A stretch of DNA of 44,512 nt from Bacillota bacterium. Lineage in GTDB: Bacteria; Bacillota; UBA994. Position 1 is the first letter of the stretch; the number at the start of each line of letters is the position of its first letter. The translations under genes and the position numbers were made by a program. The notes below the pieces were generated by a model. The model was given only the letters and a program-made list of their open reading frames with translations, had not been told where the DNA came from and searched no databases. The stretch is taken from positions 1-44,512 of the forward strand of contig JAGXTJ010000053.1 of assembly GCA_018333655.1 (NCBI GenBank), written 5' to 3'. Shown in pieces: positions 1 through 44,512 of this stretch.

Positions 1-74
1 CTTGCTTCTTGTTTCTTGCCTCTTGCCTCTTGCCTCTTGCCTCTTGCCTCTTGCCTCTTGCCTCTTGCCTCTTG
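1..74. repeat. Heptanucleotide tandem repeat (CTTGCCT)n
   Basis: About ten and a half tandem 7-bp units: one CTTGCTT, one CTTGTTT, then eight CTTGCCT and a partial CTTG, ending 7 bp before the guaA stop codon. The array runs off the left edge, so its true length is unknown. A closely related array, (CTTGCTT)12, lies at 27174-27257, and a decayed version lies near 10530-10563. Because 7 is not a multiple of 3, any frame through it reads as a heptapeptide repeat, so ORFs here are not evidence of a gene. Confidence 0.95.
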
Positions 75-80
75 TGGTCG

Positions 81-1622
81 TCACTCCCACTCAATGGTGC
101 CGGGGGGTTTGGAGGTGATATCGTAAACGACGCGGTTAATGCCCTTGACTTCGTTGACGATGCGGCGGGAAATTTGGTCGAGCACGTCAAAGGGCAGGCG
201 AAACCAGTCGGCGGTCATGGCATCGGTCGAGGCGACGGCGCGCACAGCCACTACATCGGCGTAAGTGCGTTCGTCGCCCATAACACCCACGCTTTTTACA
301 CCCGTCAAAACGGCAAAACACTGCCAAATCTCGCGCTGTAATCCAGCGCGGGCAACTTCTTGGCACACGATGTGGTCTGCTTCGCCAACTCGTGCTAGTT
401 TCTCCGGCGTCACCTCGCCCATAATGCGCACTGCCAACCCCGGGCCAGGGAACGGGTGTCGCTCTACTATTTCAGGTGCGAGTCCTAGTTCACGACCTAC
501 GGCACGCACTTCATCTTTGAACAAGAGCCGTAGCGGCTCGATGAGAGTAAACTTCATGTCCTTGGGCAAGCCGCCCACATTGTGATGCGTCTTAATGGTG
601 GCGGCGGTACCGCTGCCACTCTCGATGACATCAGGATAGAGGGTGCCCTGCACCAAGTACTTGGCCCCACCTAGCTTGGACGCTTCTTCTTCAAAGACGC
701 GCACAAACTCGGCCCCGATGATCTTGCGCTTTTGCTCTGGGTCGGTTACATGAGCCAGCTTGGCCAAGAACCTCTGCGCGGCATCGACATAGACAAGCTT
801 TAAGCCCATCTGGTCGCGGAAAGTACTGACTACTTCAGCGGCTTCACCTTTACGCAGTAGGCCATGGTCGACAAAAATGCAGGTTAGTTTGTCACCTACG
901 GCGCGTTGTACGAGTAGCGCCGCCACCGCCGAATCTACCCCGCCACTTAAGCCGCAGATTACTTCTTCGTCGCCTACGCGCGCCCTAATGGCCGCCGTTG
1001 CCGTCTCGACAAAGGAGTCCATCTGCCAATCTGCCTTAGCCTTGGCGACACCAAACAAAAAGTTTTTAAGCATCGCAGTGCCGAACTCGCTATGCACTAC
1101 TTCGGGGTGAAACTGAACCCCAATTATGCCCATACTTAGATTGTGCATGGCGGCCACGCTAGTGTGTTCGGTGTGGGCGGCAGCGACAAACCCCTCTGGC
1201 AAAGTGGTAACCGAGTCACCATGACTCATCCACACGGCAAATTTCTCGGGCAAGCCGGCAAAGATTCCCTCGGCTTTGGGCACAGTAAGCAAGGCGCGGC
1301 CATACTCTCCGCGTCCCTCTCCGCCCGCCACTGTCCCACCTAAGGCCTGCGCTAAGAGCTGCATCCCATAGCAAATGCCGAGGATGGGCACCCCTAAGCG
1401 AAATATTTCTGCATCTACCTTAGGCGCACCACTAGCGTAGACCGAGTTCGGCCCGCCAGAGAATATAATGGCCACGGGCTTCGCCTGTGCGATTTCCGCC
1501 GCCGACTTTGCGGCTGACCATATTTCGCAGTAAACATGCAGTTCACGGACACGCCTAGCGATGAGCTCGGCGTACTGCCCGCCGAAGTCGAGAATAAGCA
1601 CCATTTCGCGGCTAGCTTGCAC
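81..1622 (-). CDS. guaA: GMP synthase (glutamine-hydrolysing)
   Basis: Converts XMP, glutamine and ATP to GMP in the last step of de novo guanine nucleotide synthesis (cytosol). The 513-residue protein has the family's usual length and order. An N-terminal class I glutamine amidotransferase carries the nucleophile Cys in GICYGMQ and the His/Glu pair in FHPEVVHSE. An ATP-pyrophosphatase domain follows with the P-loop SGGVDSAV, and a C-terminal dimerisation domain ends in the canonical TIEWE. The GTG start is chosen because AAGGAGG lies 8 bases upstream; an internal ATG six codons later is less well placed. It appears monocistronic with a short leader, and no purine riboswitch is visible. Confidence 0.97.
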
Positions 1623-1649
1623 TATTTGCGCCTCCTTGGCCTTTTTGAG

Positions 1650-1677
1650 ATTATACCATGTAAAGTGGAGTCGACAA
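1650..1677 (-). promoter_or_regulatory. Predicted sigma-A promoter of guaA
   Basis: On the minus strand, -35 TTGTCG (1672-1677), a 16-bp spacer and a perfect -10 TATAAT (1650-1655) preceded by TGG lie just upstream of the guaA ribosome binding site. The leader would be only about 20 nt, which leaves no room for a riboswitch. Confidence 0.6.
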
Positions 1678-1682
1678 CAGAG

Positions 1683-1725
1683 AAGGCGAACAATATGCAG
1701 TAAAAGTACTGCTATCGTTCGCCTT
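1683..1725. terminator. Long hairpin after the 2H phosphoesterase gene
   Basis: A two-stage inverted repeat: outer arms AAGGCGAAC/GTTCGCCTT (1683-1691, 1717-1725) and an inner stem GCAGTA/TACTGC. It begins at the stop codon of the upstream minus-strand gene and precedes the guaA promoter. No U-tract follows on the minus strand, so it may be a weak terminator or an RNA stabiliser. Confidence 0.4.
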
Positions 1726-2308
1726 ATTGCTGCGGAGTGTCCCTCCCCTGTTTACGACCCACTCCCAGCGTGAAGCCTGCCAGCGACTTAACTTGAGGCA
1801 CATATTCGGGGTACCACAGCTCTAACTCGCTGACTGGGCATTCTGCCACCAGAGGGAACTCTAGTGCACAGTCATAGGCAGATAACCACTCTGCCTCCCC
1901 CCAAGAACTATTGCTAAAGGTCGCTGAGACCAGGGTAATGTGAGGCCTCCACTCTTGACTGTTCACGTTCACCATTTGCTCCTTGAGCTCCATCGCGAGG
2001 GCCTCGCGCAGGGAGACGAGGGGCTCCTTAGCTAGCACGGCAATACCTACCGCTAAGTGAGGCGCGCCAAAGCGCAAGTACCCCCGCGCCTCAATATTGA
2101 AGGGGGATGTGCGGCTCACAACCCGGCCAATGCACTCTATGGCCCGCGTGAAATTTACGTCGTCACCTGCAGTGATGCGGGCTAACGTAAGATGTAGGGG
2201 CGGCAAGGTGTGGTCATAGAGCTTGTAACGACGGTTGAGGGCCTCTTGCACCTCTAGAGCCATGCCGAGCAGCCTGCCCTGAGGACGCGCCACGAGAAAA
2301 ACATCCAC
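1724..2308 (-). CDS. 2H phosphoesterase / RNA 2',3'-cyclic phosphodiesterase-like protein
   Basis: A 194-residue protein of the LigT/2'-5' RNA ligase-like 2H superfamily. The two signature HxTx motifs are visible, HLTLAR near residue 39 and HITLVS near residue 123, spaced as in the two-lobed fold. Family members hydrolyse 2',3'-cyclic phosphates on RNA ends or small nucleotides; the substrate here is not evident. The start is GTG with GGGGAG 8 bases upstream. It stands between groL and guaA, facing the same way as both, and a terminator-like hairpin lies on each side. This suggests a single-gene unit. Confidence 0.8.
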
Positions 2309-2332
2309 GCGCGACTCTCCCCTCTAAGAAGT

Positions 2333-2358
2333 GAGCCGCCCCACAGTGAGGGCGGCTC
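2333..2358 (-). terminator. Hairpin downstream of groL
   Basis: Perfect 9-bp stem GAGCCGCCC/GGGCGGCTC with an 8-base loop, 11 bp past the groL stop codon. The U-tract is weak (ACTTCTT). Position and stem strength suggest termination of the groS-groL transcript. Confidence 0.65.
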
Positions 2359-2369
2359 GTTCTGTTTAC

Positions 2370-4004
<1,635 letters not shown>

Positions 4005-4298
4005 CTAGCCTTTGTTGACGATAGCGAGAACGTCTGATTCCTTAAGAATGAGGTATTCCACGCCGTCTATCTTGATTTCGGTGCCGCCGTACTTAGAATA
4101 GACAACCTTGTCGCCCACTTTTACTTCGGGGACAATGCGCTTGCCATCTTCGCCCATTTTGCCGGGCCCTACAGCGAGAACTTCGCCTTCTTGGGGCTTC
4201 TCCTTGGCAGTTTCAGGCAACACGATACCGCTCTTGGTTTTTTCTTCGCGGTCAAGAGCTTTAACTACGATCCTGTCTGCTAGTGGTTGCAACTTCAT
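4005..4298 (-). CDS. groS: Co-chaperonin GroES (Hsp10)
   Basis: A 97-residue heptameric lid of the GroEL cage. It begins [15 protein letters not shown] and contains the GGTEIK and [12 protein letters not shown] segments typical of the family. The mobile loop region [15 protein letters not shown] is present near residues 17-31. The start is set by AAGGAGG 9 bases upstream of this ATG. A longer reading frame upstream crosses the CIRCE operator and is rejected. First gene of the groESL operon. Confidence 0.98.
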
Positions 4299-4333
4299 GG
4301 ACACAGACCTCCTTAGATTGTTGTATGTAATCA

Positions 4334-4360
4334 TTAGCACTCAGTAAGGTTGAGTGCTAA
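4334..4360. promoter_or_regulatory. CIRCE operator (HrcA binding site)
   Basis: A perfect CIRCE inverted repeat, TTAGCACTC (4334-4342), 9-bp spacer, GAGTGCTAA (4352-4360), between the groES promoter and the groES ribosome binding site. In Bacillota this is bound by the heat-shock repressor HrcA. No hrcA gene lies in this window. Confidence 0.97.
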
Positions 4361-4364
4361 CAAT

Positions 4365-4393
4365 ACTATAACCGCACCGCGCAGAGTGAGCAA
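4365..4393 (-). promoter_or_regulatory. groESL sigma-A promoter
   Basis: -35 TTGCTC (4388-4393), 17-bp spacer, -10 TATAGT (4365-4370), placed directly upstream of CIRCE so that HrcA would cover the transcription start. Confidence 0.75.
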
Positions 4394-4435
4394 CACCGAG
4401 CGGAGGCGATAGGGGGCTAATTTTGGACGCAAAGA

Positions 4436-4449
4436 GCGCTTTTTAGCGC
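4436..4449 (-). terminator. Short hairpin downstream of the formyl-THF cyclo-ligase gene
   Basis: GCGCT/AGCGC stem with a 4-base loop followed on the minus strand by TCTTT. It is small, and is the only terminator-like structure in the 194 bp between the cyclo-ligase gene and the groESL promoter. Confidence 0.3.
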
Positions 4450-4554
4450 ATTATCTCCTTATTGCTGCCCGCTACTACATCTAGCTCTATATTACGTGCC
4501 TAGACACTAGACAGCCCTCTATACACTGCGCTAGTCTGCCCTAACACCACAAAT

Positions 4555-5139
4555 TTATGCAGGGGGCACCGCTTCACGCCAGACTAGGCCTTGCTCCGTG
4601 ATGAGGGCGTCGAGCCTTCCGTCATGCTCTTCATGTGGCAGGCTCTCGACCACTTGTATAGCGAAGGCCACCCCTATTGTTACCGCACGTGGTCCCAAAC
4701 GGGGCAAGAAGCGGTCGTAGTACCCCCCGCCATAGCCAAGGCGGTAAAATTCACGGTCAAAGGCCAGGCCAGGAACGAGAACATAGTCAAGTGACTCTGT
4801 CTCTACTTGGCGCGCGTCCCCACTTGGTTCGCGAATACCGTAAGTGGCCACCTGCACGTGCTCATGCCAGGACCGCGGGCAGAGAAAGGGCTCTATGCGC
4901 CCCGCACCCATGACTTTCGGCAACACGATCTCTACCCCTCGTTCCTCGAGAGTAAGGAGCAAGGGGCTTAAGTCCACTTCACCACGTATGGGGAGGTAGG
5001 CCATCACCCTGCTTCCCTGGCCGCAAAGTAGGGCCGACATAAGCATTTGGCAAAGTACGGCACTAAGTTCGGCCCGGTTTTCTGCGCTTAACTGACGGCG
5101 AAGTGCTTGCATTTTGTTTCGCCAGACTTGTTTATCCAT
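4555..5139 (-). CDS. 5-formyltetrahydrofolate cyclo-ligase
   Basis: Converts 5-formyl-THF plus ATP to 5,10-methenyl-THF, returning stored folate to one-carbon metabolism (EC 6.3.3.2). At 194 residues it has the normal family length. The conserved substrate and metal-binding stretch GYGGGYYDRFL is present near residues 134-144, and the N-terminal basic helix (KQVWRNKMQALRRQL) and the VLPKV motif are also present. The start ATG has AAGGAG 7 bases upstream. The gene stands alone between groESL and the DnaA-box-bearing gap beyond tsaD. Confidence 0.92.
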   Translation of the reverse strand: MDKQVWRNKMQALRRQLSAENRAELSAVLCQMLMSALLCGQGSRVMAYLPIRGEVDLSPLLLTLEERGVEIVLPKVMGAGRIEPFLCPRSWHEHVQVATYGIREPSGDARQVETESLDYVLVPGLAFDREFYRLGYGGGYYDRFLPRLGPRAVTIGVAFAIQVVESLPHEEHDGRLDALITEQGLVWREAVPPA

Positions 5140-5209
5140 GTGCCCTCTCCTTAAAACAACGCCGTAGGCCTACCCCATAAATTGGTGCTCTAGTTAACAT
5201 AATAAATTA

Positions 5210-5291
5210 CTGTCCACACTATACACAGGTTTATCCACAGAAAATAGCCTGTAGTGGTGCGAATTTCTCTGAGTTATACCCATTATCCACA
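5210..5291 (+). promoter_or_regulatory. Cluster of DnaA-box-like sites
   Basis: Two perfect 9-mer boxes TTATCCACA at 5231-5239 and 5283-5291, an 8/9 match CTATACACA at 5219-5227 (against TTATNCACA) and a 7/9 match CTGTCCACA at 5210-5218, all in the same orientation within the 169-bp gap between tsaD and the cyclo-ligase gene. There is no dnaA or dnaN nearby, so this is more likely a regulatory or DnaA-binding locus than an origin. Confidence 0.6.
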
Positions 5292-5308
5292 GCATTATGG
5301 CGAGTCAT

Positions 5309-6328
5309 TTATGTAGCCCAGTTCGTCATCGGCAGTACGGCTGCGGCATTAAGGGACAAGTCAGCCACGACGCCGCCCTGCCAGCGATGGTAGGCCGACA
5401 TGGCCACCATGGCGGCATTATCGGTGCAGTACTGAAATTCCGGCACAAAAAACTGTAACCCCGCCGAACTGGCTGCGGTGGCAAGTCCGCGTCGCAGCAT
5501 TTTATTAGCCGATACCCCACCTGCGAGACATAAATTGGTGCTGCCTACTTTTTTCGCCGCCGCTATGGCCCTCTCCACCAGCACCTCGACCACAGCCGCC
5601 TGAAAACTTGCCGCGACATCGGCAGCGACCAGGTCTTTGCCCTGCTGCCTGCTCGTATTTATATAGTTTAACACCGCTGACTTTAACCCCGAGAAAGAAA
5701 AGTCCAAGCTGTCAGGACCTAGGTAAGCCCGCGGGAAGGCGAGCGCAGCATGACCATGGGAGGCCAAATTTTCGAGATGCGGCCCACCCGGGTACGGCAA
5801 ACCGAGGACACGGGCAATTTTATCAAAGGCCTCGCCCGCCGCATCGTCTCGCGTGCGCCCAAGCAAATGAAACTCGCCGTGGCGAGGCATGTAGACTAAG
5901 TCGGCATGTCCGCCGGAGACTATGAGGCACATCAGCGGCAGGGACGGGGGCTCCGTCAAGAGAAAGTTAGCGTAAATATGAGCCTCTAGATGATGCACTG
6001 GTATGAGGGGTATGTCTAGGGCGTAGGCTAGCCCTTTGGCATAGCTAACACCGACCAGGAGAGCCCCTACGAGGCCCGGGCCACAGGTCACCCCGATGGC
6101 CGAAAGTTGCTTACGGCTAACCCCGGCTGTAGAGAGCGCGGTGTCAACCACGAGGCTTATGTTTTCAATGTGTTGGCGTGAGGCAATCTCGGGCACGACA
6201 CCGCCGTAAATTTGATGCACATCTACCTGTGAGGCGACGATGTTCGCCAAAATGTGCTTGCCTTCGGCTAGGACGGCCACCGAAGTCTCATCGCAGCTGG
6301 TTTCTACAGCCAGTATCACTTCGCGCAT
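5309..6328 (-). CDS. tsaD: tRNA N6-adenosine threonylcarbamoyltransferase TsaD
   Basis: Transfers threonylcarbamoyl to A37 of ANN-decoding tRNAs with TsaB and TsaE (t6A synthesis). The 339-residue protein begins MREVILAVETSCDET. It has the ASKHA fold's metal site HHLEAH near residue 110, the SGGHADLVY motif and the late GGVSANKMLR segment. An upstream ATG would add 15 residues that match nothing in the family, so the ATG at 6328 is taken; it overlaps the end of rimI by 13 bp. Last gene of the thiL-tsaE-tsaB-rimI-tsaD operon. Confidence 0.96.
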   Translation of the reverse strand: MREVILAVETSCDETSVAVLAEGKHILANIVASQVDVHQIYGGVVPEIASRQHIENISLVVDTALSTAGVSRKQLSAIGVTCGPGLVGALLVGVSYAKGLAYALDIPLIPVHHLEAHIYANFLLTEPPSLPLMCLIVSGGHADLVYMPRHGEFHLLGRTRDDAAGEAFDKIARVLGLPYPGGPHLENLASHGHAALAFPRAYLGPDSLDFSFSGLKSAVLNYINTSRQQGKDLVAADVAASFQAAVVEVLVERAIAAAKKVGSTNLCLAGGVSANKMLRRGLATAASSAGLQFFVPEFQYCTDNAAMVAMSAYHRWQGGVVADLSLNAAAVLPMTNWAT

Positions 6329-6801
6329 GGTTGTGTGTCCTCGCAGCTCTCTGGCAAAAGATTGTCTTTCCACATAATTAGGGCGTCTTCTTTCGTGTCT
6401 GTGTAGTAGCCGGGGCGGACGCCCGCCGAATAGAAACCTAACTTGCGGTACAAGCCCTGCGCCACGATGTTCATCGCCCTAACCTCTAAAGTCATGCGGG
6501 CGATACCGAGCTCTACTGCTTCCGCCATCAAGGAGAGGCAGATGGCCTCACCTAAGCCCTGCCCGCGAAAGTCAGGGTGCACGGCGATATTGGTGATATG
6601 CGCCTCCCCTAAGAACATCCAGGAGCCGCCGTAGCAAACAAGGCGCGATTCAATCCGCCCGACTAGGTAGATGGCGAGCGGGTTATTGGTCAGTTCACCC
6701 ACGAACGCTTGGCGCGACCAAGGCGTAGGAAAAGACAATTGCTCTATCAAGAGGACTTCGTCAATATCACTCTCGGTCATGCGGCTAAGAACAAGGCTCA
6801 T
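6316..6801 (-). CDS. rimI: Ribosomal protein S18-alanine N-acetyltransferase RimI
   Basis: GNAT acetyltransferase acting on the N-terminal alanine of ribosomal protein S18. The 161-residue protein carries the acetyl-CoA binding stretch HPDFRGQGLGEAI (the RGxGxG-type motif A) and the later RKLGFYSAGVRPGYY. The start is MSLVLSRMTESD: AGGGAGG lies 6 bases upstream, and the ATG shares an ATGA overlap with the tsaB stop. The longer frame upstream lies inside tsaB and is rejected. Its position between tsaB and tsaD supports the assignment over other GNATs. Confidence 0.92.
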   Translation of the reverse strand: MSLVLSRMTESDIDEVLLIEQLSFPTPWSRQAFVGELTNNPLAIYLVGRIESRLVCYGGSWMFLGEAHITNIAVHPDFRGQGLGEAICLSLMAEAVELGIARMTLEVRAMNIVAQGLYRKLGFYSAGVRPGYYTDTKEDALIMWKDNLLPESCEDTQPCAK

Positions 6802-7466
6802 GATAGGCCTCCCTTCTTCGGCTGTGCGGAGGAAGTGCGAATGTAGTTGGGCAGGGCACATTTCGGATCCGTAGGTGTACGCCCTTGACTCAAAATTCCT
6901 ACTATGGCAGCACGCGGGGCAGAGAGAAAAGCTCTGGCCACAAAAAACCCTGTAGCATGCTCTGCCAAAGGGGCGGCTTCACCCGTCAAAAGCACCGGGG
7001 AGGCAAACGAATGTGCCCAGACGGCGAACTCTTCTTTCTTGACCACCATGTCAGGTGACAGACGCGTAAATTCACCCTGCCCGCACTTAAAAGCTGCCGC
7101 ATAGTATTCTTGCCGCTGCGCGTCTAAGAGCGGAATGACCACGCCGGGGTGAAGAGAAGCTGCTTGGGCCAAGACCTCGAGCGTAGAGAGTAAGACCAAG
7201 GGCACAGCTAAGCCCTCCGCTAGGCCTTTAGCAAGACTAAGCCCAATGCGGAGGCCGGTAAAAGAGCCGGGCCCTGCGCCGACGGCAATCTGTTTAATAT
7301 CCTGCCTCTTGACATTGGCCTGCCGCAGGGCAAAGTCGACCATTGGTAGGAGGCGGGCGGCATGGCTCTCCACATGGCCTAGACTTACTTCGCAGAGCAC
7401 AGCATCGCCTTCTACCACAGCGACAGAGGCTACCTTGGTCGTGGTGTCGAAACAGAGGATTGGCAT
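6798..7466 (-). CDS. tsaB: tRNA threonylcarbamoyladenosine biosynthesis protein TsaB
   Basis: Inactive-paralogue partner that dimerises with TsaD in the t6A complex. About 222 residues from MPILCFDTTTKVASVAVV; the ASKHA-fold motif GPGSFTGLRIGLS is clear near residue 64. A GTG four codons upstream is an alternative start, and no strong ribosome binding site decides between them. The gene overlaps tsaE upstream by 37 bp and rimI downstream by 4 bp, which implies translational coupling. Confidence 0.93.
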   Translation of the reverse strand: MPILCFDTTTKVASVAVVEGDAVLCEVSLGHVESHAARLLPMVDFALRQANVKRQDIKQIAVGAGPGSFTGLRIGLSLAKGLAEGLAVPLVLLSTLEVLAQAASLHPGVVIPLLDAQRQEYYAAAFKCGQGEFTRLSPDMVVKKEEFAVWAHSFASPVLLTGEAAPLAEHATGFFVARAFLSAPRAAIVGILSQGRTPTDPKCALPNYIRTSSAQPKKGGLS

Positions 7467-7918
7467 GCCTGCACCCACTCGTCTATTATTGCTTGGTATT
7501 TTGATGCTACCTGCTCGAGGTGAATCTTACGCCCCGCCTCGGTATAAATCATGTCAAGCGTCAGCACATCACCTGGCATAAGCTCCCTGAAGGCGTCTCC
7601 CCATTCTACCAGGACCACATTGCGTGCAGTCTGGTACTCTAAGAAACCGATATCTAGAGCTTCTTGCGGGGATTTTAGTCGGTAAAAGTCACAGTGCACC
7701 AAGTTAAGGTGGCGGCCCTCATAGAGCTGGATTAAAGCAAAAGTAGGCGAAGTTACCGGCAAGCTTACCCCTAAGCCCTCGGCTACGCCCTGCGCAAAAG
7801 AAGTCTTGCCCGCCCCTAAGTCGCCGCGCAAAATTATGACCATCCCGCCTATGAGACGCTGCCCTAACTCTCGTCCCATGTCGCGCAAAGTAAGGGCAAC
7901 TGTCGTTTCTAGCTCCAC
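7430..7918 (-). CDS. tsaE: tRNA threonylcarbamoyladenosine biosynthesis ATPase TsaE
   Basis: P-loop ATPase that drives the TsaBD complex through its catalytic cycle. At 162 residues it has the typical length. The Walker A motif GDLGAGKTSF is near residue 32, SPTF follows near residue 56, and the conserved HCDFYRL and VEWGD motifs follow in order. The C-terminal roughly 15 residues (after WVQACQ) overlap the tsaB start and look unconserved. It starts with GTG 11 bp after thiL. Confidence 0.95.
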   Translation of the reverse strand: MELETTVALTLRDMGRELGQRLIGGMVIILRGDLGAGKTSFAQGVAEGLGVSLPVTSPTFALIQLYEGRHLNLVHCDFYRLKSPQEALDIGFLEYQTARNVVLVEWGDAFRELMPGDVLTLDMIYTEAGRKIHLEQVASKYQAIIDEWVQACQSSVSTPRPR

Positions 7919-7929
7919 ACTCTAACCGC

Positions 7930-8901
7930 CTATCTGAAATGAGTATACCCCCGCGCGAGCGGCCTGATATTTTCGCCGCGGCGCACAAAGACACCTTGCC
8001 CTGCCCGCACCAGCCCCACAACACGGGCTGTAGGCAGGGCAGCCTGCACCTCTAGCCAAGTATGCTCCGGCACAGTGAACAAGAGCTCGTAGTCCTCGCC
8101 GCCATAGAAGGCGAAATCCAAGGGGTCTTTACCAACGGCGTTGGCAATATAGACTGTAGCCTCTGTTTGCGGCACTTTCGCGCTGTCAATCTCTATCTCT
8201 ACGGCACTGGCTGCAGCCACCTCATGCGCTTCGCTGGCCAAGCCATCGCTAATGTCGTTAGCGCAGCGACCGCCAAGCGAGGCGATAAGCAAGCCGGCCG
8301 CAACCTGGGGGCGAGGCCGGTAATGACGGGCTAACGCCTCCTCTGCGAGGCGCTCTGGCGGGCTAGCCTTGCCTAAGACTACCTCTAACCCTGCGGCACT
8401 GCCGCCAAGAGGCCCGGTAACACATACTAAGTCACCAGGCTTAGCACTACTACGCAAGAGCTCCCTAAAAGGCGCGACTTCGCCGAGCAAGGCTACGCTC
8501 AGCATTACTTTATCGCCACGACTAGTATCGCCGCCCACTACAGCCACTCCGTATTCTAAAGCGCAGGCCCGTAACCCAGCATAAAGATCATCTAGCCAGG
8601 CTACCGCAGTCGCGACGTGAGCTACCAAGGTGACCACTGCGTAGCGCGGCACGCCCCCCATGGCGGCAATGTCACTTATATTGCTCGCCAACAGCTTGTA
8701 TCCTACGTCGTAGCCACTGGCCTTAGCCAAAAAATGCACGTCTTCAACCATGCAATCACAAGTCAAGACAACCCTCTGCCCCGGGGTAATTTCGAGCACC
8801 GCCGCGTCATCCCCGGGGGGGACGATAACCCCCACCGCCGTAGGCTGATTAGCCAGGAGGCGCTTAATTAAGCCAAATTCGCCTAAGTCCTTAAGTTCCA
8901 C
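7930..8901 (-). CDS. thiL: Thiamine-monophosphate kinase
   Basis: Phosphorylates thiamine monophosphate to the cofactor thiamine diphosphate. The 323-residue protein begins MELKDLGEFGLIKRL. It has the PurM-like ATP/Mg signature PPGDDAAVL near residue 28, CDCMVEDVHF, VVGGDTSRGD and NDISDGLASE, all in family order. The start is GTG with AAGGGG 7 bases upstream. It heads an operon with the t6A genes, an arrangement common in Clostridia. Confidence 0.96.
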   Translation of the reverse strand: MELKDLGEFGLIKRLLANQPTAVGVIVPPGDDAAVLEITPGQRVVLTCDCMVEDVHFLAKASGYDVGYKLLASNISDIAAMGGVPRYAVVTLVAHVATAVAWLDDLYAGLRACALEYGVAVVGGDTSRGDKVMLSVALLGEVAPFRELLRSSAKPGDLVCVTGPLGGSAAGLEVVLGKASPPERLAEEALARHYRPRPQVAAGLLIASLGGRCANDISDGLASEAHEVAAASAVEIEIDSAKVPQTEATVYIANAVGKDPLDFAFYGGEDYELLFTVPEHTWLEVQAALPTARVVGLVRAGQGVFVRRGENIRPLARGYTHFR

Positions 8902-8934
8902 AATAATACCCCTTACTTCACTATAGACAACCTA

Positions 8935-8963
8935 ATTATACAGACAAAAAAGACAGGTCACAA
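8935..8963 (-). promoter_or_regulatory. Promoter of the thiL-tsaD operon
   Basis: -35 TTGTGA (8958-8963), 17-bp spacer, -10 TATAAT (8935-8940), 33 bp upstream of the thiL GTG. The -35 and spacer overlap the terminator hairpin of the upstream MATE gene. Confidence 0.65.
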
Positions 8964-8969
8964 CCTGCC
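8945..8969 (-). terminator. Rho-independent terminator of the MATE gene
   Basis: Stem GGCAGGT/ACCTGTC with a 4-base loop (8952-8969) followed on the minus strand by a run of T (8945-8951), about 35 bp after the MATE stop codon. Confidence 0.85.
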
Positions 8970-9002
8970 CTATAACGCGCCTTAATCTCACAGATACCTC
9001 AC

Positions 9003-10415
9003 CTAGACCCGCGCCTGCTGCCAACCTCCATGACTAAAGCGCCAGTAGGCAAACGCGCCACGTGTCGTCTGATCGAGGGACATAGCAATCCATGCGCCCG
9101 TCAGGCCTAGACCTAAGTGATGGACGAGGAGTGTGGCGAGACTCAACCGCACTAGCCAGATGCCTGCAATCGTAATAAGCATGACGAAGCGCGTGTCGCC
9201 TGCGCCACGCAGTGACCCCATCATCACGAAGTTAGAGGCCATCATCGGCTGCACGAGGGCGATGATGCGCAAGCAGATCGTGCCGAGACGAATTACCTCG
9301 GGGTCGCTAGTGTAAAGACCTAGCAACTGATGCGGAAATATGAATATAATTATTCCCACGGTACCCATAAAGAGCATGGCTATGCGGCGCGATTCTAAGC
9401 CTAACTTCTTTGCTAAATCTGGACGCTCCGCCCCAAGGCCCTGCCCCACCAGTGTGGTGGAGGCCATGGCAAACCCCATGCCCGGTGTAAAAGACAGACC
9501 TTCGATATTAATAGCGAGCAGGTGCGCAGCGTACGGCACTGTGCCTAGACCTGCCACAATGCGCGCGAAGAGCATCATGCCTACGCGCATAATGAGCTGT
9601 TCCCCTGAGGCAGGCAATCCGACGCGCAAGATGCGGCGCATGACCGTAAAGTCGGGGCGCCAACAGTCCGTTAAACGCAGACGTAGCACAAACTTGCCGG
9701 AGAAGAACACCCCCACGACCATAAAAAGAGCGATGGCGCGGCTAAACAAAGTGGCATAACCTGCTCCCGCTACTCCGAGGGCCGGAAAGCCAAAGTGCCC
9801 GAAGATGAGGAGGTAGTTGCCCACTAAATTGATGAGATTAGCAACGACGTTGACCCGCATCGGCGTTTTCATATCACCCGCTCCACGCAGCACACCGTTT
9901 AAGATTACCGTGGCGAGCGAAAACAACAGACTGAGCCCGACAATCCTGGTGTAGGTTATGGCGATGGGCGCAACGTCAGGCTCTGCACCCATAAAGCTTA
10001 TGATAAATGGTGCGGCAACGAGAACAAAGACAGTGAGCAGGAGTGACATCACTATCGCCAACATGAAGGACTGGCGTGCCGCATGATTGGCACCATCTAC
10101 ATTGCGCGCCCCCATCAGCCTGGCAATGACAGCAGTGTTGCCAACGGTAACCGCAGAAAAAAGCGCTTGCGCAGCGAACATGGGTTGATTACTGAGACCC
10201 ACCGCGGCGATAGCACTTGCCCCAAGGCTACCGACCATCATCATGTCTACCATACTCACTAGGGTCATGAGTATTTGCTCCACCATGGCAGGCAGGGCGA
10301 GGCGTAAAACTTGAGACTGTATCTCTCCACTGTGTGGCTCATGGCCTAGCTCATGCAAGGAAAGCGGATGAGAGATGGCCCTGTGCGAGACTCCTGTGGT
10401 CGAGGCTCCTGTCAT
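9003..10415 (-). CDS. MATE family multidrug/Na+ (or H+) antiporter
   Basis: Integral membrane exporter of 470 residues, the typical MATE length, with roughly twelve hydrophobic segments in two related halves. The first conserved stretch, PAMVEQILMTLVSMVDMMMVG, and repeated RGAGDMKTPM / RGAGDTRFVM motifs at the equivalent place in each half mark the family. The first 35 residues are hydrophilic and probably cytoplasmic. ATG start with AGGGGG 7 bases upstream. It is monocistronic, with a repeat-filled gap behind it and a terminator in front. The substrate cannot be told; cationic drugs or a metabolite are both possible. Confidence 0.93.
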   Translation of the reverse strand: MTGASTTGVSHRAISHPLSLHELGHEPHSGEIQSQVLRLALPAMVEQILMTLVSMVDMMMVGSLGASAIAAVGLSNQPMFAAQALFSAVTVGNTAVIARLMGARNVDGANHAARQSFMLAIVMSLLLTVFVLVAAPFIISFMGAEPDVAPIAITYTRIVGLSLLFSLATVILNGVLRGAGDMKTPMRVNVVANLINLVGNYLLIFGHFGFPALGVAGAGYATLFSRAIALFMVVGVFFSGKFVLRLRLTDCWRPDFTVMRRILRVGLPASGEQLIMRVGMMLFARIVAGLGTVPYAAHLLAINIEGLSFTPGMGFAMASTTLVGQGLGAERPDLAKKLGLESRRIAMLFMGTVGIIIFIFPHQLLGLYTSDPEVIRLGTICLRIIALVQPMMASNFVMMGSLRGAGDTRFVMLITIAGIWLVRLSLATLLVHHLGLGLTGAWIAMSLDQTTRGAFAYWRFSHGGWQQARV

Positions 10416-10502
10416 GCTAATGCCCCCTAATATTTCGCGTGCAATAATAAACTACCGTGTCAAGGGAGAGAAGTCAAGCTAATCTGAATGCGTTTAGAGA
10501 GG

Positions 10503-10836
10503 GGAAGGTGCGTTTTTCACCACAGAGTACAAGAGACAAGAAGCAAGAAATAAGAGGCAGGATAGGGAAGGTACGTTTTTTACCACAGAGCACACAGAGG
10601 TCACAGAGAAAGAAAGAGTTTATTTAAGCAAATACCCTCGTTCCTTGTTCCTCTCTTTTCCACGCCTCTGTGCCTCTGTGGTTGAAATCGTCTCCTACCC
10701 TTGTAGCACGGGGAGGGAATTTTTTTACCACAGAGTAGAGGTTAGAGTGGGGAAGACACGCTTTTTACCACAGAGTACACAGAGGTCACAGAGAAACAAG
10801 GAGGCCCTCTGTGGTTGAAATCGTCTCCTACCAAGC
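10503..10836. repeat. Composite intergenic repeat (ACCACAGAG / CTCTGTGGT family)
   Basis: The 513-bp gap between the MATE and EamA genes is built from related units. Four copies of a GGGAAG...TTTTTNACCACAGAG unit start near 10503, 10564, 10711 and 10749; two continue with ACACAGAGGTCACAGAG. Two inverted-orientation units CTCTGTGGTTGAAATCG...TCTCCTACC lie at about 10665-10699 and 10805-10836, so direct units can pair with inverted ones. A decayed AAGCAAG heptamer stretch sits inside at 10530-10563. No gene is visible. Confidence 0.8.
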
Positions 10837-10928
10837 AAGTGAGAAACAAAAGGTTCAACAGTGCAACCATAACTGTGCCTCAAAATCATACTAATTTATG
10901 TTAGAATGGTCAGGTAAGGGGGTGGCAC

Positions 10929-11804
10929 ATGACGACTAGGACACTGCCACAGTGGCAGGCTAATCTCGCTTTGTTTGGTGTCACCATCGTGTGGGGCGCT
11001 ACTTTTGTGGTTGTCAAAGACGCCATCGGCACTATTACGCCATTTTATTTTCTCGCCGGCCGCTTTAGTCTGGCGGCACTCGTGCTGGCACTCATTCCCG
11101 GCACGGTGCGGGGGCTACTCCCCCACTGGCGGTTAGTAATCGCGCCTAGCCTCATGATGACCTCTGGCTTTGCCTTGCAGACCTTGGGCCTGCAATTTAC
11201 GACAGCCTCACGCGCTGGCTTTATTACTGGCTTGTCGGTGATATTGGTGCCGCTCATCGTAAGCCTCTATAGTCGCGCTTGGCCGCCCCGGCAAGTTACG
11301 CTCGGGGTGACACTGGCCGCGCTCGGGCTATTTTTTCTTAGCGGTACTGGTCGCGACCCGTTTAACTTCGGTGACGCCCTAGTTCTTGGATGTGCGCTGA
11401 GTTTTGCCTTGCAGATAATCACCATCGGCAGGCGCGCCAAAGAGCTCAACCCTCTCTCGTTTGCCCTAGGGATGACCGGAGTCGCGGCCACTCTTTTTAG
11501 TTCGCTAGCTTTAACCCTAGAGAGCCCTCCGACTAGTTTTCCCCCTGAGCTGTTCTTCGCCCTCGGCATGACTGCCTTCTTAGCCACGGCGCTCGCTTTT
11601 TATGTGCAGTGCCGCATGCAGCAGTTTACCAGCGCAACGCATACCGCCCTAATTTTTTCGGCTGAGCCTGTCTTTGCCGCTGTCTTTGGCTACCTCGTGG
11701 CAGGCGAAAGACTAGGCGCCCTAGGTGTACTCGGCGGCGCCATGATTGTGCTCGGCATTGTCTTGGCAGAACTGCGACCTCTGCCCGCCGCTCGCCCCGC
11801 TTAG
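10929..11804 (+). CDS. EamA/DMT-family transporter
   Basis: Drug/metabolite transporter superfamily member of 291 residues with about ten hydrophobic segments and two EamA halves. The first half has FGVTIVWGATFVVVKDAIG; the second ends with ALIFSAEPVFAAVFGYLVAGERL, the classic EamA signature. Probably an exporter of amino acids or small metabolites; the substrate is unknown. ATG start with AGGGGGTG just upstream. It is one of only two plus-strand genes in the window. Its TAG stop overlaps the convergent gene's TAA stop in the 4 bases TTAG. Confidence 0.93.
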   Translation: MTTRTLPQWQANLALFGVTIVWGATFVVVKDAIGTITPFYFLAGRFSLAALVLALIPGTVRGLLPHWRLVIAPSLMMTSGFALQTLGLQFTTASRAGFITGLSVILVPLIVSLYSRAWPPRQVTLGVTLAALGLFFLSGTGRDPFNFGDALVLGCALSFALQIITIGRRAKELNPLSFALGMTGVAATLFSSLALTLESPPTSFPPELFFALGMTAFLATALAFYVQCRMQQFTSATHTALIFSAEPVFAAVFGYLVAGERLGALGVLGGAMIVLGIVLAELRPLPAARPA

Positions 11805-12091
11805 CGCGATTTAGCGAGCTCCTCTAGACGCACTAATAGCTTTTCCACTTGACTGCGGTCATCGAGCATAAAGCCGAGCTGCTGCCATAAGTCCTCTCTC
11901 CCGAAGTAAGCTTCAGGCAGAAAAGAGAAAGCATGCATCGCCTGCCCTAGGGCAAAGGAGGCCGGCTTCATCGCTTCGCCAAAGAAGATGGCCGGCACCT
12001 CTAGGCCGTACCGATGTATCTTTTGCGCTACTTGCTCAATGAGCTTGGCCTGTGCGGCTCGACAAGGCTCTGGAACGGGCACAAATTCCAC
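11801..12091 (-). CDS. Small uncharacterised protein, paralogue of 31111-31416
   Basis: Ninety-six residues, soluble, no signal peptide. It aligns along its length with the 101-residue protein at 31111-31416. Shared features are an IxxYGLExPAIFF / IEKYDMITPSLFF segment, a KPxSFxxGQAMxAF / KPISFVTGQALFAF core, then a C-terminal LLxDRxxVExLLxxLE helix. The core glycine-glutamine pair and the DR(S/E)xVE helix are the conserved points. I do not recognise the family. GTG start with GGGGG 8 bases upstream. It converges on the EamA gene. Confidence 0.75.
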   Translation of the reverse strand: MEFVPVPEPCRAAQAKLIEQVAQKIHRYGLEVPAIFFGEAMKPASFALGQAMHAFSFLPEAYFGREDLWQQLGFMLDDRSQVEKLLVRLEELAKSR

Positions 12092-12144
12092 TTGCTATTC
12101 CCCCTCTTGATTTTGTCTAGTGTTCACCACAAGGTAATGTTTAA

Positions 12145-12174
12145 CACAAAAACGCGCCCCCTAGGGGGCGCGTT
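12145..12174 (-). terminator. Strong rho-independent terminator
   Basis: A perfect 24-bp palindrome (12-bp arms, 12151-12174) reading AACGCGCCCCCT and its complement, followed on the minus strand by TTTTTGTGTT. It would end transcription coming from the module at 12.4-14.3 kb before the next minus-strand gene. Confidence 0.85.
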
Positions 12175-12204
12175 CACTAGGAGTTAGAAAAAAACTCGCT
12201 AGCT

Positions 12205-12330
12205 ATTATGGTGGGCACAACCGGTTTCGAACCTGTGACTTCTACCGTGTCAACTAAGGGAATGGTCTATGTCCTCCTCGGGCGGGGTTGGTTAGAATCA
12301 GGAATAGCAATGGGCCATGCTACTTGCTGC
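12205..12330. repeat. Direct repeat containing the tRNA fragment, left copy
   Basis: About 125 bp nearly identical to 17663-17789, same orientation: the tRNA 3' fragment, then CAACTAAGGGAAT, a GGCGGGGTTGGTTAG stretch and an end at CTACTTGCTGCGAA. The two copies bracket 5.4 kb that contains both protease modules. Confidence 0.85.
12209..12253 (-). tRNA. 3' fragment of a tRNA gene (Val-GAC-like), left copy
   Basis: On the minus strand the 45 bp read as the 3' part of a tRNA: an anticodon loop TTGACAC (GAC would be valine), the 3' anticodon strand GGTAG, a variable loop, a T-arm with GGTTCGAAACC and an acceptor strand ending CCACCA. The 5' half is missing: the bases before the loop do not pair with GGTAG and no D-arm is seen. 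So it is a fragment, not a working tRNA. About 75 bp beyond it (to about 12330) are also repeated at 17.7 kb. Confidence 0.7.
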
Positions 12331-12395
12331 GAAATTGGCTCGGATGTAAGCAGAAGGGAGATGCGAATCAAATCTAGATGTCCGCGCCACCCTCA

Positions 12396-13334
12396 CTAAC
12401 GCCCTGACGCGGTGAGCTTTTCAAGCAGGGAGCTAAACTCTGGATCATCTTCGGCCACCACACTGCCCCTGCGAGTGGCCCATGTGACGCCACCATCTTC
12501 TGCTTCCACCAAGAAAATAAGGTATCGCTGGTTGACCTTCGCATCAGGAGGGAGAAGCAAGGAATAGGCACCGTGAGTACCTTCACCTTTAAACTCCTTG
12601 AGAGTTGTGAATCCAGCTCGCGTTAGCATCCCGTTGGGAATTAGCTCGGCCGAGACAACCTCAATCATCAAAATGTGGTCGGCCATGTTGATGAGAGCGG
12701 CCTGGCTCGGAGCTTCCTCTATCACTTGGACATCTCTGTTCCTCAGGAAACGGTAGGAGCGGACTTGATTGGCCGGGGCAAGACTGCGAATGTACGCTCG
12801 GAGCCGCGAAAGGGAATTATACCGGGGGTCCTGAAACGGGGCTATGAACACGCGCTCCGCGGGATTAGCAAGGCGCTGCACCTGGTCGCTTGGGACATCT
12901 ACGCGAAATGTAAAATCAGAGCGGGCTACATAAAAATCAAATGGATACACGGTGGCAGCGAATCTCGATAACAATAACAGGTAGGTTTCGCCCTGCGTGA
13001 GGAGATCACCCTCTCCATAAACCTTGATTGTACTTTCTACCATGCGCGAAAGTATATTTTCTTCTATCTTCACATCGTAAAAACCAACGCTCGCTCCTTC
13101 CGGCGGGGTCGTCAGTACAGTGCCGACGATCACATTCGAAGACAAATAAATCACATGGTTTTCAAACGTGGGCTCCACATATGACAAGCCGAATACTGCC
13201 CCTCCCCTGGGGCCGTGAAACTCCGTCAGAGCTAACCGTCGCGGGGGGAACAGCACGGTTACGACAGAGTAGGCTACTACGCTTACCAAAAGCGCGGCCA
13301 CGGCAACGAGAACAGTCTTTCTCCCTTTTGTCAT
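12396..13334 (-). CDS. Membrane-anchored protein with two NTR/OB-like repeats, copy A
   Basis: About 312 residues from MTKGRKTVLV. One N-terminal membrane helix (residues 6-27) is followed by an extracellular part. Two similar segments can be seen inside: SSNVIVGTVLTTPPEG...GETYLLLLSR and ADHILMIEVVSAEL...NQRYLIFLVE, each with the pattern exposed strand, KG/EGD region, then YLxFL. This resembles NTR/TIMP-like OB folds, but it is an inference from pattern only. It starts 20 bp after the metalloprotease stop with GGAGGGAG 7 bases upstream, so the two are co-transcribed. It is about 60 percent identical to the 15504-16478 product. It could be a partner, anchor or inhibitor of the protease. Confidence 0.8.
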   Translation of the reverse strand: MTKGRKTVLVAVAALLVSVVAYSVVTVLFPPRRLALTEFHGPRGGAVFGLSYVEPTFENHVIYLSSNVIVGTVLTTPPEGASVGFYDVKIEENILSRMVESTIKVYGEGDLLTQGETYLLLLSRFAATVYPFDFYVARSDFTFRVDVPSDQVQRLANPAERVFIAPFQDPRYNSLSRLRAYIRSLAPANQVRSYRFLRNRDVQVIEEAPSQAALINMADHILMIEVVSAELIPNGMLTRAGFTTLKEFKGEGTHGAYSLLLPPDAKVNQRYLIFLVEAEDGGVTWATRRGSVVAEDDPEFSSLLEKLTASGR

Positions 13335-13354
13335 ACAACGTCTCCCTCCTCTCC

Positions 13355-13990
13355 TCAATAGTTCTGCCTAAGATGTTCTATATCCCTAATAGTCAATATG
13401 GGCCGCATCCCATCAGCCCCATACATGACATCCTGCGAGTTTGGGCTGTGTCCAAACCACCCTAAGGCGTGACCGAGTTCATGGGTAAACGTCGTGCGGT
13501 TGCGGTCGGTGCGCTGCCACCACAGAAGTAGGAAGCCTCGCTGCGGCACCCATACCCTCATCAAGTCAAGTCTATGGTTAGAGATGGACCGAAGTCCATG
13601 GGTGGGACAGTTAAAGGTGTGGTTTCCAACGTTGGCAGAACTCACGATAATGGCAACACCCACGCGCCCCTGCAGACGGGGTTCCTCTTCCTCAAGTCTA
13701 CTTCGTGTTCCTCCAAAAATCTCTATTGACGCAGCAGGGCGATCATTGACTCTAGACGTGTGAATGCCAGCTCTCACCCATTGGTTCCGCGCATGATCTA
13801 CATATGCCGCGAAGTCCGTCGGAGTGAATCCATCGTCAAAGAGGTGCGCCCATATGGTTCTGTTAGGATTGAACCCTATTGTATTGATATCCGAGTGAAA
13901 GACAGTCAGCGTTCTGGGCGTCGTGGCCGAAACCATCATTGGACTAACTAAGATGAGCACAAATGCTAGAACCACGAATACTTTTCTCAC
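13355..13990 (-). CDS. Secreted metzincin-like zinc protease, copy A
   Basis: 211 residues from a GTG start. Residues 1-20 form a signal peptide (VFVVLAFVLILVSPMMVSA). The mature domain has the zinc site HELGHALGWFGHS (His170, Glu171, His174, His181) and a likely Met-turn DVM at Met189, as in matrixin-like metzincins. The third histidine is one residue later than in the standard HExxHxxGxxH. No propeptide cysteine switch is visible. The longer frame starting TTG at 14104 is rejected: the DNA leader is conserved with copy B but in a different frame, and both copies give exactly 211 residues from the aligned GTG. Confidence 0.82.
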   Translation of the reverse strand: MRKVFVVLAFVLILVSPMMVSATTPRTLTVFHSDINTIGFNPNRTIWAHLFDDGFTPTDFAAYVDHARNQWVRAGIHTSRVNDRPAASIEIFGGTRSRLEEEEPRLQGRVGVAIIVSSANVGNHTFNCPTHGLRSISNHRLDLMRVWVPQRGFLLLWWQRTDRNRTTFTHELGHALGWFGHSPNSQDVMYGADGMRPILTIRDIEHLRQNY

Positions 13991-14257
13991 AAACACTCTC
14001 TTCTTAATTTTACGTGGGTTGTTTAAGGCGGAATTGCTGTAAAACGACTGGGGGAGTCTCAGAACTGGCACTGGCTGGACCCTGCTTTCTCCCTTAAGGG
14101 GCAAGGCATGTGGGTTTTAAGGGGATTTTTTGCTTTACCTGTCAAAAAATTAATTGAATCTACAACTCCCGCCAGAGAGGGCCAGTGTGTGTGAGCGTTA
14201 AACTAGTCTGGCAAACACTGCCCGCTTCATGCCTCGCAACTAGTTCGTCGGTGAGAT

Positions 14258-14599
14258 TTACAGTCCGACAGAAGGAGCAGCCAATGTGTACAATACCCGG
14301 CTCCACCTCATTTCTGGTAGAAGTTTCTATAATGACTATAGCTTACCCCCCACCAATGTCAAGATTTATTGCTAATATTAAGTTAAATTAACATCTTAAT
14401 AGTTAACCTAATTGGCCGCTCTAAAGACCACCCCTGCAAATCATCAGAGCATAGGCTCCTATTTCCCGAAGGCTTTACGCTGCCAGTTTCAATTACGGCT
14501 CCAGAGTGGGCCTAGCCAAAGAAGAAAACCCTCGTGGGTTAATTTTTAACTATTAGTCGTTTTTACTAAACACAAGAGCGCCAAAGGCGCAAAACCTCT
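14258..14599. repeat. Module leader/upstream repeat, copy A
   Basis: About 340 bp over 90 percent identical to 17313-17654, covering part of the 5' leader, the promoter and some 240 bp upstream of it. The first 110 bp also match 27701-27811. The upstream part contains no open gene and ends at GCGCCAAAGGCGC-like sequence, where copy A meets a 64-bp palindrome. Confidence 0.9.
14335..14362 (-). promoter_or_regulatory. Promoter A with palindrome over the -10
   Basis: -35 TTGACA (14357-14362), 16-bp spacer, -10 TATAGT (14335-14340). A 15-bp near-palindrome CTATAATGACTATAG overlaps the -10 and start region and could be an operator. The leader to the protease GTG is about 340 nt. The same promoter and palindrome occur at 17.4 and 27.8 kb. 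Confidence 0.7.
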
Positions 14600-14663
14600 G
14601 CGACAGAGGGGACGGTTCTTTTTGTCGCAAAACACCGACAAAAAGAACCGTCCCCTCTGTCGC
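14600..14663. repeat. 64-bp palindromic element, copy 1
   Basis: Perfect 28-bp inverted arms (GCGACAGAGGGGACGGTTCT and 8 more bases) around an 8-base loop. Same element at 24502-24565 and 27816-27879. It lies just past the DUF6273-like gene's stop side and abuts the module leader repeat. Confidence 0.95.
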
Positions 14664-14684
14664 AACGTCCCCGTTGTCGTGCGT

Positions 14685-15425
14685 TTATGGTGAACGAGTC
14701 CATATTGCTGGTCGAAAGCCACTTTCTCTTGTAGCTTCTGCCTCAGAAAAGCTCAATCTTCTGCGCCCACGATCAGGGTCACTTGCACCCGATTGAGCTA
14801 CGCGCCCCTCCGATACACCAGGCGAACGAAGCCAGCTGCGATAGAGTATGTTGAATGTGCCGGACTCTGCATACTTTCGTACCTCCGTTATGGATAACAC
14901 GAACATCGCGTTTTGGGGCGTAACGCTTCCGGCACCTACGTGAGTTAATAAACTAGGGTCAATACGCTGGAGTTCGTGTTCCATATCCGAAGCGACATTA
15001 TCTATATTTTCCGCTGGCAATGCGCGTTCTCTCAGTTCAGGGGCTAATATATTAGCGAACCATGCGTCCAATGTGGGGCGTAGCACATCGCTTTCACTCA
15101 AACTCGTAAACACGTTTTCGCTATTAAATTGAACACCTACAGGCTCCGTCAGTATTCTCGAAGTACCATCTGCCAAGGTCAGTGTCATGGCATAGCGGTT
15201 TCCTACGAACTGCCCGCGCTCGGTAATGATGAGCTTGTTTCTATTTGCATCCCTAGTTAATACTCGCCACTCCATGCCGGTGCTATCTATAAACAACTCA
15301 TTAGTGCGAGGAAGATCGATCCCCAGTCTGTAATGATCAATCCAAAGCAAACTTAAAAATCCTAACACCACTATTGCCACTACCCCTGCACAAAACAAGA
15401 ATAGTGCTTGACGTGTTGTTCGCAT
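14685..15425 (-). CDS. Membrane-anchored protein with DUF6273-like C-terminus
   Basis: 246 residues. One N-terminal membrane helix (residues 7-28, FLFCAGVVAIVVLGFLSLLW) precedes an extracellular region. The C-terminal part reads FVLSITEVRKY, YRSWLRSPG, then GFRPAIW, which is the order seen in DUF6273 domains of Bacillota surface proteins (WxLRSPG ... GVRPAxW). The domain is short, so it may be partial. ATG start with AAAGGAG 8 bases upstream. It lies between the two protease modules and has no counterpart in either. The function is unknown. Confidence 0.65.
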   Translation of the reverse strand: MRTTRQALFLFCAGVVAIVVLGFLSLLWIDHYRLGIDLPRTNELFIDSTGMEWRVLTRDANRNKLIITERGQFVGNRYAMTLTLADGTSRILTEPVGVQFNSENVFTSLSESDVLRPTLDAWFANILAPELRERALPAENIDNVASDMEHELQRIDPSLLTHVGAGSVTPQNAMFVLSITEVRKYAESGTFNILYRSWLRSPGVSEGRVAQSGASDPDRGRRRLSFSEAEATRESGFRPAIWTRSP

Positions 15426-15481
15426 GTAAAACTCCTTTCTTCGTACCCAAAGAGCAACGCGTTTTACATCTGCATCCTCTA

Positions 15482-15494
15482 CCGACAGAGGGGA
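15482..15494. repeat. Half-copy of the 64-bp palindrome
   Basis: CGACAGAGGGGAC matches the outer 13 bp of one arm of the 64-bp palindromes, with no facing arm. It sits between the DUF6273-like gene and module B. Confidence 0.5.
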
Positions 15495-15503
15495 CCTCCC
15501 CCA

Positions 15504-16478
15504 CTAACGCCGTGACGCGGTGAGCTTTTCGAGCAAGGGGCTAAACTCTGGATCTGTTTCGGCGACGACACTACCCCTGCGAGTGGCCAAGGTGATGTGT
15601 CCGTCATCTTCTTCCACCAAGAATACAAGATAGCGCTGATTGATCTCCACGTAAGTAGGCAGAAACAAGATGGTTGCAACATTCACCCCTTTGAATGTGC
15701 TTGCGGTTGTTGTGGCATGTATCCCTTCGCCCTTGTATGTATGGATAGTTCTAAAACCGACCATCGCTGCCGTCCCATTAGCGTTCAGTTCGGCGGAAAT
15801 AGTCTCAATCAACAGAATGTGATCTGCCAGATTGATGAGAGCGGCGTGACTCGGAGCTTGCTCTAGCACTTTTACATCTCTGTCTCTATGTATATAGCGC
15901 ATTCTATTGGCCGGGGCTAGACCGCGAATGTACTGTCTTAGCCGCGAAAGAGAGTTATACTTGGGGTCCTGAAATGGGGCCATGAAAACGCGCTCCGCAG
16001 GATTAACAAGGCGCTGCACTTGGTCGCCCAGGCCGTCTACCCGAAACACAAACTCCGAATCCGCTACGTAAAAATCAAATGAGAAAGTGGTGCGAGCGAT
16101 TCTCGATAACAACATCAGATAAGTTTCGCCCACTTCGAACAAATCGTTCTCTGCAGACACCATAATTGTGTTCCCGGCAGTGCGAGAAATCAAATCCTCT
16201 TTTACCTCAACCTCAAAGATGCCTTGCTGTTCTGCCCTTCCTTCCGGTGGAGTCGTCACTATCGTGCCGACGATAACGTTCGAAGACAGCATAATCACAT
16301 GGTTTTCAAACGTTGGCTCCACTAGTGGCAAACCAAACAATGATCCCCCCCGTGGGCCGTGGAACTCAGTCAGGGCTAAACGTCGTGCGGGGAACAGCAC
16401 GGCTGCGGCAGAGTAAGCCACTGCGCTTACCAAGAGTACGGTCACTGCAACAATAATAGTCTTTCTCTTTTTTGTCAT
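15504..16478 (-). CDS. Membrane-anchored protein with two NTR/OB-like repeats, copy B
   Basis: About 324 residues from MTKKRKTIIV; paralogue of the copy A product, with the same N-terminal membrane helix and TEFHGPRGG, FENHVIxLSSNVIVGT, NPAERVFxAPFQDP and GSVVAExDPEFSxLLEKLTAS blocks. Differences concentrate in the second repeat, where copy B has an insertion (GIHATTTASTFKGVNV). The ATG aligned to copy A is chosen; a GTG one codon earlier is possible. GGGGAGG lies upstream, and the gene starts 20 bp after the protease stop. Probably the anchored partner of protease B. Confidence 0.8.
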   Translation of the reverse strand: MTKKRKTIIVAVTVLLVSAVAYSAAAVLFPARRLALTEFHGPRGGSLFGLPLVEPTFENHVIMLSSNVIVGTIVTTPPEGRAEQQGIFEVEVKEDLISRTAGNTIMVSAENDLFEVGETYLMLLSRIARTTFSFDFYVADSEFVFRVDGLGDQVQRLVNPAERVFMAPFQDPKYNSLSRLRQYIRGLAPANRMRYIHRDRDVKVLEQAPSHAALINLADHILLIETISAELNANGTAAMVGFRTIHTYKGEGIHATTTASTFKGVNVATILFLPTYVEINQRYLVFLVEEDDGHITLATRRGSVVAETDPEFSPLLEKLTASRR

Positions 16479-16498
16479 CACAGCGTCTTCCTCCCCTA

Positions 16499-17134
16499 TC
16501 AGTAGTTCTGCCTAAGATGTTCAATGTCCCTAATAGTCAGCACAGGTCGACGCCCATCAGACCTATGCATAACGTCTTGGGAGTTTGGACTGTGTCCAAA
16601 CCACCCTAGGGCGTGCCCCAGTTCATGGGTAAATGACGTGCGATAATAGTCAGCGTGCCACCACAAATAGTACCAAGGTTGTCGAGGTACGTATACCCTC
16701 ATCAGATCGATTCGATGATTAGGGATCGACAAGGTTCCACGGGTGGGGTGTTGAAAGGTGTGGGTGCCAACCATGGGCCAATTCACGGGAACAGTAAGGG
16801 CAGAGCGCGTGCGCAAAGCAGCATTCATGTTCTCAAGGTCAGCTCGACTTCCCCCAAAAATCTGTATAGAAGCGGGTGGAAGATCATCTACTCCAAACGT
16901 GTGAATACCCGCTCTCGCCCATTGGCTCTGTGCATGGTTTATATATGCTTGAAACTCCGCTAGAGTAAACCCCCTGTTATTAACTAGAGTTGACCATATG
17001 GTTCTGCTAGGATTAAATCCTATCCAAGCTTCATCGGAGTGAAAGACGGATAGCGTTCTGGACGTCGTGGCCGAAACCATCATTGGACTAACTAAGATGA
17101 GCACAATTGCTAGAATCACGAATACCCTTCTCAC
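16499..17134 (-). CDS. Secreted metzincin-like zinc protease, copy B
   Basis: 211 residues from a GTG that has a perfect AAGGAGG 6 bases upstream, which fixes the start for both copies. Signal peptide RRVFVILAIVLILVSPMMVSA, then a domain with the identical zinc site HELGHALGWFGHSPNSQDVM (His170, His174, His181, Met189). The N-terminal and C-terminal thirds match copy A closely. The middle (substrate-facing, residues 90-150) has diverged, for example ADLENMNAALRTRS against SRLEEEEPRLQGRV. That pattern fits paralogues with different targets, though the targets are unknown. Confidence 0.82.
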   Translation of the reverse strand: MRRVFVILAIVLILVSPMMVSATTSRTLSVFHSDEAWIGFNPSRTIWSTLVNNRGFTLAEFQAYINHAQSQWARAGIHTFGVDDLPPASIQIFGGSRADLENMNAALRTRSALTVPVNWPMVGTHTFQHPTRGTLSIPNHRIDLMRVYVPRQPWYYLWWHADYYRTSFTHELGHALGWFGHSPNSQDVMHRSDGRRPVLTIRDIEHLRQNY

Positions 17135-17312
17135 AAGCACCCTCCTTGAATTTGCGTAGGTTATTTTGGGGCGGAATTGCGGCAAAACTACTGTGGTCGC
17201 CTCAAAACTGGCACTGGCTGGTCCCTGCTTTTCTCTTAAGGGGCAGGGCAGGTAGGCTTTAATGGGATTCGCCACTTCGTCTGTCAAGAGCCTTTTTGAA
17301 TCGATACCTTTC

Positions 17313-17654
17313 GGCAGAAGGAGCAGCCAAAATGTACAATACCCGGCTCCACCTCATTTCTAGTAGAAGTTTCTATAGTGACTATAGCTTACCCCCCCCC
17401 AATGTCAAGATTTATTGCTAATATTAAGTTAAATTAACATCTTAATAGTTAACCTAATTGGCCGCTCTAAAGACCACCCCTGCAAATCATCAGAGCATAG
17501 GCTCCTATTTCCCGAAGGTTTTACGCTGCCAGTTTCAATTACGGCTCCAGAGTGGGCCTAGCCAAAGAAGAAAACCCTTTGTGTTGGAATTTTTATCTAT
17601 TAAGTCGTTTTTCTCTACAACACAAGAACGCCAAAGGCGCAAAATCTCTGGCGT
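17313..17654. repeat. Module leader/upstream repeat, copy B
   Basis: Near-identical partner of 14258-14599. Here the repeat runs straight into the tRNA-fragment repeat at 17663 instead of a palindrome. No gene seen. Confidence 0.9.
17381..17408 (-). promoter_or_regulatory. Promoter B with perfect palindrome over the -10
   Basis: -35 TTGACA (17403-17408), 16-bp spacer rich in G, -10 TATAGT (17381-17386). The overlapping CTATAGTGACTATAG is a perfect 15-bp palindrome. The leader to the protease GTG is about 245 nt. Confidence 0.7.
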
Positions 17655-17666
17655 TACTAGTTCTTA

Positions 17667-17711
17667 TGGTGGGAGCAACAGGGTTCGAAACTGTGCCCTC
17701 TACCGTGTCAA
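17667..17711 (-). tRNA. 3' fragment of a tRNA gene (Val-GAC-like), right copy
   Basis: Minus-strand 3' tRNA remnant like that at 12209-12253: TTGACAC loop, GGTAG strand, T-arm around GGTTTCGAACCC-type sequence with some mismatches, and a CCACCA end. The 5' half is missing. The surrounding 125 bp (17663-17789) repeat those at 12205-12330. Confidence 0.65.
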
Positions 17712-17859
17712 CTAAGGGAATAGTCTATGTCCTCCTCAGGCGGGGTTGGTTAGGATCAGGAATAGCAATGGTTCATACTACTTGCTGCGAACATATGTTT
17801 TGCCCGCCCTTGCCCCTCTTGGATTGACCCAAGGGTGGAAGGTAGACGCTTACGGAGTA

Positions 17860-18621
17860 CTACAGCTGTTTGAACTTGTGCTCAAGAATCCGCACCGCCC
17901 CAATAGTGAGCAATGTACCCAGTGCTGTCACTTGTGCCAAGGCACCTATCCATTCAGTGGCGGGACTGAGCATAATAGACCTCATCATCTCAGCGCTGAT
18001 CGTCACGGGATTTATCATTACTAACAGATTTAGGGGCCATACGAATGCATCTTGCGGTGTGAAGATTGTTGATGCAAACATCATCACCATCGATAACAGG
18101 TTCATGGCGATTAGGAAGGTTTGCAGTGACTTCACCAACCCACATATTAGAAGATAAACTGACACAATAAGAATACTCCCTAATGGTAACCCGATTAAGG
18201 CAGCAAGCCACCGCAGAACATCCCACCGCAATCCAAACAACAGAGTCGTCGAGCCAAGCAACAGAAGACCATGGCAGGTGGCAACGATCGTAGTACCAAA
18301 ATACTTGGCCAGCACATACGTCCGCGGCGAGATCGGACATGACATTATCTCAAGGAGCATCCCCGAATCTCGTTCCTGGAATAGCGATTGTGAGTTGGAC
18401 ATGCTGCTGGTCAAGAGCGCGAGAACGGCAAGGCCGGGAACGGCAAATGCTGCATAGGAAATGGGATTACCATTGTGGATAACGTCCCCTACAGCTCGAC
18501 CCAAGGCAGTGGAAAGCAAAAGCGCGTAGATCACTGGAGTAGCTAGAGACAGGGCGACATTCGTCGGTGATTGCGTGTACAATTTAAGCTCACGGTATAC
18601 TAGCCCTAATAGAAGGCTCAC
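17860..18621 (-). CDS. ABC-2 type exporter permease
   Basis: 253 residues with six predicted membrane segments in the ABC2_membrane arrangement. The amphipathic N-terminus (LLLGLVYRELKLYTQSPTNV) is followed by hydrophobic spans near 25-45, 60-80, 105-130, 140-165, 170-190 and 225-245. The cytoplasmic loop with FQERDSGMLLEIMSCPISPRTY matches the conserved region of antibiotic and polysaccharide exporters. It overlaps the ATPase gene by 4 bp. The substrate is unknown. No self-resistance or biosynthetic gene is adjacent. Confidence 0.9.
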   Translation of the reverse strand: MSLLLGLVYRELKLYTQSPTNVALSLATPVIYALLLSTALGRAVGDVIHNGNPISYAAFAVPGLAVLALLTSSMSNSQSLFQERDSGMLLEIMSCPISPRTYVLAKYFGTTIVATCHGLLLLGSTTLLFGLRWDVLRWLAALIGLPLGSILIVSVYLLICGLVKSLQTFLIAMNLLSMVMMFASTIFTPQDAFVWPLNLLVMINPVTISAEMMRSIMLSPATEWIGALAQVTALGTLLTIGAVRILEHKFKQL

Positions 18622-19577
18622 CTTACTTCCCCCCCCACCAGTCGTACATAGGCCTCCTCAAACGTTACAGACCGGATAGAAATTGCGGAAATAGTAGCCT
18701 CACAGTCATGCAGAACTGCTACCACACGAGGCAGAGCTGCTTCTGGGGAGTTGCTCTCGAACACAAGTTCTGTGCTGGAGTGTCTAATAAGTCTAGCAGC
18801 GGGTATTTCGGTGATATTGGCACGCAATTCCTCCGAGAAGCGCCCGCGAATTTCTATGACATCCCCACCCACCAACCTAGCCAAGTTACGGGGAGTGTCA
18901 CCCCGAACCAGTTGACCACCTTTTAGTACGAATGCCCAGTCACTAACGGCAGCCATCTCATGCAGATCATGCGTTGTCCACAATACCGTAGTTCCCTTGG
19001 ACGTCAGCTGACGCACCTTAGACCACAGGGTTCTTCTGCTCTCCGGATCGACGCTTGCTGTCGGTTCATCCATTACCAGAAGTGGTGGGTCAAGGAGCAA
19101 CGCTCTTACGATTTGGACCTTCCGGCTTTCGCCACCGGAGAGCATAATCATTGGCTGCTGGAGTACCTTTTCCAAGCCGAAATCCCGCAGTAATTCCCTT
19201 GCTTTGGTCTCACTGGCCGCGACTTCAAGCCCGCGCAATCGAATGTATATCTGTACATTGTCCCAGACGCTCAAGAAAGCATCGACGCCGCTGCGCTGGT
19301 GGACAATGGCAGTTTGACCTCTGATCTGCATCCCTTGAGTCCTCGGCGCTAATCCGAGTACCGTGACTTGTCCGGAATCGTAGCTGGTAACACCTAAGAT
19401 AATTTTAACCAGAGTGGTCTTTCCCGCGCCATTTGGCCCAGCCAAACCGACTAAGCTCCCCTTGGGAACCTCCAACGCAAGACCCGCAAGGGCTTGTGTC
19501 CGACCATACTTCTTCCAAACATCACTGATCGCGATTGCAACTGTGAGATTACTAGTCACCTGCATTTCTTCTCCCAT
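18618..19577 (-). CDS. ABC transporter ATP-binding protein
   Basis: 319 residues. The ABC domain has Walker A GPNGAGKTT near residue 44, signature LSGGESRKVQ, Walker B LLVMDEPTAS and a switch histidine in TTHDLHE. The extra roughly 90-residue C-terminus (after RLVGGDVIEIRG) is typical of drug and lantibiotic exporter ATPases of the CcmA type. The start is uncertain: ATG at 19577 or the ATG four codons on. With the permease it forms a two-gene exporter; each half-transporter would dimerise at the membrane. Confidence 0.92.
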   Translation of the reverse strand: MGEEMQVTSNLTVAIAISDVWKKYGRTQALAGLALEVPKGSLVGLAGPNGAGKTTLVKIILGVTSYDSGQVTVLGLAPRTQGMQIRGQTAIVHQRSGVDAFLSVWDNVQIYIRLRGLEVAASETKARELLRDFGLEKVLQQPMIMLSGGESRKVQIVRALLLDPPLLVMDEPTASVDPESRRTLWSKVRQLTSKGTTVLWTTHDLHEMAAVSDWAFVLKGGQLVRGDTPRNLARLVGGDVIEIRGRFSEELRANITEIPAARLIRHSSTELVFESNSPEAALPRVVAVLHDCEATISAISIRSVTFEEAYVRLVGGEVR

Positions 19578-19661
19578 ATAGGGAATATCTTTCCTTCACG
19601 CATGCCAATGAATGAGAAGCCCTTAGGACACACTTGCTTATCTCCAACATAAAGATGTACC

Positions 19662-20090
19662 CTAGCCATTGTGGAAGCTGGATTCTGACATAACTACGAG
19701 ATCGGGCATCCAGCTGTAGAGTGAAGATAGTTGCGCGATAAAATCATCCACGGTCATGAGGTCGCACATATGCATGTTCCCACCCCAATAGCGGTTGTGG
19801 CACTTCACAAAGCGGACTTCGCTTCCACCTTCCCAGTCGTGCGGAGCAACGGCAATGGCCTCCATTACATGGGGAAGCATGAATCCGCTCGTGAATACCA
19901 ATACACGCCTAGCCAAGCAAGATTTAATTAGCGACCCTAACGCAGATAAATACTGTGGCTTGAAAGTCTCTACTAAACACATGCCAAGAAGAAGCGTCGG
20001 GTCGACAGGATACCCCTTAGGGCGGTACGGGTAAGACGGTGCCATGTCTTCGGTTATTACTACCTCATCGACTCGCGCCAATCTGTCCAC
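19662..20090 (-). CDS. DUF512-like protein (possibly a gene fragment)
   Basis: 142 residues from GTG. The stretch VRFVKCHNRYWGGNMHMCDLM, then TVDDFIAQL, follows the pattern of DUF512 (V.N.FFG..V.VAGLLTG.DI..QL), a domain normally found after a radical-SAM/PDZ part. LVFTSGFMLPHV and a final SESSFHNG sit where DUF512 has its TG... and FLDG motifs. No radical-SAM domain is present. An in-frame TAA lies just before the GTG, and a well-placed AGGAGG-ATG 22 bp upstream is out of frame. A frameshifted remnant is therefore as likely as a short functional gene. Confidence 0.5.
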   Translation of the reverse strand: MDRLARVDEVVITEDMAPSYPYRPKGYPVDPTLLLGMCLVETFKPQYLSALGSLIKSCLARRVLVFTSGFMLPHVMEAIAVAPHDWEGGSEVRFVKCHNRYWGGNMHMCDLMTVDDFIAQLSSLYSWMPDLVVMSESSFHNG

Positions 20091-20111
20091 TTTATCTTAC
20101 CGTTCACACCA

Positions 20112-20321
20112 TTAATTTAACACCTCCTCTCTTATGGCATCGCCTAATTCTCCTAGCCAATTTACAGTTTCGTCTAAAGCCTTGTCTGCCGCATTTTGCT
20201 TCCATCCGTTTCCCGCGATAAGAACAAGCCTCTCAAAAACTCATACGGAAGCCTTTTTAGCTGTTCCGCTCGTATCCTTTGTAAAGGCTAATCTAAAAAT
20301 GAGCCAATACAGCCACTTTTG
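20112..20321 (-). pseudogene. Relic open frame interrupted by TGA
   Basis: Reading the minus strand in one frame gives 26 codons, an in-frame TGA (20241-20243), then 42 codons ending in the protein-like LDETVNWLGELGDAIREEVLN and TAA. No start codon exists in the second segment. Immediately after its stop come AGGAGG and ATG-GTG-TGA, the broken start of the next gene. The stretch looks like the 3' end of a decayed gene once co-transcribed with 19662-20090. The family is not recognised. The rest of the gap up to 20567 shows only the terminator hairpin. Confidence 0.45.
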
Positions 20322-20528
20322 CTAATTGAAAAGTGAGCCACTCCGACCAAAAATCCTGCATGCTTTGTTTGCGAAACTGAGCAAACGGAGCAATTCGGAG
20401 AGCTCGAAATGGCTCAATACAAGAATATCAGAAGAATGTGCACGATGAAGAGATGTCAGAGCGTTCCATCGCCGCATTGCCGGGCCTCTCCAGCAATAGC
20501 GTACGACAGGGAGGACCTGTGCGACAGA

Positions 20529-20559
20529 ACGCCCCACCAGCTTACCGCAGATGGGGCGT
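20529..20559 (-). terminator. Hairpin after the small membrane protein gene
   Basis: Stem ACGCCCCA/TGGGGCGT 9 bp beyond the stop codon of 20568-20945; the following minus-strand sequence TTCTGTC is only weakly U-rich. Confidence 0.5.
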
Positions 20560-20567
20560 GGCAAAGC

Positions 20568-20945
20568 TTACGCCTTTGAATGTGGTGCTCTAATCTTAGC
20601 AAGTGCTTTGCGGCATAACGCCCACATGAGCTCAGTTGCCGTGAATACCACTGTACCAGTACCAATCACCATTAATAGCTCATGCCAAAGAACAGCTGCC
20701 TCAATTAAATCGCTCTGCACCGCCAAAAGCATCGCAACGTTAGCCACCCAACATGAGGTACCAATGCGTCCTCCTCGTCTCCTTGTCTCAAGTCTCTTGG
20801 CATCGCTCGCGTCTTGTTCCACGCGCCCACGACGCACCAAATCTCTCACGATAAAAACTGTTAAGAGGACCATAGCGCCAGCACCTATCAACATCAGCAT
20901 TACCTGCCATAATTCTAGCTCCATGCCTCCCGTACCAATTACCAT
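20568..20945 (-). CDS. Small three-helix membrane protein, full-length copy
   Basis: 125 residues from the ATG at 20945. Hydrophobic segments near residues 8-32, 62-78 and 85-108 are separated by a basic, acidic linker (RDLVRRGRVEQDASDAKRLE) and RRGGRIG. It is nearly identical to 27147-27593 until ATELMW, after which the two tails differ completely. The ATG, not the GTG four codons earlier, is used because the GTG lies inside the ribosome binding site. It follows the secreted-protein gene 34 bp downstream and is probably co-transcribed with it. The family is not recognised; size and topology would suit an immunity or holin-like protein, which is speculation. Confidence 0.75.
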   Translation of the reverse strand: MVIGTGGMELELWQVMLMLIGAGAMVLLTVFIVRDLVRRGRVEQDASDAKRLETRRRGGRIGTSCWVANVAMLLAVQSDLIEAAVLWHELLMVIGTGTVVFTATELMWALCRKALAKIRAPHSKA

Positions 20946-20979
20946 TGATGAAGTCACCCCCTAATGCTTGGCCCCTTAT

Positions 20980-21669
20980 TCAGGGCACAGTGACTAATCC
21001 GGTATGCGGACACACATGAACAACGCTATGCCCTAGCGTAATTTGTTCGGTGTGGAATTTCCATACTACATTGGGGCAAATGTTGCCATGATGATCGATA
21101 TACGCGAGCGCGGTACCCCATGCAATAGAGAGCACCATAGCTGCCTGCCAACTATGCAAGCCTACTTGATAAAGAACCATCCACTGCGTGGTTTGCCACA
21201 ATACTACCCCAAACATGACTACAAGAGACCCAACATGAACCCCCTCTAACTCCGGGCTCGCGGTTACGACCTCCTTGGCAACACCTGTGAGGAGGCTAAC
21301 CGCCGTTATTCCGTCGGTAGCGCTACTTGCGCTTACTTCGTTTCCTGATTGCATTCCGCCCCTCTGCACTGCGACCATATCACGCACTTGACGGGCAGCA
21401 TCAACAACCACCAATACTGTAGACAAATCCGGGTTGTTAGTGCTAAACGCAATGATGTCCACGTTGCCCCGGTGTGCAACACGCGGGTCTATTAACATTG
21501 TACCCTCACGGCTGAGCGACTCCCGAATTGCCAGATATGTGCTGTTCTGCATCAGAGATGCTATAAGGCACTCGACTGTACCTACGGCTGACTCAGCTCT
21601 AGCAACAGGAATCATGATGGTATTTACCAAAATCACCAAAGAAAGGACTACAACTAAACACGCTTTCAT
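20980..21669 (-). CDS. Secreted or membrane protein of unknown function
   Basis: About 229 residues from the ATG at 21669, which gives a clean signal peptide (MKACLVVVLSLVILVNTIMIPVARA, cleavage after ARA). An upstream TTG at 21690 and an ATG at 21684 are alternatives with no better ribosome binding site. A second hydrophobic region lies near 145-185 (GSLVVMFGVVLWQTTQW..AAMVLSIAWGTALAYI). The C-terminus has a C-x23-C pair and several histidines (DHHGNICPN, HSVVHVCPHTG), possibly metal binding. I do not recognise the family. First gene of a two-gene unit with the small membrane protein. Confidence 0.7.
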   Translation of the reverse strand: MKACLVVVLSLVILVNTIMIPVARAESAVGTVECLIASLMQNSTYLAIRESLSREGTMLIDPRVAHRGNVDIIAFSTNNPDLSTVLVVVDAARQVRDMVAVQRGGMQSGNEVSASSATDGITAVSLLTGVAKEVVTASPELEGVHVGSLVVMFGVVLWQTTQWMVLYQVGLHSWQAAMVLSIAWGTALAYIDHHGNICPNVVWKFHTEQITLGHSVVHVCPHTGLVTVP

Positions 21670-21701
21670 CCAATCTTGCCCCATTCTCAAACATTAGCTA
21701 A

Positions 21702-21731
21702 ATTTTACCTCACCCCCCTCCGGACTGTCAA
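21702..21731 (-). promoter_or_regulatory. Promoter of the secreted/small membrane protein pair
   Basis: -35 TTGACA (21726-21731), 18-bp spacer containing a G6 tract, -10 TAAAAT (21702-21707). The G-rich spacer recalls promoter B of the protease modules, although the rest differs. Confidence 0.55.
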
Positions 21732-21799
21732 GCACATTTTGACATAATTCTTTATTACATTCTGACAATCAATCGAACCAATCAACTAAACTAATCGCC

Positions 21800-22400
21800 G
21801 AGCAGACTGGGGCGCCCCCCTCCAGTCCTTCACACAACCGGACGTGAGCCTCTCGATTCATCCGGCTCGTGTCATCTGGCTTGCGGTAGTCTCCTTACGC
21901 ACTCCAGCGGGCAAAGAGTTTTACGTCTCGCTGGGCGACTTTACTTATCCAGCATGCTTCATGTCTTTGTGTCCTATGGAGATTCCGTACTTTCTTCCGC
22001 CTCCACTTTATAAGCGTCTTGTTTTTGATGACATCTTGATATTTCGATACTTCAACAAAGGTTCAGATTCCTTGGGGAATTTCAGTATTGATTGAAATTC
22101 TATTCGTCTCCGCAGTACTCACCTGCCGGAGTCTCTGCCCCCACTTTCCCCCTAACGCTCACCACCTCAGCCTGTGACTGAAGCAGTTTAGGGTGGTTTG
22201 AAGTCTCCACCTGCATGGCGACTCCCTCATCCTTTGTGCAACATGGTTGCAGTCGCGCTAACTGGGGAATTTCTGTGCCTACGGCTTTCATAAACTATTC
22301 CACATCCGTCCATGCTTTCCTGCCGCGTGTGCTACCTCCCTACTACATAGTAACAACTGAGCGACATCTTGCTCTATCAGTGCTTCGCCGCCAAGGATAG
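21800..22400 (-). mobile_element. Group II intron remnant without reverse transcriptase
   Basis: On the minus strand 21834-21868 reads GAGCCGGATGAATCGAGAGG and onward to CACGTCCGGTTGT. This is the domain V hairpin, with the AGC catalytic triad, a GAGA-type tetraloop, a 2-nt bulge and closing GAGCCGG/CCGGTT strands. A G-rich hairpin GGACTGG/CCAGTC follows as in domain VI. About 530 bp upstream of it contain no gene for an intron-encoded protein, and no clear GTGYG 5' end was found. Boundaries are approximate. Confidence 0.65.
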
Positions 22401-22467
22401 GCAGGAGTACGGAAAGGGGCAGAGAAATATCTGACAAGACCCTAAGTGAAAATGAGGAGTGAGGCCT

Positions 22468-24495
22468 GTGCAGAAACGCATGCTAGTTCCCCCCGACCTA
22501 CTTGCCTTAGCTTACCCGGGTGACATCGCTGTCTCGCCGAACGGGGAGTTAGTGGCCTATACTGTGACTCGCCTCGACCAAGACAAGGACGAGAGTAAGA
22601 CGGACCTCTACCTCTTTGAATTTGGCAGCGGGAACAGTCGGCGCCTCACCTACGGCGGCAAGGAGGGCAAGGGTTGTTTCTCGCCTGATAGCAGTCGTCT
22701 CGCCTTTGTTTCCGGGCGTGACGGCAAGAGCCAAATCTACATCATCGAGCTAGCGTTCGGGGGCGAGCCGTGGCGACTTACGACCGAAGAAAATGTTGCC
22801 GGCAACCTGTGTTGGTTCCCTTGCGGCACACGCCTTGCTTACAGTGCCAAAGTCTTTAGTCAGGAGGAAGGCTGGCAACCTTACCCGGGCGCGCCGGAGG
22901 GTGACTCCGCCAGGCTAAAGCACTTAGCCGACAAACCTCACGCAGACAAGCAGCCCGAGCCAGACAAAAAAGAGAACCTCGTTAAGGTAGTAACCCGTTT
23001 TAGCTACCGGCGCGACGGCAGCGGGTATTTCGGCGACGTGCGCGAACATGTCTTCGTGCGCGAAGTACCTATCGTGCCGCCGCAGTCGCCCTTGCCAGCG
23101 GAAGGGCGTCGGATCACAAGTGGGGATTTTGACTACACAAGCTGTGATGTGTCGCCCGACGGAAGCTGCATCGTAACGTCTGCGCGCCGCAGCAAAGACG
23201 CAGACTATGTGCTCGCGCGCGACCTGTGGGTGTTTCCAGTTGATGGGGGCACCGAGGAGCTGCTGTACGCCGCACCCAGCCCTACTAGCAACCCGCGCTT
23301 TTCTCCGTGCGGAGAGTATGTAAGTTTCCTCGGGCACGCAGGGGAGAGCGCGACCTCAACCACTACAGGGCTCTACTTGCTGCCTTTTTTTGGCCAAGAT
23401 CGATGCGCACATAGTGACGCGATAGCAGTCACCAAGCCCATCGACAGGCCCGCGCTTCCGGGGGGCTTTTGGCAAGGGAAGAGATTTGTGTTCCCTCTCG
23501 CCGATCAAGGCTGTGTGCACATCTATGCAGCGTCAGTAGATGGCACTGTGGAGGCCCTTCTGGCAGCGCAGCAGACTTCCTATTTATCTTTGGCCGGGGC
23601 AGGTAAGACCCTAGCCTACATTAAAGGTCGCTTTGACCTGTTGGAAGAAATATGGGCCTCGCGCGAAGGCGCAGAACGCGCGCTTACCGCTCACAACATG
23701 CAGGCGACGGCCGAGCTGCTGCTAGCTCCGGCCGAGCACATTGCCTTTGTCAGCGAGGACGGACAAGCGCTAGATGGGTGGCTCTTGTTACCCCCAGATC
23801 AGGCAGAGCAGACCGTGCACCCACTGATGCTATTCATCCATGGCGGGCCCCACGGCTGGTATGGACCACGCTTTATGCTCGATGCCCAAGTCTTTGCGGC
23901 TCTAGGCTATGCCGTGCTCCTGACTAACCCACGGGGAAGCGAGAGCTATGGTCAGCGTTTCGCTGATATTATCGATGGCAACTGGGGCGACCTCGACTGC
24001 GGCGATGTCTTGGCCGGTGTCAAGGCGGTGAACGCGCGCGGGGTTATCGACCAGTCGAAATTGTTCGCCCAAGGCTGGTCTTACGGCGGGTATCTCGCTT
24101 GCTGGCTGGTCACCAGGACCACCGAGTTTAACGCTGTTTGCGCCGGGGCACCGGTGTCTAACCTGCTTAGTGGCTACGGCACCTCCGACATCACCTTGGC
24201 CGACGAGCGCGAATACGGCGGCTCGCCTTGGGAAAGCGCCCCCCAGATGCTCCGCTCGTCCCCCGTCACTTTTGCTGACCGAGTCGAAACGCCCTTTATG
24301 TTGATGCACGGCGAGAACGACTTGCGCTGCCCCGTCAGCCAGAGCGAGGAATTCTACACAGCACTAAAAAGACAGGGTAAGGATGCGGTGCTGATTCGCT
24401 ACCCAGGCGAGTCCCATGGGCTCAAGCGCCCCCTGCATCGACTAGACAAACTTACGCGGCAGATAGCTTGGTTTGAGTATCACCGGCGTCGCTAG
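22468..24495 (+). CDS. S9 family peptidase (prolyl oligopeptidase / acylaminoacyl peptidase type)
   Basis: 675-residue cytosolic serine peptidase. The N-terminal two thirds form a beta-propeller with WD40-like TolB repeats (for example GDIAVSPNGELVAYTV, KGCFSPDSSRLAFVSGRDGK). The C-terminal alpha/beta hydrolase has LFIHGGPHGWY and the catalytic triad Ser538 (GWSYGGY), Asp618 (GENDLRCP) and His650 (GESHGL). It cleaves short peptides or N-acylated residues. The GTG at 22468 is chosen because GAGGAG is 8 bases upstream; a GTG three codons earlier lies within that site. It is plus-strand and convergent with the SDR gene. Confidence 0.93.
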   Translation: MQKRMLVPPDLLALAYPGDIAVSPNGELVAYTVTRLDQDKDESKTDLYLFEFGSGNSRRLTYGGKEGKGCFSPDSSRLAFVSGRDGKSQIYIIELAFGGEPWRLTTEENVAGNLCWFPCGTRLAYSAKVFSQEEGWQPYPGAPEGDSARLKHLADKPHADKQPEPDKKENLVKVVTRFSYRRDGSGYFGDVREHVFVREVPIVPPQSPLPAEGRRITSGDFDYTSCDVSPDGSCIVTSARRSKDADYVLARDLWVFPVDGGTEELLYAAPSPTSNPRFSPCGEYVSFLGHAGESATSTTTGLYLLPFFGQDRCAHSDAIAVTKPIDRPALPGGFWQGKRFVFPLADQGCVHIYAASVDGTVEALLAAQQTSYLSLAGAGKTLAYIKGRFDLLEEIWASREGAERALTAHNMQATAELLLAPAEHIAFVSEDGQALDGWLLLPPDQAEQTVHPLMLFIHGGPHGWYGPRFMLDAQVFAALGYAVLLTNPRGSESYGQRFADIIDGNWGDLDCGDVLAGVKAVNARGVIDQSKLFAQGWSYGGYLACWLVTRTTEFNAVCAGAPVSNLLSGYGTSDITLADEREYGGSPWESAPQMLRSSPVTFADRVETPFMLMHGENDLRCPVSQSEEFYTALKRQGKDAVLIRYPGESHGLKRPLHRLDKLTRQIAWFEYHRRR

Positions 24496-24501
24496 AGCAC
24501 T

Positions 24502-24565
24502 GCGACAGAGGGGACGGTTATTTTTGTCGCGCAATTCCGACAAAAAGAACCGTCCCCTCTGTCGC
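24502..24565. repeat. 64-bp palindromic element, copy 2
   Basis: Same element as 14600-14663 with one mismatch between arms (GGTTATTTTT against AAAAAGAACC). It fills the 77-bp gap between the converging S9 peptidase and SDR genes and could act as a bidirectional terminator. Confidence 0.95.
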
Positions 24566-24572
24566 TTAGGTC

Positions 24573-25406
24573 TTACTTGACCGACTGAGCTTGGAAGTCG
24601 AAGGCCTTTTTTAACAATTTTAGTCCCCATTTACCCAAACACTTGCGTATCAATATGATTACCCATGCATCTAAGCCCATAATCAGGTTTAGCTGCCCAC
24701 CTAAGTAAGCCCGCCAGACATTTTTAGCTGCTTGTTCAGGCCCAATTGATGCTTGTTTAATGAATGACCGATGCATCGCCTCACGCTTGTCTTCGGCCAT
24801 GCCGAGGGCATTTTTCATGATGTTGGTCTTAATTCCTCCCGGATAGACGTTAAGACAGCGGTGCGCTGTGCCAACAAACTCCATCTGCAAGCCTTCACCC
24901 AGACCACGCAAACCGAATTTGCTCACGCAGTATGGACTGTACCCATAAAGGCCAATTTGCCCGGCGAGGCTGCCGATGTTAATCACGCCACCTTGGGGAG
25001 ACTTTAGAATCAGAGGCAAGCAGGCTCTTACAGCATATATTGCTCCCAGTAGATTAACAGCTACCACCCTGTCATACAAAGTCGACTGTATATTTTCGAT
25101 CGGCTGTGGTGCCAAAGTGATGCCCGCATTATTGATCAGAATGTCGATTGCGCCATGGACTGCCAAAATGTCAGCACTTGTTTTTACCCAGAGACTTGGC
25201 TGACTGATATCAATGGGGTGAAGGGAAACTTGTACCGCGGGAAACAAGTCTTTAAGGTTCCTTTCTGCTTCATGGAGCGCATCCAGATTCAAATCAAGCA
25301 GTGCCAAGCTTGCCCCAAGCGCTACTGCTTCCTTCGCTAGAGCCAGACCAAGACCGCCAGCACCACCAGTTATCACTACAACCTTGTCTTTTAGTGGTTG
25401 CTTCAA
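24573..25406 (-). CDS. Short-chain dehydrogenase/reductase (SDR)
   Basis: 277-residue NAD(P)-dependent oxidoreductase. Cofactor motif TGGAGGLG near residue 14, NNAG near residue 91, and the catalytic Ser (INIGSLAG) and YCVSK (Tyr, Lys) are all present. DLNLD after the second strand suggests NAD preference. The C-terminal hydrophobic stretch (LNLIMGLDAWVIILI) may associate with membrane, as in some lipid-acting SDRs. TTG start with AAAGGAG 7 bases upstream. The substrate is unknown. It follows the NmrA-like gene, and both may be in one unit with MerR upstream. Confidence 0.88.
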   Translation of the reverse strand: MKQPLKDKVVVITGGAGGLGLALAKEAVALGASLALLDLNLDALHEAERNLKDLFPAVQVSLHPIDISQPSLWVKTSADILAVHGAIDILINNAGITLAPQPIENIQSTLYDRVVAVNLLGAIYAVRACLPLILKSPQGGVINIGSLAGQIGLYGYSPYCVSKFGLRGLGEGLQMEFVGTAHRCLNVYPGGIKTNIMKNALGMAEDKREAMHRSFIKQASIGPEQAAKNVWRAYLGGQLNLIMGLDAWVIILIRKCLGKWGLKLLKKAFDFQAQSVK

Positions 25407-25459
25407 GCTAATGCTCCTTTTACGATATTTCTTGCCGTCATCCTTTCCGACCCATACTT

Positions 25460-26083
25460 TTAGTTGGTAATGGTTAAAGCCGAGTGGGTATAGGTGTTAT
25501 TTTCCAAGGCAAGCAACATCAAGTCTGCCACATCACCTCTAGAAATCTGCGCAGTCTTGGCACGAATGTTTTCGCCAACCAAATACACACCAGTATGTGG
25601 AGTGTCTTTGAGCCCGCTAGGTCGTATGATTGTCCAGTCCAAGCCGCTAGCTTTGACTTCTGCCTCTTGCGATTCGTGGTCCTCGCGCGCTGCAGGCATG
25701 AGGATGGCAAAAAAGAGCTTGTTAATCAGTGACAAGGAGCTCCAGCTATCGCCAACACCCATCGCAGACATGACAACAAGCCGCGGCACTCCCCACTTTT
25801 TCATCGCTCTGATGATGTTGATGGTGCCGTTGGTGCGAATTTTACTGTTTTTGAAGAGATCCTTAGAACCTAACGCACAGATAACCGCATCCTGATCTTT
25901 TACACATTGTTCGACGCTTGCGGCATCATGCACGTCGCCAGAAAAGACTTTGAGAACGCCCCTTCTATCTTGTAGGCGTGCCGGGTCGCGGACAAACACG
26001 GTTACGGTGTGACCTCTGTCAAGTGCCCGTTTGATAAGTTCTAGACCAGTCTTTCCTGTTGCCCCGAAAATGGCTATTTTCAT
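25460..26083 (-). CDS. NAD(P)-binding oxidoreductase of the atypical SDR (NmrA-like) type
   Basis: 207 residues from MKIAIFGATGKTG. The glycine-rich NAD(P) motif GATGKTG is at residue 7, and VFVRDPARL follows the second strand, the basic residue suggesting NADP. AVICALGS and a VSAMGVG stretch follow, but no YxxxK catalytic pair is visible at the usual place. Members include flavin reductase-like and regulatory proteins. AGGGGG lies 6 bases upstream of this ATG; two upstream ATGs are within or before that site. Confidence 0.82.
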   Translation of the reverse strand: MKIAIFGATGKTGLELIKRALDRGHTVTVFVRDPARLQDRRGVLKVFSGDVHDAASVEQCVKDQDAVICALGSKDLFKNSKIRTNGTINIIRAMKKWGVPRLVVMSAMGVGDSWSSLSLINKLFFAILMPAAREDHESQEAEVKASGLDWTIIRPSGLKDTPHTGVYLVGENIRAKTAQISRGDVADLMLLALENNTYTHSALTITN

Positions 26084-26277
26084 TTTCATCCCCCTCATGG
26101 CAAATTCATGGTACGAAATTCGCTCTTGCTTAACATCATACAACACGACGTAACGTCACAATCAAGAGCATTGCGTCCAGGTTCTGCCCCCACTTTGTCT
26201 AAGGCCAAAGAGGGGCCTGAAATTAGCCACGGGAGGATTGCGGCAGGACACTACTGCCTTAGCATCGAAGCTACAGC

Positions 26278-27057
26278 TTACACGCCTCTTTCAGGCAATT
26301 CTATGTTGTTTTTTTCCATGTAGTGCAAAAAAGCCCTCTCTATAAATGGTTGGGCTTTCTGCTGCATGGTCTTGAATTCTTCAGGCCATTGCTCTGCGCT
26401 GTAGTAAAAATCCACCATTTTGTTGATGATGTCTAGTTTTCCGTCACTCAGTTCTTGCATCTGCTTCCACCATTGCTCCGCTAAGCGCTGTCCCTCCGCG
26501 CTTTCTGGAAGAACTCCACTTTCTTCTAGCGAGATTGCGCTCTCGAATATATCTCTCCACCAACCTGGTAGAATCTCTTTGTCTCTCCCCTGTTGCTCTA
26601 GTAAATGGCCGATGACTTTTTTGTCGAGATAATTGACCACCCAGTAATACCCACAATTTTCTTGTATCAGCCTTACCATGCTCGAATACTTATTCCAGTC
26701 TACTTCCTGCTTCATATTGATTTCAGTTTTCAGCATTTTGATGGACTCCACGACCTTCTGTAATCTTTCAATTTTATTACAGATAACCTCGGCTTGCTGA
26801 CTCAACAGATGCACAACATCATCTGAACCGTTTACCGGGATTATTTTGTCCTTTATATCTTCCAAGGAAAATCCCAAGGATTTTAAATACATAATCTGAT
26901 GGAGCTTCGTAATGTCTTTCGCCTGATAAATTCGCCTACCGCTTTCACTACTTTCAGATGGCCTCATCAACCCAATTTGATCATAATGCTGCAGTGTCCG
27001 CACCGATACATTTGCACACTTGGCAAGTTGTCCAATTGTTAGTTTTTCTCTGATCAC
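26278..27057 (-). CDS. MerR family transcriptional regulator
   Basis: 259 residues. N-terminal winged helix LTIGQLAKCANVSVRTLQHY then DQIGLMRPS, and the dimerisation coiled coil around residues 75-115. The C-terminal domain (from about residue 125, rich in Trp and Tyr) resembles the TipAS/antibiotic-sensing group. Such regulators activate promoters with long spacers, often of drug exporters or oxidoreductases. GTG start with GAGGGGAG 7 bases upstream. Same strand and directly upstream of the two oxidoreductase genes, which are its likely targets. Confidence 0.9.
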   Translation of the reverse strand: MIREKLTIGQLAKCANVSVRTLQHYDQIGLMRPSESSESGRRIYQAKDITKLHQIMYLKSLGFSLEDIKDKIIPVNGSDDVVHLLSQQAEVICNKIERLQKVVESIKMLKTEINMKQEVDWNKYSSMVRLIQENCGYYWVVNYLDKKVIGHLLEQQGRDKEILPGWWRDIFESAISLEESGVLPESAEGQRLAEQWWKQMQELSDGKLDIINKMVDFYYSAEQWPEEFKTMQQKAQPFIERAFLHYMEKNNIELPERGV

Positions 27058-27146
27058 TATTGCGCTCCCCTCACTACAATGTGCTCGCCGACAAACACAG
27101 GTGGGATGATAACGATACCAACTCTAATACTCTATGCACTCTGTGG

Positions 27147-27593
27147 TTAATAAACGTTACCTCTCTCCTGCTTCTTGCTTCTTGCTTCTTGCTTCTTGCT
27201 TCTTGCTTCTTGCTTCTTGCTTCTTGCTTCTTGCTTCTTGCTTCTTGCTTCTTGCTTGCGGCACCACACCCACATGAGCTCAGTTGCCGCAAATGCCACT
27301 GCCCCCGTACCAATTACCATTAATAGCTCATGCCAAGGAACAGCCGCCTCAATTAAATCCCTCTGCACCGCCAAAAGCATCGCAACGCTAGCCACCCAAC
27401 ATGAGGTGCCAATCCTTCCTCCTCGTCTCCTTGTCTCAAGTTTCTTGGCATCGCTCGCGTCTTTTTCCACGCGCCCACTACGTACCAGCTCTCGCAGGAT
27501 AAAAACTGTTATGAGGACGATAGCACCAGCACCTATCAGCATCAGCATTACCTGCCATAATTCTAGCCCCATGCCTCCCGTACAAATTACCAT
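27147..27593 (-). CDS. Small three-helix membrane protein with heptanucleotide-repeat C-terminus
   Basis: 148 residues from the ATG at 27593 (AGGAGG 11 bases upstream). The first 105 are almost identical to the 20568-20945 product. The native tail (ALCRKALAKIRAPHSKA) is replaced by roughly 35 residues of repeated KQEARSK, encoded by the (AAGCAAG)12 array at 27174-27257, ending ERGNVY. The repeat gives a highly charged heptad helix. The gene may still be expressed: its ribosome binding site is better than in the other copy and it has a TTGACA/TATAGT promoter. Confidence 0.7.
   Translation of the reverse strand: MVICTGGMGLELWQVMLMLIGAGAIVLITVFILRELVRSGRVEKDASDAKKLETRRRGGRIGTSCWVASVAMLLAVQRDLIEAAVPWHELLMVIGTGAVAFAATELMWVWCRKQEARSKKQEARSKKQEARSKKQEARSKKQERGNVY
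27174..27257. repeat. Heptanucleotide tandem repeat (CTTGCTT)12
   Basis: Twelve perfect 7-bp units. Related to the array at 1-74 by a single base per unit (CTTGCCT). The array lies inside the 3' end of the small membrane protein gene. Just beyond it is CTCTGTGGTTAATAAACG, like the inverted repeat unit in the 10.5-kb cluster. Confidence 0.97.
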
Positions 27594-27610
27594 GGATGAA
27601 GTCACCTCCT

Positions 27611-27645
27611 GTTATATGAACAACGCCATACCTTAGCAAAATTTG
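27611..27645 (-). pseudogene. Residual 3' end of a secreted-protein gene
   Basis: ATGAACAACGCCATACCTTA and the next 12 or so bases match 21016-21045, which encode the TEQITLGHSVVHV end of the secreted protein gene. The rest of that gene is missing here, so this is what remains after a deletion that joined the small membrane protein gene to a different promoter region. Confidence 0.6.
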
Positions 27646-27700
27646 TACTATCCCAGGCAAAAGCAATTTACCGGAAGAGTGCGACAGACCTCGGCGTGGT

Positions 27701-27811
27701 TTACAGTCCGGCAGAACGAGCAACAGTTCGTACAATGCCCGTCCCCGCCTCATTTCTAGTAGAAGTTACTATAATGACTATAGTTTGCCCGCCACCAATG
27801 TCAAGATTTAT
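27701..27811. repeat. Third copy of the protease-module promoter repeat
   Basis: About 110 bp matching 14258-14371, from TTACAGTCCG to TCAAGATTTA. Downstream of it is the small membrane protein gene instead of a protease. It ends at the third 64-bp palindrome. Confidence 0.85.
27777..27804 (-). promoter_or_regulatory. Promoter C with palindrome over the -10
   Basis: -35 TTGACA (27799-27804), 16-bp spacer, -10 TATAGT (27777-27782), with CTATAATGACTATAG overlapping, as in promoter A. Confidence 0.65.
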
Positions 27812-27815
27812 TTCT

Positions 27816-27879
27816 GCGACAGAGGGGACGGTTCTTTTTGTCGCGCAATTCCGACAAAAAGAACCGTCCCCTCTGTCGC
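27816..27879. repeat. 64-bp palindromic element, copy 3
   Basis: Perfect 28-bp arms around the loop CGCAATTC. It lies between promoter C and the terminator of the MutL operon. Confidence 0.95.
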
Positions 27880-27899
27880 TACCGCGACGCCAGGTGTCG

Positions 27900-27946
27900 G
27901 AAAAAGAATGAACCGGCCTAGCCGCGATAAGCGACTCAGCCGGTTC
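27900..27946 (-). terminator. Terminator of the MutL-family operon
   Basis: Hairpin with outer stem GAACCGG/CCGGTTC (27910-27946) and further pairing inside, followed on the minus strand by ATTCTTTTTCC. It lies 27 bp past the stop codon of 27974-29092. Confidence 0.8.
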
Positions 27947-27973
27947 TTTAGGAACTATATTCTACTTCTGCTT

Positions 27974-29092
27974 CTAGCCTTCTATAAGCTCGACATTGGC
28001 GCGGGGGATGGTGACAATTTCGCCGCTGTCTAGCTTGGCTGTCATAATACGCACTTTGGCGCCAGTCTCGATAACGTGAAGCTCTGGGGGCAGGGTATGC
28101 ACTGTGGCGAGCTTGCCGAAGTATGGCTCGCGAATGATGCGCACGGGGGTGCCGGCAATCATGCCGGATTCGGTGCTTCTTTCAGTCGCTTTGACGAGGT
28201 GCTCTAGTGGCACAATAATCTCTGGGCGCATAACGCCGGCGCGAATCTGTGTGGCGCCGTTAATGCTGGCTACCTTGCCGTCTAGGCTCTTAAGCAAGTT
28301 AAAGGTGCGGTCCGCCATGTTGATCTGACCAAAACCTTCGGTTAAGACAAGGGTGAGGGGGATGTCTTCGGCGCCGGTAATAGCCACGCCGATGTCATGC
28401 CCGAGGTACTCAATCAAGTCTTTGTCGATGATGCCGCCAGCTACGATGCCGGCTATACCTAGCTCCGAAGCCTTGCGCAAAGCGTCTGCGGTAACGAGAG
28501 AACCCCCCACTACTACTTTGCCTTTGTGCTCGGGCTTAAGCTTGTCGCCACTTAGGATGTCGCTGTTCTTCTTAGCTACCATCACTAAGGCGCCCTGTGT
28601 TTCGCCGCCCACGCCGAAGATGCCTTGGATGAGCGCAGCTGGCGTCTCTACTACCACGCCTTCGCGCGGCATAATTTCGGTAATGCGCCCGTGGATGTAA
28701 GCGGGAACGTTGACAGGCACGGCAGGTTTGCGCAAGGTTACTACCCCAGTTACGGAAGAGATATTGTCTACCGTACCGTCGATAGGAGACTCTACAGAAG
28801 ACTTAAAGAGGCCAAAGAAGGAGGACTTTCTGGCGATAACTTCGCCTTTTGTCACTTTGTCGCCCTTTTTCTTGAGCATAAACTCTAAGATCTCGTCGCC
28901 TTCAACCCCAATGTGGTTGGCTACATTTACTGTATCTGGGTCACCCGGAATGTAGGTGCTAGCAACTATGTCGTGAGGCTTGACAATGTCGCCAAGCTTT
29001 ACCGTTACTTCCCCGAGAATGGGGAGGCGACGGCGCTTCTTGACCAATATTGACTCGGTAACCAGTAGTCCCGGAGTGTATGCACTAGCCAT
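27974..29092 (-). CDS. Conserved protein of unknown function paired with the MutL-family ATPase
   Basis: 372 residues, soluble. An N-terminal part has two lipoyl/biotinyl-like hammerhead patterns (LGEVTVKLGDIVKPHDIVAS, and KKGDKVTKGEVIARKSSFFG followed by SPIDGTVDNI). A Gly-rich middle follows (KVVVGGSLVTADALRKASELGIAG and IVAGGIIDKDLIEYLGHDIG). The C-terminus has a KOW/SH3-like barrel (SGMIAGTPVRIIREPYFGKLA ... TGAKVRIMTAKLDSGEIVTIP). No catalytic motif is obvious. It begins 17 bp after the ATPase gene with AGGGAGG upstream, so the two are one operon. Homologues next to MutL-type genes are my recollection of Clostridia, not something shown here. Confidence 0.75.
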   Translation of the reverse strand: MASAYTPGLLVTESILVKKRRRLPILGEVTVKLGDIVKPHDIVASTYIPGDPDTVNVANHIGVEGDEILEFMLKKKGDKVTKGEVIARKSSFFGLFKSSVESPIDGTVDNISSVTGVVTLRKPAVPVNVPAYIHGRITEIMPREGVVVETPAALIQGIFGVGGETQGALVMVAKKNSDILSGDKLKPEHKGKVVVGGSLVTADALRKASELGIAGIVAGGIIDKDLIEYLGHDIGVAITGAEDIPLTLVLTEGFGQINMADRTFNLLKSLDGKVASINGATQIRAGVMRPEIIVPLEHLVKATERSTESGMIAGTPVRIIREPYFGKLATVHTLPPELHVIETGAKVRIMTAKLDSGEIVTIPRANVELIEG

Positions 29093-29109
29093 TGATGTTC
29101 AATCCTCCC

Positions 29110-30939
29110 TTAACCAAGGTACTTCTGTAGTATGTCCATGGGATAGGCGTCAAGAGCCTTGTACCACTCAACTAGCTTGGCAATCCGCTTGTTCTTGTCT
29201 GCTGGTAGCCCAAGCGGGCAACGTCCACGTGCGTCGATAATAACTCCTACGACGCCGCCCAAGATTTTGGCTTGAACTTCATGCCCCTTGCCTTTGCCGA
29301 GGTCAAAGCCGCGTGCAGGGCGGGCCACTAAGTCAGCTGTCTCGTCTTCTTCGAGCGAGATTAGGTGCATGCTACCATAGACCGCTTTGTGTTCAATGGT
29401 TTTACCTTTTGAGGTGGTCAACTTCACTGTCACGCACTCATCGCCCTCTTTGGCTTGACCAACGGGTGCGATGGCCGTGCCGAGACGAATAAGGCAGTCG
29501 CGGTCGAACACTTGCTGTGCAGCTTCGGCATTGACGCTAGAGAGAACACCAAGCTGCGGCATCATAAAGATGGAGTCGACGGCGAGCTCTGTGATGCCCT
29601 CAGGCACGAAGGCGTCAAGCATCATAAGAGCACTTTGCACGCGGCGAGGGGCATGAGACAGTACGCCGCCCGAGCCCACGATCATGCCGAGCCCCATAAG
29701 GTCGACTAGTGTGGCGCCAGAGCCAGACTGCTCAAAGGCTTCGGCAATGTCGCGCTGTACTTGCACACCGCGCAGACCAATGGCTAAAGACTTGTGATGC
29801 TCGAAGGCCAAGCGCAAGGCTTCGCGCGCAATAGCTTGCTCAATGACCAACTCCTGCATGGTCTGCGGAATGGTGGTCGGACGAATCATCTTGTTACGAA
29901 TGCGGTTACGCAAATCAGCCGCATCGATGTCGAAGGGCATCCAGCGCATAATATTATCTAGGCCAGATTCCAACATTACATTACAGATACTGTAACTCAT
30001 GCCAAGGTTAGCGCTCACGGTGCGGTTAAAGGTGTCGGCAAAGACGGAGAACACGTCGGTAGTCGCGCCACCGATGTCTACACCAACTACAGTCATGTTC
30101 TTTTGCGCAGCCACAGTCTCGATCATTTTACCCACTGCCCCGGGTGTAGGCATAATGGGCACCTCGGTCCAGCTCATGAGTTTGTTGTAACCGGGTGCTT
30201 GCGCCATAACGTGCTCCATAAAGAGGTTGTGTATTTCTTCGCGTGCGGGGCCGAGCATTTCACGCTCTAGTACCGGGCGAAGGTTGTCCACCACGCGGAG
30301 GTCAGTCTTCTCGCCAAGGGTGTTTTCGATATGCAGGCGAGCATCTTTATTTCCGGCATAGATGACGGGCAAGTTAAAGCCAATGCCTAAGCGTGGTCGT
30401 GGCTCGGCAGCGGAGATAAGCTCCGCCAATTCAACGACATGAGTAATCGTGCCGCCGTCAATGCCACCAGAGACGAGGATCATATCTGGGCGCAACTGAC
30501 GGATGCGCTGAATCTTTTGGTAAGGCAAGCGACCATCATTAATGGCGATAACATCCATAACGATAGCGCCTGCGCCTAGGGCTGCCCGCTCGGCACTCTC
30601 GGCGCTCATCTGCTTTACGACACCGGCCACCATCATCTGCAAGCCGCCACCGGCGCTGCTTGTGGACAGGAATATATCTACTCCTACCTTGTCGTCTCTT
30701 TGAGGAGTAATGATGCCATTTTCATCTTGAAAAGTTCGGCCCATCAGCTCTTCGATCTCGTGCACGGCATTACGCGCTCCCATAGTTACATCTTCAAAGG
30801 GAGCTTCAACGGTGGTAGGCGCCTCACCACGGCAAACAAGACGGTAAACACCATCCACCAGCTCAATTAAAATGGCTTTGGTGGTTGTGCTACCGCAGTC
30901 CGTAGCTAGGATTGACCTTAGTTTGCGGCTCTGCTCCAT
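29110..30939 (-). CDS. Glutamate mutase MutL-family ATPase (ASKHA)
   Basis: 609 residues. The ASKHA phosphate-1 motif LATDCGSTTTKAILIEL is at residue 11, and a second nucleotide motif VVGVDIGGATTDVFSV near residue 292. ILVSGGIDGGT and the VGSGGVLSHAP adenosine motif follow. This is the MutL (GlmL) family, which in glutamate fermenters accompanies the coenzyme B12 enzyme glutamate mutase and probably reactivates it. No mutS/mutE or methylaspartase gene is in the window, so the partner is unknown. Long conserved length and intact motifs argue for function. ATG start with GAGGGGG about 12 bases upstream. Confidence 0.88.
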   Translation of the reverse strand: MEQSRKLRSILATDCGSTTTKAILIELVDGVYRLVCRGEAPTTVEAPFEDVTMGARNAVHEIEELMGRTFQDENGIITPQRDDKVGVDIFLSTSSAGGGLQMMVAGVVKQMSAESAERAALGAGAIVMDVIAINDGRLPYQKIQRIRQLRPDMILVSGGIDGGTITHVVELAELISAAEPRPRLGIGFNLPVIYAGNKDARLHIENTLGEKTDLRVVDNLRPVLEREMLGPAREEIHNLFMEHVMAQAPGYNKLMSWTEVPIMPTPGAVGKMIETVAAQKNMTVVGVDIGGATTDVFSVFADTFNRTVSANLGMSYSICNVMLESGLDNIMRWMPFDIDAADLRNRIRNKMIRPTTIPQTMQELVIEQAIAREALRLAFEHHKSLAIGLRGVQVQRDIAEAFEQSGSGATLVDLMGLGMIVGSGGVLSHAPRRVQSALMMLDAFVPEGITELAVDSIFMMPQLGVLSSVNAEAAQQVFDRDCLIRLGTAIAPVGQAKEGDECVTVKLTTSKGKTIEHKAVYGSMHLISLEEDETADLVARPARGFDLGKGKGHEVQAKILGGVVGVIIDARGRCPLGLPADKNKRIAKLVEWYKALDAYPMDILQKYLG

Positions 30940-30981
30940 AGTGTTACTAATCCCCCTCTTGGTAAACTCTCAATCATTGTG

Positions 30982-31010
30982 ATTATAACAAAGTTCCTTA
31001 GCAACCACAA
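30982..31010 (-). promoter_or_regulatory. Promoter of the MutL-family operon
   Basis: -35 TTGTGG (31005-31010), 17-bp spacer, -10 TATAAT (30982-30987), about 43 bp upstream of the ATG. Confidence 0.65.
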
Positions 31011-31070
31011 ACTAAATTGACCACAAACTATAGTAATACGACGAGAAATATGCGTTTCCTTCTGCCGTGC

Positions 31071-31100
31071 AAAAAAATACACGCTCCTCTGAAGAGCGTG
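31071..31100 (-). terminator. Rho-independent terminator of the 31-kb small gene
   Basis: Stem CACGCTC...GAGCGTG (31080-31100) followed on the minus strand by TATTTTTTT; A/T runs on both sides could make it bidirectional. Confidence 0.85.
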
Positions 31101-31110
31101 AAAAAACCGT

Positions 31111-31416
31111 CTACTTGGCCGACTTCTTCGCTTGTTCGCGCGTCTCGAGCATCACCATCAGCCGCTCCACGTTTTCGCGATCCGAGAGGAGATGCGCGAG
31201 CTCTTCGAGCAGCTTCTCCTTGACAAAGAGGCTGCCAAAGGGCGCAAAAGCAAATAGAGCTTGACCAGTCACAAAGGAAATGGGCTTGCCCATTTGTAAG
31301 AAAAAGAGCGATGGCGTAATCATGTCGTACTTCTCAATTCTTTCTACGACGGCCAACAGAATCTCGTCGCGACGCTCGGGGGTAATCTCAAAATTTGTCG
31401 TCACTGCAAAATACAC
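31111..31416 (-). CDS. Small uncharacterised protein, paralogue of 11801-12091
   Basis: 101 residues, or 97 if the GTG four codons on is used; AGGTG is better spaced for the second. The core KPISFVTGQALFAFAPFGSLF and a C-terminal helix LLSDRENVERLMVMLE match the protein at 11801-12091. No signal peptide or membrane helix. The C-terminus is very basic (REQAKKSAK). It has its own strong terminator and precedes the MutL operon. Family not recognised. Confidence 0.75.
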   Translation of the reverse strand: MYFAVTTNFEITPERRDEILLAVVERIEKYDMITPSLFFLQMGKPISFVTGQALFAFAPFGSLFVKEKLLEELAHLLSDRENVERLMVMLETREQAKKSAK

Positions 31417-31460
31417 CTGCCTTTCTTAGAGCTCTTCTATCTCTAGCTTACTCCGTAAAG

Positions 31461-31985
31461 TTACGGTTTACTATCTGCCGTTTTGGCTGTCAGAGCCATT
31501 TGCTTCTCGATGATGGCGACGACCGCTAGTTTGTTATCCTTGCTATAGTAGATGAACTGGCCGGGCACGAGAAGGCGGCGCAAACCACGGTACGAGAAAT
31601 TAAGTAGAATCCCGTCAGGGAATTTGAGCGCTGACTTAAAATCTTCCCAGGGGCGGTAAAAAGTAAACAGCCCGGTGCGAATGGTGACCCCCTTGGTGGT
31701 CAATTGGTATTCGGAAGGCAGAACAAAGGAGTGAAAAGAGACTAGTATAACGGCTAAACCAAAAGCCACCCACAACATCTCGCCATAGATGAGGTAAATA
31801 AAGCTCAAAAACGCCATGACGGTGAAAAGAAAGGTCCTCCCCCGGCGCGCATCCTGCCACAAGGGGAATACTGACCAAGTCAGCAGTTTATCCCCTAGGG
31901 ACTGCACACCTGTACTCTGCTTGTTCTTTTCGGTAGCTAAAGCACTGTTACTCTTGCTATTCTTTTGATTCTTATTCTTGGTCAT
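31461..31985 (-). CDS. Membrane protein with a PH-like (bPH2-type) C-terminal part
   Basis: 174 residues. A hydrophilic, Lys/Asn/Ser-rich N-terminus (about 45 residues) precedes two adjacent membrane helices (FLFTVMAFLSFIYLIY and MLWVAFGLAVILVSFHSFVL). A short domain then reads YQLTTKGVTIRTGLFTFYRPWEDF, the beta-strand pattern of YcxB/bPH2-like domains. The function is unknown. ATG start with a weak GGCAGG upstream. No operon partner is close: 44 bp separate it from the small gene downstream and 87 bp from the C26 peptidase. Confidence 0.65.
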   Translation of the reverse strand: MTKNKNQKNSKSNSALATEKNKQSTGVQSLGDKLLTWSVFPLWQDARRGRTFLFTVMAFLSFIYLIYGEMLWVAFGLAVILVSFHSFVLPSEYQLTTKGVTIRTGLFTFYRPWEDFKSALKFPDGILLNFSYRGLRRLLVPGQFIYYSKDNKLAVVAIIEKQMALTAKTADSKP

Positions 31986-32072
31986 TACTCTACCTGCCCC
32001 CTAGCTGATTATATCTTTGGCTACTTCCGAAGGCCAAGCACTACAGTGAACGCTTACCAGTGGAGAGCTGCC

Positions 32073-32792
32073 TTAACGACGCGTTTTGTACTTCCTCGCC
32101 GCCCCCACCAAGGCGTTAAACAGGGGATCGTAGTTCTCTGCCTCATTCCACATACACTCAGGATGCCACTGCACCCCCATGACGAAGGTATGGTTCACCG
32201 ACTCCACCGCCTCGATGATTCCGTCTAAGGCGAAGGCCGAAGCCACAAAACCCGGGGCAACTTGGCCCACCGCTTGATGATGAAAGGAGTTGACGCGGAG
32301 TGTCTCCCGAGGAAAGAGGCGTGCTAGCCCTGTGCCGCTAACCACTCTGACACTATGTGTTCTATAGCTGCGTGGAGCTTGTTGCTGGTGCAGGAGGGAG
32401 TTAGTAACCGCGTGCGGTATGTGTTGAATGAGGGTGCCGCCCAAGGCGACGTTCTGCATCTGCACCCCACGGCAAATACCAAGGACGGGCATGTCTCGCT
32501 CCAGCGCCTCGATAATCAAGGGAATTTCGTAAGCATCCATAGCGGGATGAATATTGCCCATGCCTATGACAGGCTCTTCGCCAAAGAAGAGCGGGTCCAC
32601 ATCGGGCCCCCCGCAGATTAGTAGCCCCGCGACTAGGTCAAGCTGCTGGCCTATATCCGCTAAATCGGCCAGGCAGGGCAGCAAGAGCGGCAAACCACCC
32701 GCTTTTCTGACGGCTTCGATATAGGTGTCGTTCTGGCGATGACGCTGCTCCTTCCAGTCGTGATAACAAGTTAGACCTATAACTGGCTTCAT
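32073..32792 (-). CDS. Gamma-glutamyl-gamma-aminobutyrate hydrolase family protein (peptidase C26)
   Basis: 239-residue class I amidotransferase-like hydrolase of the PuuD type. The nucleophile Cys lies in GICRGVQ near residue 105, the triad His/Glu in GVQWHPE near residue 206, and an oxyanion-side GGPDVDP near residue 58. Such enzymes release glutamate from gamma-glutamyl compounds in polyamine or similar catabolism. Its ATG overlaps the stop of the PLP enzyme gene by 4 bp (ATGA) with GGAGGGC upstream, so the two are translated together. The exact substrate is not evident. Confidence 0.9.
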   Translation of the reverse strand: MKPVIGLTCYHDWKEQRHRQNDTYIEAVRKAGGLPLLLPCLADLADIGQQLDLVAGLLICGGPDVDPLFFGEEPVIGMGNIHPAMDAYEIPLIIEALERDMPVLGICRGVQMQNVALGGTLIQHIPHAVTNSLLHQQQAPRSYRTHSVRVVSGTGLARLFPRETLRVNSFHHQAVGQVAPGFVASAFALDGIIEAVESVNHTFVMGVQWHPECMWNEAENYDPLFNALVGAARKYKTRR

Positions 32793-33781
32793 GACTTGGC
32801 CCTCCAGTGCAGGGCGGAGTCAGCAAAGAGTGCCGGAGTTCCCCCCGTGTGCCAGAAAAGCACCTTCGCACCCCGCGGAATAACCCCCCGCTGCACTAGG
32901 TCCATGAGACCCGCCGCCGCCTTGGCAGTATAGACAGGATCAATAATAATGCCTTCTAAGGTGGCAAAGGTGGCGAGTGCGGCGCACGACGCCTCAGTAG
33001 GCACCCCGTAACCGGCACCAATATACTCGTCATACACCACTACATCGACTGAATCTATCTCTTTACTTACTTGGGCGTGAGCGAGAATGGCCTGGCATAG
33101 CTCGTAGACTTCTCTCCTGAGTCGCTCTTTTGGCCTGCTGACGCTAATGCCAATGATCGCGAGCGGTAGCTCATGCACTTTAGCCCCCGCCAAGAGCCCC
33201 GCCTGCGTACCAGCCGAGCCAGAGGCATGCACAATGTAGTCAAAAGTAAGGCCGCTTGACGCCGACTGGGCGATAACTTCTGTTATGCCGGCGATGTAGC
33301 CCACGGCACCGATGGCGTTAGAGCCGCCCAAAGGTATGAGGTAAGGTCTCCTACCGCGAGCCCGTAGCTCTCCTGCTACTTCCTCCATCTTGGCTTCGAC
33401 AACTTGGGTTTCATCTGAACCAGCAAAATGAAGCTCGGCACCCAAAAGCTCCCCCAAGAAGAGATTGCCCTGCCGCTCGGTTAGCGTGGCACTAGAGAGA
33501 ACCAAGTGACAACCAAGCCCCGCCTTAGCGGCGGCAGCCGCGGTCATGCGACAGTGGTTACTCTGGGGACCACCGGTGGTAATGAGCACATCGGCTCCCT
33601 TGTCGAGGGCGTCGCCCAGTAAGAACTCCAATTTGCGAGCTTTATTGCCCCCCATGGCCAAGCCCGTATTGTCGTCACGTTTAATGTAGAGCTCTACGCC
33701 GAGGCGCTCTCCAAGGCGAGGCAAGGGCTCGAGGGCCGTAGGCAGGAAAGTTAATTTCACCCTAGACAGTTGCTCTAGCAA
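32789..33781 (-). CDS. PLP-dependent D-cysteine desulfhydrase / ACC deaminase family enzyme
   Basis: About 330 residues, fold type II. KRDDNTGLAMGGNKARKLEF holds the PLP lysine (NKxRK), followed by GGPQSNHCRMTAAAA. GSNAIGAVGY and HASGSAGTQAGL (phosphate-binding region) are also present. Family members turn D-cysteine into pyruvate, sulfide and ammonia, or deaminate 1-aminocyclopropane-1-carboxylate; sequence alone does not decide. The TTG at 33781 has AGGGAG 9 bases upstream; a frame open to a TTG at 33856 adds unconserved residues and crosses the ndoA terminator region. Co-translated with the C26 hydrolase. Confidence 0.88.
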   Translation of the reverse strand: MLEQLSRVKLTFLPTALEPLPRLGERLGVELYIKRDDNTGLAMGGNKARKLEFLLGDALDKGADVLITTGGPQSNHCRMTAAAAAKAGLGCHLVLSSATLTERQGNLFLGELLGAELHFAGSDETQVVEAKMEEVAGELRARGRRPYLIPLGGSNAIGAVGYIAGITEVIAQSASSGLTFDYIVHASGSAGTQAGLLAGAKVHELPLAIIGISVSRPKERLRREVYELCQAILAHAQVSKEIDSVDVVVYDEYIGAGYGVPTEASCAALATFATLEGIIIDPVYTAKAAAGLMDLVQRGVIPRGAKVLFWHTGGTPALFADSALHWRAKS

Positions 33782-33854
33782 TTTACCACACTCCCTATGA
33801 CTTTCTCCCCACCATCTTCTCGCTTTATAGACCTCATCCCTGCCGTCAAGATAC

Positions 33855-33879
33855 AAAAACCTAAGTCCTGCGACTTAGG
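33855..33879 (-). terminator. Terminator of the ndoAI-ndoA unit
   Basis: Perfect stem CCTAAGTC/GACTTAGG with a 4-base loop (33860-33879) followed on the minus strand by TTTTTG, 5 bp past the ndoA stop codon. Confidence 0.9.
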
Positions 33880-33884
33880 TGCTG

Positions 33885-34235
33885 TCAAAAAGGGGTCAGA
33901 CCGAGCGATATACCTAGGGCAGCATTTACTCTCTCCATAGCTTCATTATCGAGATGGGCAATTTTATGGGTAAGGCGCTGTTTATCTATCGTGCGAACCT
34001 GCTCTAGCAAAATGACGGAGTTTCTCTCTAAGCCAGTATCATCGGCAGTCAACTCGACATGTGTCGGTAGGCGGGCCTTGTCTATTTGCGAGGTTATCGC
34101 GGCAATCACTACGGTGGGACTGTACTTGTTGCCCACATCGTTCTGCACAATGAGAACCGGTCGAACCCCACCTTGTTCCGAGCCCACCACAGGGCTCAGG
34201 TCGGCATAGAAAATGTCGCCTCGCTTGATAATCAA
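33885..34235 (-). CDS. ndoA: MazF-type endoribonuclease toxin EndoA
   Basis: 116-residue mRNA interferase that cuts RNA at short sites (UACAU in Bacillus; specificity here is not shown). [22 protein letters not shown] then [11 protein letters not shown] is nearly diagnostic of the PemK/MazF fold of Bacillota EndoA, and the catalytic Arg (GVRP) and Thr/Ser (AAITSQ) positions are intact. The start is TTG, as is known for this gene in Bacillus, 1 bp after the antitoxin stop. Toxin follows antitoxin from one promoter. Confidence 0.95.
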
Positions 34236-34236
34236 C

Positions 34237-34515
34237 CTAGTTCACTCCAGACACCTTTCTCCTAGGCAGGATTTCCATGGCCTCACTCTCTAGCATAAAA
34301 CTCTCTCTCGCAATATGCAGATTCACCTCGGCCATCTCCAAGTAACCACGCTTTAGGGCGTCATGAATACGGCGTCTTTTCTGTGTTTCTAGGTACAGGC
34401 GCATGGCTGCACGAATGAGCTCGCTACGATTACCCTTGACCTCTTGCACAAAACCGTCAACTTCCTCGAGCAAACTAGTGGGTAAGGTAATCATAATACG
34501 CTTCGTTACTGCCAA
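34237..34515 (-). CDS. ndoAI: EndoAI antitoxin (ribbon-helix-helix)
   Basis: 92 residues. The N-terminal RHH DNA-binding part ([20 protein letters not shown] then [16 protein letters not shown]) is followed by a helical toxin-wrapping tail ([19 protein letters not shown]). Binds and blocks EndoA and probably represses its own promoter. Adjacent to alr, as in Bacillus and many Clostridia. Confidence 0.93.
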
Positions 34516-34560
34516 ACTGACACACCTCTTTCGCTCGTGGACAAGCGTACATCTATACCG

Positions 34561-34590
34561 ATTATATATACGCTAATATAAGTGTGTCAA
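34561..34590 (-). promoter_or_regulatory. Promoter of ndoAI-ndoA
   Basis: -35 TTGACA (34585-34590), 18-bp spacer, -10 TATAAT (34561-34566) inside an AT-rich alternating stretch, 46 bp upstream of the antitoxin start. It separates the toxin unit from alr. Confidence 0.7.
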
Positions 34591-34641
34591 CAAATCCGCT
34601 GTTCATACATGCCCGGCGAGCTTATCTGGCCGGCGCAGAAA

Positions 34642-35799
34642 TTACCCGCGCGAAAGGAAAGACCGCGTAGAGATAAGTTGGCGGTGTCGCCAGTAGAGAC
34701 GTGGCACGCGGTGACCGATGAGGCAGGTCACTTCATAGTTGATGGTGCCCATGAGGAGAGCCACTTCATCCACAGATACTTCACTTAGCCCCTGCGACCC
34801 GAAGAGCACAACTTCGTCACCTGCCACCGCAGGAGAGTCAGTAATATCAAACATACACTGATCCATGCAGACCCTGCCGATTAGGGGCACTTTTCTGCCG
34901 TGCAAAAGGGCATACCCCTGGTTAGAAAGCCGCCGTGAGTAGCCGTCGGCATAGCCCACTGGTACGGTGGCGATGAGCCGCTGCCCCTTGGCCACGTAGG
35001 TACCGCCATAACCAATCGGCGTACCGTCTGCAACCCACTTCACGTAAGAAAGCCTAGAACGCAGTGACATCGCAGGGCGGAGGGCTACTCTCGCCTTGAG
35101 ATGGGCCGCAGGATACAGTCCATAAAGGCCTATTCCTAAACGCACCATGTCGAGGTGGCTTTCTGGCAAGGCCATAATGGCCGCCGTGTTAGCGGCATGG
35201 CGCTGTAAACGATAGCCCTTGATTTCTAAACGGGCACAAACTCCCTCGAAAAGCGCGAGTTGCGCCCTGGCCCCGGACAAATCGACCGCGTCGGAAGCAG
35301 CAAAATGGGTGAAGATGCCCTCGACCAAGAGAGAAGGCAGGTGGGAGATGAGCTCGACGAAAGGCAGCGCATCTACTGGTCTTACTCCTATTCGGCCCAT
35401 GCCCGTATCTACTTTGACATGCACGCGCGCTTTGCGCCCTAGCCGTGTTCCGGCAGTAGACAGGGCTTGCGCCGACTCGCGATCAAAGACTGTGGCGGTC
35501 AGCCCTAGTTTGACCACCTGCTCGGCACACTCTGTGGGCATGTGCCCAAGTATAAGGATGGGTACGCCGATACCCGCGCGCCTAAGCTCGACTGCTTCTT
35601 CCACTATAGCTACACCTAGGCTAGTCGCCCCCGCGGCGAGTGCTGTAGTCGCTACCTCTACCGCGCCATGCCCGTAGCCGGCTGCTTTCACCACCGCCAT
35701 AAGCTCTGTCTGGCTAGACAACAGGTTGCGCACTGCTTGCGTATTGTAAGAGATATTATCTAAAGATATGTCTGCCACGGTGTGGCGATAAGCGTGCAC
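34642..35799 (-). CDS. alr: Alanine racemase
   Basis: 385-residue PLP enzyme making D-alanine for peptidoglycan. PLP lysine in AVVKAAGYGHG near residue 38; the catalytic Tyr lies in GYGGTYVAKG near residue 260; and RVCMDQCMFDIT marks the C-terminal barrel. The order N-terminal TIM barrel then beta domain is complete. GTG start with GGGGAG 8 bases upstream. Same direction as acpS upstream and ndoAI downstream. Confidence 0.96.
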   Translation of the reverse strand: MHAYRHTVADISLDNISYNTQAVRNLLSSQTELMAVVKAAGYGHGAVEVATTALAAGATSLGVAIVEEAVELRRAGIGVPILILGHMPTECAEQVVKLGLTATVFDRESAQALSTAGTRLGRKARVHVKVDTGMGRIGVRPVDALPFVELISHLPSLLVEGIFTHFAASDAVDLSGARAQLALFEGVCARLEIKGYRLQRHAANTAAIMALPESHLDMVRLGIGLYGLYPAAHLKARVALRPAMSLRSRLSYVKWVADGTPIGYGGTYVAKGQRLIATVPVGYADGYSRRLSNQGYALLHGRKVPLIGRVCMDQCMFDITDSPAVAGDEVVLFGSQGLSEVSVDEVALLMGTINYEVTCLIGHRVPRLYWRHRQLISTRSFLSRG

Positions 35800-35915
35800 T
35801 ATTTAATCTCCCCTCATATACTGCTCTCGCCCCTGCTCTTACTACTTCACATTATACACAACTATGGCCGTAGAAAAATCCTTAGTGCATATTAGGCCGG
35901 CCGCGAACACCTGCA

Positions 35916-36266
35916 TTAGAGGGCTACGGCGCAGGCCACCGCCAAACCCTCGGCGTGCGAAATGGTAACCATGAAACGGCTGATACCCCGCTGCTCTGCT
36001 AGGGTGGCTGCCTGGCCCCTTAGTAGCACCTCTGGCGCACCAAAGGAATCAGGGGTAATGCATATACTTTGGGGGCCAAAGCCAAGGTAGCCCGTGCCCA
36101 TGGCTTTAACCACAGCTTCTTTGGCCGCCCAAAGGCCAGCCAGGGACTCCATACTAGCAAAGCTCTCACCACTAGCCAACACTTTGTTAATGAAACGCTG
36201 ACCATACCTGCTGTTTAATGCGGTAATGCGGTCCACACTGGTGATATCTATGCCTATACCCAGCAT
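35916..36266 (-). CDS. acpS: Holo-[acyl-carrier-protein] synthase
   Basis: 116 residues, the normal AcpS length. Transfers 4'-phosphopantetheine from CoA to acyl carrier protein. The Mg-binding Asp in GIGIDITSVDRI and the WAAKEAVVKAMGTG motif are intact. ATG with GGAGGT 9 bases upstream. Followed after 116 bp by alr, a common Bacillota neighbour. Confidence 0.96.
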   Translation of the reverse strand: MLGIGIDITSVDRITALNSRYGQRFINKVLASGESFASMESLAGLWAAKEAVVKAMGTGYLGFGPQSICITPDSFGAPEVLLRGQAATLAEQRGISRFMVTISHAEGLAVACAVAL

Positions 36267-36333
36267 TTGAATACTACCTCCCCCCGCTCGAAGACTCGGA
36301 TCTTGTTCCTTCTACCGCAAAATCGCTATGGAG

Positions 36334-36363
36334 ACAGGGCTGCCCGCGTCGGGGCAGCCCTGT
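36334..36363 (-). terminator. Hairpin after glmS
   Basis: Perfect 12-bp stem ACAGGGCTGCCC/GGGCAGCCCTGT with a 6-base loop, 7 bp past the glmS stop codon. No U-tract, so termination strength is uncertain. Confidence 0.6.
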
Positions 36364-36370
36364 GCGGCTT

Positions 36371-38197
36371 CTACTCAACAGTTACGCTTTTGGCCAGATT
36401 ACGCGGCTTGTCGACATCGGCTCCGCGCGCCACTGCCGCATAGTAGGCAATCAGTTGCAGTGGTATAACGGCGAGAATAGGCGCTAGTAGGGGGTCAAGG
36501 CCTGGCAGGCGAATTTCTACATCATGCAAAGTTTCTGTGACATGGGGGCTGCAATTTGTCACTACAAAGGTGCGCGCACCCCTAGCCCTCACTACCTCGA
36601 CATTGCTCACCATTTTCTCCTGCAAATGTTGCTGCGTGAACAGACATATGACAGGTGTCTGCGGTGAGACGAGCGCGAGGGTGCCATGCTTGAGCTCGCC
36701 AGCGGCATAAGCCTCGGCGTGAATGTAGGAGATTTCTTTAAGCTTTAAGGCTCCTTCGAGGGCCACGCTGTAGTCTAGGCCACGTCCGATGAAAAAGACG
36801 CTCTCACTTTGGGAGAGCCTTAGCGCGACATCGCGTATGGCGTCGGCCTGAGCAAGAATTTCTTCTACTAGACTGGGTATAGCCTTAAGTCCGGCGAGAA
36901 GTTCACCCGCTCGCGAGGAGGAAATGGCACCCCGAGCCAAACCGATATGAACGGCCATCAGCGTTAAGGCCGCTAACTGGGTTGTGTAAGCCTTAGTGGA
37001 GGCTACCGCTATCTCTGGCCCCGCCCAAGTGTAGAGCACATGCCTACTCTCCCGCGCGACCGAGCTGCCGACAACGTTAGTGATGGCGACCACACGACAC
37101 TTTTGCCTCTTGGCCTCCCGCAGTGCGGCCAGAGTATCGGCTGTTTCGCCCGATTGACTGATGATGATTACTAAGTCGCTCGGGTCAAGAATCGGTTCGC
37201 GATAACGAAACTCTGACGCCACATCGACTTCCACTGGCAGACGAGCGAGCTTTTCAATTAGGTTCTTGCCCACTAGCCCAGCATGGTAGGCAGTGCCACA
37301 GGCCACGATTACCACTCGCTTAACGGAGTCAATCAGCTCCTTGGTCAGCCCAATTTCCTCGGCGAGAGTGGTTTGGTCGTCGAGTAGGCGCGGCGAAACA
37401 GTGTCGCGCAAGGCTCGCGGCTGCTCATGAATCTCTTTAAGCATGAAGTGTGAGTAACCTGCCTTTTCAGCAGCTACTTCATCCCAAGTGATGTAGAGCG
37501 TTTCTTTCTTGATCTCTTGTCCGCCATTGTAGAATTTAACCTCACCGGCGGTTAGGACGGCTAAATCTCCATCCTCTAGCACTACCGTCTGACGAGTGTA
37601 GGGCAGTAAGGCGGGAATGTCTGAAGCCAGAAAATTCTCTCCCTCGCCCAGACCAATAATTAAGGGGCTATACTGGCGATAGGCCACCAAGGTCAGGGGG
37701 TCATGCTCAGACACCACGGCGATAGCGAACGCCCCCTGCATGCGCTTGGCCGCTTGCGCCACCGCCTGGCCTAAGTCACCCGCGTACTCTTCTTCGATCA
37801 GGTGGGGGATGACCTCGGTGTCGGTCTCCGAAAAGAACTCGTGCCCGCGACTTCTTAGCTCACGCCGCAGCTCGGCGTAGTTCTCAATAATGCCGTTATG
37901 CACCACGGCAAACTTGCCTCCGCAACCCATGTGCGGATGAGCATTGTCATCCGTCGGGGCGCCATGGGTGGCCCAGCGGGTGTGCCCGACGCCTAGGTGC
38001 GCCTTAGTCAGGCCATTGCCAGAGACCTTGTTTTCTAGAACGGAAAGTCTCCCCGCATATTTTTCTAGATGAAGCTTGCCGTTCTTGTGTAAGACTAAGC
38101 CTGCCGAGTCATATCCACGGTATTCTAACCGTCGTAAACCATCAAGTACCACATCTTGCGCGCTTCTCGCGCCTACGTAGCCGGCGATTCCACACAT
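36371..38197 (-). CDS. glmS: Glutamine-fructose-6-phosphate aminotransferase (isomerising)
   Basis: 608 residues. Makes glucosamine-6-phosphate from fructose-6-phosphate and glutamine, the entry step to peptidoglycan amino sugars. Cys2 of MCGIAGYVG is the amidotransferase nucleophile, and GDGYDSAG-like RLEYRGYDSAG follows. Two SIS domains bind the sugar phosphate (CGTAYHAGL, SQSGETADTLA), and the C-terminus ends KPRNLAKSVTVE as usual. The start is fixed by the required Cys2 and by GGAGAG 7 bases upstream; five extra N-terminal residues in the longer frame are rejected. Controlled by the ribozyme in its leader. Confidence 0.98.
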   Translation of the reverse strand: MCGIAGYVGARSAQDVVLDGLRRLEYRGYDSAGLVLHKNGKLHLEKYAGRLSVLENKVSGNGLTKAHLGVGHTRWATHGAPTDDNAHPHMGCGGKFAVVHNGIIENYAELRRELRSRGHEFFSETDTEVIPHLIEEEYAGDLGQAVAQAAKRMQGAFAIAVVSEHDPLTLVAYRQYSPLIIGLGEGENFLASDIPALLPYTRQTVVLEDGDLAVLTAGEVKFYNGGQEIKKETLYITWDEVAAEKAGYSHFMLKEIHEQPRALRDTVSPRLLDDQTTLAEEIGLTKELIDSVKRVVIVACGTAYHAGLVGKNLIEKLARLPVEVDVASEFRYREPILDPSDLVIIISQSGETADTLAALREAKRQKCRVVAITNVVGSSVARESRHVLYTWAGPEIAVASTKAYTTQLAALTLMAVHIGLARGAISSSRAGELLAGLKAIPSLVEEILAQADAIRDVALRLSQSESVFFIGRGLDYSVALEGALKLKEISYIHAEAYAAGELKHGTLALVSPQTPVICLFTQQHLQEKMVSNVEVVRARGARTFVVTNCSPHVTETLHDVEIRLPGLDPLLAPILAVIPLQLIAYYAAVARGADVDKPRNLAKSVTVE

Positions 38198-38239
38198 GCC
38201 GCAACTCTCCATTTCAGTACATAATTAAACTAGGGTACC

Positions 38240-38374
38240 CCTATTTTGTCCGCCCGATTGCTCGGCCGTTTTCAAAGAGGGTTTACAGCCACCCCTAATG
38301 GCTGGAGGGCATCCGCCGATAATCGATAAACCCCCACCTCGTCAGCCTCAAGCTACTGCTAAGGCTCAGGCGCT
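38240..38374 (-). ncRNA. glmS ribozyme (GlcN-6-P-activated self-cleaving riboswitch)
   Basis: Minus-strand RNA matches the glmS ribozyme core in order. It has the cleavage-site A then GCGCC (38374/38373), GACGAGG-TGGGGGTTTATCGA, TTATCGGCGGATGCC, a variable hairpin, GTAAACCC and a final GGACAAAA (about 38243). Binding of glucosamine-6-phosphate triggers cleavage 5' of the G, and the downstream RNA with a 5'-OH is then degraded by RNase J in Bacillus. The 3' border is approximate. The 5' end lies inside glmM: the cleavage site falls in codon 443 of glmM. Confidence 0.95.
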
Positions 38375-39700
38375 TACGCTAGATAGCACATCAACTACGA
38401 CGCTCGCTGCTTGCGAAGCGAGCTCTTTTGTCCTGGCCTCGACCATGACCCGCACGAGCGGCTCAGTGCCTGAAGGCCGCACCAAGACCCTACCCTCTGT
38501 TCCTACCATATTCTCTGCCCTAACTATCGCCTCCTTTACCGCGCCATGCTCCATGCTGGCCTTTTTGTCCCTGACGGGGACATTAAGTAGTATCTGCGGA
38601 AATCGCTCTAGCTTATCTGCCAACGCTTCTAGTGACACGCCGCGGCCAAAAGTGGCCTTAAGCAGCATCACCGCGGTCAACAGACCGTCGCCCGTAGTGC
38701 TGTGATTAAGAAAGATGCAATGCCCCGACTGCTCTCCCCCCAAAACTGCGCCTACTTGCTTCATTTCTTGCAAGACATACCTATCGCCAACCGCAGAACG
38801 CGTAATACCTATATCTTCTCGCCTCAGGCAGGCGTCAAGACCAAAGTTGCTCATGACCGTGGCCACCACCAAGTTATGGGTGAGGCTCTTCTCGGCCTTG
38901 AGGAGCAGCCCACAAATGTGCAGGAGATCGTCGCCATCTAGTAGCTGGCCCCGCGCATCGCAGGCGATTAATCGGTCGGCGTCGCCATCAAAAGCGAGCC
39001 CCACCTGTGCACCATGCGCGAGGACGGCTTGCACCATGGCGGCCGGGTAAGTAGACCCACATTCTACATTGATATTTACGCCATCGGGAGAAATGTTAAG
39101 CGGCACTACCTCGGCACCTAGCATGGTCAGTACCCGCGGCGCCACATCAAAGGCGGCACCATGCGCCGCATCGACGACGATTTTTACCCCCGTTAGATCA
39201 AGGTCCGCTATCTTTAACAAGTAATCTACATAGGCCTCTTGCTCAGTATCACCGCGAAACATCCGACCCACTTTATCCCCCGCTACTCTTTCGCGGCCAC
39301 ACGCTGCCTGTACCTGGCGTTCGATTTCGTCCTCGACGGCATCGGGCAGCTTATACCCATCTCGCGTAAATAGCTTAATGCCGTTGTCTATGGCCGGGTT
39401 GTGCGAGGCCGAGATCATGACACCAGCTGTAGCCTGACCTAGCCGCGTAATATAGGCTAAAGCCGGCGTGGGCAAGACCCCTAAATCTACTACATCCGCC
39501 CCAGCGGACAAAACCCCGGCGGCAAAGGCCGACGCTAGCATGTCGCCTGAGATGCGTGTATCTCTCGCCATGTAGACTACTGCGCGAGATGAACTATCGT
39601 TTAACACAGCAATTGTTGCTCTACCTAGACGCAAAGCCAACTCGGGTGTGAGCTCCGTATTAGCCTTGCCTCTTACTCCGTCCGTACCAAATATGCGCAT
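38366..39700 (-). CDS. glmM: Phosphoglucosamine mutase
   Basis: 444 residues. Converts glucosamine-6-P to glucosamine-1-P. The phosphorylated Ser99 lies in ISASHNP, the metal loop in AFDGDADR near residue 239, and the C-terminal phosphate loop in VRPSGTEP. The ATG of MRIFGTDG is chosen (AAAGGAG 8 bases upstream). The last codons GTA-AGC-GCC-TGA form the 5' edge of the glmS ribozyme, so glmM and glmS share sequence and must share a transcript unless a promoter lies within glmM. Confidence 0.97.
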   Translation of the reverse strand: MRIFGTDGVRGKANTELTPELALRLGRATIAVLNDSSSRAVVYMARDTRISGDMLASAFAAGVLSAGADVVDLGVLPTPALAYITRLGQATAGVMISASHNPAIDNGIKLFTRDGYKLPDAVEDEIERQVQAACGRERVAGDKVGRMFRGDTEQEAYVDYLLKIADLDLTGVKIVVDAAHGAAFDVAPRVLTMLGAEVVPLNISPDGVNINVECGSTYPAAMVQAVLAHGAQVGLAFDGDADRLIACDARGQLLDGDDLLHICGLLLKAEKSLTHNLVVATVMSNFGLDACLRREDIGITRSAVGDRYVLQEMKQVGAVLGGEQSGHCIFLNHSTTGDGLLTAVMLLKATFGRGVSLEALADKLERFPQILLNVPVRDKKASMEHGAVKEAIVRAENMVGTEGRVLVRPSGTEPLVRVMVEARTKELASQAASVVVDVLSSVSA

Positions 39701-39754
39701 AAGAGATGCTCCTTTCCATTGAACCACAACTGACGAAAAAAGACAAATAAACCA

Positions 39755-40678
39755 CTAAGGGCTTTTGGTCACGAGCAGCTGCACGCTTACCGTGGGCGAC
39801 GACACTAAGAAAGTCCCTCTGGGCACGCCCACAACTACCTCTCGGGTCTCGTCCTCCGCTGTCCCCTCGATGTTAACTTCTATGACTATCTCAGAAAGCC
39901 CCGCTAAGACCTCGGGCGGTGCGGCGACCTCTACTGTGGCGGTCGCACTTTCTAGTCGCACGCTTTGCACAAGGGGAGCCGGCCGCCCCACAGCAACGAA
40001 CCGCAGTGGCAGAACCTTGATGGGGTATATGGGCTGCACATACTGTATGCTCGGGGGGTTAAGGGTGACCTTTGGCACCACCTGCCCTAAGGAATCCTTG
40101 GCCTCCAGCACACGACTACTCTCTATGGTAGAGGTTTTGCCGGTAACATCTACCTCTACAACTACCGGAACCACCTGCCCTACGGCAGTGCTCCCCCCAA
40201 AAACGGTGACACTAGCCGGACCTACCACGCCTGGGGCCGCAAAATACCCCGGGGCTAGAGTGCCTCGCAGCACGAGCGACACCGGAAGATTCACAGCGGT
40301 GACCGGTTCGAGCATGACTTCCACCCGTGCCGGAGACACACCGACCACTTCTAAACCCGCGGGCGCGTCGACGCGCACCGCCAACTGATTGCTGCCCGCT
40401 CGAAGACCGCGCAGGTCGATGTAGACAATAAGGTCACGCGCCGTGACCGCCGCCAATACCTCGTCCGGGGCGCGCACGGTCAGAGAAACTGTCGGGACGA
40501 TAGCGCTGACTAGCTCTAGGTCGGCGGGGCGATTGCGAACTTCAAGCGTCACCGCAGGAAAACGCTGCACCGGAATATCTTCTGGTTGTACGCGAACTTG
40601 GGTGGATTGCACATAGAACCATAGTACGAGGGCTAAACCTATCGCCAAGACGTGGGTGCCTATATCGCGCCTGTTCAC
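39755..40678 (-). CDS. cdaR: YbbR-domain protein, regulator of CdaA
   Basis: 307 residues. One N-terminal membrane helix (HVLAIGLALVLWFYVQ) is followed by an extracellular region of about three to four YbbR repeats, each seen as a VxxV.VP...PA.VEV or PxxVxV pattern (for example PARVEVMLEPV, PPSIQYVQPIYPI). In Bacillus and Listeria CdaR binds CdaA and tunes c-di-AMP synthesis. GTG start overlaps the cdaA stop in the 4 bases GTGA. Short of the longest homologues, but complete in design. Confidence 0.92.
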   Translation of the reverse strand: MNRRDIGTHVLAIGLALVLWFYVQSTQVRVQPEDIPVQRFPAVTLEVRNRPADLELVSAIVPTVSLTVRAPDEVLAAVTARDLIVYIDLRGLRAGSNQLAVRVDAPAGLEVVGVSPARVEVMLEPVTAVNLPVSLVLRGTLAPGYFAAPGVVGPASVTVFGGSTAVGQVVPVVVEVDVTGKTSTIESSRVLEAKDSLGQVVPKVTLNPPSIQYVQPIYPIKVLPLRFVAVGRPAPLVQSVRLESATATVEVAAPPEVLAGLSEIVIEVNIEGTAEDETREVVVGVPRGTFLVSSPTVSVQLLVTKSP

Positions 40679-41490
40679 ACTCTCGCCCCCCACGAAAAAA
40701 TAGAAGTTGCTTGGGTGGCGGGCAGGGCCGCGTGTAGCCGGCGCTCGAGCTCGGCGAGGTCGAGATGGCGGGCAAGCTCTCCGCCTTGCGCCAAGGAAAT
40801 AGAGCCTGTTTCTTCAGACACTACTACCGCCAAAGCGTCTGTTTCCTCGGTGAGGCCAAGGGCAGCGCGATGGCGGGTACCTAGTTCTTGCTCAATTTCG
40901 GGATTGGAAGAAAGGGGCAGGTAACAGCCCGCCGCTGAAAGACGCCCTTGGCGAATAATAACTGCCCCGTCGTGCAGCGGGGTATTGGGCACGAAGATAT
41001 TGAACAACAGCTCGGGTGTAACTACCGCGTCAATGCGGACGCCTGTATCCGAATACTCCGAAAGGCCACTTTCCCGCTCAATAATAATCAGCGCCCCCGT
41101 ACTGCTCTTGCTAAGTGCACCGGCAGCCTGCGCAATTGCCGCCGCTACCGGTGTCTGGTCCGTGGCCGTCATAAGGCTAAACCCTTTGCCCAAAAACTTA
41201 GTACGACCTAAGTGCTCTAAGGCCCGTCGCAGTTCGGGCCAGAACAGAAGAGGTATGGCGATAAAAAGCGCTGAAATGGCCCTACTTAATATCCAGTTAA
41301 GGGTTGTCAGGCGGAGACTGTCGCTAAGGAGAGTAGCTCCTAAAAGCACTACTACGCCCTTAATAAGCTGTACGGCTCGCGTGTGCCGTAGTAACAGAAT
41401 GAGCCTGTAAAACACATAGTACAAAATGGCTATCTCCAGTAGGTCGAGGATACGCACCTCGAGCAGAATCTGTTCTAGAGTTGCCCACAT
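40675..41490 (-). CDS. cdaA: Diadenylate cyclase CdaA
   Basis: 271 residues. Joins two ATP into c-di-AMP. Three N-terminal membrane helices lie within residues 15-85. The DAC domain follows with LHDGAVIIRQG (DGA motif, metal and ATP) near residue 176, and GTRHRAALG (RHR motif) near residue 208. It sits between the TPR gene and cdaR, in the conserved cdaA-cdaR-glmM-glmS order. Confidence 0.96.
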   Translation of the reverse strand: MWATLEQILLEVRILDLLEIAILYYVFYRLILLLRHTRAVQLIKGVVVLLGATLLSDSLRLTTLNWILSRAISALFIAIPLLFWPELRRALEHLGRTKFLGKGFSLMTATDQTPVAAAIAQAAGALSKSSTGALIIIERESGLSEYSDTGVRIDAVVTPELLFNIFVPNTPLHDGAVIIRQGRLSAAGCYLPLSSNPEIEQELGTRHRAALGLTEETDALAVVVSEETGSISLAQGGELARHLDLAELERRLHAALPATQATSIFSWGARV

Positions 41491-41511
41491 AGCGTCTCCG
41501 TTCCTTTCGGG

Positions 41512-42942
41512 TCAGTGGCGCAATTTGCTGAGCAGCCTCGCCCAAAAACCATTGCCTCGCTCTGGCAGGCTGCCTGTACTTACTTGCACTTGACCACTCA
41601 GAGCCTCCCTGACTAGCTCATAGACTTCTTTTTCTGGGCCTGCGGCTTGCTGATACCATACCTCTAACTGATCTTTGTCACATAGCTCCCCTAGGCGAGT
41701 GGCTTGGCGACTAAAGACTTTGCGGTCAGCGCGGAGTGCTTCGAGGAGCATTTCTTCGGCCTGTTTCTTTTGTCCGAGCGAGAGTAATGCTAACCCCTTG
41801 AACAAGGCGAAGTCAGCGAGCGGTAGCTTTGCGCTCTCTTCGGCACTAATATCAGGGTGCAGGGGCAACTCACACATTTCTAGAGCCTCGGCAAATCTCT
41901 CTAGGCGTAGCAAGATGCCGACCAAGTTTAGGCGAGCGTAGTGGTTGTTTTCGTCTAACTGCAAGATGGCGCGCCAAGTTTCGCCTGCCGCCTCGAGTTT
42001 GCCCTGCTGCGCTAGGACATTCGCTTTGGCGAGCAGCGCTGGCAGGTAAGCGGCATCGCGCCTAAGGGCCTTGTCCCACTCGACTAGGGCTTCGTCAAGC
42101 CTCTCGCGGCGCATAAGCGACTGCCCAAAGTTAAAATAGGGGTGCGGGCTCTCGGGGTTAAGCTCGCTGGCTTGCTGCCAGGCGGCAAAGGCTGGCGCGG
42201 GCTTGTCGGCGCGGTCATAAGCCTCGCCTAGGCTCATGAGAATATCGAAATCTTTCGGTTCTAACTCATGAGCACGTTGCAAATGAAGCAAGGCCTGCTC
42301 TAGCTGCCCTAGGCAGAGGCTAGAGAGCCCCATGTTAAAGCGCGCTCGCGCGTCATCACGACCTAGCTCTAAAATCTGCTGGCCATATTTCAGAGCGTTC
42401 TCATATTCGCCTAAGTCCAAACTCACTGCACAGAGATTTACGCGCGCCTTAACCTCTTGTGGATTGGCCTCGGCTACTTTCTGCCACTCGCTTTGTGCCT
42501 TAGCAAGTTCACCCTTAAGAACATATACCTCGGCCAGAGTGTAAAGGAAATTGCTACTGTCTGGCTCAATCGCCGTAGCTTTGCGCAAGTGATGTAGGGC
42601 ACCATCTAGCATGCCACGCATGGCATAGACTTTGCCCAGAAAGTAGTGCGCCGTGGCGTGACGCTTATCAAGCTCGACTACTTTTTTCCATGCCGAAATG
42701 GCGTCGTCAAGCTGATTTTGCTCGGCATAGGCGACGCCTAAAAGGTAATGGCTTAATATACGTTTAGGATCATGCTGCACGGCTTGACGCAGGTGCTCTA
42801 CGGCTTGTTCAAACTGGTGCCCCTGCATGAGGGCCACCGCTAAATCATGATGCGCTGCCCCATTCTTGGGGTCGACAGACAAGGCCTTACGGCACGCCTC
42901 GATAACTTGTTCGATCTGTTCTGCGGAAAATTTCTGCCCCAA
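41512..42942 (-). CDS. Tetratricopeptide repeat protein
   Basis: 476 residues made of about ten to eleven tandem 34-residue TPRs, from ALSVDPKNGAAHHDLAVALMQ to the LALLSLGQKKQAEEMLLEAL region. No signal peptide or membrane helix, so cytosolic; no catalytic domain. A scaffold role is inferred. The start is TTG, supported by AGGAGG 8 bases upstream. It is inserted between the anti-sigma gene and cdaA, a place where Bacillus has no such gene. The C-terminal 60 residues, without repeats, end in basic WARLLSKLRH. Confidence 0.9.
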   Translation of the reverse strand: MGQKFSAEQIEQVIEACRKALSVDPKNGAAHHDLAVALMQGHQFEQAVEHLRQAVQHDPKRILSHYLLGVAYAEQNQLDDAISAWKKVVELDKRHATAHYFLGKVYAMRGMLDGALHHLRKATAIEPDSSNFLYTLAEVYVLKGELAKAQSEWQKVAEANPQEVKARVNLCAVSLDLGEYENALKYGQQILELGRDDARARFNMGLSSLCLGQLEQALLHLQRAHELEPKDFDILMSLGEAYDRADKPAPAFAAWQQASELNPESPHPYFNFGQSLMRRERLDEALVEWDKALRRDAAYLPALLAKANVLAQQGKLEAAGETWRAILQLDENNHYARLNLVGILLRLERFAEALEMCELPLHPDISAEESAKLPLADFALFKGLALLSLGQKKQAEEMLLEALRADRKVFSRQATRLGELCDKDQLEVWYQQAAGPEKEVYELVREALSGQVQVSTGSLPERGNGFWARLLSKLRH

Positions 42943-42993
42943 ACACTAGACCTCCTATATGCCGCCTTGCTTGATAGTAACTCTGCGAAGTGG

Positions 42994-43614
42994 CTAACGC
43001 CACGCCCCTCTTAAGTAGGAGCGCAATTCTTGACTGATGTTACGGAAACCAAAGACAAATTTGTCCCATGGCAAATGCGTCTGTCGCACAACCTGCCCTT
43101 GCACCCTGCCCTGTTCGCCTAGAGTATGCTCGCTCGAAATAAGATAAATATTTCCATCCACTCGACCTAGCACCCGGAGCGATGCATGGTAGACCCTCAG
43201 GTCGCCACTCACAACTACATCTTCAGGGACAATGACGCTTTGCCCGACAATGTGCACAGCGGCGCGTGCGTCAGTAGACTCAACAAAAGGCTGCGGGTGC
43301 TCTACTAACATATACGTTGGAAAGCCAAAAAACAAGAGCATAATCGCTGCCACGCCGACCGCTCGCCAGGGCAACCACGAGTTACTAAATCTCTCTGTAG
43401 TCGGTAAGCACTTAATAAGGGAGCGGGTAAAATCAGCGGGGGCTTTGACACTCGTTATGCATTTGAGACCCTGCTCAATCTCCCTAAGTTGCGCGACATA
43501 GCCTTGGCAGGGCGCACAACTGCAGGCGTGTTCATTCATCGCCGCGACAAGGCCTCTAGGTAGTGCTGTAGTATCTTGCTCTAGAGCGAGTTGGCGGTAC
43601 TTACTGCAGTCCAT
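42994..43614 (-). CDS. Zinc-finger anti-sigma factor with bactofilin-like outer domain
   Basis: 206 residues from MDCSKYRQL. The ZAS zinc motif is HACSCAPC (Hx3Cx2C) near residues 28-35. A membrane helix follows near 90-108 (VGVAAIMLLFFGFPTYML). The outer part, VVVSGDLRVYHASLRVLGRVDGNIYLISSEHTLGEQGRVQGQV, has the short beta-helix pattern of bactofilins. It probably holds the upstream ECF sigma factor at the membrane until an envelope signal. The start ATG has AAGGGGGT 7 bases upstream and overlaps the sigma gene by 14 bp. Confidence 0.87.
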   Translation of the reverse strand: MDCSKYRQLALEQDTTALPRGLVAAMNEHACSCAPCQGYVAQLREIEQGLKCITSVKAPADFTRSLIKCLPTTERFSNSWLPWRAVGVAAIMLLFFGFPTYMLVEHPQPFVESTDARAAVHIVGQSVIVPEDVVVSGDLRVYHASLRVLGRVDGNIYLISSEHTLGEQGRVQGQVVRQTHLPWDKFVFGFRNISQELRSYLRGAWR

Positions 43615-44203
43615 ATCTCTTACCCCCTTGGGATTCTTCATAGTAGCCCTGCTCCACCAAGAGCTGCCGCAGCGCTTCGCGCGCGCGATGTAGCCGCGTC
43701 TTGACAGTGGTAGAGGGGACACTGAGTATATTGGCTATTTCTTCATAAGACAAGTCCTCCACAAAGCGTAGCACCAAGACCATACGATAAAGTGGGTTCA
43801 ACTGAAGCAAGGCTCGCTCGAGCGCGCCTTCTAAATCCTTAAACTCTGCCACTTCTTCGGGCAAAGGATCGCTACTCTCAAGCTGCCAGACGCGATCATC
43901 GTCGCCGCTCAAGGGCTCATCTAAGTATACTATTTTCTTTTTGCGGCGCAAAAAATCAATGGCGAGATTCTGCGCAATGCGGTAGAGCCAGGGTGAAAAA
44001 CGCATGTTGCTGTCAAAGGCGTGAAAGTTGCTGTAGACCTTGAGGAAGACATCCTGCGCTAGATCATAGGCATCTTCACGATTGCCTGTCATACGAAAGA
44101 GAAAGGATACCATGCGGTCCTTATAGAGTTCCACTAATTCGGCAAAAGCATGAATGTCTCTTTGCTTGGCTCTACTGACCAGTGACTTTTCCACTAAATC
44201 CAC
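43601..44203 (-). CDS. ECF RNA polymerase sigma factor, SigW type
   Basis: 200 residues. Region 2 (MVSFLFRMTGNREDAYDLAQ DVFLKVY, ending near FSPWLYRIAQNLAIDFLRRK) binds the -10. Region 4 (LNPLYRMVLVLRFVEDLSYE, then EIANILSVPSTTVKTRLHRAR) binds the -35. No extra domains. Its order with the ZAS anti-sigma gene and then cdaA, cdaR, glmM and glmS is that of sigW-rsiW in Bacillus. GTG start with GAGGT 9 bases upstream. A matching promoter lies directly upstream, so it is likely autoregulated. Confidence 0.93.
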   Translation of the reverse strand: MDLVEKSLVSRAKQRDIHAFAELVELYKDRMVSFLFRMTGNREDAYDLAQDVFLKVYSNFHAFDSNMRFSPWLYRIAQNLAIDFLRRKKKIVYLDEPLSGDDDRVWQLESSDPLPEEVAEFKDLEGALERALLQLNPLYRMVLVLRFVEDLSYEEIANILSVPSTTVKTRLHRAREALRQLLVEQGYYEESQGGKRYGLQ

Positions 44204-44238
44204 CCGCTACAGACCTCATTCCTGCCGCTAATCTATAC

Positions 44239-44264
44239 TACGCATCTATATTCGCAAAGTTACA
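44239..44264 (-). promoter_or_regulatory. ECF (SigW-like) autoregulatory promoter
   Basis: -35 TGTAAC (44259-44264), exactly 16 bp, -10 CGTA (44239-44242), against the Bacillus SigW consensus TGAAAC-N16-CGTA. It lies 35 bp upstream of the sigma gene's GTG. Confidence 0.7.
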
Positions 44265-44269
44265 CGAAA

Positions 44270-44290
44270 TTCCTGCCATAATGGCAGGAA
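44270..44290. promoter_or_regulatory. 10-bp perfect inverted repeat next to the ECF promoter
   Basis: TTCCTGCCAT, one base, ATGGCAGGAA, ending 5 bp upstream of the -35. It may be a regulator site for the sigma operon or a terminator hairpin for a plus-strand transcript; no U-tract is present on either side. Confidence 0.4.
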
Positions 44291-44367
44291 AGCGTCTCTT
44301 TGCGACAGGTACGGCCATTCGCTAAGTGCTCACGTTGCCCGGTGGCAAAGCCGACTAGTAAAGCCAA

Positions 44368-44398
44368 AGAACCGCCCCCCGACAAAGGGGACGGTTCT
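44368..44398. repeat. Short hairpin related to the 64-bp palindromes
   Basis: AGAACCG-CCCCCC-GACAAA-GGGGA-CGGTTCT, which reuses the GGGGACGGTTCT and GAACCG-CCCC words of the 64-bp palindromic element in shortened form. Confidence 0.5.
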
Positions 44399-44407
44399 AA
44401 AAGGGTC

Positions 44408-44495
44408 CAATCGGAAGTTTTGCGGCAAAAAGGCCTAAATTCCGTTATTTAGACGAAACTAGGCCTTGCATATAACTCCGCAAAATTTTCGATTG
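44408..44495. repeat. Nested inverted repeat at the right edge
   Basis: Outer arms of 18 bp (44408-44425 and 44478-44495) match at 16 positions and the rest can form G-U pairs. Inner arms AGGCCTA/TAGGCCT (44431-44437, 44460-44466) are perfect. As RNA it folds into one 88-nt two-stage hairpin; as DNA it resembles a miniature transposable element. No gene is visible from 44204 to the end of the window. Confidence 0.7.
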
Positions 44496-44512
44496 CCCAG
44501 AAGAACGAAGTC

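Follow-up and report, generated by a model that had tools for sequence, protein, structure and literature searches.

By their usual description, glmS ribozymes act on the downstream gene, and the 5′ product of their cleavage is normally a disposable leader. The survey of McCown, Roth and Breaker in 2011 is reportedly a key one for these ribozymes. The ribozyme analysed here shares with those of B. subtilis and other Bacillota its core, helices P1 to P4, its place before glmS and downstream of cdaA-cdaR-glmM, and an accompanying RNase J. However, in the Bacillota surveyed that have glmM upstream of the ribozyme, its stop codon stands a median of 117 nt before the cut, whereas here the cut falls inside glmM. 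Unlike in those loci, moreover, the glmM stop codon belongs to the ribozyme core.

Two further kinds of system are comparable. In arfA of E. coli and brfA of B. subtilis, a site in the coding sequence before the stop codon leads to a stop-less mRNA and trans-translation, an outcome that we would predict for glmM as well. In those two genes the end is made by RNase III or a terminator and the product is a rescue factor; here, by contrast, a metabolite-triggered ribozyme would make the end, in a metabolic gene. Bacterial operons that have lost spacers likewise show short overlaps of neighbouring functional elements, although there the overlapping partner is no catalytic RNA with its cut site in the shared stretch. 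Our literature search, mostly of journals open without subscription, recognised no paper on a glmS ribozyme that cuts inside the upstream gene or on a link between glmS ribozymes and rescue by tmRNA. We regard this arrangement of a classical ribozyme as conserved and apparently undescribed, and its novelty as provisional given the journals covered.

The ribozyme and the end of glmM

The window, a 44,512-nt stretch from a Bacillota bacterium (contig JAGXTJ010000053.1), yielded one full-length glmS ribozyme in an Rfam search (RF00234; 38385-38227, minus strand). The match spans model positions 1-167 and scores 93.9 bits (E 1.1e-20) against a gathering score of 37. The core is complete, with the cut site A(-1)^GCGCC, the conserved GACGAGG at 38337..38343 (-) placed by Rfam alignment and core pattern, and the UCGGCGGAUG core. 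The pattern AGCGCCTGA...GACGAGG occurs once in the window and in none of 100 shuffles. The ribozyme precedes glmS (608 aa, 36371..38197, minus strand; TIGR01135, 811 bits), which begins ATG-TGT, giving an N-terminal Cys, with GGAGAG just upstream; a start at 38212, opening a 613-aa reading frame, is less likely than the one at 38197.

Helix P1 with its loop occupies 38344..38366 (-) and is supported by compensatory changes among the genomes of the family. Pairs 2, 4 and 5 change between genomes and still pair (G-C or U-A at pair 2, four kinds of pair at pair 5), with one mismatch each in G001 and G004. Because pairing has been kept through such changes, the ribozyme is under selection and no relic. 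In the seven further genomes of the family the ribozyme scores between 81 and 101 bits. Judged by its sequence, the ribozyme is a plain RF00234 member, and self-cleavage in response to GlcN6P is presumed. P1 also varies in size: in G004 (L030) an insertion of ~100 nt forms a long structured stem, and smaller expansions occur in the relatives G003, G005 and G006, with repeated CTAGCATAGCGAGATGGT-like units in G003 and G005. Separately, two glmS ribozymes were found in one genome in G037 (L016, L042), and likewise in G312, G345 and G360.

The upstream gene, glmM, encodes a phosphoglucosamine mutase of 444 aa (38366..39700, minus strand; TIGR01455, 541 bits). It runs for 444 codons from the ATG at 39700 to the TGA at 38366 and ends ...GTA AGC GCC TGA, codon 443 (AGC) lying at 38374-38372 and codon 444 (GCC) at 38371-38369. 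Alignment of the core A^GCGCC to the Rfam consensus places model position 13, G(+1), at 38373. The scissile bond is thus A(-1) 38374 / G(+1) 38373 (minus strand), with 12 nt of the match standing 5′ of it, and it splits codon 443 after the first base (A^GC). By reading frame and Rfam alignment, the stop codon TGA (38366..38368, minus strand) is ribozyme nucleotides +6 to +8; the cut lies 5 nt 5′ of it, and helix P1 begins, at +8, with the final base of this codon, A8. Sequence and the family's known cut site together therefore put an RNA end-forming site inside glmM, ahead of its stop codon.

A preliminary description of this DNA had reported a clear ribozyme core, a cut site coinciding with glmM AGC-GCC-TGA, and cleavage after the first base of codon 443. 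All three hold: the core pattern is single and the match full-length, and the coordinates agree to the base. The span given there, 38240-38374, is slightly shorter than the Rfam match.

Stop positions in the family and across Bacillota

How widespread is this register? Using Infernal coordinates, we measured the distance from glmM stop to cut for 168 distinct glmS ribozymes of the same phylum, 149 of which have glmM directly upstream. High-scoring ribozymes are over-represented in this sample, which also contains all 8 family genomes, so the frequencies are approximate. The distance has a median of 117 nt among the 149, and in only 8 of them does the cut take away or split the stop codon. Seven of these come from two genera of the family to which the window belongs (G000-G002; G003, G005-G007), and each of the seven has its TGA at +6, so that 7/8 family genomes share the register. 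An assembly or frameshift artefact was rejected, since seven genomes have the same register and the GlmM proteins of the other six are only 61-71% identical to that of the window. The overlap is real and conserved within one bacterial family.

The eighth member, G004, represents a third genus, and its glmM ends with a TAA at -3 that directly abuts the cut. The single case outside the family is G038, in which the cut splits a TAG (TA^G); in G117, a member of the same family as G038, the stop stands at -17. Another search, which covered the class of G362, added one further TA^G case, G195; in its congeners G074, G324 and G415 glmM ends with TAA at -4. In genus g65 (L328, L337, L339, L342) the stop is at -4 in three genomes and at -2 in one. 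A wider scan with the pattern AAGCGCCTGA gave, among the matches listed, no further overlap except two family-like loci, in which the sequence around the cut is identical to that of family members G001 and G002. A survey of glmM stops near glmS ribozymes had been proposed earlier; the one made here shows the overlap in 7/8 family genomes, a stop kept before the cut in the sister genus, and scatter in other lineages.

Did the protein change, or the spacing? In the overlapping genomes the GlmM tail after SGTE is 35 aa. Counted from RPSGTEP it is 37 aa in the family, and the median in 126 other GlmM proteins is also 37. This match indicates that the spacer was lost and the protein not altered, and we rejected an extension or truncation of the GlmM end. 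Only genus g65, where the stop is mostly at -4, has a longer tail (42 aa). We note g65 as a second lineage with spacer loss, its GlmM having ~6 extra C-terminal residues.

The ribozyme itself can provide a stop codon. In the frame AGC-GCC-NGA, a UGA at +6 to +8 is offered by 41/168 ribozymes (25%), and in another frame 25/165 offer a stop at -2. The base at position 6 is bulged, and changing it has hardly any effect on activity (PMC7125110). That frequency and this near-free position imply that the core readily supplies a stop once the spacer is gone. In the ancestor of the family, the glmM-glmS spacer would have been lost until the UGA at +6 to +8 became the glmM stop. Selection for the overlap as such was considered and set aside: the glmM stops found, at -12, -11, -10, -9, -6, -4, -3, -2 and +6, suggest spacers shrinking to zero, without special excess beyond the cut. 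We favour, at a probability of roughly 60%, a reading in which a normal GlcN6P-responsive ribozyme sits in an operon that has lost a spacer, and the resulting loss of GlmM is a tolerated, moderate side effect and no selected switch.

Transcription of the probable operon and the predicted fate of cut glmM

The conserved set begins with the diadenylate cyclase gene cdaA (40675..41490, minus strand; TIGR00159, 248 bits), followed by cdaR (39755..40693, minus strand; Pfam YbbR, 74.8 bits), glmM and glmS. A consensus scan of the minus strand saw nothing resembling a sigma-70 site in cdaA, cdaR, glmM or the ribozyme, although the same scan does pick up a 12/12 site at 34590-34561 (-). In B. subtilis these four genes form an operon (PMC6171935), and here too they look like one. 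From these two observations, co-transcription of glmM and glmS is likely.

Several elements nearby deserve mention. Directly ahead of cdaA stand, in this order, an ECF sigma factor gene, a probable anti-sigma gene and a TPR gene; 43601-44203 (-) and 42994-43722 (-) make up the ECF/anti-sigma region, and Pfam gave only a sub-threshold bactofilin match for the anti-sigma. We take the pair before cdaA to recall sigW-rsiW before cdaA in B. subtilis. The 12/12 site is a perfect TTGACA-N18-TATAAT promoter after alr and before a ribbon-helix-helix antitoxin-like gene, a setting reminiscent of alr-ndoAI-ndoA of B. subtilis. A group II intron domain match (RF01999, 79 bits) lies at 22121-22238 (-), and no reverse transcriptase was evident among ORFs of at least 150 aa in 19500-22600.

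Among the observations named earlier as able to overturn the idea was a separate glmS promoter lying after the glmM stop and ahead of the ribozyme. Such a promoter is impossible here, because the stop lies inside the ribozyme; a glmS promoter or terminator of its own between the genes was likewise rejected for want of room and of a promoter-like site on that strand. The sole remaining escape is a promoter inside the glmM coding sequence. If glmS were transcribed mainly from there, the cut would rarely touch translatable glmM and would be of no consequence for GlmM. Cryptic promoters do escape consensus scans. Cleavage of B. subtilis glmS releases only a 25-nt leader (PMC11476745), so glmS has a nearby promoter in that species. 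However, the scan saw no sigma-70-like site on that strand from cdaA through the ribozyme, and the spacer that usually houses such a promoter is gone. We therefore consider this alternative quite improbable.

What would follow a cut under the by-product reading? The ribozyme would shut off glmS classically, by self-cleavage and then RNase J decay of the 5′-OH downstream piece. In B. subtilis, cleavage exposes glmS RNA to RNase J1 (PMC3997798, PMC11780869), and an RNase J is encoded in this genome (645 bits). Since no promoter dedicated to glmS is visible, the RNA being cut would mostly be the glmM-glmS co-transcript. Each cut would leave a glmM message without a stop, ending ...GUA-A (codon 442 plus one base). 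A ribosome arriving there would halt with a single base left beyond Val442 in its P site. The genome encodes tmRNA (170 bits) and SmpB (202 bits) side by side, and these would free such ribosomes and tag their GlmM. Given an operon-like context and a genome that encodes tmRNA, SmpB and RNase J, GlcN6P-dependent cleavage of the co-transcript would make glmM non-stop. We infer that the cleaved co-transcript is likely non-stop. Some non-stop glmM is the straightforward expectation, with cleavage in this organism, translation of the stop-less message and tagging as its presumed steps. The amount depends on co-transcription, on GlcN6P and on whether the terminating ribosome blocks ribozyme folding.

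This last point leads to another explanation, in which translation guards the ribozyme. A ribosome finishing glmM would cover the cut site and P1, cutting would occur only on poorly translated messages, and glmS shut-off would thereby be tied to glmM translation. The geometry suits this idea: the stop occupies +6 to +8, P1 starts at +8, and 5 nt separate the cut from the stop that follows it. P2.2, beside the cut, must form for activity (PMC7125110). The same geometry also counts against the by-product reading: termination at +6 to +8 places the ribosome over the cut site and over the 5′ strand of P1, so active glmM translation may keep the ribozyme unfolded and lower cleavage of translated messages. 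However, the glmS ribozyme cuts during transcription and fast, at about 80 per min (PMC11476745), and B. subtilis RNA polymerase outruns ribosomes, according to the passage of PMC7858274 that cites Johnson 2020. Together, these reports suggest that cutting may precede the first ribosome, and we hold a guarding role to be very unlikely.

Tolerated side effect or selected switch

The preliminary description went further and proposed a two-gene feedback switch. In this proposal one ribozyme controls two genes: GlcN6P triggers the cut, glmS RNA decays, glmM becomes non-stop, and tmRNA tagging lowers GlmM as an evolved feedback. A variant adds that lower GlmM relieves its reported effect on CdaA and so links GlcN6P to c-di-AMP. 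Several observations are in keeping with such a switch. The rescue machinery, tmRNA and SmpB, is present; programmed non-stop messages have the precedent of arfA and brfA (PMC8012679); GlmM is reported to modulate CdaA (PMC8537086). Moreover, the register is kept in 7/8 family genomes, and its retention at +6 across two genera would also be expected under selection for a switch.

That persistence can equally be common descent. The sister genus retains a stop codon just ahead of the cut (G004, TAA at -3), and other lineages scatter on both sides of it (G117 at -17; g65 at -4 in three and -2 in one), a variation which indicates that the non-stop state has been gained and lost. The logic of the circuit is also awkward: GlmM consumes GlcN6P, so its removal would amplify the signal and not relieve it. 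Finally, the stop at +6 is one that the ribozyme core offers anyway. Because near relatives keep the stop and a drop in GlmM would raise the trigger signal, the selected switch is not supported, and we think it unlikely. We judge a by-product of lost spacing to be more likely than a selected two-gene switch.

It is similarly doubtful that the ribozyme acts in earnest on the gene ahead of it as well as on the one behind, with glmM cut in codon 443, tmRNA removing new GlmM, and UDP-GlcNAc flux turned off together with glmS. If this were true, UDP-GlcNAc flux, and perhaps the effect of GlmM on CdaA and c-di-AMP, would be shut as one unit with glmS. Here the 5′ product of cleavage would be the message of a complete enzyme, losing its stop codon. 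The family and its sister genus, with the stop just before the cut, form a ready-made natural experiment. Should non-stop glmM really be produced, ribosome rescue gives natural ribozymes a way to control upstream genes.
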